From: Baylisascaris procyonis
Taxonomy: Eukaryota; Nematoda; Chromadorea; Rhabditida; Ascarididae
Direction: 5' to 3'
DNA length: 64,000 nucleotides
Assembly: GCA_037389465.1 (NCBI GenBank)
Contig: JAZARR010000250.1
Span: forward strand, 310,001-374,000
Shown: piece by piece, positions 1-64,000 of the stretch
How the letters are laid out: every line of letters begins with the position of its first letter
Numbering within the stretch: position 1 is the first letter of the stretch
Program-made: the position numbers and the translations under genes
Notes under the pieces: generated by a model
Told to the model about the DNA's origin: nothing
The model's database searches: none
The model's input: only the letters and a program-made list of their open reading frames with translations

Positions 1-505
1 TGGTTTCTATTCAGGTTTCATCTTATTTATTAATGTTCATTAACACATCCTCATAAAGAAAAAACTTTCGAGGAAGAAGAGAAGAGTAAACGTTTATTCA
101 CTTAATGACAAATAAAACTGCATGCGAAACAATCCATGTTGATAATTAAGAAACCGGAAGTTTGCAAACAACTTATTCGTACTTAAGAAGACTTGCATAG
201 CAGACCCCTCAGCTTTCGGTATTTCACAAATTTTTTATTCCCCTTCATCCTAAAAAGGCGTATGTAACTGCTTGATCCTGAAATTTATTTGAAGCATCTC
301 CAGTCCTTGTCCCACTTCACTTCGCTGGCATTCCTCACTGTTTCCATTTTCATGGATTTAGGTGGACCGCATTATTTTCGCACCTTCGCCGATCGTCCAC
401 ATACTTGCACGTTCCTGGTTTAGAAGGTGGAGGGGAGTGAGAAGTTGATCTGTCAGCTGATGAGAAAGAGTTAGCATTCGGGATCACATGACTCGTGTAT
501 TGCAG

Positions 506-2681
506 TGACGGCGGCGGTATTGCTGGCATTGTTGAATATCATCCCGCTGGGAATGATTGTGCTGGGCAGTGTGAATCTACATCGCTGCCATATCGAACCC
601 TATATCCCAATTTGGCTGATCGTCACCGGTGTTTTCTCATTGCTGAAAAGTGCTACAAACTTCTTCTACCGAGCTAAACGACAGCGCGCTGGACAACCTC
701 CATCACCGGCCGATGTGAATCCGAATCCTTTCGATGGACTTCTTTCAACTTTCCTCCTCGTTTGGTTCATCATTGGTAAGATTTTATTTGAGAGAATTTT
801 GCACTGTTCTTTCATCATGCTACAAATGATAGTTGGTAGTGCTGATTTATGCGCTGTAAGCCGTGAAGGTTCTGGTTGCGTTGCTTTGGTAAAGAAGGTC
901 TTCAGCATCCTTTTCTGGTGAGATGGCACATGCAGACTTGATTACTGCTCGCTTAGCTATATTGTGCAGTTACTTGCCAACTTATACCTCGAAATTTTAT
1001 GCTCAGCCATTTCATTTTTGATGGTATCAAGATGTAGCGTTGATGGTATCATGTCACCTGTGCACGCAGGACGACCTCAAAAGTTGACGGTGCTACCCAT
1101 AGAAAACTTGAGAGATCTTAACTATTATATTTTCTCTAGTTGAAAGTTTGAGACCTTAAATTTTCCGCGATCCTTGGGGAAAGTTCGTTTCAAAAAGGTT
1201 TTCGCTGAAAAAGAGGTGTCTTCTACAAATTCCTTCACAGGTTTCGAGGCTATTATTCGAACCTGGGTTGCATGCGTTTTTGTATATGCATTCATAGGTG
1301 CATTATGGCGAGGTCTTGTCTATGTATGTCTGTTTTATTTGTCTGACGTTTTCAATTTGTTGGCCACTAAAGCTGGAGTTGCAACATTTGCTGATTGTAC
1401 TACATACCACGAGGTGACAACCAGTATCATTTTCCAGTTTGTTACATAAATTTCTGATCGATTTATAGACGGTTTTGCGTGCATAAATATATCTGAGGCT
1501 TGCATATATCTGAGATAAACTGAGTTGCAATTTATAGTCGATCGGGTCGAAAGAACGATTCGCTGAGGAAGAACTACCAGCGTTCTGGTCATTTAAGTTA
1601 TGAGTGCGTTATTGTGCATTTTCATTATTTATTAGCAGTTCGTGAAATTTGCATTACAAAAAATGTTTCTGACGCGCTTTTCTAATTCCTTTGACGATAT
1701 CGGTTCCGATATGCTAAACAACTTTTCAAAAATGTTATCCTATCGACCGCAAAACGTATGCAAGTTTTTAAATTGAGCTGTCACATTCTTAGCCACCAGA
1801 CAGTACTTGGCAAAGACCTCAATCACTGACACGTATTTGGCTGAGACCTTCCATCCGGCTTGCCTCGCCATTCGCCTATTTGTAAAACGAGTAATATTAG
1901 GAACTTGAACCGCCAAACTGGCCGGCCGCGATCAGGTGTCTGGAGAATGTAATTTGGCTTTGGAGTTCTGAAAAAGCAGGGCACTTTGGAATTTTCCTAC
2001 ATATTTGCGTTAAATTTTTCTTGAAAATTAGGCTTGCTAGGCTATGACGAATTATTATTTGTTTATTTGTATAGAAAATTGAGCTTTGAAGATCGTTTAC
2101 CAGCGTGACGAGAAAAGAAATGTCGTTTTCACTTATCACTCTTATCGATTACTTTTTGCCAAAAATCACCGAAGAGTGTAGTGAAAGCCATCGTTATAAA
2201 AGAGAAGTGCTTAGGGACCGATGTTATATAACTTGTCCTTATTGAATAGGGCGACAAACATAAGCTTAGAAAATGGTGGTGTTGTAGAGCGATGCTCAGC
2301 GCCGATCGTTGCTGCTCAGCATGAGACTTTGTATTTGAGTGCTTTCGTTCATGCGCTCCTTGTTGTGGTGGACACTACCATCACGAATAGTTTGTCTGTT
2401 GTATTCAAACGTAGTAGTTCGACCACCATATTTTAACCTGAGTTGTTTAGACAAGGTAAACTTCAAAAAAATTTATTTCAGGATCGGTGTGGATTTACTC
2501 AGTGTACGACGAGGTGCAGTATACATCACCAAGTGATATCGATTTCTGCGATCAGTTCACATTCGTTTTTTCGTTTGTATTCGTGACACTCGGTTATGTG
2601 CTACTCGCACTCACGATGTGCTGCTTCTGTTGCTGTTGCTGTTGTATTTGTTGCAGACCTAAACGACAGCAGCTCACTTAA
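506..2681 (+). CDS. TMEM272-like four-pass membrane protein, 3' two exons (5' end not seen)
   Basis: Two exons are visible, 506-775 and 2482-2681, joined in phase (donor GTAAGA, acceptor TTTCAG). They encode about 155 residues. The first has a hydrophobic segment (AAVLLALLNIIPLGMIVLG), a short loop with HRCHIEPYIPIWLIVTGVFS, a second span, a basic/proline linker, then a third span that crosses the intron into GSVWIYSVYDEVQY. A fourth span follows and the protein ends in a cysteine cluster (CCFCCCCCCICC) and RPKRQQLT. The P-I-W-L-I-x-x-G-V-F and W-F-I-x-G-x-V-W-I-Y-S-Y patterns match my memory of the TMEM272 family, whose molecular role is poorly known. The cysteine tail is a plausible S-acylation site (inference). 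Exon 506 needs one base from an upstream exon that I could not place; it may lie left of the window. The 1.7-kb intron contains a 91-codon open frame (1174-1449) that I do not consider coding. Confidence 0.75.
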
Positions 2682-5600
2682 ATGACCATCCCACTCCTTT
2701 TACAATATCATAGACCCGCCCCATATCAGTGCAAACTTATGCTCCTCGTGCAAGGGGTCGCATATTTTCTAAACTGCTTTTTGATTATATACTAAAGCTT
2801 CTATATTGAAATTGTAATCTCACTTATAGGTGAGGTGTCTTGAAATAGAGGGGTAAAAAATTCTATAAGTGAAGATCGGTTTTCATTTGTCAAAATTCTT
2901 CATCTGCACATCCTGTCCGATATACTTGTCTGCTGTTAGTGATGTTAAGTTACCAAGCTGGATTTGAAAAAAAAAACTGACTTGGTTTATACTGCGCTGT
3001 TAAATATAAAAGAGGTCGTTGCGCTAGCTGAAAATAATTTTTCATTATTCATTGGTATGATATCTGCATAGTTGGTGACGAATATATCTGCTATATAGGT
3101 GGTTCTTGCTTAGAGTTCTTGACAGGATTTTTTCGGTTAGCAGGTATGCATTAGGTTATTTTAACCTTGTAGAAAATTGCGCGACTTATCACTTGAAAGA
3201 TCATTGCGTTAATAAGTTGAACGATTCACATTAGAGTTTTTTGGTTCGCTGCTTAGAATGCCCATCAATCCCTCTCCTTCATTACCGCTTATGAACTCGT
3301 TTTTTTTGTCACGTCTGCTTATCCTTTCATCTTGCACCTATCATCAGTTAAATGCTTCACCAACCAAGGGTTCTTAAGTCACATATCACAATCACATATG
3401 AAGATTGTGAAACCGAGTGAACGGTGGGATCGGCTGGTAGCGAACTACTTAAGCGATGCGTTTTGGTTATGGATCATGGATCATGAGGCAGCCACTTTTA
3501 AATGTAAAATGGTGATTAGAAAGCTTTCATACTTCACAACTGTAGCATAGTTTTTTTGGGAGGGGTTGTGGATCGAATGACAAATGTATCGGAATAAATC
3601 AGAATTGAGTTGAGGTGCGAAAATGATTGCTATCGTGCTGATTTCCTGTTTTGCGTCTCCATCATGTAATATAAATCTAATGTTTTGGATGTTTTTTTCT
3701 TCGATGGTGAAGTGTTTTGCAGGTAAAGTGATGTTCGTTCACCAAGTTTTTATGATTCTATCGGCTGTCTCACTTATTCATCTCAAAATACTATAAGGTT
3801 TTATTCGAATTTTTCCTCTTTAAATGATTCTGCAAATATGTTCTCACTCCAAAATGCATGTCATTGATATTGTCTTTTTGCTCACTTTTTTTTCTTTCCG
3901 GGCTGAATGATGTCTCTTTTTTTTGAAAGGTCACAAACTTTTGCACGAATAGATTTTTGTCGTTTTCTTATCCTTCATGGAGTAGTTTGTATCAGTTGAT
4001 ATTACTACATCTAATGGATAGTGAAGCATTTTAAGTGCTCTTTAAAGTTTGTAAAGATTGCAGCCTTGCAACTCGATCAGTGATGTTCGTGCCGAGGGTC
4101 GACGTTCAACTGGATCCTCAGGCTATTTTTGAGAGTTTCTTTCTCGAATGTAACATCCCAGTTGCGTGTAGTAAATGTAGTCTTGAATTTGATGGGTAAA
4201 TCGATCCTTCAGATTTGAGTATTCACGTTTAATCCCTTCCAGGAAATCGGGTATTTAGCTGTACGAGTGAGTTTTGCTCGTTGGTGATATATCGTTATAC
4301 GAAAGTGTTTCTTTACCTATGACTCGGTTAGATGTTATTGTGTGCTTGTGTATGTGTGTGTGTAGAGTGGGTTATTTTGCGGGTGTATTAAGGATAAATC
4401 AATATTTCATCTTTTATATTCTTTAATTCTATCAAGTTTCACACTTCATTTAAGTATTATCAACGATATGAAGTGTTTTTTATTTTTAGTGGATCGATGT
4501 TTTTCTATCTTTTGATTGATGGGTTATGTCAATATTATTCTATTGCTTTTTGATATTATTACCGATGAATTGTCTTATCGTTGAGCTTTTGCAATGAATG
4601 CTTTTAATTTTCATTTGCATGATTCGTTGATTATGGTCGATTTCCGTTGAAAGATTTTATTGTTGTCGGTGAATTCTTTCTCGTATCCTCCTTTGTGCTC
4701 ATTTAGGAATAAGAGATTTCACTTCACCATTAATGATTCTACAAGCAGATTTTCTATGATTTCCATTGAGGTAATTAGCCTATTCAGGAATTTCTAATCC
4801 GAATATGCGGTGTTCTTCATTGATTCGATATTTTCTATAGCAAATTGAATAAGCCAACATATTTCACTGCTGTCGGTATAATCGATATAAAGGGGGGGAT
4901 GTTACATTGTTCATTTTTCGACGATGGTATTTCAACATGGTATAAAGCGCCTCCATAGTTATGCTCTTCTTCTATTCTGTTACCTCGTTGCAGTTTCACA
5001 TGGGGCTAGTTTGGTTTATTTAAGAATTTAAACAACGAGGTATACATTCAAAGACATCTTACTAACAAATTTTAGTGTGGGAGAAATTTCGAAAAAAGTG
5101 GCAGTGGTTAGTAAAAGATGATTTGGGGGGGGGGGGGAGGAAATTTCATGTAAAAATGGTAGAGGTTATTAGAAGGTAATTTGTTTGCTTTTAAGCGGTA
5201 TTTATACAAGGATAAAGTAGATAGCAATGCGGTACTTTTTCCAAATTGAAGTATACGAGGACGGAGGGAACACTCAGATAATGAAAGGTCTAAAATATTT
5301 TTGGCTAGTAAAAAGATGCCTGTAAGATTTGCGGAATAGATCATTGAGTCACTTATCCACAGTTAGTTATTTAATTCTGACGAACAACAGCTGAACTCCA
5401 TGAAACTTCATAAATATGAGCTTAAGTGGGTGACGAGGGGGAGGAGGTTGGGAGAGGGGAAGAGGAATCGCGGGGAGTACAAGGGATCCGAGTTCTAAAC
5501 TTTTATTATTGGAGCCAGGATACTTGTGCATCATACTTCTAAGGCTTATTGAATAGGTTGAGCATTGTCGAGATAAGTTGTTCGTTGATTCCGACTTCAT

Positions 5601-5826
5601 ATTATACTTCTATCGTTAGGTGAATCATTACAAAGATCACTTCGCTATGGGAAAATTCATGATGCTGTTTTATTCTGTTATAGTTGTGTGAGAGGTCAGT
5701 ATAACACCTGGGAGGTAATTTGCGCGTATGTTGCATAGCAGCTGGTTACCGATCGGTGATCAAGGAATCATCACGGCAATTTTAATGCATCTACCATATA
5801 GCATGTGTTGAGTCTGTGTTGCTAAC
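2682..5826. other. Intergenic region without a supported gene
   Basis: The stretch downstream of the TMEM272-like gene is AT-rich. I find no exon with paired splice sites and a recognisable product. It holds a run of 13 G at 5125-5137. Short open frames occur on both strands (for example minus 5108-5344 and 5367-5600), but they are low-complexity or lack any family signal. Confidence 0.5.
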
Positions 5827-6712
5827 TTATCTATAATATGCTTTAGCATTTCTAGCAAATATAAGTTTTTCACCGTTTTTAGCAAGTTTAACATACTTGA
5901 CTCGGTGATACTTAGAACGTTGGTAAAAAGCACCTAATCCGTTTAGCTTATGGTGGTCAAGCTCTAGGGAATGTTCCTTTGCCGCTAAGCATTGAAGATA
6001 TGATGGCAATCGCCTGGACTGGATGGTTTTTTTCTTTGGTTTACAAACCTCAATAAGACTGGGAATAAAACTTGAAAAGCCGAGTATATATTTCATTAAT
6101 TGCCGATAAGCCGTGAAAATATTCACTCAGATTATGCTGGGTTAGCATGGCGTTAGCTTCTCCCTAAATGCACCTTGTAACATTCTTTTCGCACCTCCAT
6201 ATATAGGCTTCAACAACAAAAGTTCCAGTTTCAGAGCGAATTACTTCAATGATCGCATGTTGATAAGTTCTGATATAGAAACGCTGCAAATAAAGGATGC
6301 ATCATTTGTCAAAGCCAGATGATCAAGAGCTTGATCCCCCATCAGTGGGATACTGAATAGGTTACGAAGGGTTGCACTTTGAAGAAAATTTCCCAGCAAA
6401 GGGGGTTGATGTGATATAAGGGTTTTTGCAATCAGGGAATGAAAATTCAGGCCGTTAACTGGAATATTGAATGATCCACTATGCACAATTAGGAAATTGG
6501 ATCAACGAGTTGTGTAGGATCAGATGTGTAAGTATTAAGAGGTGTGGCAACAATTTCAGCAACATTTATATAACCGTTTACAAGTACGGCTACTCTGCCT
6601 CCACTGTCCTCCATATTGACTTCACGGTCATAACGTAATACCTAATAGCGTACGTTTAAAGGAATGAGTTCAGGCGTTGAAGGGACTATTCTGTGTTCAG
6701 TGCTCAGAGAAT
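5827..6712 (-). pseudogene. Degenerate protein-coding relic, probably from a mobile element
   Basis: Read on the minus strand, several protein-like pieces follow one another in different frames, separated by stops. From right to left: a piece containing RIVPSTPELIPLNVRY ends at a stop near 6630. The same frame resumes with MEDSGGRVAVLVNGYINVAE and stops near 6490. A shifted frame carries FNIPVNGLNFHSLIAKTL down to a stop at 6241. Another shift carries RSETGTFVVEAYIWRCEKN near 6200. A last frame (6126 down to 5827) is basic and ends in ARNAKAYYR. Repeated frame switches without good splice sites suggest decay rather than introns. I cannot assign the family; an old retroelement polyprotein or envelope-type ORF is one possibility (weak inference). 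No terminal repeats or target duplication were found. Confidence 0.5.
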
Positions 6713-7593
6713 TATATTTTCAAATGATAATAAACATTACAGGGACACCATAGTCTCATCCTTAGTGCCCCCATATCCCCTCTTTGCAAGTGATTTAGGC
6801 TGTTGTTGGGTTTGGAATTTTGCTTGAAACTTTTTAAATGAAAAATACCACCTACATTGAAAGTACAGTTAACATGTGGACATAATTTTCATCCCATTGA
6901 GTTAGTTCTTATTACGAAGATGCCTTTGAGTGATTTGCTCCGCTTTTGCATTTCGATATTTTAGACCCCTCTACCCCCTTTCTCTTCCCCTCTCTTTGAA
7001 TATACTCTTATTCTATCACCAATTTTTACTTCTATACTATGAAGCACTGCGTTCAATAATTGCCTACCGAATATCGTTGAATGGATTTCTGTAAGCAGAA
7101 GCGTATTTTTATCAATTATAAGATTGATGATCAAAGAGTTGTGCTATAGAAATAATCGATCTCTGTTGTCGATTGCCTGTGAAGTGTACCGGTATTTGAT
7201 ATCATGATTTGTGTGCCCTGTCTTCACTATCTTTGCATTCATCGTTTTGGTGTTTAACGTTATTCGATGCAAATTCGATTGGTTGCAGTCTTGCAGATAC
7301 TTTCAAATATGCCGTAGTGGATAGTGGCAGACGGGTGGTTTTTAATCGTCTTTTGCATATTTCCGACTTTTCATCATTCAATCAACGAAACATTTGCATG
7401 AGGTATGTTAGGGAGGTGGACGATTTATCTGCTTACTCCCAGCTCCATCTTGAATGTTGTGTTGTTGCGTCTGTAGAATTACGACTGTTTAAGCAAGTGG
7501 TTAATCTTTATAACGTTATACGGCCATAGCTAATCGATAAAAGCATGATTCGTTAGGAGTGATTTGGTGAGCATGCAAGAGGGAGAGAAAATA

Positions 7594-7627
7594 GCAGCTA
7601 TATATCAATTTTTTGATATATAGCTGC
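7594..7627. repeat. Perfect 15-bp inverted repeat with 4-nt loop
   Basis: Arm GCAGCTATATATCAA (7594-7608) is followed by TTTT and its exact reverse complement (7613-7627). It would form a stable hairpin in DNA or RNA. It lies outside the annotated genes. Confidence 0.9.
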
Positions 7628-8171
7628 CATTTCCTCCTTTCTGAAAGTGTACAATCAATTTTTCGACGTTTCAAAAATTAATTTCCGAAACTTTGAAATG
7701 AGTCGGAAAATTCGAAACGGATTGATCTGAATGAGCATTGATCATGCCCCATAGGGAGTGCAACACCTTAAAGGAATGGTAAAGGTGGGACCACGGCTTT
7801 TCAAAACATCGTTTTTGCATTCTCCTAATCGGAAACCCCATTAATAAAATTTAGAGGTTATTGAAATACTTTTAAGGGGAAGTGAAAAGGCGAAATTGAT
7901 TTGAAAGAATCCTATAATAACACTTGGAATAACCTGTCTCTACGCTCATCTCTTCAAGAGGTTTCATCCTTGTGGGTTTATCATGAGGCTAACTTGGTTG
8001 GAGATCCTGAATGGAAACTATTATTCTTCTTTTTGGTGTGAAACGGAAAATTATTGGTGGAGGGAATTTTAAAGGGAGAAGAGTAGTAGGATTTATTTTT
8101 TTAAAATTCTGTCATCTAATTGATGATAATTTATGGAAAAATGTTGTTTTTCGTTTTGTATATAACGTCAG

Positions 8172-8297
<126 letters not shown>

Positions 8298-8502
8298 CTA
8301 AGGTTATATACAAAATGATTTTGCCATTTTCGCTTTTATAAGCATTGTTTCATAGCCGATCCATTGATGATTGTTTCCTTTATGCACTATTTTCTACTCT
8401 TTTCACTTATCGTTCATCCGATAATCCCAGCATACAAAGTGCACCACGATTTGCTCATAAAATAGTCTTTTAACTTTATTCCACAAAGGATGTGTTCCAT
8501 TT

Positions 8503-8505
8503 CAG
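8503..8505 (+). promoter_or_regulatory. Likely spliced-leader acceptor of gene A
   Basis: CAG at the end of TTCCATTTCAG, 14 bases before the ATG at 8520. No upstream coding exon joins it convincingly, which is the usual picture for nematode trans-splicing (inference). A cis-spliced upstream exon cannot be excluded, because the frame is open from the acceptor. Confidence 0.5.
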
Positions 8506-8519
8506 GCTATTTTCTGGGT

Positions 8520-11500
8520 ATGGCGTGCCAATCACAAATCACCACTTTGGGCTTGGTCACAAATGTTTCAGGCACAAGGGCCACAGTTTGGATTTTCCCA
8601 ACAAATTACGATAGGGAACCTGAGGTTGGTTTTATACTTACTCAGAAAGTCGTACTGCATTCTTATGTTGTTCCTTGAATTTGTTGTATATTAATAAAAT
8701 GGGTGTTTTTCTTCTACAGCAATTTTAGCCTTTTTGCCATACGATTTTTGAATAATCCTGAAGCGACGTTGCATAGAAATCGGACTAGTAGTTCGACTCT
8801 GAAGCAACAAGCATAGGAGTGCGCGAAAAACTGCATTCACCTTTAAAATAAATTTTATTGGCAAGGCTGTTCTTATGTGAGGATGGAAGGAAATCAAGAA
8901 AAGCATCGCTTCCGTTTATCTAAAGCTGTAAATGCCTTTCTAGCTTCTAGATGATGAAATAGGGCAGAAATTCAAATTGGATCGTTCGAAAGTTGAAATC
9001 TTATAGCTCATTCCTTAATTTCACATATTTTCTTGTCAACGATCAGTGGTTGTGTTATATTGGTTAAGTGAGTAGAGTGTTGCTTTCACTTTGTAAGTTT
9101 TTCAAGAAATGACATCAAATGGCTAACATTTATATAAAATTCAGTAGAAATTTATTCTCAGAAGGAGAATAGGTTGCGTAAATGATATACAAAATAGTAA
9201 ATTATACTATAGGAGAAACGAAATTGAAAGAATCGGAACTGTTGCAAAGATTGGAATTATTTTCAGATCGAAATCGATTTCAAACAAAGAAGATTGCCTC
9301 TTGCTCTTGGGGATTGGATCCATTTAAAAAAGGATGAATATGGTCGATTGAGATACAAAATAATGGAAGAAAATGATTGCCCCTTACAAACATCAATCGA
9401 CGCTAGAAATATTGTCAATGTTCGTTCATTTTATTTATTTTTAGATCCTTATTCAGCATTTATGCAAATTGCACGTATAAACGCACCAGAATTTTTTAAG
9501 AATTTTCTGTTTATTTCTTTTGTATGGATTTGTCCATCAATGGAATATAGAAATTTTATAGAGGAGTTCTGTGGGAACAACCAACTAATTGCTTGAGGCA
9601 GAATAAAGTGCAGGAATATGGAATGGGATTTTATCGTCGTTTTTGGTGGTCTTTTTAAATTTTTGATTTAACAAAAGACCTCATTTCACAAATCGTTAAC
9701 CTCAGAGGGATATTTGTAAGTATTATCTATTTTCTGGTGGTAAGAACAAGTAAATAAAAGTAAATAAATAATATAAATTGCAACAATAATTTACGCAATG
9801 TTAGGGAGATTGCATTGCAGAAAAATATTCGCAAATTGACGAATTTTTGAGATATTCCATAAAGCGTCATATTGCAATTTAATTTCGTATAAATGGTCCT
9901 GCTTTACATAGTTTTTACAAAAGTTACTCACCGAGTGTTATTTCTTTTCTGTTAATTAGTAAATAATGAAAAAGTTTTGAAGTAATAAAAATAAACAAAC
10001 AGCATGAATTGTAATGACAATTAATGGTTCTTATTGAGTAAATACCTCAAAACTATTCGTTTGCAATTTTCTCTTTCAAGCTTTTTGCAACGAGGTGCGA
10101 TTATTGTTTGATTTTTATTCAAAACGACTTGGTTACCTGGAAAGGTTGATGAAAAATTATCAACTTTTGAAAAGGAAACCGTTTTTTTTAGGTGAAAAGC
10201 AAATTCGTTTTCCTAAAAAATGGAAATAAAGAACACTCCACAACGGACGATGATGGTATGTGCGCATGGTCACCTGACTTCGGGCTTATTAATGCGTGCT
10301 CCAGCTATCACTTATCAGATGCTTATATTTACGAGGGTTACCTCGAAAGGTTGCTTTATCTTTATTGCTTCTCTTCATTTCTCACTAGATTGCTTTACCT
10401 TCGTTTGTTTAATGAATGATCAAGAGGTAATGGTTGGTAACACATAGTCCTTTCTACTTATTGGCAGCTCTAACCAGTGCCATTGTCGTTCGGTTATGTC
10501 AGCCACAAGGATGTCACAGAGCTTGAAAAAGCAGTGAGTATAATTAGATAAATATGCACAAATAGGTCAGTGCTTACAGAATATATGAGGAGTTTAGTAT
10601 AGTATAATGTTATCGGTCTTCTTAAGGAAGTGAAGAGGTAAGAACAATTAACGAATCTTTCTAAAATCTCGCTCTTCAAAAAAGAAATTAGCGGCATGCA
10701 TTTTGCCATGCCCTCTACCTCCATTCCTCAAATCCGTTTGAAAATGAGAAGGCGAGGACTTAGCCCTATATGATTTCAGACTCGGCTGGAATGCTGATTT
10801 TAGGGGTAATTTCCTTTGGTAATTATATGTTCTTCTGCTTTTCTTTATAGATCGCGAGCATAAGTTCAACTTTTCAGGAAGAAAAAACGAAACTCTTTTA
10901 AGATTGCCAAATAGCTCAGTGATATTACTTTATTATCGCCTCACACAAGGAACCTTATGTAACTTTCGTGCTGAATGGTTTTATGTTTCCGCAAATTCAT
11001 TTCTCTGAATGATTTAATCGAAGATCCGCGAATATTTTTTTGAAGTAGAGGATGATGTTAGGGAAGAAGGAAGGGGGTGGATGCACGGCGATAAGGGAAA
11101 TAAGATTGGCAGAGTTATTGAAAACCTTTTTTATGCTCTTAAGAGGGAAAGAGGACGATGCATTATTTATTTTATGGATGAATAATTTTTTTCTAGAATT
11201 CCCGGTGAGCCATCAACAAAAACTACGTCATATTGGTCGATTATTCGAAAAAGTCCTATCGAACGGGTTGATCGTTTCGCATTCGATACTGTTCTGTCAT
11301 CACCTGAGGTTTTATTTATGGCACATACTCCATTATTGATTTGATTTCATTTGTTTGTTAAATTTAGAAATGCACAATTTGCGCAAATGAGATGCCAGTA
11401 GAATGTGCTTTTTTAAAAATTAATTTTTAGAAGCTCATTTAAAATCGGAAATTAATTTACGCAACTGTTAATGACATTAAATTGGCGTAATAGTTCAGAG

Positions 11501-12714
11501 GGTGATATCTTATCATCACCATTAATATATTCTCGTGATTTATGAACATAGGTAAACATTTTATCATATTTATTGCTAATGTTTGGTGTTGTTGTTTGAT
11601 CGATTGATGGAGTGAATTTTCAGCATCGTTTAGTGATGAACAGAGGTATGATAGTGGACGAATGCAATGATGGTTGGATTGTATGGTCGAGAGTATCAGG
11701 CAGAACAATTCTACCGAAGGAGAATTGCACCGATGTTGGCATCTCACAGTGGATTAGTTTCTTATTGAAGTAAGTTGGCTGAGCATTGTTTCCACTTTAA
11801 GCGATAAGAATAGAATTTTGGTTTTTTTTTTTTGTCGTGATTTAGCACTACATATATCGTCTACTTCATCGATGCAAGGATACCGATTTCGAAAATTTTA
11901 TGAAAATTTCTTCGAGTTGCAGATTACTTCACTAATGAAATTTTGACAGTGTGAACACTAATACATAACACTGCAATTATGTGTAATAAGACATTTTTCT
12001 GGAATTTTGTGATATGAACGAGGGGGAGGGAGTAGTGGATTATCAATGAAGAGGGGTTTTTTTGGGGCAGGAGGTTTAATATTCGTACCCCATTCAGGTG
12101 CATGTATTTCAAAGCAAATAAGAACAGTGACTAATTTGTCGAGCTACCTATGGCATGTCGAGATTATGTAAAAGCTTAGTTGTCCCATTTGATTCAACAA
12201 AACACAAAAATGCATAGGTTTTGTGCTATAGAGAAGTGCATTATAGAGACGGAATTGAATAGTACTCTGTTTGGTTATAATGTTTTAAAAATTTAAGACA
12301 ACTCACAGTGGTTATGCTTTGATAAATCTTGATAATCCGAGAGATAAAATAACGTTTGCTATGCGTTCCTAATTTTTTTTGCTTGATTTCCTATAGTCGA
12401 TTTCAGGCTGCCAAAATGTGGGGAACCAACACCGATAATAAAGAAGTGCATTAAAATAAGGCCACCTTTGACGTCGCGTATCGAAGGTGGCAAACTCAAG
12501 GTGTGTTGAATTTTATGAGTTGATTTAATTGCACAAATTTTTAAGGCACTTCGTACTGCACTAAAGAATGCTTCATTAAGACTGCATCGACGAAAGCTAT
12601 AGCAAAGACTATCTACAGCTAAAAGAGAACATCGGTGCATGTTTTTAGCATATTTATTCCTTCATTTCCACAGGCTACTGAAGGGCGTTCGCAGAATTCA
12701 CTCAAAATGCCATC

Positions 12715-12766
<52 letters not shown>

Positions 12767-13817
12767 CCAGAAGGGTGCAGATAATTTCCCCGTCTGACAT
12801 TTATTTAAAGCTTTCTAATTTATGCCTCAGTAATTGAGTTTTTTGGAGATGCAGCAACTAAATTAACTAACAATTCGAGCATCTGATATGTGGCATGTAC
12901 GACACTATTTTCAGTTAACATATGTTGTTTTTAGGTAAGAATAAGTGATGAGAATTCAACATCAGGAGGCATATTTCCTCAGCTGCGATCGTCTTTTCTT
13001 GGTTACATAAAAGGGTGCAGTGAGATGTGGGCAGTATGGGATTGTAAAGGGTGGTGCCTCGATGTGCCCACATCCACGATATCAGCTTCATTACCTCAGG
13101 TAATTTTGAAAATCATCGCAGCTATTCACAAAATTTGCGCTTTCGAATATATGCTCAATGAAGACTGATTTTGGACAAAAAGGCGAGTGATGATGGTACT
13201 CCCATGAACAATTCATCCCAGAGACATGGAATCGAAAGTAGGCAAAGCAGACTCTTTGAGAGGTTAATAACTCCACGAACGATGTTCATCGAAGACGATC
13301 TAGACTGATATGTGAAGTGAAGGTATTGAGACGGAACCGCCAAAAAACGAGCCTCATTGTCACTTAGTAACAAACGCCATACTGTTCAACTTGTTGGATT
13401 ACCGTGGTTAGGTGAAAGGAAAAGAATATATGAGCGGGCATGTGTAAAAACAGTAAGGCATATTGAAGTATTGTTTGTTGGGCCACGTAGAATGTGGTTT
13501 ATTCGCTGTGACATTGACTCTAGTTGTTCCAATATTCATCCTTATATTAACCCAATGACTAAATATTTAATTTTTCAATTGGTACAGTCTACCAGAACAC
13601 TAATTTATATCTCATCGTTATTAAAATATTTTGTGGAGTGCCATTTTCTTGATTGCGATGGTGTAATTTGTTGTTATTATAGGCGAACGAGAACGTCAAG
13701 CAAGGATTTGTCGCCAAACTCGATAAACAACTCATATTTCTTGCAATTGATGCAGCATTCGATGCGATCCTCAAAGAGACCGAGTTGGTTTTTCCTTTCA
13801 TTGATGCTTTTCCATAA
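8520..13817 (+). CDS. Gene A: unknown protein with repeated beta-rich modules
   Basis: I do not recognise this protein. Phase-consistent exons: 8520-8624, 9267-9419, 10192-10255, 10478-10533, 10627-10637, 11197-11308, 11624-11769, 12407-12500, 12935-13099, 13183-13237, 13331-13452 and 13683-13817. They encode 405 residues. Exon 2 could instead run to a GTATGG donor near 9520, and the 13331 exon to a GTACAG donor at 13582, which adds 43 residues; 10627-10637 and 13183-13237 are the least certain. The chain repeats a short pattern: a glycine, a hydrophobic strand, six to ten polar residues, then a strand with V-W or W-x-V. Examples are LGLVTNVSGTRATVWIF (about residues 11-27), RGMIVDECNDGWIVWSR (about 174-190), LGYIKGCSEMWAVWDCKG (about 268-285) and QGFVAKLDKQLIFLAID. 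GDWIHL follows the first copy. The strand pattern recalls OB or S1-like barrels, but that is inference. No signal peptide or membrane span is seen. Gene B, just downstream, carries the same kind of module. Confidence 0.72.
10627..10637 (+). other. Candidate 11-nt microexon of gene A
   Basis: GAAGTGAAGAG lies between TCTTCTTAAG and the strong donor GTAAGA. It supplies exactly the phase shift (0 to 2) needed to link the exon ending at 10533 to the exon starting at 11197, adding E-V-K and a split Arg codon. Without it the flanking exons are out of frame. Confidence 0.45.
12719..12762. repeat. (TA)n microsatellite
   Basis: About 44 bp of TA repeat inside the gene A intron between 12500 and 12935. 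Confidence 0.95.
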
Positions 13818-13905
13818 AATAAGCAAAACGAATAGCCATTATAACTTCAATTTTATTTGCATCTTTTTCTTTAGTATAGATTATGATCGAGTGGTGGGAT
13901 ATATT

Positions 13906-13908
13906 TAG
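13906..13908 (+). promoter_or_regulatory. Likely trans-splice acceptor of gene B
   Basis: TAG at the end of GGGATATATTTAG, six bases before the ATG at 13915. It lies about 90 bases after the stop codon of gene A, close to typical intercistronic spacing in nematode operons. A second candidate, TTTTTCTTTAG ending at 13874, lies further upstream. Confidence 0.45.
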
Positions 13909-13914
13909 CAATTA

Positions 13915-16900
13915 ATGCTTGTAATCGGTAAGTAGTTGAAATTGAGAAGGTATTTTTAGTGGCTTAATTGCTCTCTCTGTGAGTCTATAGTGAAGTATTT
14001 CAATTAATAGTGGATGTTGGAAAGCGTTGTTATCCTATACACGATGAGCACTTCCTTTTCCTCGTTCTTTGTTTATTCTGCTGTAAAAAAGTGGAATTTC
14101 TTTTTGTAGGTTTTAGTGTAATAAGTGAAAGAATTTTGCCAAATGATCCTCTTTTGAACTTATCGGAGAAAGTTCTGTCAGTAAGCATTGACAAAAAACA
14201 CTAAAACACTTCAACGTCGGTGGTCATCGAGTTTCGTTCATTACCAGTGAGGCTGAAAAGGTTCGATAGCCACCGAATTTCATTCGGTGACCATCAAAGA
14301 GTGTAACTGTTAATGTTCATTTCATTTTTGTGTGTGATTTTTCATTGAAGCGTCTTAAAGTAAGATCTCGGAAAATATCCCTTTCTCTGAGGATTTCTGC
14401 TTTCATTATAATTGCCATTTTGCAATTTAATTTTAACCAGGAATTATTTCAAAGCATTTCCATCGTTATGGGTTTATCCTTTAAACACAAGATTTTTGAA
14501 TTATACGAAAATTTGAAAAATCCTTAAAACACAATTCTGCGAAGAAATTCAGAATGAAAATAGGAAACTAGAAATTAAAATCAATAAAGTATATTTCAGA
14601 AAAAAATAAAGTATTTGTGGGGAAACTAAAACTCATAGAGCGTTGCATTAAATTCTTTCTTTTAAGGTGGACTTTTAGGCTTACCATTATTTTGCTTTTT
14701 ATCTCTGCAAAGAGGATTGTGGAATTGCCATAATGTATGTGAACAAAGAAGTGTATATCCTACTTGACGATATACATGGAAGAGCGGTTCCCATGGGAAG
14801 AATGAGAAAAAAATGAAAAAAATCCAAGTCTTGTTCATTTGTTCTCATCTATGAAAGAAGCAAATTTTTCCAAGTTTTATTCATACAACATCAAGCAGAG
14901 AAATGTATTATTTTTGACTACGATAGGTGACACTTATAAGCCATGGTCATTTAAGATATTCAAATGGATCGGCAATTCAACAAGGTGATTGGATCACTGC
15001 CGATATAACCACTGACGAGTCATGCCATGTGCGTATTGCGAACAATCCTCAAAAATTAGTCGAAACACCATTTCCCTCCCGTCTAAATGACAGCGGAGAT
15101 GTTGAGGTATGTTGTTTTGCTTTATTTTCAACTTATTGCTGGATAAAAGTGAGTGCTCGTGTTTGAGAGAACATCATAAGCTTTATTGTAAGCTTCCCTC
15201 TCTCTCTTGGTTACATTTTATTAAACATTTCATTCTTACATCTTCCAATAAGTTGAAAAATCTTTAAATTTCAAGTTTTGCAATCGGTTTATAGCATGCA
15301 ATTTCATATTTCTACATTCTGTGACGTAAGGATATAAACGATTTTGAGCAATTCGATATTACTTTGAGAATCTTTTTTAGAAACATTTTGCCCAACTCAT
15401 ATCTTTGCCAGCATTATTATTTTATATGTACAATAGTTGTATCAACAACTACGAAACGATTCACTATATGCTAAACGACCGAATCGATTTTTGAGAGAAA
15501 ATTTCGACAGTGACTTTCAAGCAAATGTTTTTAGGTTCAAACCATTATAAACAACTTTCGATTCATGAATCACGAACGTTTTGGGGAATCGGCGGATTTG
15601 GGATTGATAGCTGATATCTATGATGTTATCAATGGACATTCCACCGATAAACTTTTGGTTTGGTGTCATCGTTTAATGAAACCTCTTGAAAACGGATGCG
15701 TTTGGGCTCTAGTCAAAGGAGCGAAAATTCACAAGGTAAAAATAACTTCATTTAATTCTTTTTTTCTGCTTTTGTGATACGAGTTACATTGTTAGGATAG
15801 TAAATTCACTAAACGTTTGCAATTTTCTAATGTCGATATTGGTCGTATTTATGGTTCTTTGTAATGTGTTTCTTAGACTTTAATAGAATATTTCATAGGT
15901 TATTATCATATAATAACGTATTTTATTTATGAGTCGATTTTTTTAGTTGCACTTTTTTATTTAATTTCGTTTATGAGATTATAACGATCTAGTCAATTAA
16001 ATCGTTAATTTTTATTAAATCTCTTTTTAATTGTGTTTTAATTGTAGCATTTTTTTCAACGTCAAAACATGGACTGTTAAAATGTGGTTGGGTTAGTGCG
16101 AAATATGTGATGTTTTGAATGCGGATCGATTATAGCTACTGATAATCTCTAAATCGAAATGGTTGCGTGCATATCGCTAAACACTAAAAAACCGGGTCAT
16201 GCTGGTGATATTGTTCGGAAGAACTTTTAAGGTGGATGAAAAATTCGATGAAATGGGCGGTAAGCTTAGTGATGTATCGCAACGAAGACGCAGTGATCAT
16301 GCTTCAAGGAGCATCGATGAATTAAACATGACGATGCAGTCGGCTGCAAAGGTTCGCTTCATTTGATTATTCGAACTTGTTAGAATCGTTGTTTAGGTAT
16401 TGTTGTCATACGCTCTATTACTTCTTTTTTTAATCTTAATTCCCTTGGTCGTGGCTAGTGTGGCTATTTGAGCGAAAAGCTCACAGAGCGTTCATGTATT
16501 CCTAATTTTCTGTCTTGCTGCGTTTCGCATTTTTGCAAGCGATGGATGGTCCCCCATTAAGCGAATGATAGAGTGAACTCAAACTTGGGCGTATTGTTTG
16601 ATATGGCAGTTTTGTTTCGAGCACTGATTATGATTTCTTTCGTTTACGACCACTCGTATGGCCTTACAATTTTCCTCTCTTCGTTTAATTTTTTCGTTTA
16701 CAATTTTAATCGACATTTTGTCACAACTTTTGTGTGGCAGTGTAAAAGAATGCAGATGGATTATAAAATGATGCATGTTCCCTATATTTTACACATTATC
16801 TTTGCTAAATTAAGGAAAACTATGAGGGGCATGGTATTTCTCATTCACAGTTTAAAGAACACTGTCGTCATTTTCCTCTTTATGTGGAATAGAGATTTGT

Positions 16901-17448
16901 TTTTCATTGCCTCTTTGGTACCGCTTAGTTTTAGGGATACTTCCTAGGAGTGGTAGGAAAATTTTTCGATGGATTTTCCAGCATTTGGGATGAGCAAATA
17001 TTTCCTCTCGCACGCAGTGCGACATATACTATGAATAGTGAATAAAATATAAACAAGTATTTTGCGACACGATAAATATCCAGAATGAATATTTGAAAGA
17101 AGATTGAAAGTCGTCATGGGTCATCGAACAGCCGAAATTATGAATCAAAAATCTCATTTTTCCCTCCTCTATCTCTCTACTCCTTGTGCCTTATTCAAAC
17201 CACTTGTTCTTTCTTCCTCATACTAAATGCCCATTTGTGAAATCTTTAAACGTTCCAAAGGATCTCCCTGATGTGATGAGAGCGCATGCAAGGAAAACTG
17301 TGTTTTCCAGAGAATGGAAACGACAACAGTTGCCGAATTGCTGGATTGTATGCGCAGTGTGATTTCATGCCATGAAATCCGTCGAATAATAAAACGGGTC
17401 AACCCCCAGCTTCACAATGAAATTATCAACATGTTGATGAACTTATGA
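13915..17448 (+). CDS. Gene B: unknown protein related to gene A
   Basis: I do not recognise this protein. Phase-consistent exons: 13915-13927, 14011-14180, 14715-14786, 14927-15106, 15535-15735, 16232-16351 and 17311-17448. They encode 297 residues. The first coding exon is tiny (M-L-V-I plus one base, donor GTAAGT) and opens into DVGKRCYPIHDEHF. Residues about 62-85 (DCGIAIMYVNKEVYILLDD) match the layout of the first module of gene A. The next exon then carries QQGDWITADI, parallel to ALGDWIHL in A, with the intron in the same phase between them. A further module follows (ADLGLIADIYDV, DKLLVWCH, NGCVWALVKGAKIHK). The C-terminus is polar (SQRRRSDHASRS) and then helical, with IRRIIKRVNPQLHNEIINML before the stop. 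Exon 14715 has a weak acceptor (GCAAAGAG) and a weak donor (GTTCCC). Exon 16232 uses an AAG acceptor. The start is chosen because it alone gives the needed phase and sits behind an acceptor. Confidence 0.68.
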
Positions 17449-18590
17449 GCGAAGTTTTTACGAAATTTTTTCCACTTTTCTTGGGCATTTCTCATTATTG
17501 TTCACTTTACATCTGCTGTTTCTAGCTTATTAAATTGAATGTTTTGTTTATGGAATTGCAATCTGCGGTATAAAGGTCTTTTCCTTTCTATATCTCTGTT
17601 ACCTCTTACAACCGGTTTTGTCCAGTTCCTTTATCTCTTACTACTCTCTTGTATTTCCTCATACGGATCTGTTGGCATTTACGACCGCTACACTACCATC
17701 ATTGGTAGTTGCACCTATGATTCTGCATTCACATTTGAATTATTATATTCCTGAGAATCGATCTCTTGAGATGGCGCTTATCGGGTTGTGTTATATATAA
17801 ACTAACCAGACAGCTCCACAGCAGTCCACGATTGCTCTGAATAGATTCCTTGAATGGGGGTATGTACGAGGCGTGATCTGGCGGTCATGGGGCTATCGCC
17901 GGATGGGGGTGCGCAAGTTGATTTTCCACTGTATTTTATATCCATAATTAGCTTGCTTATTGACATGGCCAGTCTGGTCTTCATCTCAGTTATTATACTT
18001 ACTGTTCTTGTCCTTCAAAATGCTGCATTTCAGAATGCATCCAACCACTAGAAACGTAGTGTTCTTGGTTTTTGGTGGCTAATACCAAAACGTTCCACCA
18101 GTAAATGGAGTCCTACACGGATCTCCGATCATGAAGACGGATCTCCGTCTTCATGATACGTTGTCACAGCGCGCATAACACCATCAGTACACAACAGTTG
18201 TCGCATTTTAAGAATATTTCATCATAGTGCGATGTGTTTCTTTTATTTTACGAGAGGTTCCCGGCCTCCTTTTATGAGATTCTGTAGAAAAGGGAATTTA
18301 GTATCCTTCTCAAGATTGCCTTGCGGCACTTTCGATAACTGTTTGGCCATACTCGAGTAGAATGGAGTAGTTCGCGTTAGTTCTTTGTAAAAGTGGAGGG
18401 AAGAACTCTTGCATTCATTTTTTATGAATGAAGAAAATTTTGGGGGAAATGAATATTTATAAAAAGGTATAATTCCAGCAAATTATTATTACAAATTATT
18501 ATTATTACATATCCAGTGATGTGAATTCCATTACTGGAATCAGTTTATCATCGTCCCACCTTGGAGGTAACATGTTTAGAGGGGGTTAAT
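17449..18590 (+). other. Region downstream of gene B with orphan open frames
   Basis: Two frames here look somewhat protein-like but cannot be tied to a gene. One, 17618-17800, contains FPHTDLLAFTTATLPSLVV. The other, 17854-18051, reads MGVCTRRDLAVMGLSPDGG and then a hydrophobic span, ending in QNAAFQNASNH. GC content rises in 17850-18200 and a perfect hairpin lies at 18128-18157. Together with the retrotransposon tail that follows, mobile-element debris is a reasonable reading, but it is not shown. Confidence 0.35.
18128..18157. repeat. Perfect 14-bp inverted repeat
   Basis: ATCATGAAGACGGA, then TC, then the exact reverse complement. The half-motif ACGGATCTCC also occurs just upstream near 18117, so the arm has a partial direct repeat as well. 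Confidence 0.9.
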
Positions 18591-18594
18591 TGTG

Positions 18595-18800
18595 ACTAAG
18601 CGAATCCTTGAGTGGTGCCCAAGAGACATGAAGCAACCACGGGGCAGACCGCCAACAAGATGGGAAAGCCCACTGCGGCGCCTGTGTGGAGTTACATGGA
18701 TGCGGAAAGCTGAGGATCGTGATAAATGGAAGGGATGCTAGCTGCATATGGAGGGAACGATGAAATCGATGAAATCACGGCTCTTCAAAGTGTTCAAAAA
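18595..18800 (+). mobile_element. Tail of a non-LTR retrotransposon endonuclease-reverse transcriptase ORF (fragment)
   Basis: Frame 18595-18741 has 49 codons including the stop. It reads TKRILEWCPRDMKQPRGRPP, continues with TRW, then a tryptophan-rich stretch and AEDRDKWKGC. The W-x-P-R, P-R-G-R-P-P-x-R-W and A-x-D-R-x-x-W motifs are the familiar C-terminal tail of endonuclease-reverse transcriptases of RTE/CR1-like LINEs in invertebrates. After the stop a short frame continues with MKSRLFKVFKKL to about 18800. No catalytic domain is nearby, so this is a 5'-truncated or eroded copy. Confidence 0.8.
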
Positions 18801-19137
18801 ATTGTGACCGTCTCAAGTGGTTATAATTCGTGGCATTTCCATCGTTACACGTGGGAAGTTGCGCTCGAGCCTTTTAGGTAAGAAGAAGAGGTGTTCCTCC
18901 TCGTATCCTTTAATTCTGTTGGCCGATATTTAGTTCTTTGCGTGTTTGCGTTTGGACTATTCCTACTTTATTTATCGGACTATTGCAGCAGCGGAGACCA
19001 CGTCGGCCTTCGGCCGATGCCATGCTCCTTTGAAGACAAACCTTTTATATAGGCCTGAAGATTAGCCAAAAGACTTTTTAATAATTGCCTGCATTTTCTC
19101 TTTACATATTACCTAGAATTTTTCTCTTAAATGCCAC
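18801..19137. other. Intergenic, nothing recognised
   Basis: A moderately GC-rich stretch around 18990-19030 (includes CGTCGGCCTTCGGCCGATG, a small inverted repeat). No gene is seen. Confidence 0.4.
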
Positions 19138-19360
<223 letters not shown>

Positions 19361-22300
19361 TATATTTACAAACTATAAAGAGGTATAATCGATCTATAGT
19401 CGATAAGCTATAGTCGATAATAGTCTGAGTCGACCTCTGAGTCGACTATAAAAGCCGGCCAAACAGGATAGTGCGATCGGAGAGCAGCGCATGCCTGGTG
19501 AAATCACAGGCTGTTTCCATCTCATGTTGCTAGAACGCTAGTAGAGTCGTATTATTTCATAGGGAACACTTTTATATGCAGATTTATCTGCTTGTATTAA
19601 TGTGGCGCTTAGTAATATTCTCTCTGCACAGACTGGTTTTTAGTTGGCAGTTACTGAGAAGAACTCGTTTTTTTTCGCCATGCAGTATAACGAATAGTTC
19701 CTAAAAGGCATCGTAGATAACCTTCTAATCTCTTCTGATTTTCAAAAAATTGCGACCTCGGGATTGTGATTCATAATCTAAGGTTTCCAATTTGCGACCT
19801 TATTCATTCAAATTTTTTTTTGCGCCGATTTTTTCTTCTTCCTAAATTAAAAAGCCGGCTTCACTCGAGTACGACATCGAATCTGCTCGCTCCTCTTCTT
19901 ATGATGTGGTACAATTGGAAGACTCTGCCACACGAAACTGTTAGACTGTACGTTATAAGGCGTGCAGTTGAAGTCTGCGCATTATGCGAAGACTTGCACA
20001 AGTATCGCGCGAAAAAAGAATAGAAGTCGTTGTTTCTCCGGAAAAAATGTGAATCGTGGAATTTTTTCATTAGGCGCATCTGTGCCGGTAAGATGTTCCA
20101 CCCATAGATTTGCTTCTTGTGGCTGATTTTCGGCGATTGAGAAACGGCGAGAATTAGGGAGAACCCAGACGCACAAGGGGGGGGGTTTGGGGTAATACCT
20201 CATACAGTTTCTGGCCTCTGTCTATTCCATTCTTTTGTGAGTACCAGGTCTCCGTTTTTTGATCCTCTTCTCTGACCTGCGCATCTTCAACTAGTATGCC
20301 ATAACCGACGAGATTGTGGCCACACAATTCTTAATCAAACCTGATTTTTTTTTTGCGACCATTCGCTTCAGTTTAATGTCTTTCCGTCGTCAGAGTAGAG
20401 TTTCTTATTTATACAATAAGCAACAAATATTATGTTGATACGTCGATATCTCAAATCTTCCTTCATGATGCATGTTCTGCTTTCATGTGTCTTCTTAGCA
20501 TCGCCTCACTTGTTATTGCATTTTATATTTTATTGCTTTCATTAAACGCTATTCTTTCAAAATACTTAAATATTTTGAATCAGCGTTTCGCATTTTATGG
20601 GTTTTGCTTTTTAACCATGCTGTTTGTACGGGACTGGAGTGCTCATTGATATGAGGTGTTCTGCATAAAGGTTGATCGTCACATATCTTTTATGCATATC
20701 GATTCATTTCAGTTAAGGTTTTATTATTGACGTTATAGACAAACGTATGCTCAAGTAGAAATAAAATCTTGAGGAAGGAAGTGTTGGTCGGGGAGAGGGG
20801 AGAGGGAGGGGAGTATCAGGGAGTGGAAAACACTGAAAGCGGTAACTCTGTGTTAAAACAACTAGCACGTAGTTTTATTGGTCTGGTAGTGATTCTGCAA
20901 GCAAAGTTCATTTCTTACGATGGTGTTCGGATACGTTTTTCTCTCGACAAGTAAATATATGCGACCTGGCGCATATATTGGCATATTCAGGAAATACTAC
21001 GCCGATGCCAGTGCTGCTACCTATTCGTTTCCGGCACTTTCAAGAGTAGTAAACGCACCGATCGGGCTAATCCTCTTTGCCCAATTACGCGATCCTTCTT
21101 GCAGAGTTCTAGCTAGGAGATCGGTGTGCTATGCGCCAAGAATGAGGCTTGTATTTTGTGAATTCATCATCCATTATCATATCATATTACGATCCCGTGT
21201 GTTAATCTATAAAGTTTATATAAAATAAAGTTGTAACGATCAAGTTGTTTGTTGCCTTATCCTTTCGTTGTCGTTCTTCGATTTGTTGTTAATACCTTTG
21301 AAACAGATTTTTTGTGCCTTTCGTTATAGCATTCGTACTTAATTTAAATTCTATTTTAATAGACAATAAAGTAACAAAAAATCGATTACGTCCATCGACG
21401 ATTCGATCGACAATGAAGAGATGCTCGAGGGGATATTGCTTTGCTCGCTGATAAAAAATCAATTGAATTTTGCGAATGATAATAAGTAAGTTAGAGCAGA
21501 TATTTGGTGTGATTGATGGACAGTGATAGGGAATGCCTATTTCTAGTTCCATTAAGGTTTTTTCTATAGGAAGTCTTCTGAGAGTTCTAACCTTTTCAGG
21601 AAGGTAAGTTCAACGGCTTATAGGGAAGTAGAGAAGGGATGGGAGGGGGGGGGGGGGAGGGGAAGGTCATTAGCTCACCACGACGACGAAGCAGTTTATA
21701 AAGGCGCGGAATGGCAAGCAAAAATTAGCATGCGCACTTTTAGCGCTTGCTATCACCGCCGCTCATTTCCATTCACACTTCCGGTGCACGCCGCCTTTAG
21801 CGATGTTTCCATCTGCAATCCTTTTTGTAGCCTTTGGTATTTAGAATAGGTGATTAGAATTTTGTTCTCGTTCGATACTTGTTATTGATGACAGAGAGAA
21901 GGGGGTGGAGGGAGATGGTCGTCGATCTGTGGGGAGGGTAGATGCAGGGTGGGGTGTGGGAATAGGCAAGTAGGGAATGCTGTAAAAATTAGCTTTTTTT
22001 AAAGGGGACTGCAGTACGTAAAACGTTCTGAACCTATTTTAGCTCAGCATCGTGGTTCAATGAAATAAACGCAAAAAATGCGATATTAATGGTGCTTTTA
22101 TTGGAAACTGATGGCAACAACGGTTTAAAAATACGTCACGCAAGAAACCCCCAGGGGCTTTACTTGCTCACTTAATGTTTCATTTGATCGTCCGCAGAAA
22201 AATAGTGGTTTGGGCCAAATACTTCTAGCGATGATGTTAGTGTTGCTTCACTCTCGATGACTATTGCTCTAGGATTGCACTAGTGATGCTATCTGCTCAA

Positions 22301-24986
22301 CTGCAACGTTGGCGTCACACAAGTCGACAAGTGTCATCGTATCAGAAGGCCATGTCTGGACTCTTCCTTCCTTTTATCTTCCCTCGCCATGTTCTTTTTT
22401 CCTATATTTTTCTATTTCTCATTCCTTCGAAAAAAATTTTTAATTGCTTGTTAGAAAAGGGATATAGGATAGGCGAAAACTGTGGTTGGACCACTCTCGA
22501 AGGATAAAAACATATTTTCAGTCACATTTATGAAAATGTGACTCGAGCTTTCTCGAATCTAACTGAGCCTAGTCATGTGCTTCACTGAGTCTGAGCAGAC
22601 ATCTGATGCATCGTTTCGCCTGGCCACTTCATGTCCCCCTTCGAGGTGCTCTGCCTATGTTTTCCTATGCGTGAATGAGGTTACGTTCCCCTCAAACGCG
22701 GACTGGTCACGCTTTCTCATATGCCACCAATTTCGGAAGGGTACCAAACCATAGATAAGAGCCTATCCTAGGCAGCTACCCGTCTCCCCTACACAAAACT
22801 TGATATTTTTTTCAAAGTACGCTTCATCTGGTTTCCCATTTGTTTGGCACGAATGTTTCATGAATTACCTTTCATTTATTTTATTTCATTTACTTTTGAG
22901 GGTTTACCGCTATGGTCCACCTAGATTTGGTTTATCTGCTGGTGAGATTTATTCATATGTGCTTCTGTGATTTTCGAACACGTATTTTCTTATATCTTCA
23001 TACCGAACATAAATTCGTCACCATATTTACCTTCTCTGTTTAGTTCACAATGTAGATGCTTCTATACCTCGCTTTTAATAAATCAGACATTACTATTCCA
23101 TAAGGAAGTTAATTAAGTAAGTTTCGTCTCATTTCTTATTCAGTGCTTCTTTATCTCTTTCGTTTCTTTTTCCTTCTCGTTTCCCATCTTTGATTTCTTC
23201 GTTTTCTTTATTGTGTCTTTATCAAATATTTCGTAGCGTTTAGGAGTGAGGTGCGGTAACTTTAGCGCTGCAAAGATCGCAAAAGATTTTGCAACGAATG
23301 TTTGAATTTATTTGCGGGAAATTTTTTCGCGGGAATCTACTTTTTTCATCCCTTATGGGTATTAAAACTGCTGCCATTGATTCTTTATTCGAAAAGGTCG
23401 GACTCTTTGCACTGAAGGGTTATAAGATAGGTCGGGGGGTTACTTTTTGCATTGAAGGTTATAAAATATGATATTAGGTGGGTATGCTTATGCACACGTG
23501 GAATCTTTAATTATTATTTTTAGTAATACTATATATTGGTATATGCTTTCATTGCATCTTTGGCTCTTCGCGCAACATGGCTATAAAATTGAAAAAGCGC
23601 ATATTGCGCCTACCCATGGTGCGCTTACCTGCTTATGTTTACCTTAAGTGCGCTGTAGACAGTGATGCGCCCATGAGGGGGTCTCAGCTTTAGTAATTTT
23701 TAAGAGATTCACCTAATTTTTGCATATTTAATATCAGATTGCAGATAGAATGCAGAACGCCTTTTTTTGGGAATCTAGTTCTACCGTTAGCGTATTTGTG
23801 TCTACACAACATGATCGCTTTCTCTTTTGTTTAGGACTCATAGTGCCATACTATGGAAAGGCATTCTAGACATTGTTGCCGCCCTTCCAAACGTATCTTT
23901 TTTCATCTCCAATGGAATTTCACATCCGAAACCTTTTCATAGTCAAGAGATTATGAAGAATCAAACATTAGTAGAAGACGGTGATTTGATTTCCAGAAAA
24001 TCATCGAAAAGCTAACTTTTCCATCGTTATAATTCAAGTGCTGCATAGCCGATGAATGCTGTTATCCAATTTATTAATTGCCAAGGAAAGGGATGATCAC
24101 TGTGTACCTTCGTGCTTTTTTTCCTTTTACTGTTGCGTTGTTTTATTCGAACATTCTGAGTTCAGGCTGTAAATAAGCTGAATATTTGTTGCTCATTCTT
24201 GAATTCTTGCTGCAACACGTTGGTCATGGATCGCTCCAACAATGTGTTGAATAGAGATTCTCAAACGTACTCGTTTCTTTGTTCGCGCAAGCGAAAACTT
24301 CTCTCTGGTTTTTCGTCATCCAGTTCCTTTCTGGGTAAATCAACACTTCCTCTTCCCCATTTCCTTCCCTTTTCGTCCTTCTTCGTCCCCGCGGCTCTCA
24401 TATAAACCAAGACTTGGCCTCTCCCACTTCCTTCCTTCTTTGTTGCTGTAGTTATTTTGACTTCACAGGAAGCACCTGATCCATCTCACTGTTTATTAGT
24501 TCATTTGTTTGCATTTGTGAACATTATGTATAAAGACCTGAAATACACATTCTCGGTGGTGATATTCTCCTACAACATGGGTTTTTTTTATTTGTTTGAA
24601 CTTTATAGGGTCGTGTTTTTCTTCTTCGATTGCTTATAATCCCCTCCATCTTTCAGTCTTTCTTCACTTGTGTCCAAATTTTGTTGAGAATCTAGATTAA
24701 ATCCGGTCTTGGTCGCTATCGATACTAAAACCTGATTTAATCCAAATCAGCGTTCTTTTTCTGAACGGGGGAATATAGATGTTTTTGATGACTCATTGCT
24801 ATGATTGGCATCCATCTTTAAAGCCCTGATACCTTCACACAGCTGCACCTCTTCTTGCTTGCCTCTCTTGGTTCTATTGCGCTGCGAAGTCCGTTATTTA
24901 ATGCTTTATTTATTTTGCTTGCATCATTTTTGCTGTTACAACGCTTACGAGCTTTTGCTTCTGTCTATTGCTCACTGATATATTTA
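19361..24986. other. Intergenic region before the RPA gene
   Basis: No defensible gene. Items seen: short direct repeats of TATAGTCGATAA around 19390-19425. A protein-like open end at 19855-19944 (PASLEYDIESARSSSYDVVQ, then a stop) has no convincing upstream exon. A 102-codon open frame lies at 20920-21228. A purine-rich block lies at 20770-20830, with G runs of 9 at 20177 and 13 at 21645. A GC-richer block at 22560-22800 resembles dispersed-repeat sequence. Near-duplicate GCA(C/T)TGAAGG-GTTATAA segments occur at 23409-23470. Confidence 0.4.
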
Positions 24987-24989
24987 CAG
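24987..24989 (+). promoter_or_regulatory. Likely spliced-leader acceptor of the RPA gene
   Basis: CAG at the end of GATATATTTACAG, 28 bases upstream of the ATG at 25018. No upstream coding exon is needed to complete the protein, so trans-splicing is the simplest reading (inference). Confidence 0.5.
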
Positions 24990-25017
24990 TTTTAAGGCTG
25001 AAGATAGAAGTTGAAGA

Positions 25018-28000
25018 ATGTTTACCGTAAAAGATCTGACGAACGACTTCTTCCAACGTTTCCTTTCTAACGACGACAATTGTCCTGAAAAACCGGTCGT
25101 TCAAATATTGGTTAGTGTTTGATACACTCTAGTTGTATTATACCCCCCGTAGCATTATTGTCTCCACAAACGTACTATATTTAGATAACCGATTATAAGA
25201 GGTTGTTAAAAAAATTCTTTCATATAGGCTGTTAACCGTACTCTGCTTGCCCCACTCCTCCCTTTTCCCCTTTCCCCCCTCTCCCCGATATATGTCTAGC
25301 ATGTTTTTTGTTGTCGCTTCGGTACTTCATAAGGGTGTGAATAGTTGATGAGAATATTGTTCAACCAAGGGTTTATGCAGAACCACACGTAGTGTTCAAC
25401 TGGGTTCTTCCAGGATACAAAACTGCAAACATTTGCCTATTTAGTGTACTTATTTATGTTCGTAGTCATGGATGAAAGTGAATTCATGTTGACTGGTTGA
25501 TAATGGAGGAGTGCAAGGAGAATTTGTTATTGAGGTAAATCTCCGAGCAGTTTCCTGATGTATCCCACATTGCAGTGATTTGAGGCAATATTTCGAAACT
25601 TTGTTTTTTATAGAAAAATTTTATAGAATTTATGTCGTCATTTTATCAAGAAAGTCGAAATTGCGTCCTCCTTCTCCCCTCTTACCTTTCACCCATCCCC
25701 TTGCTATATTAATGTTTTCAGTCAGATCCACTCTTTGTCCTGCATAGATCATCTAAGGAAAGCCGATCTATCAGTGGTTATTTGACTCGCTTCATTTTTA
25801 TGCTATAACTTAGTTTATTCGATTTCATCCCTCTCTGCTGCCGCATCGGTGCATTTCTTAAGCAAAATTTTTAAATTACAAATGCAATGCTAGAAATGCT
25901 TTTTTTTTTTACGAAAACGTTTCATAGATCATATGTCATCCTCTTCGACACTTCGTCCTTTTATAATATCTCTTGCTTTGTTGACTATTTATCACTTGAC
26001 GCCCTCAAAATAAATGAATTTCAGGATGCGCGGCCAATCAAAAACAACCCCACAGATAAACGACATCGGTTTCGTCTTTCCGACGGCGTTTTTAGTTACT
26101 CCAGTAAGTTTCCTTTCTATCTTTATGATTGTTGTCTTGACTGATGCAATTCATATTTATACGAGATTATTTAAATGCATATTTTATGCTCATCCGTGAA
26201 GAGATGCAGTCTTGAAGTCTCTGTTAATCCTCATTTTCATTGCTTTTTCTTTGTTGTGGTGGTTATGAGTTTCATATTAATAAATTTCATATCTATGGGG
26301 AAGTATTCCGTTGATAGCAAAACGATGAGGTCGTTGAAATACGACACGTTGCATTGTCTCTTATTGTTTATTTTTTTGGGGGGGGGGGGGACTATTTTAT
26401 CGGTTTCTAAATGAGCCTTATTGAGTGATCGTTATTAATGCAGCTAACTTTTTTTGTTGTGTGCACTTGATTTGCACGAGGTATTTAAGGGATGATCCAT
26501 TTTGCAGCATGCACAAATCAATCTCAAATCGCTGATCGAGTTGAAGCAGACAAATTGGGAGAGGGGCATCCGGTAATCCGCATTCTGCGTTATCTCAAGC
26601 AAGCAGTGCCAAAATCTGAGTACGTTTTTTAAAGTTTCATGCTTGTCGCTACTGAATGGAGTATGGTTGTGGATTGTGAGACAACCTGGAAAGTGAAGGC
26701 AAAGGGAATGCGAAATAACCTAAGTGAGTCTTGAAAATAGCAGCTTCGTTTTGATGTGAAATCGTTTCCTATCAGGTATGCAGGTTGTAGGAAAGGTGAC
26801 CTGTGAAATTATGGTAATCCGCCTCACTTCTTCCGTACTTTTTGTGAAAAGGGCACACTAAAATTCGCTTGTTGTTTTATCCAAATGTTATAGTATTATA
26901 TTAAGTAAGAGACGTCAGCGTAAACGAAAATTGTCCCAGGCGTCTCTTTTCAAGGTACCGCGGTATGCTTCAGGCTGTTGTTCATATGACCTCCGGGGTT
27001 TTTGCAAACTCGTGATATATGAAGGTCAGGTATTTTGGCCTCTTATAAAGTTTTAGTCTGTGAGGACCTTCGTGCTCCACAGAATGCCACCGTATGAGAC
27101 AACTAGGTCGATTTGAGAACATCTGCATAGAGAATAGGCAGCGGTTGCATTGAGCAGTCGTATGCCGTGAAGATAGTCAGTGTCAGGCAATAAGCTTGAA
27201 TCTGAGAAGGAAGGGATATTATTTGATCGCTGTAAGAAATAAATTTTGTGCTGAGGTTATAGGCGAAACAGTCGGCAGTATTGTCAACAGTTACCAGTTT
27301 GGTGTTTAAAAACGTTTTAAAATCGACCTTTTGCAAAAGCAATAACGGAAGTATTGCAAAATGAGGTAGCAATGTTGTTTCTTTCGGTGGCTCGTATATT
27401 TGGAATTTTGGTGTTTTTATTTACTAATTGCATAGGGCGAGCAATCGTTACTCTGAGGTTAAAGTGCAGTACATGGTACATCAAGGGTAGGCTGTTACAG
27501 GGATTACATTTCTCTGTGAAAAATTTCCATTTCTTCTTCCCAAAGAGTTTCCCTTCATTTTGTATTATATTTGTTCATTTGCCTTATCAAGGATTTTCCA
27601 TATTCCCTTCGCTATTTAAGGATTCGTTCTTGAGGGTATATTATTTGCTGCAGATTTAAGGATTTTCTTTCGTGAAAGAAGGGTCGGTGTTGTGGGCTGA
27701 TAGTGATACATAATAGTCATCGTTGAGGTGTTTATTGTCAGCTCTTATGAATGTACATAGCTGCCTTGTGGATCAACTGTTCTTCCCTTACCTACACGCC
27801 GACCCGTGATGGTGGATTGCATGTATATTAAATTGCAGAAAAGTGCCTCAGGGGAAGATCTCGCTTGCAATCATCGACTATGAGGTACTTGCACGGGATC
27901 TGCCGATACTTGGCCAGCCGATACCACACTCATGCAACGAACGTGACTACAGAGGCATGAACGCGAACGCTATTGGGCAGAGTGTTAGTCATGAGCAGCC

Positions 28001-31000
28001 ACAAGGCAATGGACTACCGCAACACACAGGTGATGATTTTTGATTTAACTGGTTAAGCTGATATTAGGCGTCCAGGTGGCAAAAATTTAGTGAAACGGCA
28101 TTGTTTCTCAAATTTATATTCCGCAATTCATCAAAGAAGGCTTTCCTTCTTATGTGAACTGTATTATTATGTTCCTTCCAAAATTGATCACACTAACTGA
28201 AATAGAAAGTTTTTTAGCGCATATAGTTATTCATTTAGTGAGATTATACATTGCAGATGTTTTTCTAAAACAAATGATTTAGAATTTTCGTTAACTGCAA
28301 GGGTAATGTAAAATTTACTGTAACTGGTCTAAATGGCCTGAGTAATTAAAAGGCCCAAAGGTATAGAAGTAACTGAAATACATCTTTATTCGTTTTTTTT
28401 TTTTTTTTTTTTGCTTTGCGTAATGATGCTTAGAGTTATCAGAACTTTCTACCTTCTTATGAAATATTTCTTCGCCCATATGCTAGTGATATTTTCAGCT
28501 CGTCGTAATCCGCCGACCCCAAACAGAGGAACGAGTCTGATTGGACAAAATTTGACTCCCATCCGACTTATCACTCCATATGTGAATAAGTTAGTGTTTT
28601 TTAAATTGCATTTCTTCTTCTGTTTAATTTAGCTTGCATGTGAATTCAGTTATACTAAGCATTTCACATTCATTGGTACTCGTTCATCGGTGCAAATTTT
28701 TATGGGACATGGCAAGGGCAGCAATGAAACGAAGGGCTTGTAAGACCTGAAATTGTTTGTTTACTTTTTCATATGTAACTTTATGTTGCGATTGTCACAA
28801 AAATACTGTTTTTTCGTTCATTTACTTGGTTACTTTAATGTTTCATCGCTGGTTATGGTTTTTATCTTCAGTGAGAAGATGGTACAAGATGCGCTGAGAA
28901 AGGAGTAACAATAGAAGGGAAGAGCAGAGAAGATGACGCTTGTAATGCCCTCAGTGCCTTACCTGACTTTTATGTTTTTAAGAATCGCTGTAGCTAGTAA
29001 TAATCTAAGCCAACTATATAATTGACATTGTCGAAAACTGTAAGATGATGTTATTAAGATGGCGTATATGTGGCGTCGTGACTGCAAAAGAAGATTTGAG
29101 AGATGTGAAGACAGCACGTGGAGAGTTAAAGGTATTCAATTTCGAACTAACCGATGAGGAGGGCGGATGCATTCGGATTGCAGCTTTCGGAGATACGGCA
29201 GACAAGTTCTACGCAATCGTGCAGAAAGGATCGGTACGTTCTTTTTTTTATGATCCTTCAGTGATTTCTGGATTCGGTTTAATAATTTTCTGGAATGACG
29301 CCTTTTATTAACACATTTTCATGCTGTAATCTATCTTGTAAAGAGGAAGCAAAAGATAAAATTTTCGTTGCCTTAGTGGTTGTTTTTTTGTGTATGTGAA
29401 TTTGGTGTATTTTGGTTAAAAGGCGTTAATTTTATCATTTACTGTCTGCTTTTACAGTTAATTAGGTTTTTCCTAATGTATGTGCTTATATACTTTCGTG
29501 TGGAATTCTTTTAATTTTATAAAGCGTTTTAAGATGTACTATATATCGGGCGGAACAGTGAAACAAGCAAATAAGCGTTACAATACGACGGGACACGACT
29601 ATGAACTCACTATGCGATCCGATACAGAGGTAAATCTTTGATTTAAATATCTCTTGGAATCACGTCGTCGATTTTATCTATAAAAGATGTTTTTTTCTTT
29701 TATGCAGTGCATTGTTGAAATCCGAAATTTGTAGATAAAAGTGACAGATGTTCAGAGTTTTTCCTTAATTTCCCTTACAGTTTGTAAATTCTGCTCTATT
29801 TTATTTCGTTAATGAATGAATAAATGGCAAGGCAATCAACAGGTTTGAGAGGAGCTTGAGTAAAAACGAAACAGTGGAACTGATACAAATAAACCTGCGT
29901 AGAAGGATTCAGAAGCGAACAGTTGAAGGTTACACCTCATGATATGCTACTGTTATTGCTTACGACGGTTGTTTTCTTTTTTTTTTGGTGGGGGGGGGGA
30001 GGGAGAGGGGGCTGTTTTTCTTGTACTCGTTCTATTCTTCTTTCATCTGCAAAACAATTTTCTTTGCCCTTGAACGACTTCGGAAATCTTAAAGTTATTT
30101 AAGTATATACTTTTGATCGGTGGATTTGTCATTGAAGTGACGTCATTTCAGATATCTCCATGTATAGATCGAGAGAGGATTGAAGAACCACGATTGAATT
30201 TAAACGTAGTTCCACTCGCGATGGTATCGTCACGTGCCGGACAGTGCATCGATATTATAGCGATCATCGACCAAGTTTCCGAGTTGCAGCAGGTACGATT
30301 TTTCATTCGGATGTCTGAAGTGATCTTCAAGATTAGTGATTGAAATTTTCGGACGTGATCATTGAAAGAATGGATGCTTATATGTGACTGATAAGAATAG
30401 GTGAGTATCGATCACATTTGGGGATACTTGCAAGTTGCAATCCGATCTTGAATTAGTTTGAAGCCACGCAGAGAAACTTTAACAAATAGATGACATGTGA
30501 AAAAAGACTCGGTGGCGAGTTTATAAATTTCAGGCTACTTGATTGTTATGCATCTGTGACTGGGATTGCACAAACTTCGGGTATTGAAAAGGAAGAGATA
30601 TTTGTGGCCTGAAGTGGCATTGCAATTAGGTAGTTTTGAGACGGAACATCATTTTTTCCATTTATTCGGTTGGTTCACAGAAATATTTATTCGAAAATTT
30701 GTCCATTTTTTAAATAGTATACTAAAATATGTATTTTGTTTTAGGAAAATGTTGAAGATTTGCATTTATTATTGAGAAACAAAGATTAGGGTGGTTAGGT
30801 GAGTTATTTCGTTGCGAGATTGGGAGATGGCAAAATTCGGTAGTGCCAGCCATCGTCCTTCATGCTCACACGTTCCCCTGACATTTATAGTTGGCTATAG
30901 ATCAATATCGTAGTTAACGTTAGTAGTATTATATGGGACTCATCTCTGACGCAGTGACATTCTCTTCGTTAAGGTAACACAACGAAGCACAGGCGCGCTA

Positions 31001-34000
31001 TTGGAGAAGAGGGATTTGCATTTAATCGACGAAAGTGGTGCTGTCGTTGTGTTGACTTTATGGGGCGAACAGGCACGTAGCCATGACGTTGATCTGCAGC
31101 ATCAGGCTATCGGTGTCAAGGGGGCAAGTGTACGCGAGTTCAACGGTTTGCTTTTCTTTTATTTGATAACGTTCTTTTATTTATTATCTTATCTCTACAG
31201 CCTCATAATTGTTAGGTTTAGAGGAAATTACGTTGTAAGTTTAGGATATATTGGAAACTTAGTGAGAGATGGTCATGCTGTCTTTGTAAAAATTGTCAGG
31301 GATTCCTGGCATGGATAGCATCTTTCAGGGTAATTAGGTAATCACAGATTTATTGTTATTGTCTACCCACTCCAGCACTTATGTTTCTCCCCTCACTTCA
31401 GGGCTGATATTAGGCTGTTGCGTTAGTTTTCGATTGTCGGCACAAATGCGTTTACTCTCATGTTTCCTTTCGCCAATTTTCAAAGGACAAATTGTTTTCA
31501 AGCATAATTCTCCAGTGCTCCAGTGTGAATAAGCTTTGGTCGTTGAACGAGCCAGTGCTAATATGATGGGTGATGGATGAAGGTTTCTTCGTATTTACTA
31601 TATTGTCTTGCAGGCAGTTACAGTTTATCAGCATTGAATTCAACTCGAATAGAGATCAATCCGGATTGCGACGAATCGAAGGCGCTTTATGTATGGTACC
31701 GTGAGAAGAGACCGAGCATCGATGTGAAGCGAATCACAACAAGCAGCATGGGAGGCGATAGTTATGGTACAGATATACTTTTTTGTGTAAAACTATGGTA
31801 TATAAGTGTAAGTAAGAAAATATTTGCTAAGTTGAAGTTCTGTGCAAGCGTTTATTTAAATAGCACTTCCTCGTTAGATAGCGTTATGCAGTTTTTGCTG
31901 AATTTGTCGCTGTACTTTTAGAGGTGATAATATGTCGTATTTTGGGTATGGTAGTTTATTATGAGTGCAGGCGTCTTGAAGATTAGAGTACCTTTGCTTT
32001 GAGTGACGTTTACTGCATGGTTTACTAAATGGTTCATCAATGAGAATAAGTCAACTCAACGAAAGGGAGGCTTTACGTCTGAAATAGATGCGCTGTTATG
32101 TTTAGGGCGGCCTTTCACCCTCCCATTATGTAAATTTAGGTTGGGGCTACAACACAAGTTGGAGAAAAATGGTTTCGTGATTAATGAACTTTCAGCTCGT
32201 GATCTGCGTTTGATTGGTGTAGCCGATGCGATGAATCTCGGTAGAAACGAAGATAAGGGTGCATATTTCAATGTCACTGCAATGATCTCATCTCTGAAGG
32301 CCGATGGTGCACTCTACAAGGTTTGTTGTTCTTCTTTATTCAGCTGAATAATTCCATTTGAATGCCATTATGAGGCTATTTTGATTGTTATTGAATATTT
32401 ATTATTATTATTTTTTATTTGACATCTTTAGAAATGCATCATGTTATTCGATGCGGTTAATTTTGGTTCCTAAAACATGCAATGATAGCAGTCGTTTTTC
32501 GATTGCATTTATCGATCATTGACGATACGCAAGGAAATAGCGTATTTCAAGAGTGGAGAATAAGGATGGGCAGTCAAAAAATCACCTGAAGGTTATTATT
32601 TGTGAAGTTTTAGGAAGAGCGGAGTACATTGTAAGTCAAAATTGGAGATGAGACATAACGATATGCGATATGTGAAAATTATTGTATATCCAAGACTGAG
32701 GTTGGGCCAGTGACCTTCAGCTAATGACGATGAGCTCGAATCTTACATGCGGATACAGTTAACCCTTCAGCGCATATGACTGCTATATTAAAATTTAAAG
32801 CAAAATGCAGTCAATTAATCCCTCTTGTCTATTGCAGACATCAGTCATAGAGATAAAGGGTGGTTGATTATATTGTGAGGTATTTGCAGAGTTGTGGTAC
32901 TAACGGATGCAAAAAGAAAGTAATTGAGATGGACAATCAGTACCGATGCGAGAAGTGCAATCTCACACTCGACTCATTTAAATATGTCCTTCTTCTATCG
33001 GTAAATAATTGGCTGCTTATTTCTTATATTTTTCCAGCTATTTCTTTATGGAGTTTGGATTGGTTGAGTCATGGTACGTTTCTACTCTAGCTCCAGTTCA
33101 GAAGACGCAAAAATGAATTCCGTTTGTGTTTGTGTGTGTGCACTAGTGGTGTCGGTATGTCGGGTTTCTTATCGTGCTTTGCGTTTACTGTGAGATATGA
33201 GGTCACTTCAGTACCATTTACCATGTACCATAATCTCATGGCAACGGAGTAATTGAAGCCATGTCTTCATCTGTTTCAGCGTGGTGTGATTTCTTGTATC
33301 TTTGAGGCGTAAAGGTGAATAAGCTTATCGCCTTGATTAAATAAGTTCGGTTAAATTCTTATGAAGTATATTTACTGATGTGTATTTTTTGACGTCTTAT
33401 CTCAGCATTAAAATTGAGTGATTGTATTTTTGGATTTTGCCCATTATTAATTTAATGTAAATAGAACTTTGTGTTCATCTAAAACACATATCTGTTTATA
33501 TTAATTGCTGTGAATCTCGCATCTGAATGGATACAAATAAATGCTCAGATAGTGCTTACAGCTGTGATGGAAGTTTTTGCGTAATATCTGTGAGCACTCT
33601 ATTAGGTGTAGAAAATGAGCATCTGATTATAATGAGAATGTTTAAAGGTTCGAAAGATGAGAAATTGACTTATCTTTCAGATGGAATTGTCAGATTTCTC
33701 AGGATCCCATTGGGTGACTGTTTTCGAGGAGAAGGCGATTAAGTTGCTCGGTAAGACGGCAGCGGAATTGGGAGACCTTCTCGAAAGCAACAGGGTTTGT
33801 GTCTTCTTTTTTATTTTAAGTTTGCTGTACATAAAAAGTTCGAAAACTCGTTATTTAGGCAGTAAAAAGCTAGAGGTTTTTTTGTATTTTAGGAAATCTA
33901 GTGTTTTTGTGCGCTTTCTAGATTGGGTAATAAGCGGGATTTATGGAATTTGTCGTTTTATTAATCGAGTGGGGACATGATTGGAATTGAATGTTGTCGA

Positions 34001-34820
34001 TGGGAATAAAAGCGAGCGGGGAACCCTTTGAGGGTGGGTTTGTGGTATTATAAATGCAGGTAAATTTAAATATTAGTGGTAACATATCTGATGTGGAGGG
34101 TGATATTTGAGTGACTTTCGAGATATTGTATCATGGTAGCAAGGGGAAAGAAGAGTTGATAGTAACAAAGCAGCATCAAATTTTTAATTTTTCATCTGGG
34201 TGACGTTATTTTCTTGAAGCTGATTAAGCACATACCGCTTCAGATTGGGAGGGGGGGGGATTGATAGAATTGATTCGCTACTGATGGAAAGCGATTTATC
34301 AGTTAAAATGCACACTTCCATTTGAAGAATACTTACGTGCTTGATGATAGTGATGTTGGTAAGTGATAACTGTGTTTAGCTAATGAACTACTGCTGCGAT
34401 AGTTGATGATCCACCTTGTAGTGTTATATTATTTTAATAGGTAAACATTTTAAATTTTGAATATTTACTTGCTAATGAGGGTATTATTGCAGCTGGATGA
34501 ATACAACGATGTATTTAGCGCAGTGCGATTCCGTGAATATACCTTCCGCATTCGTGCGAAGAGCGAATTCTATAATGTTCGTTAGTATCTGATTTTTCTT
34601 TTTTCAGTCTTCTTTAGAATTTCTTATTTTGCCTTTTTTTGGTATTCACCTGTTAAATTTGTAATAATAAGCGGTTTCGAAAGTCATAGTCACTTATATA
34701 CGATGCTTATTGAAGGATACGGAACGAATCAAATGGAGTGTTTTCGATTTGAACAATGTTGACTATGACAAATATGTGGAGGAATTGACGAAGGCACTCA
34801 CAAAGGTCGAACAATTATGA
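25018..34820 (+). CDS. rpa-1: Replication protein A 70 kDa DNA-binding subunit
   Basis: This is the large subunit of the single-strand DNA-binding heterotrimer used in replication, repair and recombination in the nucleus. Fifteen phase-consistent exons: 25018-25110, 26025-26103, 26508-26619, 27839-28029, 28499-28589, 29059-29233, 29525-29629, 30152-30292, 30974-31145, 31614-31766, 32196-32320, 32890-33000, 33681-33794, 34493-34576 and 34716-34820. They give 616 residues, the length I recall for human RPA1. Domain order: N-terminal OB fold (about 1-115; PVVQIL, then DARPI and RFRLSDG); a linker; DBD-A (about 180-285; WRICGVVTAKEDLRDVKTAR, YYISGGTVKQANKRYN); DBD-B (about 295-405; LIDESGAVVVLTLWGEQA, KGASVREFNG); and DBD-C (about 430-600). 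DBD-C holds a zinc ribbon with Cys481, Cys486, Cys499 and Cys502 (C-X4-C-X12-C-X2-C), then HWVTVFEEKA and FREYTFRIRAKSE. The end, KALTKVEQL, is short. Four acceptors are AAG rather than CAG. The start has a plausible trans-splice acceptor 28 bases upstream. Confidence 0.96.
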
Positions 34821-37800
34821 GAGCAGCTGTTGGCAAATGAAGAAATTATTCTCGATCTCTTCCATATTAGACCATCGCAGTCGATTGTAAGGGTAAAGTA
34901 TTCGCTTTGAGGGATTCTGATTTTATTTTCTTGCCTGCATCTGGCATTGTATGCGGTGTATCGATACTTGGTTGAAATCATATTTGTAGGTTTTATTTTG
35001 CTGCTGCGATCACTCGTGTTCAAAACATTTTATAAAGTTTAAAAACTTTTCCGCTACCGACTAAAGAGTAAGATAGGGCAAATGAATGCCATAAGCCTTG
35101 TGGCTAGATAAATTGAACTTTCACATAGCAGTCTATAGTTTTTGATGGTTTGATTTTAAAGTAAACTATCGACAGATATCGAATTCTATTTCCATTAGTA
35201 GGCATGGCGGGGCAACTCTTAGGCCGTTAGTGTTTTTGCATGTGGCTTCCATCTTTGCAGAACTTTGATAGAGGGCGATCAGTCGTGCAGATCGAAGATG
35301 CACGAATAGATGATAGATGTGGGGAGGCGGGGGATTAAACGTTGCACGCATGGTGCATATAGTTGATTGTATTCTCTGAAAGAGTGATGTTAAACGTACC
35401 AGTGACGGACAGAAAGAACGACCATATTCACCTATCGCTTGCTGTAGAATAGACGTAGAATTGAACGGTGGGCTGCGAAATCGGTTATAGTTATGCAGTA
35501 TGTGGCATTGAACTTCTCATCGTTATATTGAAGATGTCGCATTTAAATATTTTATCACCAATGACACTTGTATGTTATGTTTCACCTTTGTGATGCGGTA
35601 TTGCCTTATTTTGGTGGGACTCTGGCTGGTTTACGAAACGCTTCCTCAAAGCCACATAACTTCCTTCATTGCATTTTTTGAACCTTGCAGAAGTTAGTGC
35701 GAAAGAATGATAGGAGAGCAAGGAGGATTTATGTGTCGGTTGTTTATTTACCTCTTTTATTACTACATACACTTAGCACTATCAGAGATTGAGGGAAACT
35801 GTCGTTATGTAATATATGTTCTGTGGATTTGTTCACGTTTTCACCGTTTGCCTGTTATTTTTGGCTTTATAGTTGCCTACATGAAATTGGAATTTATGAT
35901 CTTGTGAAGTTTTACGTCGAATTTGTTTTTTTCTTTTGCAGACCTCAATTGTATGAATTGTGTTTGTTTTGCATTCGTTTCTCTTTCGACGTTATTAAAC
36001 TACTCTATTGAAGTTATTGTATATTTGTGTTGATTTCTTTCAGCATTACGCAAATCCTTGTGCAGAAACAGATAAGAGTGTGTGCGGGGGGGGGGGGGAG
36101 GGGGAGTTCTAAGTGGGCATCATCATTGCAAAAAAAAGAAATTCGAAGCACATGCCCGTTGCCATGTATTTTACTGATGTTTTTTATCTTTGCTTCTTGC
36201 GGTAATTGATGGAATAATATTAAAAATTGCAAATGGTGCCTCGAATCTTAAATGGATCTTTGCGTTTATTCGATTGCATTTCCATTATCGATTAAATTGA
36301 GGAATTTAAAAAAAAAAAAAAAACGATACTTGAAAAAGAATAGAGCTCCAGCAGAGATTTGGATTTGGATTTTAAACAGTGAATGCTAGAGGTAAGGGAT
36401 ATATCGTGGGATGGAGGTTGTACTCCTTTTCCTACGCGCCTTTTCCATATGCGTTAAGAATTTCCCGAAAGCTCGAGTTGCATTCCTGAGATATGGGATC
36501 AGACTTCCAGATCTATCCTGCTAAAGCGACGTTTCGGTTATCCCTTAGCAGCACACTAGAAAAAGTCCAGTGCCGCACAGAATCTCGCAATTTTTATGGA
36601 CTAACTGCCATAGAATCCAAATATTGTTGAGAAAAGAGGGATGGCAGAGGGGAGGGGGGGGGGGGGTTGGAAACTGTCAAAATATAAGCGGATACGTGAA
36701 ATGCCCAGACTCCATTTGTGGTCTGAAAATTGGCACTCAGATGAAGTCCGACTGTTATATAGTGTATACGGGGAGGCTGTTAAGTTCAACCTATTATTTG
36801 AACGAAAAACTGTTCGAGGTTTATGAAACGAATGCGGGGAATATTGTATAAAACTTCAATGGTAATACTTTTCTAGCATGGGTTCCACTCTGTTCTTCGC
36901 GGTGTTTGCGTGCTGTGTGGAGTTGGATTTGTGGAATTATTGGAGGATTGCTAATATATGGAGTTGGCTAATTGAAGCCATCTTCATGGACTGACCGCAC
37001 AAGGCATATTGAAGAGCCCAAGCGGTAAGTGTATGATTTTTAACTAAATTTTTAAAATATTCAAATGAAGTTTTATGTGAACTGTTTAAAGCTGTCTTGC
37101 TGTTTCTTCAAGTCGTGCTAATTGGTTATGGCTGCTCGATCATCTTTTAGCTAATTTCATCATCAATGGGAGAAGGGAGGCATATAAGTAGGAGTTCAAG
37201 TAAATTCACGTTGCCTGAGGGAATACTGCTGTTTAGCTTTTTTGACAAACTGTAGTAAGTTTATCGAAAATTTTATTGTTCATACCGCATCTTGGCTATT
37301 GTCGTGTACACTATTTCATCCGGAATGTTCTAGTATACGTGCTTATACTTTTCCTGTATTGTTTCAACTATCAGGTGTTCGTTCAGCTAATATCGCTTTC
37401 ATAGTGACTGCCGTTCTATTCTATTCTATTACTGTATATCCCGCAATTCTGGTTATTTATGATAAATATACCTATTCTCACAAGTCTTAAAACCTCATCA
37501 TTGTGTAAAGTTTAGAGATCAGACTAGAGATGCTGCCTAGTTCCATTGTTTGCGATGATCAGTATCAGCCATTTTAATGTGCTTTGTTCTTTGTAGAAAA
37601 CACATCGCAAAAATGAACTTTTGCGTAAGAGGGCACACATACTATGCATCGTAGGGCAGTTGACAATTCAAAAAACTTCAAAAGTCTTTTGGTTGTATTA
37701 TGCCAGATAAGATGGGAAAGCGGATGGGTTCATATTGGGAAAGACAAAGAGAGGAGGGATGAAAATAACAGCGGATTAAATATTTATACCAAAATTAAGA

Positions 37801-40800
37801 GGATGAACACTATTTCTGCCGACGATGGATTTATTGATTCGTACTGACTCAGAATCCTCTCTCGTATCAGAATTTGAATCACACACGGACAACCCTCTCC
37901 TCCACCCACCTCCCGACCTAATTTTCGGTAAATCAGGGATTTGCTGTTTTGGAAGAAATTTCTCTCCAGGTAACCACCAAAAATGACGCAAGAGAGGGAA
38001 AGAAAGCAGCAATGAATAAGTAGATTGCTCAGTTGTAGTGGAAGAGTGGTGTACAGCTTTAGCGAAATTTCTTAATAATAGAGAGATGGGAGATCGGTAC
38101 TGTCTGCATAAAATTAAGCGGGTTTTTACTTATGCAACATCAGCGAAGTTCAAAGCCAATGGCGCATCTACTATGATTTTATCCGTGCACTATCAGTTTT
38201 GGCATTCTCGTTTCATATCTGGAATGTTTGTTATGAAAGATTTATTTATGGATATTGCCCGTGGAACCACTGTTTATTACTCACAACATCACTGCCCTAC
38301 CTAAACGTTGTTTGCCCTTCCAGAACTTCTAAACCCTTCCCCGGCTACTGTTTGATTAGAAAAGGTGCCGAATGTTTTACTTTTTTCCGATAAGTTTTGT
38401 TAAAAATTTCTAGAAAGTTCGATTGTTTCGAGTGTTCGCCGTAAAATTTTCAATTGCTTCTGATGCTCAAAGATCTCAAGATTTTGTCTAATCCCCTAGT
38501 CAAAGGGAATGGTAGTTGAGAGGGAAGGAAGGGAGGGGACAAGGGGAAGGGATATGTGATGACCACGATCTTTTGATTCAACATATCACGCTGTACCGCA
38601 ATGACCAGTGTCGTGTGATGAGCAGCAATATTTCATTTGCTTTAGTGCTCTTAAATGGGGATTAATGGAAATTTGCTTCATTTAGGCTCTTACAGCGAAT
38701 CTTTTGAATAAACGTTTGTCGAAAAAATTCGGCGCGTTCGGAGAGTGGATACTGTTGCCATGCGAACATTGCTTGGTGGGGGTTTTGGGCGATTTCAGTT
38801 TTTTACATTACTGTTTAACTTTTTAGGGTTGCTAAGCTGTTGGTTAGTTTCTCTGCTGTTAAGGAGGAATTTAAGCTTTGAAATGTAACTTTTTATGCTT
38901 ACGTATTCGAATAAATTAGCGTTCTCGTCTCATCTAAATGCTCTTTTAAGTAACCAGTTTTTACTACTGTGAGCTGGTATAAGCTGGTTCTCGGTCCCAC
39001 CGGGTCCGGTTTAGTTTAAGCCATCCACATCGCTCTGTAATGGCCGGGAAGATCGTAATGGGAAATTTGGGACTGGTTGGGCGGTTCTAACCCACTCATG
39101 ACCGGAACTGGGCTGGAACCAGCTTTTACCTTTCTTATGGGTTAAATCTGGCGGCGGTTTTAATCGTTGACTTGTTATAAATTGACTAGATCAATTTAAT
39201 TCAGTATTACTCAAGATGTGCCTTATGTTTACGGAATTCGCATATACTGCTTAGATCTGCAACTGACGATGTCGTGAGCGATACGGTTCGGGTCGGCTGG
39301 CATAATGTCTTCTAGGTAAATCCTCCTATGTTTTTAGAAAAGAGGTGTTGCTAGAACTGTGATGCTAGCAACAGATGTGAGCTTATATGGGTATAGCTTT
39401 ATTCGTTGTTGCCCATATTGCTTCCTTGTTTGTGTCACGACCGATATAAATGGAGATAGGCTCTCTAACGAAAGGGGTTTGAGGGGAATTTCCTTTCAGC
39501 GCTGGAAAACTTCAGATATAATTGCTACCTTAATGAAAGTTGTCAAAATCCAATTAGCACCTACTTGGTGATTTATAACAAAGGATAGCACGTAGTATTG
39601 TTTGAATACCATGCTTCATTAGGTTATTCGACTCTTTTTCTCTATATATTGACTCCTACCCTCACTTTTCCTTACTTGAAGCTTTTTTCATTTTCATTTC
39701 GATATAAAATCTGAGCATCGATTAGTTGTGTAGGTATATTGCGGTGTATATTACGGTAGTGATATATGGGAGATCCATAAAATTTAATCCTCCTCTAGAG
39801 AACTAGAAGCATTGCGAAGAAACGATCATTACTAAATAAAACAAAATATCTTTTGCTTTTGAAGTTTTCCAAAGATTTTCATATAATTTTGCTAGGCTTA
39901 CATTGGAAATTCTCGACAATTCGCTTCATAAAATTACCTGGCGAAGCTAATTCTCAAGTGATAAATTTTGAAATACCTATTCCTTGAATATTTTATGATG
40001 TCACTTCGCCTAGTTTTTCTCTCTAAGAAATTCGTAGTCGAATTCGAGTTGAAGGTCATACTTTACCTCTGCACTAGCCGGTCGTGAAACTAGAGCTCAA
40101 TTGAAAATCGTCGATGAATCTCTGCTCCTACATAAAGGGGGATTAGTAGTTTTTATGCGACTCGTACCAAAATATTTTTAACAGTGACTTTTTCATCTTT
40201 TATGCAATTTTGTATGCTTACATTTGCAGAGTAATATTGTTTATGTGCATTTTTGTTTATTTATTTTTTATTTTCATTTCGGGAACCAATGAGATTGAAA
40301 TTGCGGTATTTGATGAATATAATCGTTGTTATAGATTTTAACACCTATAATATCTTTCAAATTGATTTATGCGATTTCATAGAGAGTTATAGGTATTTAA
40401 TGATGGGGAAAAAATTGTATTTGTTTTGCACTTTTCGATTTTCATTTTTTTGCACGTCGATGAGGCTATTAAAAAAGCGAATGTTTTGTGGACGACTTAT
40501 CGAGGCAATTAACTTAAAGAAAATTTCAAAGCTTCCCATTTTTTAGGATTGTCTTAAGAATGAAACCTCGAAGAATCGGTGTTGTTCAACTTAGTAGAAA
40601 TTGAAATACCCTCCTTCAGTAACAAAAAATGTAGCAAATGAATGCTTTTAACAAATGTTTAATTTAGAATCCTTTAGGTGTGCACTAGACCGGAAAGAAT
40701 ATCCCAGATATATGTGCACGACTGTAAAGCAACAAAATCGTCAACTCGTCGCACTACCCTACTGATCGCCTCTTCGGTTCTAACTCTGGCTCTGATCTCA

Positions 40801-41370
40801 TCACTATTTTATCGCTTTCATAAAAGGTTCTGTTTTTTTTTTTGTTGTTAATTTTTATCTTCTCCATATATTTGAAATATTTCTTGATGACCGTTGAATA
40901 TCTGAGGGAACTAATTTCCAGAATATTTATGCAACAGCATATTTATTATATTTTCTAGAGAAGAGCAAAATTGTGGGTTGTTTTTTTCATTTGGGATAAA
41001 TGTCATCATATATTATAAGCATTGATTAATCATTTTTCATCGATAAATAGGTATTAATGTCTGCCAGCTTGAGGTGTTCTGTTCGTAAATAAATATAGAA
41101 AACAAACAACAAGAGTATGAAAGAGTACATGAACCTACTTTTGGAAATCGTAGATTTTTTGAATCCTCTCTACAAACTTCAACTCCCCGTACCCTTTTTC
41201 TTTCATGTTTGGAATATTCCTGTCTTCAGTGGTTGAAGAATTCTACCAATCCCGTGGTGTGTGAAAATGGAATGTAGTCCAGTTGCAAGAGTGGCTTTAT
41301 AAAATTTCATTGTGATTATGAAAGGGGATATCGTTCAGATATTTGTATCATATGATGAAAATATAAATAC
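34821..41370. other. Gene-poor interval, left part
   Basis: No exon I can defend on either strand. It holds 13-G runs at 36086-36098 and 36654-36666, a 16-A run near 36308 and a foldback element at 38982-39124. A 37-codon hydrophobic frame near 36878 (MGSTLFFAVFACCVELDLW) has no supporting structure. The + strand is visibly T-rich, like the introns of the flanking genes. Confidence 0.5.
38982..39124. repeat. Imperfect foldback element
   Basis: AGCTGGTTC (38982-38990) and its reverse complement GAACCAGCT (39116-39124) bracket about 125 bases. Further imperfect pairing inside involves GGTCC/CCGG-rich segments. The element is clearly more GC-rich than its surroundings. It could be a short non-autonomous transposon or a structured RNA; neither is shown. 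Confidence 0.5.
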
Positions 41371-41374
41371 CTAA

Positions 41375-41611
41375 ATGAAGCGTTCGGTTCCCTTGCTTTC
41401 CGCGTCTAGCGATGGATGCCATATAGCCGGCAGCAGGTACGAGGCACATGCCCAGTGCTTGGACCTGTTCGTCCTGGCGTCGTACCCGATTAGCCGTGAA
41501 GTGCCAGATATGCGCATCTGGCGTCTTCTTGCTCGCATCTGCTTGCTGCTGACATTATGCAAAGCGTTTCTTGGGGTTGCATCTGAGGAACGTCAACCTC
41601 GGGTACAATAA
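41375..41611. other. GC-rich island of unknown nature
   Basis: About 240 bases stand out from the AT-rich background and are open in more than one frame on both strands. The + frame runs from MKRSVPLLSASSDGCHIAG to the stop at 41611. The minus frame includes CIMSAASRCEQEDARCAYLA. No splice sites or recognisable domain settle which strand, if any, is coding. An insertion of foreign or mobile DNA, or an unrecognised exon, are both possible. Confidence 0.35.
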
Positions 41612-42040
41612 GCTTTGGTCCCTTTGCATAATTTGCTTCAGAAGTCTTTCTGCAAAAAAAGGGAAGGGTAAGATGCATGGTAACATTGGAAGGTTCAACA
41701 ACTCAAAAATGAAACAGCAGATAAGAAAAATGCAAAAGCGCTATATAACATGAACGACCAACGATTATCAGTGGACAATAAGTGATGGTAACTAATGGAG
41801 TATTGAAACGAATTCAAGCAAGATATTAAATTGGTTTTTTGGCATTGTAGAGAACGATGAAATCATTGTTTATCTCTCGAAGTGAATGAAGACATCTCAT
41901 GAAATATAACTGAGAAACTGTTCACTATTACAGAACGTTTCTGAGAGGTGCGCTTGAGGAACGTCAAGTGAAAGAAAGCCGTCAAAACGTCAACGTCAAC
42001 GTTGACGTCAAAACAGCAATTTCAAGGAACGTCAAAACCG
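41585..42040. promoter_or_regulatory. Cluster of ACGTCA motifs with a palindromic core
   Basis: GAACGTCAA-type words recur at about 41588, 41959, 41980-42010 and 42028. In the core, ACGTCAACGTTGACGT (41993-42008) is a perfect 16-bp palindrome overlapping TGACGTCA (42003-42010), the full consensus for CREB/ATF-type bZIP proteins. No gene start is adjacent, so a regulatory role is inference only. Confidence 0.4.
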
Positions 42041-45000
42041 AGCCAAATCAAAAGAACCACTCATTGGCTCCGGAGCGGATATTTTGAAGCGAGGTATTTG
42101 AAGTAATCTTGTAGTATCCCTAAATCTCGAGCTTTTTACAAACCGTTATCGAACAGCACTATTTCACGTCTTCAATCAATAAGAGATAATTAGATCGACT
42201 AAGGAAGAGTGATGTTGGAGATTTGTGAGAATGTCATTTTATAATTAATTATAAAATGATATAGTTCATATGCTAAAATGTTGATCAAAATCTGATTAAA
42301 GACAATATCGATAAAAGGTTTCCACCGAGCATCATTATGCGATAGCTACTTCGTTCATCTATCCACCAAACGATTGCTCTCTCTTCCTCGATTCTATCTT
42401 ATACTCACCTTTTTAATTTATATTTTATTTTTTATGAGATTTTTTTCTTGAGCAAATTTCTTTCTTTTCTTTTGCAATCATGGTGAAACATATATGTTTT
42501 ATCATGCGCACTCTTTCATACATATTTCATTCAATTGAAAGTATTGCTATTGTTGGGTATTTCATTTCATTGCACTATTTATTTATTCATTTATGAAATC
42601 ATCTTTGATAAATCGGCATTCCTCTTTTCTTTTCCTATCGCTTAAATGCTTTCGTATTTTTTACTATAAGCCACATTCAAGCTTATAATTTTCCAACGTC
42701 GTTCACTTCATTTTATTGAATTCATTATCGCCTAAGATGTGTATTTGTTAGGAAAATGCATTTCTTATCGAATCGCTTGGTAAATTGAAACTGCTAAAGC
42801 CGAACACCGATGGGCTTTGCTTTGCATCGATCGTCGCTGATGTTTACTTTAGGATTCGGCAAGAAAGCTTTCTATACATTCTGAGATTATTTATGAAATG
42901 CCATCCTTTTTTTAAGTTTATGGTTATATTCAGGTCGATTTTTTTCGCCCATCGTCGCCGGAACCTTAATCGAATTGGTTGGAATTCAATGGAACCGCAT
43001 ATCTTCCGGCAGTCGATACCGTTACGCAAAATTGAAATCCGATCATCTATAGGCGCAACAACTTCCACACAAGTCCCTTTGATATTAGAAAGGTATCATA
43101 TTTTGCGTTCACTAAGCTACATTTTAGTTTTTCTATGCTTTAAAAAATGAGGCAGAGCCGATGTTAGTGCTCTAGTTATTTATGAAATATTGATTATCAT
43201 TGCATTGCATATTACAGAATACGTGGTGCGACCCTTTAAAGTGCAGGGACGAAATAGATTTGGGGAGATCGTAAACTGCGATTAAAAGGCTGTGGATAAG
43301 TAGACGAACTCATTAGTAGGATATTCGTTTTATTTGGCGCTAAAATTTCGGATCGGCAAGATTTGCTTATTAGCTGATGGGTGCGCCGTGATTACTTTAT
43401 TCACTGGCCGTGATATATAACTATATATCTCTCATTTCCTTTTATTTCTTAATTTTATTAATGCAAAAGCGTTCTGAGAGCAATTTATATATAATTGTAA
43501 CTAGCTGCAATTAAATTCATTCAAATAAAATAAGCGAGCTGGATATTGCAAGGTTTTAATACCACGACAACTATTTTCATTGATTTTTTTCCGCATAGTG
43601 GTGACTATATGGCTTGGAGCTAAGCGTGGTGATATAGTCTTCCTGAAACTAAAACAAAAGAATATTTTTTTTTAAAATAATGGGAGGTTTGCAAGCGTTT
43701 TCCGATCTTACTTATAAAAATAGTCTTTGGAATATGGCCTACGTTGAAATGTGCAATTGTACTCTTTTTTTCCCATGCGACTATCTCAGTTTGCAATCAT
43801 TCGTTTTGATGGTCTTTTTTTCGTTCGTTAGGTTGAGAAATAGGATCGCTCAAAAACTCAGCATAATTGAAGGATGGGAAGCTGTTGGTGTTGCCAGCTT
43901 CTTACTAAATTTGCTTGAATTTTTTTGCTTAGATTCAAGATAATCTATGAGACGAACTTCTTAATATCGCATATTATAATAAGCATCTAATGCATCACTT
44001 TACTTTTTAAAAATGCAACAAAACTCGCAGGTTTTATGTTAGGTTAGGAGCCATCTTATTTCGCTCCTATTCTTTGCTGCAATTGAGGGCTGAATTTGCT
44101 TATGAATCTTTTCAATTTCTTTCAGGAAAGGGACATTGCATTCCTTTTAAGAATTTATTTAATGTGGTACTCTTACCAAATTATCTTCTCATAAAAATTG
44201 CATTATTAAGGTTACTACGCGCATTTTTTAATATTGGAGTTATTTTTACCGTTTTTTAATCCCATGATGAAAATGGTTAATCTACCGTAAGCAGAAATAT
44301 AAAAAATGCATCTGTTATTTTAATCTACCTGCTTGAAAGCTAATTTCTTGTTAATTACTTTTAAGTTTTGAAATCGCCATAGCTAATTTTTGCTAATATA
44401 GTTTTGTAGATATGAGATTGTCTTGTTTAGTGAGGAAGAGAGAAGCAATCTACTTTGTGGGTAATTAGTTGAAGTGCAAACTATATATATGAATCCCTGT
44501 CGGTGATGTTATAAGAGGTTATAATTCCACTCGTTCGAGTTGCACTGCATTGCGAATATTGATAATGAATTCTCAATTATCCTTCTTGAGACAATTAACT
44601 CACGTCGCATTGAAAATAAGTGTGAATGAATGTTACAGTTGTTAATAATGCTTTCGTTTCAATACTAAATCGCCGTCTAATGAGTTTATTAGTGGTGACG
44701 TTGAACGCTGTTCTAAATATATGACGTTTAGTGAACGCGATTTTGTGGTCGTTATAGCAACGGATGGACGTAACGTTCATTGCTAGTTGTTATTGCTATC
44801 GGATATTCTTGTCATCTATTTCGCTAGAAATGCGGCGCTTTTTTACATTCTGAAGCGGTTTTATCTTTTTTATTTTTCCGCTGCGGTGGATGGCGTTTAT
44901 GCATGTATATGTGACAGGCGCTTACTTCTTAGTCTACCAAGGTGAGTGGAGGTGAAGGGGTGTTGGATTTTTTGATGTTGAAATGTTGTAGCATCTTGGT

Positions 45001-45160
45001 TCGTCTACCAGATTTTTCGAAGCCAAATGGAAACTCAGGTGGGGGGAGAGGACTTAAAATCCCCTTTCCTCCTCTAGTATTGGAAAAAGCAAGTGTTGAA
45101 ATGAGGATGGATTTCCTTTGCGCGACACTTCTCTCTTGTATGAAATATCATCTTATATTG
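42041..45160. other. Gene-poor interval, middle part
   Basis: No supported gene. A possible exon-like stretch lies around 42940-43090: it follows an ATTCAG acceptor, and one frame reads FFSPIVAGTLIELVGIQW and ends SGSRYRYAKLKSDHL before a stop. It has no partner exon that I could place. A perfect AT palindrome lies at 42234-42259. Confidence 0.4.
42234..42259. repeat. Perfect 26-bp AT-rich palindrome
   Basis: TCATTTTATAATT is followed immediately by its exact reverse complement, with no spacer. Confidence 0.92.
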
Positions 45161-45185
45161 TGTTGAACAATGTTAAGATGAAAAA

Positions 45186-45240
45186 CAGATGCGCTAACAA
45201 CTGAGCTAATATGACTGCATCCGTTCCTCATTGTTTATTA
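45186..45240 (-). pseudogene. tRNA-like relic (A-box)
   Basis: On the minus strand the sequence reads TAGCTCAGTTGTTAGCGC, an excellent match to the conserved D-arm / internal promoter A-box of tRNA genes. The downstream anticodon and T arms are not well formed; only a weak GTTCAACAC resembles the B-box. A decayed tRNA gene or a tRNA-derived SINE is likely; a working tRNA is not. Confidence 0.4.
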
Positions 45241-48200
45241 TTTCAGCTGTTTTAATTCTATTGCACGCATAACTAATCACAACGACTTCTAGTTTTAGGA
45301 AGTTTGTTTCTAGAAAGGCACCACTGATTTTGTCTGCTTCTATCTTTACAACTTAGTTGCATAGACGCATTTTGGGCGATGAATTTGAGCGTATTGTTAG
45401 CTTTGCGTTTATTTCTCGTTCTTTTCTTTTGAAAGTGGTTTTATTTGAGTCGAAAGTTTTTGTGACCGGAAGTCAGATGTTGTTCTTTGGCGTTTGTTTG
45501 CATGCAGAGGATTATGGGATGGTTAATTCTTTAAATGCTTTCCTCGTATAAAGTTTTTATAGCGTATTCATTTGCATAGTGAATCACTCACTCTATGAAG
45601 CGTCATTGATAGGCTTGAACTGCATAGTTTTTTTGGGATTGATTGAATGATTCATAAGTGGTTATTGAAGTTTAGCAATTGGTTGAACATATCAAACAAT
45701 GTTATGAGTCATAAGTACGTGTTATGAACGTTTATATGTGAGCACCGTGGCATAGCGTTATGGCTTGGATCGATGTTTGAAACAATTTTATGAAAATTTC
45801 TGATAGATGAGTTCCTAGTTGCTTCGTTTCGACCTTTGACCTCATGTTATTAAATAATTGCCTATATTACCAATGAATGAATTATATGAGGGTTGTTCAA
45901 TGGAATATTGATTAAATGCGATAGTGTATGAAGCGATTTATGAAATATATCGCAGTTTTTGTGTAATGCATGATGGGAAGTTTAAACGGAAAATCTCTAT
46001 GTTAGACGCTTAATGAATCCGTTTTCTTATCAAAAAACGTGGTGATGCCTCATCGATGTGTCTCTTGTCTCCGACTTTGTTCGATGGTTCCAAATGGCTA
46101 ACATTGTGGTTACGATAATGAGCGTTGTCCTTGCAATCCACAATCCACTTTGAGGTAGCATATTATTTTTATTGTAATTAATTCATGCAAATCACCAAAA
46201 TTTAAATATTCCATCGAATATGTAAATTAAAATTTGTCCTATAAGCCAAGATAGCGCATTATTAGTTGTAATTTATTGTTTATTAAGCATTGCGCCAAGC
46301 ACTTTATTAGTTGAGTTGTAAAAATGCGTTTTTTGCCAGTTCTGTTTGCGTACTTTCCAGTTCGTCTGTTTGCTTGTTTCGATTGACAGTGATATTATGG
46401 AGTAACATTTACGAATATTTCGATTATTTTTAGCCTTTCCTTCGCACACTTTTTAAAGCGAAAGTGTAGAACTGTTACTTCTTTCAGTAACGTTTATTAT
46501 TATTTCATGTTTACATAAAATAGTGGGAAATTTTTTTTTAGTGAATGTAATTTTTCTCTCAAATTCGTCATAAAATTTGGTTATTTGAATGCACAAATTG
46601 TGTGCTACGTTGCAAAATCGATCATCGCGTACTATTTTTTTGCGGTGAAATTATGAAAGCGCTATGATCATACGAATGTGTCGCTGTTTAATTATTTGAA
46701 CACTACATTACTCTATTTACTTCATTATTTCTATTATTATTGCACAAATTTGCTCAATAGCCTAATTATATTAGCATATATATGCCAGTAGTTAACGTAA
46801 ATACGTGGCAACGATATGATCATACACTTGCCTTGTTTCATATTGAAGAAGGGGGAGGGGGGGGGGACAGAAGAGTAAGGGATGTGAGATTTTCTTATCT
46901 TGTTTTGAAAGGAAATGCCGATATGGAATGCTTGAATAGGAGCGATATTTTTACAAGTATATCACATCTTATTTCTTGTCTCTTCAATACGTACCAAACT
47001 ATAATTTCTATAATGATGTGCGTGTGTATGACTAAGGCAATGGGAAGTACGTGTTATTATTATCATGCGTTTTTAGCGTTGCTGATGGCGTTGCACTTAT
47101 ACTCTCCCCACCTGTTGCTACCCTGTTCGGTCACTGAGCAGGTAAAAGGAACAAGGCTTCGAAAAAAGTGGTGAAAAAAAGGGAATAGTGGGAGGGAAAG
47201 TTCAAAAATTGCATAGTGAATACTGGCGGCACTTAAAATGGAGGCGCATTTTCCTAATAGCTGTGGAAAAATTGCAACTTCTCTATTCAAAAAGGGTGAA
47301 CCAACGCTCTTCCTTCGACAAAATTTTGTATCTTCCATTGAATAGCGTTTAGTGTTTTTGATCGTCTTCAGTAGATGTTTGACTTCCTCGACGTTATCAA
47401 TCGAATGATATCTTTAACCATTTCGACCACCGCCACCGACTGCTGTGCTTTTGTGAGTTGACGCGTCTCTATCTGTTGCAACATCTTTGTTGCTCTTTGG
47501 TGCCCTTACCGATATTCTTATGCTTGCAGATTCTATCTGTTGTCACATTAAAGGAAACGTTCTATGCAATGTTTCCAGTACTGTTAAAGATATCCCTTTT
47601 AACTAGTATATTCACTCAGGCTCACTTAATGTGGCTACTGGATTTACTAAATGTTTATTGTTGTTCTCTGTTCATCGTTCAGTACATATAGCTTTAGGCT
47701 TATCTCATCTAATCAGTGTGAATGCCTTAATATCGCGCCACATAGACTCAGACGATACCATCTATTTGCATAAGTAACACTGAGTAAAATTATCGATTCA
47801 TCTCTGTTATTAGCAAACATGTTACTTGTCTCATTTCTTTCTTCTAATGTTATTGTCAGCCATATGTACAGTCGACTATCTTATTAGTCCATCTGAATGT
47901 ATTGCTATCGAGGAATATAATTTCGATGACCGTTGTTTTAGATAAATGATGCATTAAACTTAATACTTTCGTGCTTTGTTTGCTGTGTTGAGTTTTATGA
48001 GCGTATTTGCGAGTATATACTTGCTAAGTAGATCCAACTCGAACCTTATCAGTAATTTAATAGTTAAGTATCTTATTCAGACATGCAACTGTATGAGATG
48101 CAACCCATGGTCGGCATTAAGATACATGATTCCAGAAGATGAAGGAGGCGCATCTCGTTTTTTTCTCATTGTCTATTCTTTAATAGCACTTATAGGATGC

Positions 48201-48248
48201 ATGCAATGATTGCTCTGTTATAAGATGCAATGATTGCTCTATTATGAC
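48201..48248. repeat. 24-bp tandem duplication
   Basis: ATGCAATGATTGCTCT plus eight bases is present twice in succession with one or two differences. Confidence 0.85.
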
Positions 48249-51200
48249 GTTTAGTTGTGCGATTATCGTGTTATCTTTACTTATGGCCAATCATATTTTA
48301 CAGGTAGCATGATGGTCATATTCTTCTCTTGTGGGTTATTCGCTCATTTAGAATTGGCTTATGTTGGTTCATCGGGCCGAAATACTGGCAAAACAAAATG
48401 AGTTTTTATAGATTCTAGAGTTTATAAATACTATAACGCCTGATTAACATTATTTAAACAAATGTGACACGTATATTTTGCAAAATGTCGAATGATTAAT
48501 CAGTACATAACACAATAAATTGCACATAAAAAGGAAGACACATCGACATTTTGCTCATTGAAGTGAATGCATATCGTCTTTCCCTGCTTTGAAGGAATGA
48601 ATCCTTTTTAGAACTTTTCAAAGAATGTTGCAAACATTTTTTGTATATGAAAGAGAAGGCGCAACGCCTCCATTTCTATAGCAGATAGTTTTGGGGACTA
48701 TTCTTTTGAAATTTTATTGTATTTCAAATGTGATGATTCATTCGATCGTCATCAAATATCAATTCAACCGGTTATCAGTGAATTTATTTCCGGAAACGAA
48801 TTTTCAAATCCTAAATTATAAGCATTCAAAAGTTTTACCCTTATATAATGGCAAAGATGGGAACGGAGACTCCGAGAATCGGTGATAAAACTGATATAAT
48901 ATTAATTGTTTTAAAAAATACTTCTCCTCTAAGTTCGCATCAAATTTCTTTATTTTTGAGTGACGATTATGTGGTTCATTATGCGCGCACTATATTCTAA
49001 GTGAAGGATGGCGATAAACTTCCCACTTCATTTATGTTATCAATATTAAAGGCAATCGATTAATCGATGCAAAAAAACCTTTTTTCTTTCTTAGAGGCAA
49101 TGAATGCTCCATAGTCGGTCTAAAAGAGAGCGATATTTGTATAGCAAAAAGAATTGTGCACGGTTTTACACATAGACAGACTGCTATGGCTTCTAATTGA
49201 GTGTGTTTACATGCTGTTTGATGATGCGGACCGGTCCTTGGTGATTGTCACATTGAACGACGTTCTCGGATTGCTGTCAGCGTGTACTTATGACCGATTT
49301 ATTTATATGAAACGTTGATTTTTGAGTTATTCGATCGTTGAATCCCGATTTTTCTTTAAATTAATTTTTGATGAAACGATGCTGGAGACCATTGAAATAT
49401 TTTTCATTTATTGGATTCATGCAGAAAATATGAGATTCTCTAAGTTATAGTAGAAAAGGATTCTCTATATTTTTGATGGGAATATTCGATGTGTGAGCGA
49501 TCATTTTTGAATTAATTCGATTTGTTATATAACGAATTCGATTCATCGATTTTCCTCTCTTTCTAAGTGCTACTGTAAAACCTTATCGTTGTCGATATCT
49601 CCTATCTCTATCACTTTTCATATTACTTCAAAATCTGATCGGCTGAGACTGAATTATTTCTCGTACTTTTTTTGTTTGATTGCGAATGCGTTTTGCGTTG
49701 AGTAGGTATTTCATCTACGGAACCAATTTTTAAACCAATTTTTTAAGCTTTTTTAATGAATAGTTTTCCTGTTCGTTGAATTAAATACCTTTTTGATCTA
49801 ATAATCGCTTGAAAAATCATTGAATTCAACTTCTCTTTCATCTAATGAAGTAATGAAAAAAGGCATCTATGCATAACGCTGAATAGAAAGTGAGGTAAAC
49901 TTCGTTTTTTGCTTTCATTGGTAGGAGCTTGTTGGTAGTTCTTTCGACTTTCTTTATAGTTTTGCGTTATATTCCATTTTCATCTAGCAATTATATCCAT
50001 ATATCGCGTCCGCCGGTCGTAAAAATTAAAACCATTGCATCGATCGGAGTTCTTCCATCGAATAAAATCCCATCCCGGATGCACCATAGAAAATAGACTA
50101 CTAGGGCTTTCGTAATAGTAGGTTATTTTAATTATTTGGTACATATGTGTAATCATCTAATCGAACTATTGCAGTAGAGTTGTGTATGATGGAATCAATT
50201 GGTGCTTTCCTTCAAAAATCACTTCACAGCTAAATAAACTCAGTGAAAATGAGAGCTAACTTAAAAGATGGCTTTTGTTGTCTCATCACAGCGTTATCAG
50301 TTCATCGTCATTGAAAGGCATCTTATAAGTACGGCATTACTGATATCGTTTATTGATACTCTAATGATATGAACGCGTCAGTTATCTCTCTAAACTTCTT
50401 ATGACACAATCATTATCAGTCATTGACGCATGTGTCTACTTGCTAACCATCCATCGATCGCTGATTAGGTTGCTGGATGTGTCTTTTGATCTTACTTTTC
50501 GTTCATTTCCACATTCTCTCACCTATCGTTTTTTTTTTTTTTCATTTGAAAGCTAATTAAATATGAAATTTTATAGCAAAAAGTATTTTTGTTGAATATT
50601 TGTTCGTGAAGTTTGGCATTATTTTTGTGAATGGCGAAGATATTTGTGGAAAATATACGGAAAAAAGTTCAGTTAAATTCGACATTTAAATATCGTTTTT
50701 CGATGAGACTCTAGAGAATTGTATCGATTGATTGCCTTTTTTTGAGATTTTCGGCATTTGAAATGATTGCAGTTGATGACTCACAGTTTAGTCTCTTTTT
50801 GTTAGCTAATCGATTGAGCATTTTTTACATATTCATTGGGATTAATAAACACACTGATAGTAACTCAATTTTAGTGAGAATTCCCTTTTATGTTCGCTTT
50901 CTTTTTTTAAATGAATTATTTATGATTCTATTTTATGAAGTTTATTGATTTTTTTTATTTTTATTTTTTACTGTAATGTTTAAATTCTATAAGAACATTC
51001 ATATTTTCGACATAAGAGAAATCAAATCTAAGGGAAGGGCAATATTTTCGGCTCTAGCTGTTTCTTCCCACTTTCTGCTGTTTCTTTTCCCCTGAAAGCA
51101 TCTTATTTGCGTCGTTATTTTTGTAACATTATTAAAATGTTTGAAAAATTAAGCGGTTTCATTAGAAAAATTATATTTCTACTTCTAGCTATTCTTTACT

Positions 51201-52681
51201 CTATCATCTTCAAGTTTACTGTAGTATGGATACTGTAGGGGGCGTCATTTTAAAGCATCCACTTGGTTTTTAGAGTACATCGAGGGATCGTCGCTGTTTG
51301 TTGACGGTTAAAAGCATTGCGCGCTAACAAGTGTGGACCCGCGATATCCCTCTTGCCCGGGGATGTTCTGAACTTTCACTTTTGGATTAAGAAGGGATAC
51401 AGTATACGCAGCGTTATCGTTAAGCATGACGACTTTATTCAAAAAGAGAAGCCGAGTGGAGAGAGGTCGGGAGAAGTAATCTGAGGCATAGAGCGATCAG
51501 CCATCTTCTTTTGTCTTTAATCTACCATCATTGAAGGAAATCCCGCTGATTCGTTTGCGAGAACTTTAAAATATGTTTGCTTTATTGCACAGAGCATCAT
51601 AGATAAGCATTGCGTTATGTCAGTGATTATGAAACCCGATATTTTTGTTATTAGAAGAATCCGGCTTGTGGATTTTTTTGCCGGATTCGCTTTTCTTGTT
51701 GAATCTAAACTACCAATACACCGTTGTGACATCTGCTTTTTGTTGTAGCTTAAATGTAAGATAGCAGTGTATACTCTTTGCACTAAAAGAGAAAATCATG
51801 AATATTTATTGCTTAATAAAATTAAAAACCTTAAAGCTTCACATATGATTGGTGATAGATTGCTGTTTGATGTTGTTATCGAAGGTTTCGCAACACATCC
51901 TCAAGCGCTTTAATTTGGGGGCACAAATATATGCTTTAAAAGCGATAAGGATTCTAAAGTGGAACGAATGATGAAAGTGTGCTTCGTTACCTGTCGTTTA
52001 CCTGTGGCTTTGATTGCCGTTTGTTTGTATTACTTATAGCCTGAGGACACATTATTGCTGTCCTTATTTGCATTTATGTGTCTTTCTTCATTCGAGAGAT
52101 TTTTGGTCAATATTCTTGTGATTCGATAAAGGAACTTTTATATAACGCTGCTAAAGTTTACATGTGCTCGTTTTGTGTCGCAGTGTTTGTGAATGCACTC
52201 ACTTTTCGTTCTATTCACTTAGTCACACAAGTAATGTTTTGCATGTGATTTGCGTCATTCTTTCTCTTTTTCTATGTGCTTAAATCATCCATAGACTTCT
52301 TATAATTGTTTGCATAGAGGTGATTTGACGGTGATGATCGTCCCGGTTGGCTTTCGTTCCGGTTTGCTCGCGTTGATTCTGCTACTCAAGTATGAGCTCG
52401 AGCTTTGTTCAACTGAACTCTGTCTAATATATTTTTCTCGACAGAGCTTTTAGGCACTTGTGATCCTATTTGAATAGATGCGCTAGGCAACGGCTTTGTT
52501 TGCTAGTTCTTCCATCAATTCATACTTCACTTTCTTCAGTCTTTTCTTATTTTCCTCAGTCGTATTTTCTTCTCTGATCGGCATTTGTTGTAAATGATTC
52601 TATCTTCGTTTTTCCTCATGAAAGAAGGGGGAGGGGAATGCATAGGCATCCATTCTTTTGAGTGAGAGCCGATACTCTTTA

Positions 52682-52683
<2 letters not shown>

Positions 52684-52741
<58 letters not shown>

Positions 52742-52822
52742 TTATATTTATATTTATATTTATATTTATATTTATATTAATTAATTAATTAATTAATTAA
52801 TTAATTTATTATTTATTTATTT
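52684..52822. repeat. Compound microsatellite (AT)n-(ATTTAT)n-(ATTA)n
   Basis: An AT tract to about 52737 grades into hexamer ATTTAT copies, then ATTA tetramers, then TTTA units. This suggests successive slippage from one AT tract. Confidence 0.95.
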
Positions 52823-55800
52823 CATAGACTCAATTGTAGTCCTTACACGAACATTTAATGAAATATTTACTTAAGCCACCTTTACTATTTAGTATTTTAT
52901 TTCTGCAATGCTATTCTCAAATCGACCGAAGAAAACTTGTTTAAAGATTGTTGCACACTATAGCTTTTTGATTGTCACTTTCTAAAGCTGTATTTTGGGG
53001 CGTATAAAGCGGGGTTTTTCTTTATTACTCCTTGGATTTGCTGTAGAATAATGTAAACAACAATAGCGAATCCATTTTTCTGCATTCCATTTGACAAATT
53101 CCTCATACAAAGCATTACACTTTATTGGTGCAATTATTAAACCAATAAGGAATTCTTTTTTGATGCTTTTTATATATGAGAGGGAAATCGATGTGATTAA
53201 ATTATTTATTGAATATCTAAATGCACTTTTCAAATGTGAATGTTTGGTGTTTGCTGAGTTGAATGGAGAGTTGAATGGAGTTTATTGCATCATTTATTTA
53301 TTCCTCTATGCGTGCTTGAAGAGAAAATTATTAAATATTGAATTTTTTCTGCCTATGAAATAGAAGAATAGAGGCAATTTTTAGTGAAATCTTCTTTATT
53401 ATAAAAAGTTCTGGCTATTTTATCAAATCTCCTATCTTCCTCTCACTCGTCCCTTTTTTATTTTCTCAGATTTTCCCTAATTATAAGACTAACAGACCGT
53501 GTTCCTATTCAGAAGTAGGCTGAAGCGTTATTTGCTTCTAATCGAAAAAGAAAAATAAGTAGTAGCAGGCTGTTATTTCCCTTTTTTTTTTCTTCTCCGT
53601 TTCCCATCCACCGCTGCGAATATTTTTTTTCGCAGTGAAATATTCCAAATTTAATGAGCGTTTTTGCTCGATGAGAGGGGGATTTGCGTTTATTTGAGTT
53701 GTGTGCTTTGAACGAGGAGGTACGGCATATAGCAGTGAAAGGTAGTACTCTGTGTACATTCATCAATGAGTTTATGTTTTTTTGGGGATGATATAGCAAG
53801 AGGCTTCAATGCAACATTCAATAAGTGCGCTTTTTTTGCTAGGTCAAGAAAGAAAGAGCTTTGTTGTAGAGCTCATCTCATTATTATTTGAAGTGAGGAT
53901 GGGTATACTTTATATTTAATCATATATGTATGTCTGTATTTGATCATATATTGTTCTTTATTTTCTAATTGTATATTTTTTCTTATACCTCTATATGTAT
54001 TGGAATATCTTTTATATTATTGGGAAGCATCAAATGGCGTTTGATCACTTTTGAACGATAGCATTTCACATAGAATTTTTGCGAAATTATTAGTGATCGA
54101 GTTAAGAATATGCAAATTGCTTGGTTATTATGGATCACTATGACATTAATTTTGTAGATCACCTATCTAATCGAATTATCTTGCATCGTTCATCAATGCA
54201 TGCAAGTGACAAATCTTATTAACTGTTCTCTGCAGATATATCATTCTCTCAAACGTTATCGGCTGGCTTTTCTTACGATATGTAATATAAAACCTGCGTT
54301 TAGCCTTAATATTTAGAGAAATGTTACCATTGTTTGAAGGAAGCTTTTAGAGTTGTGGACAACCGATGAGTAGAACAGAATTTTTTTTTTTTTATATTTG
54401 ATTAATTTTGACATTTTGTAACGTGGTTGATGAAATTGGCACCTTCCAAGTGTTTGTATCTATTGAAACAAGTAAATGGTTGTGAAAAAACTTTCGTTTG
54501 TTTAGTAGGTAAGGCATCGAGGGATAATCTTGTTCAGCTGAGTTCATATCCCATCCAGGAGGCTAATTTTCATTCTTTGTACAATTTCAAAATTTTTAGA
54601 AGTCAATATCCTTGCATAGATGCATTGCTCATTTCCCGGCATCAACCGATTTGTATGCATCTCGATTTTTTTAAAGTTAATCTCGCAAAAGTGAGCAAAC
54701 AGAAACATTGTGAATGAGAAAAGTTCCCTTCAATCAGAAGGCGAAGGGCATTGCAAAACGTGTTTGTGTTATTTCATCTGTTTGTTAGAGTTGGATAGGT
54801 GTGTTGTTCTTATATCTGCTTTACAAGCTTGAAATCTTCAATTGTATTAGCTTCCCATCATTGTAATCAAAACATCTCTCATTTGCTTGTTTGTATTCTC
54901 TATGAAATCAGTAATATTCCCCATGTCATTCATATGACTGTTATTTTCTTCCTTTCGAATATTTCTTTTTATAAACAGTCTTTTTTGTATTTGTTTGCAA
55001 TTTTGCGTGATTTCTCTGTCTTATATGTGCCATTTAAAGAGTTTCTTCTCAAACGAAAATATTGAACGGCTTATTAGAGGCAACTCTTTATTGAGTTGTT
55101 ACTTTAAATAATAATATCTTATTTAATCACTCTACCATTTCCTCTTCGTTAGAGATTTATAGTTTTTTTTAATAGGCGGATATCACGATCTCAAATTCAC
55201 CTCTTTTATTAATGATGCATCGAAATATTTTATTGCTAATTTATTTGCGATTTTTATTTTATCTATAAACGGTAGTTTTACTTCTTTTTTAAAATATTTT
55301 TATGAGTCCTTACAAATGACTGATTGCATGAAATTCAAAACTTGATTTCTATCTTTTAATTTGAATTCGTCAAATAGTTATGTGGCATCTATTCGTATCG
55401 ATTGTTTAATATTGTTTATTTTGTTTCTTTACTTGTTCGCTCATAAAGTTTTTCCTTAGAAATTTTTATATTTCCTCGCCGTTTTATAGTCGTATTCATC
55501 GGTTATAGTGAGTGTAATAGCGTTTTCCGCTTCATTCCAAAATCTATAGAGAATTATGTCACTTCATATGCTAATGACCTGCGATCATAGTTTTAATGCT
55601 TTTTTTTTTGAGCCTATCAAGTTGTAAAATATGGTAACATAATTGCCGATGACTTATTTCTTCTAGAAAATGATGTAAAAATGTTTTTTTTAATGATGGC
55701 TTTGGTAGTTAAATGATCGTTTCTACATCCCAATTACGTCATAGGAATTGGTCGACGGTGTATTGCATTTAAAAGCAATGAAAATCGTCAACCATAGCGG

Positions 55801-56348
55801 AGAGGAGACACTCTGCTCTGTTAATTGACGCATACGACCAGTTTATCGTACCATTCAGAGGATTTACTTCATATAAAAACTTTCAAACTATTCTATCAGT
55901 TGATGTAAAAATTATAGAGCATTATATGCTCATTGTAGAGCATTTTATAGTTGACCAATTGGGTGAAAATAGATATTTAGGAAGAATTGGAAAAGCGATC
56001 GGGTCGTTTAAAATATGAGTATAGTAATGCGCATATTTAATTATTTGCTGTTGATTTATGAAACGCTTGCTGGTGTGATAAGCCGAACTGTAGAAGCGCA
56101 TTTCATGTAATTGACAACTTTTCTGGCGTTTTTTTACATTTGTTTTTCCTCCGTCTGCATCGGATTTTTTCTTAATTATTGACGATATTTATATAATTCT
56201 TTTTTTTTAAACTTTGCAGGATAATTCCTCAGAAGTTTTTTTTCCAAAATGTAGTTTTTTCATTATGTTTGAATTAATTGTTGGAGGCTTTTTGACATAT
56301 TTAAATGCATACTTCAAGAATATGATATTATCGTTCGTACAGACGTTG

Positions 56349-56351
56349 TAG
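56349..56351 (+). promoter_or_regulatory. Likely spliced-leader acceptor of the NIPA-like gene
   Basis: TAG at the end of GACGTTGTAG, seven bases before the ATG at 56359; another candidate CAG lies ten bases further upstream. The short distance to the ATG fits trans-splicing (inference). Confidence 0.4.
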
Positions 56352-56358
56352 GTTTTCG

Positions 56359-57961
56359 ATGTCGGATCCGAACTCGACAACTGAATCATTTTCCTCGGCG
56401 ACTGGTGCTGTACTATTGGATTTCTATATCGGCCTTGGCTTGGCGGTCTCATCGTCGCTCTTTATTGGCAGCTCATTTATAATTAAGAAGAAGGCACTAA
56501 TAAAGTTGGCTCAAAGTGTAGACTGCTCACAGCGAGCATCCGAAGGTGGATACGGTTACCTCAAAGAGTGGTTATGGTGGCTTGGTGTTATTACAAGTTA
56601 GTCGCTATCGTTATATCTATTTTGCTTTTTGACTTTTTGGAATCGTTTATTCATATTCAATGCAAAAATGGAATTGAGGTTTAGATGAGTGGTTGAAAAA
56701 TCTGCATTCTATTTTGAAATGAGAAGAGTTTTTGTTTCATTTACAGATATTCATAAATCGTTTGCTCGAATTGTTTAGAGCAAAGCCGTTACAGATAGCA
56801 AACATACCTGAAGCCAGTTGTCTTGTCAAAGTTGTGCTGAAAACAAACATCGCTGGTTTAACAACATTCATTGGTTTTTTTTTTAGGAAATCCAATCATA
56901 GGTCGACAGGAGAATCAAAAAAGTCAATTTTTTGAGCGTTTTATAGGGTCAGTTTCATCGTATACTACTTTTATATTCTTGCACATTCATTTTGCTTTTC
57001 GTGACTTGACCGTAGTATTAGGTGGAGGGAAGGAGAGAGGAGGGAGAGAAAGGAGGAACTGATAACATAAGCGCTTATCATCAAAAAAGTTTTCAGTGGG
57101 TGTTGGTGAGGCATGCAATTTCGCCGCTTATGCGTTCGCTCCGGCTAGCTTGGTCACACCTCTTGGAGCGCTCAGTGTGCTTGTTACGTAAGCATTTTTA
57201 ACGACATCCTATGAGTCTATCATTTGTTCCTTGTTGATGATTGCCGATAGGTAGACTAAAAGGGAAAATAACAAATGATATAATCTTTAAAGCACTAGTC
57301 AGCTAGTTGAAACGGTCGAATAGAGTGTATAAAGACCATGAAAATGGTACTATGCGCAATGTAAGACGTCCTTATTGAAAGATGCTTTTTGTTCTTCGCT
57401 GAAATATCGAGAAAATATTCGTTTAAAATTAAAATCGGCCACCAAATTGTGATACTATGAGTTCAACAACGAAAAAATGTCGAAATCGCGCTCCCCAGTA
57501 CCCACCCTCAAAAAAAATTTTTTTAAAAGATACACGTAATTGCGAGGGTTTTTTTTTCCATATCATGTGGCCAGTTTTTCAGTTTTAGCGGCGCTTATAT
57601 ATAAAGTTAGGGGAAGCCTTTTTAAATATGATCTCTGTAAATTCTGAAGATGCCGAAAAATATCATCGCATTTCGAGAGTTGAGTAGTGATTATTCTTCG
57701 CCGACAATTTCAATTGAAAAAGCTTATGTGGAAATAATTTAAATTTGTAGTTTTGATCTGCGTTATATTTAAGTGCGGTGTTATCATCGAAATTACTCAA
57801 GGAGCGATTAAATTTACTTGGCAAAATCGGTTGTGCGGTATGTTTGCTCGGATCAACCGTTATTGTCATTCATTCACCGAAAGAAGAAGAAGTGGCATCG
57901 ATGGCCGATCTTGCACTCAAAATGCGAGATGCTGGTTTGTTCTTTTTAGAAAGTCTATTGT

Positions 57962-58036
<75 letters not shown>

Positions 58037-60761
58037 TTTTGAAAGGCGAATCCACCTACGTGTTCATCCATGAGTAATTTGTTATTTTATTTACTCTCGA
58101 TATGGAATTTATTTGGTGTAATTTGTAAAATCGGTTAAATTTATGAAATTCATTGCTGGGTTTTTGAATGAATTTTCAGCATTTGGTACACCAGCCTAAA
58201 TCCATTTGCATAATTAAAACGGAGTTTTGAGCCGTGATATTGTTGCACTAAGTTTATGTATTTGTTCGCAAATAATGCTTTGTCGTTTGCAAGGATTTTC
58301 GCATCATATAGATTTTCTATCTAGTTTACCAACTGTTGAGGTAGTGAACACTTCCCAACACAAGATATGCAACATTAAAAAGAAACTGACTAGGATCATA
58401 AGTTGAAAAAAGAACTCTCAACATTATAGGTATATGAAGTATTCATTAAACATCGTTGAATTTCTAGTTTCGTTTATCTTTTTTGATAAAAATTGTAATT
58501 AAATAAATATTTAAAATTTTCGACATTTTAATGTTTTTTCCCATCGATATTTGCATAGACATTGTTATGGAAGGAGTTATCGATTCTCAATTCAGTATTC
58601 TAAAGTTAGAAGTTTTAGCAAAGCGCTATACTAAAAAAAATTACTGAAATTCTAGCGAATACATGTAATTTGATTGATTGTTTCAGTATTTATATTGTAT
58701 GTGATTGCGGTGATAGTGGTAACGTTGGCGTTGGTATTATATGTGGCACCACGCTACGGTCGTTCGAATATCCTTGTCTATATTGCGATTTGCTCGCTAA
58801 TCGGGTCTCTATCGGTACTTTCGGTGAAAGGCCTCGGTCTCGCTATCAAAGAAACCCTCGGTGGTCAACAACAATTCACCAATGTGCTCACGTGGTTTTG
58901 GTTGGCCGCTGTGATCGCATGTGTTTCTGTACAGTTGGTGAGTTCTAACAGCTTAAGGCAATTTCTTAATCATCTAGTGCGGGTGAGAGAATATTCTAGT
59001 CTTTTCGAAGTATCGATCGTGTTCTCGCATTAAAATTTTATGCTTCAGATTAAATAATAACGAAAATCACCAACATGAGGACTGCTGGGGTGGGAGGAGG
59101 GACCGCATATGAAGTTTCCTTTCGTTTCGATGAGAGGTCTGCCTGTTAATATAGTCTTTAGTTTGTTTATTTGAAATGCATAAAGAAGTGCGCTACCGTT
59201 TACGCATTCTGTTTTTTAGCGAATTCATTCGCAATGCTTTTCACGGTCGGATTTGAAGTGATTTCTTTAATAAGCATAACCAATGTTTATTTATGAGTTG
59301 ATTGCTGAGCATTTAGCAAAGATTGTCGTGTAGCTATTCCACCCGTTTGTTTTTGGGTGCTGAATCTAATTTACTATTTTTGTTTCGAAACTATGATCTG
59401 AATTTCCATAGTTAACAATTTCCGAAAAAGGACGTTGGTGATGCTTTTGCCCACAAAGTTTGCGGTAAGTAAGATAAACTCAGCATGGGAAATAATGTGC
59501 AGATTTTCATATATATTTAAGGGGAATATTGCAAACAAGTTTCAGGTTTACTTAAACAAGTCTCTGGATCAGTATAACACGTCAATGGTGACGCCTATCT
59601 ATTATGTGTTTTTCACTTCATTCGTGATTCTCGCCTCGTCGATTCTCTACAAGGAATGGTCATGTCTTGGTGCGAGTGATGTGCTTGGCAATGTGATTGG
59701 ATTCCTTATCACCATCATTGGCATATTCCAGGTCGGTAAAATCCTTCTTCGTTTAGTGCCTTGGCTCTGATAGGGAAAAGTGGGGAGGGGAGGGGAAGGG
59801 TGTAGTGCTGCAATTATTAGAGATTCGTCTTTTACAGGCTGTTATCTCATCTCGTTTCGCACCCCTCTCGCGGTCTTAATTTATTCATTCAGTAATTCCC
59901 CTCCATCTGCTTGACTAAAGTTTTTCCGTTTTGATAAAAATAATTGAGCTGACGGTATCGTCAGAGGGGGAGGAAGGGGTATAAGGTATGAATTGTTGTT
60001 GATTAAAGTTTTCCCGTTTTGATAAAAATAATTGAGCTGACGGTATCGTCAGAGGGGGAGGAGGGGGTATAAAGCATGAATTGTTGTTGATTAAAGTTTT
60101 CCCGTTTTGATAAAAATAATTGAGCTGACGGTATCGTCAGAGGGGGAGGAGGGGGTATAAAGCATGAATTGTTGTTGACTAAAGTTTTCCCGTTTTGATA
60201 AAAATAATTGAGCTGACGGTATCGTCAGAGGGGGAGGAGGGGGTATAAAGCATGAATTGTTGCTGACTAAAGTTTTCCCGTTTGGATTAAAATAATTGAA
60301 GTGACAGTATCGTCGGAAGGGAGGGGGAAGTGTTAAGCATGAAGTGTTGGAGCATTGTCGTTTTTGTATCCTTCCCAGGTTCTACATGTTAAAGAAGATC
60401 TAGCGATAACTGAAGGAAATAGGGAGGAGTACCTGTGGTATAATGCAATGGAGCAGGACATTTTTGCATGCCGGCATGGCAAAAGTCCTTAGAGGAAGGT
60501 ACAGTATAATGGAACAACAATTTTTAATTTCTTTGGGTATGATGCGCTTCATCTTCACATTTACTAGTTCAAGGTTTAGAGCGTAGGAAGTGTTGGTTTC
60601 AGATGCAGCTTTTCCGGGATGTGAACATATCATTGAAGCAGTTACGGGTATTGCTGCACAAGCCTTCGTCAAACATCAATCAGTTCGAGATCATGAACAG
60701 TGCCACCTCGCTGGTCGACGACTTACCGAGGAGGTCACCCTCCCAACCAATCTATACATAA
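56359..60761 (+). CDS. NIPA-type magnesium transporter
   Basis: This is a multi-pass transporter of the NIPA family (DUF803, drug/metabolite transporter superfamily), which moves Mg2+ across plasma or endosomal membranes. Six phase-consistent exons: 56359-56596, 57097-57187, 57774-57934, 58687-58937, 59546-59731 and 60603-60761. They encode 361 residues, close to the roughly 360 I recall for human NIPA2. Hallmarks in order: [20 protein letters not shown], then [16 protein letters not shown]; a Met codon split across the intron into [20 protein letters not shown], followed by [58 protein letters not shown], then [29 protein letters not shown], then FFTSFV; and LYKEW. The cytosolic tail starts [20 protein letters not shown] and ends SPSQPIYT. 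The last intron (59732-60602) carries an 88-bp minisatellite, and intron 3 holds a TTTA repeat 23 bases after its donor. Whether it is a NIPA1, 2, 3 or 4 orthologue needs a tree; it looks closest to NIPA2. Confidence 0.95.
57958..58040. repeat. (TTTA)n microsatellite
   Basis: About 83 bp of TTTA repeat in intron 3 of the NIPA-like gene, starting 23 bases after the donor at 57935. It lengthens two chance open frames that appear to extend the exon. Confidence 0.95.
59917..60350. repeat. Minisatellite, 88-bp unit, about five copies
   Basis: Copies begin (AAAGTTTT...) at 59917, 60005, 60093, 60181 and 60269, an exact 88-bp period; the last copy is degraded. Each unit contains CTGACGGTATCGTCAG, a 6-bp-arm hairpin, followed by a G-rich purine segment (AGAGGGGGAGGAGGGGG). 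It lies entirely in the last intron of the NIPA-like gene. Confidence 0.95.
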
Positions 60762-62047
60762 AAACAATTTTTTGTACACAGTGTAGCTGTAATAAGTAGC
60801 CTATGTGTATCTGATGTGATCGCATAACGCTTTCTGCACCACCTAGGCGTATATTTATGCGAAATCTGTTCGGTTTAGTTTATACGAGTATTTAATCTCG
60901 AAGAAGTATTGAGGCAAGGTGAATTCGAAAACTCTAGTTGCATGCTGACGAAACAAGCAAGCGTGTGCTTCGTTGATGTGCAATTGTTGCTTTTTGCTTT
61001 CTTATGTCAAGTGTAAGAGTTGTGCGAAACGTTATAGTGCTCCATCATAGCGTTATATTTTCTAGCGTGCTAAGAATCAAACTTTAACATCCAACATTTA
61101 CGGGTCGTTAAGGATCGAAACGTTTTATTTCAACTGTGACACTTCACGGATTGATTTCAATCAATCAAAGTAAATGAAATTTACGGAAAGGTATTTTAAA
61201 TAAACTGAGGGAATTGCAGTATGTATTGCGATACAATCTATGATAGCAGTTACAAGAAGTGTAATGAAAGCGTTTGTGTTGCTTGCGGTGGCATACATTG
61301 TTTATCGACTGCCTCTTGCTAAAATGCAATTTTCTGTTATTGAATTGCAGCAGATTGCAATATTTTTTAATGAGTACTGTATATTATCTAAATAATTTTT
61401 TTTTCAAATAAATAATATAATGCTTTATTATTGCAGTTGTGTAGAGTTTATTCATAGTTTATTATGTTAGTAGATTCTTTGAATTGTTGCAGCTAAGCGT
61501 CCTTTTTGGGGGGTATGTAGTGTTTTGCAATAGTGAAACTTTCATTCGAAAGTTAGTGCGCAGGTTAGCATAAAGGATTCAGTTTTATTTCCAGGAAAAG
61601 TGTTATATTCGGGTTCCACATTCACTCCATCTTATGCCCCTCTTTATCCCCATCTCCCTTCAATAACAGGTTTTCTCAGCAGTGAATAACTTTAGCCTTA
61701 TTGCGGAAGAAAATTTACGCTGAACAATGCAGAAAATTTGATTATAGTAGGTGGTTCGATCACTGCTTTCATTCCTATTCAATGGCCCATTGAAGTGATA
61801 AATAACTCTGTTGCAATATATTTTGCGAGAATATTACTTAATAAATAAAATTGCCGCTATTATGTTGTTTTTTTTTTTTTTGACATATTTTGCAGCGAAC
61901 TATTCAAAAACTAGTTTTTGCATAGATGAGTGCTGATTCCATCGAGAAATATATTTTGAATCAATGCGATAATAATTCAAAAATTTTATAAATATTGTGT
62001 TATCGCCGAATTGTTCTGGTTATTGCTATCGGTGAGCTGCATCCCGG
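60762..62047. other. Interval between the NIPA-like gene and gene C
   Basis: This should hold the 3' UTR of the transporter and the 5' region of gene C. No other coding signal is seen. Confidence 0.5.
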
Positions 62048-63708
62048 ATGGGTGACGAACGTCGGAAGCAGCGACAACAGGATAAAGCTCGTGTTGAACT
62101 CTTATCCGATGTATCTGAAGTATGATCTTTGTGCCTTTACTTGATTTCAGTTGTTTTATAATTCCGATTGACTAACGACATTGTCGCTAACGTGTCTGCA
62201 ATTTTTTCTTTCCGCTTATAGTGATGCCATCTAAATTTTTGAACAAATACTCGCTGAACTTCTCAAAGAGGAATGGGGGGGGGGGGGAAGACTAGTTTTC
62301 CAGCAGGGACACTGATGGTGGGGGGGGGGGGGAGGAGTTCGGCGGAAAGAAAGTGAGAGAATAAATGCAGTCGAATGCGAGTAGCTTTTCTTATTGTGGA
62401 TACCGGTAAAAGAGGGAACAACAGCGAAAGGGAACTTAGAATGGCGAATTCGATTTAGTATAATTGAATAGTGACACTAAAATTTGATCACTAAGGAATG
62501 TTGCATTCCTCCACTCATCATATTCGATGATTTAGACAGTAATACCGAAGGATGATCGTTCAACCGACGAGACAACACTATCGTTGACTCCATCAGAAGA
62601 CAGATTTCTTCGCGCTAACAACGATGGTTTTATGAATGCCGAGAATATGCGTCGTAACGGATGGTGTAATGCTGACGGTACACCATGGATGATTGCCAGG
62701 TTTTATTGATCACCTTATCTTGTGAAGAAGTCTTTTAGAATAATAGCTGTGGAAATTGATAATACTTGCTGAGACCTATATGAATGCTAACATAAGTCAG
62801 CATTTAATTATTTGTGTATGCATTTGGCCGTCAAGTCAAGCTAACGACACATTGCATCGGTTCGATTTGCATGTGCAAATAAATTTGCATTTTCATCCTT
62901 GCGGCTTGCATCTATAAATATAATGGCCATTACTGTTGATGCAATCAGAAAATATTCCTTCACTCTGAGTAGATTTATCGTTTATCATATTATTGTATGA
63001 AGGATATATGGGGTGATCAGTAATTTAGGGGGGTATATGGGCAATTTTATACGAATAATTGCCACCTATATGGGAGTAAATAAAGAAACTCATAGGTTTA
63101 TTAACGTCACGATGAAACGATTAAAGAATTTTTAATTGTGGAATTGTAGGTAACTGTGTGGTATTAGGATTTGGTAAAGTGGTCAACAGATAGTGTGATG
63201 CTTTAATTTTATTTAATCGCCCAAAATAGGCAAAAATGAAACAGACTATTTATTCACTACCGCATGAAATATGCACAGTAAACTTGAGCTGTATGTGAGG
63301 CAACCTTACTGGAGATAAAGGGTTAAAACTGCAATGTAATACAGACCGAAAGACGAGGCAGCTCTATTGCGACGTGGACTTGTCAATATGCACGGTTATC
63401 GTATACCGAGTAGTGCCCCACCCAACGTCTCGGGCTATTTCGATGAGGTTGAACTCCTGAAGAAAGGACTTGTCAGCAAAGGCGGAGAACAACGGTAATT
63501 CCATTTTCGAATATGCTCGTTTTGTTACGTGATGACTACGATGGGTATGAGCTTCTTGATTAGGCAGTCCTTTTTATATTGAACCTAAGATTCATGAAAA
63601 CTTATAAAGAAGCTATTCCTTTGGGTTTCCAAGGCAGTCCATAAAATTCGATTCGTTTGATCATCTCGTTTAGGCTTTTATAGAGTGCGCATCGTAAAGG
63701 AGGTAGTG
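62048..63708 (+). CDS. Gene C: unknown protein, 5' part (runs past or to the right edge)
   Basis: Not recognised. Phase-consistent exons: 62048-62119, 62536-62699, 63345-63494 and probably 63684-63708. The start reads MGDERRKQRQQDKARVELLS, a charged helix. The second exon continues TVIPKDDRSTDETTLSLTPS, then FLRANNDGFMNAENMRRNGW and CNADGTPWMIA. The third reads PKDEAALLRRGLVNMHGYRI, then PSSAPPNVSGYFDEVELLKK and GLVSKGGEQ. The fourth is short (VRIVKEVV) and ends at a strong GTGAGC donor, so the gene should continue beyond 64000. Alternatively, an acceptor two bases later gives a reading that stops at 63765. The protein is hydrophilic, without a signal peptide or membrane span, and so probably intracellular. 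Two G13 runs lie in its first intron. Confidence 0.65.
62275..62332. repeat. Two 13-G homopolymers
   Basis: Runs of exactly 13 G at 62275-62287 and 62320-62332 in the first intron of gene C. Similar runs occur elsewhere in the window, always on the + strand. Confidence 0.95.
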
Positions 63709-64000
63709 GTGAGCTAGTTACTAAAGACGAACAAAAATGCGACGTGTTTGCAGGCTTCCTTTAAAACGTTTTCGTAGGGAGCTTTTAAAGTTTTCAAAGG
63801 TTTTCAAAGAAACTTGTTTTGTTAGACTTTCGGGCTGTATTAATCCCCTGGCAGGGAGGTCAACAAAAAGGATAGCATGCCACCAGAAGTACGTGAAAAT
63901 GATTAAAGCAAGACAAAATCTTTTTGAAGGTGAGTCTTTGAGCAGTGATGCTTAAAGTGAACGTTTTCAAGTGTTTTTACCTTTTGTTACCGTGCTGTGT
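63709..64000. other. Right edge, probable intron of gene C
   Basis: No exon identified. A 72-codon open frame (63737-63955, basic) is present but cannot be joined in phase with gene C. Confidence 0.35.

Follow-up and report, generated by a model that had tools for sequence, protein, structure and literature searches.

Proteins built from small RNA-binding barrels are the closest described systems to the locus reported here. The cold-shock domain (CSD) family carries the aromatic motifs RNP1 and RNP2, and S1 domains follow the spacing GxV ... GDxV. In Unr/CSDE1, CSDs alternate with non-canonical CSDs that serve as pseudo-RNA-binding scaffold domains, as described in an excerpt of PMC7383231. 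A second point of comparison is offered by nematode small-RNA factors that evolve quickly. RSD-2 'contains no particular motifs', in the words of an excerpt of PMC2395250, and the part of PMC3110158 that concerns a survey of 13 species, including Ascaris suum, states that RSD-2 was identified in none of the species outside Caenorhabditis.

We examined a stretch of 64,000 nucleotides from Baylisascaris procyonis (the window), in which a sequence-only reading had proposed two adjacent genes encoding a repeated, beta-rich, possibly OB/S1-like domain and forming an undescribed, perhaps nematode-restricted, system. Our preferred explanation, offered tentatively, is a single-copy, fast-evolving ascarid gene, the product of which would comprise three diverged two-part units and act as an OB/cold-shock-like scaffold for RNA or ribonucleoprotein (RNP). 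If the units are real, the gene represents an undescribed family with an internally triplicated two-part architecture; if they are not, it adds one to the fast-evolving orphan genes of parasites. In practice, what is gained is an improved gene model for ascarids.

Gene model, relatives and copy number

The region 8520–17448 (+ strand) is a chain of open stretches bordered by AG and GT, and these code for the three peptides quoted in the sequence-only reading, all of which are present. The phase-adjusted model comprises nine exons, A1–A9, encoding 356 residues, and five further exons, B1–B5, encoding 248 residues and a stop (Table 1). The B1/B2 boundaries were set by phase, earlier boundaries having been dropped because their phases did not fit. 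Within the two chains 10 of 12 junctions are phase 0; 7 of the 13 donors in the model begin with GTT and 5 of the 14 exons begin with V. Exon A5 has a good acceptor at 11196/11197 that is out of phase with A4, and a weak one at 11209/11210 that is in phase. The A2 donor belongs to the model only, and a related protein, described below, continues beyond it. The reversed control sequence has no exact match (0 and 0) in the 293 contigs (272.8 Mb) of the genome, whereas SL1 itself has 333 + 648 = 981, which marks the genome as that of a nematode. The SL1 copies lie in arrays, with a spacing of ~6,567 bases on contig C78 and ~1,113 bases on contig C89, the latter of which we take to be possibly the 5S/SL1 unit; other contigs carry them too. 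The GC content of the window is ~36%, which agrees with the ascarid origin indicated by the A. lumbricoides protein P0002 described below.

Table 1. Exons of the model and other features, in window positions
Feature	Position	Strand	Content
Open reading frame	475..921	+	Likely membrane segments; weak Erg28 match only (E 0.04)
AT dinucleotide array	8173..8295		61.5 copies, just upstream of the gene
Possible SL1 trans-splice acceptor	8500..8505	+	TTTCAG, 14 bases before ATG; candidate from sequence and from SL1 in the genome
Exon A1	8520..8624	+	Start Met; type-1 module a, first half (GLVTNVSGTRATVWI); 32/35 identical to A. lumbricoides P0002
Exon A2	9267..9419	+	GDWI half of type-1 module a; 48/51 identical in P0002
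Exon A3	10192..10336	+	Begins with V after phase-0 intron; contains SPDFGLI; model only
Exon A4	10478..10533	+	Short, phase 1 in; model only
Exon A5	11210..11308	+	YWSIIRKSPIERVDRFAFDTVLSSPE; 5' end uncertain
Exon A6	11624..11769	+	Type-1 module b (RGMIVDECNDGWIVWSR ... GISQWISFLL)
Exon A7	12407..12500	+	RPPLTSRIEGGKLK
AT dinucleotide array	12718..12766		25 copies, in an intron
Exon A8	12935..13099	+	Start of type-2 module b (LGYIKGCSEMWAVWDCKG)
Exon A9	13683..13787	+	GFVAKLDKQLIFLAIDAAFDAILKETEL; phase 0 out; weak donor GTTTTT
Possible extra exon A11	14117..14180	+	VISERILPNDPLLNLSEKVLS / VISERILPNDPLLNLSEK, module-like; may be intron
Exon B1	14679..14786	+	KEDCGIAIMYVNKEVYILLDDIHGRA, type-1 module c, first half; phase 0 in; model only
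Exon B2	14927..15106	+	GDWI half of type-1 module c; TPFPSRL motif; model only
Exon B3	15535..15735	+	Type-2 module c (SADLGLI ... VWALVKGAKIHK); matched by P0001
Exon B4	16232..16351	+	VDEKFDEMGGKL, then polar stretch; model only
Exon B5	17311..17448	+	C-terminal tail ending TGA; ATTAAA at 17529
Phase-0 introns before V	9419/10192, 12500/12935, 15106/15535	+	Units a, b, c
Replication protein A large subunit exons	29057..33791	+	REPA_OB_2 (E 1.6e-12), Rep_fac-A_C (E 6.7e-8)
NIPA-type magnesium transporter exons	57757..58934	+	E 2e-16, 1.9e-26; first stretch passes into a tandem repeat reading as FIYL repeats

The region very probably holds a real gene, since its start and first splice are shared by one related sequence and exon B3 is matched by another. 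The UniRef protein P0002 of Ascaris lumbricoides (102 residues, presumably a predicted model and not cDNA) shares its start Met and A1/A2 join with the model, 80 of 86 residues being identical, and has N where the GDWI motif of the window has D. The open reading frame P0001 corresponds to B3, with 52 of 57 residues identical; beyond the B3 donor the window has two stops in its frame where P0001 is open, but similar stretches recur further on, so the source of P0001 is a close relative. That the gene is decaying or already a pseudogene is very improbable. Such a reading would be in keeping with several weak donors and with the A4–A5 junction, which lacks a good in-phase acceptor, but all 14 exons are open, every other join is in phase, and A1/A2 and B3 are kept without indels in related sequence, whereas the frame past B3 is broken.

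The claim that the gene is undescribed agrees with our profile searches, in which hmmscan against Pfam (parts and a 604-residue chain, E up to 10) gave no family above the cut-off, and with our literature searches on RSD-2, tandem OB proteins, Unr and ascarid orphan genes, which turned up no mention of the protein by name. P0002 is named 'Neur_chan_LBD domain-containing protein' in UniRef, which is likely wrong for this fragment since Pfam at E 10 gave 0 families in it, the Neur_chan_LBD profile included. An Rfam search of the window gave nothing at the gathering score. A protein search with the whole chain (614 residues, 6164 candidates) found no match at E 1 among proteins of ~338–1074 residues, a range that would pass over relatives annotated in pieces or at greater length; the query included the doubtful A11 and an early B1/B2 join that was wrong in part. 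Exon-level protein searches gave one protein per query; in the second query the A2 half was matched and the A8 half was not. Restriction to nematodes is not established by these results, the one named relative being that of Ascaris lumbricoides. A paralogue search of the genome, by protein with A1–A2, A6–A9 and B2–B5 (A3–A5 and B1 lying outside the protein queries) and by DNA with 10000–11000, returned the locus itself only and is insensitive to diverged copies. The gene thus looks single-copy, and 'system' is too strong a word for an apparent single-copy orphan. Codon scoring, trained on 383 codons from two neighbouring genes and run with the old B1/B2 boundaries, proved uninformative, with 4 of 14 exons above zero, and A9 was the top segment of 8000–18500 among segments of 90–210 bases.

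We lean towards one gene rather than two. Exon A9 is phase 0 out and B1 is phase 0 in, making a direct splice across an 891-base intron possible; 8520–17448 would then be one gene of about 14 exons, with A9 joined directly to B1, that encodes a protein of ~600 residues. The proposed tandem gene duplication is not borne out, given this in-phase join. If there were instead two adjacent genes, perhaps in an operon, gene A would continue past the A9 donor as far as a nearby stop, and an SL-spliced exon at 14679 would open gene B. Two AATAAA signals, at 14583 and 14605, lie 96 and 74 bases upstream of B1, close to what is usual in nematode operons, but AATAAA is frequent locally (13 in the 10.5 kb scanned). 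The weakness of the A9 donor would also suit two genes, although GTT donors are common in the model and the A. lumbricoides protein makes use of the one at A1. So would the module-like A11, which its own acceptors place out of phase with A9 and which good sites do not include in phase between A9 and B1. A separate gene B would lose most of its first strand, however, since the first in-frame ATG of B1 follows CGIAI. On balance we find two genes rather doubtful. A further module-like stretch in the gap between A9 and B1, at ~13891–13927 (SSGGIYLAINACN; GGIYLAINACN), was rejected as an exon, no [CTA]AG..GT segment having been found there.

Possible internal repetition in the predicted protein

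At least five or six divergent copies of one pattern had been proposed, arising by internal duplication. With modest confidence we would redraw the chain as a two-part unit of ~190 residues present in three diverged copies (a, b and c), each a type-1 module (G-hyd-hyd ... VW ... GDWI ... P[LF]x(1,2)S) followed by a type-2 module (GLI ... W ... VDxxFD), with a tail after the third. Unit boundaries and patterns were picked after inspecting the data. Six occurrences of the pattern G-hyd-hyd-x(4,13)-hyd-[WYFL] are seen where shuffled hand-picked units give 1.56, and nine of hyd-W or W-x-V where they give 4.7 (51 of 2000 shuffles reach nine). Pairwise similarity, by contrast, is near chance: local alignment reached p<0.05 in 2 of 36 segment pairs (about 2 expected), and in a second set in 3 of 21 pairs under either local scheme and 4 of 21 globally (about 1 expected).

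These pairwise values favour a rival that we consider quite possible, namely that the gene is a real but ordinary fast-evolving ascarid orphan, the repeats of which reflect a loose resemblance among hydrophobic strands and not duplication. The drawing up of the pattern after inspection also favours it, as does the likeness of type 1 to type 2, equalled by 0, 1 and 1 of 300 shuffles, which general strand patterning would give; this likeness reflects either a common origin, as the single pattern first proposed implies, or shared strand patterning being scored. The structural model of B3, which is not a beta fold, points the same way. Against this rival stands the pattern count, equalled by only 6 of 2000 shuffles, together with a boundary-free self-alignment of the whole chain that stands modestly above chance, ahead of 93 to 95.5% of shuffles (equalled by 9, 14 and 10 of 200 under three matrices). 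The self-alignment pairs unit a, from GDWI onwards (under PAM250, from the first strand), with B2–B4 of unit c, and keeps the order GDWI, S[PA]D[FL]GLI, W, I..VD, FD, including the collinear motif pairs SPDFGLI/SADLGLI and VDRFAFD/VDEKFD, which also speak against mere resemblance. It continues with A6–A7 against B4–B5, a stretch that adds score and to which we give no weight.

The three-unit reading was further assessed with the hand-picked units. Of 500 shuffles under each of three matrices, none reached the three-way sum for type 2, and 13, 35 and 5 reached that for type 1. For the three whole-unit pairs, the shuffles (of 300) scoring at least as high numbered 1, 2 and 1 with BLOSUM45, and 8, 0 and 23 with BLOSUM62. 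When one unit had its halves exchanged, the score fell in 11 of 12 comparisons and tied in the other. In combination these scores do carry a signal and give internal duplication some support. Since shuffling destroys strand patterning, any beta-rich protein may outscore its shuffles in such comparisons. MAFFT aligns the N-terminal ends of the three units poorly.

Intron positions back three units only partly. The GDWI motif follows a phase-0 intron both at A1/A2 (LALGDWI) and at B1/B2 (IQQGDWI), as the sequence-only reading had observed, which says little because most junctions are phase 0. In all three units a phase-0 intron directly precedes V, 8–9 residues past the S of P[LF]x(1,2)S, although V opens 5 of the 14 exons in any case; another phase-0 intron, after FDxxL, is present in units a and b and absent in c. 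Intron positions coinciding within one residue between a and c vary with the alignment used: two under BLOSUM45 (38 of 5000 random placements), one under PAM250 (665 of 5000) and none under BLOSUM62. Between b and c there is one under BLOSUM45 (585 of 5000) and otherwise none within one residue, and between a and b coincidence is at chance.

Predicted fold and likeness to described systems

A common fold for the modules did not emerge from structure prediction. AlphaFold gave a low-confidence, five-strand, OB-like barrel for the first module, in partial agreement with the OB/S1-like, beta-rich domain proposed at the outset, but the second module (B3) was modelled as helical with a pTM of 0.28, which is unusable. 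Structural matches listed for the first module include the Unr cold-shock domains 1x65, 4qqb and 6y6m, the S1 domain of DHX8 (2eqs; Foldseek E 0.44) and RNA exosome chains. The Pfam CSD profile (E up to 10) and the S1 profile (E 10) gave no row, HMMER filters hiding most matches above 0.1; weak Pfam rows all fall in the tail (ZPR1 jelly-roll, 0.016–0.081; DUF496, 0.09–0.12). A sequence search of the PDB gave chance-level matches only.

We set out the preferred explanation, three units in one gene, conditionally. Type-1 modules would be OB/cold-shock-like barrels of five strands, and the tandem barrels, within three strongly diverged units, would together serve as a scaffold to which single-stranded RNA or RNP partners bind, after the manner of Unr/CSDE1; the tail, which we guess to be helical, would serve protein contacts. 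The RNA/RNP-binding role is itself a guess that follows from the fold class. An ascarid- or nematode-restricted family, in which a two-domain unit (a barrel and a partner barrel) was triplicated within one gene as an independent counterpart of the alternating architecture of Unr, would be a further step that we regard as unlikely. Were the module a Tudor/SH3-like or KOW-like barrel and not OB, the gene might encode a small-RNA or germ-granule factor of the RSD-2 or SIMR-1 kind, and a weak NusG KOW alignment covers the first module, but its E of 1.7 is at chance level and Pfam gives no Tudor profile match. The excerpted accounts of RSD-2, as a factor without recognisable motifs (PMC2395250) that the 13-species survey did not identify outside Caenorhabditis (PMC3110158), would suit this reading, which we judge quite improbable.

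The locus shares with RSD-2 and the fast-evolving nematode small-RNA factors, as these are described in excerpts, the want of a recognisable motif and the difficulty of being found beyond close relatives; factors of the RSD-2/SIMR-1 type are a lead only, from literature descriptions alone (PMC7255803, PMC2395250, PMC3110158). Compared with S1/OB proteins, the spacing G-x-V ... V ... GD-W-I resembles that of S1, and DHX8 S1 and exosome chains are among the match lists; unlike them, the predicted protein has no S1 profile row at E 10, and GD has become GN in A. lumbricoides. Unr/CSDE1 differs in having nine domains against three units here, where there is neither a Pfam CSD match nor a confident fold. 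It is nevertheless like the predicted protein in what we take to be a two-part alternation of serial small barrels, and the structural match list for the first module contains entries with its CSDs; of the systems compared, Unr/CSDE1 is the closest to the way in which this protein may work.
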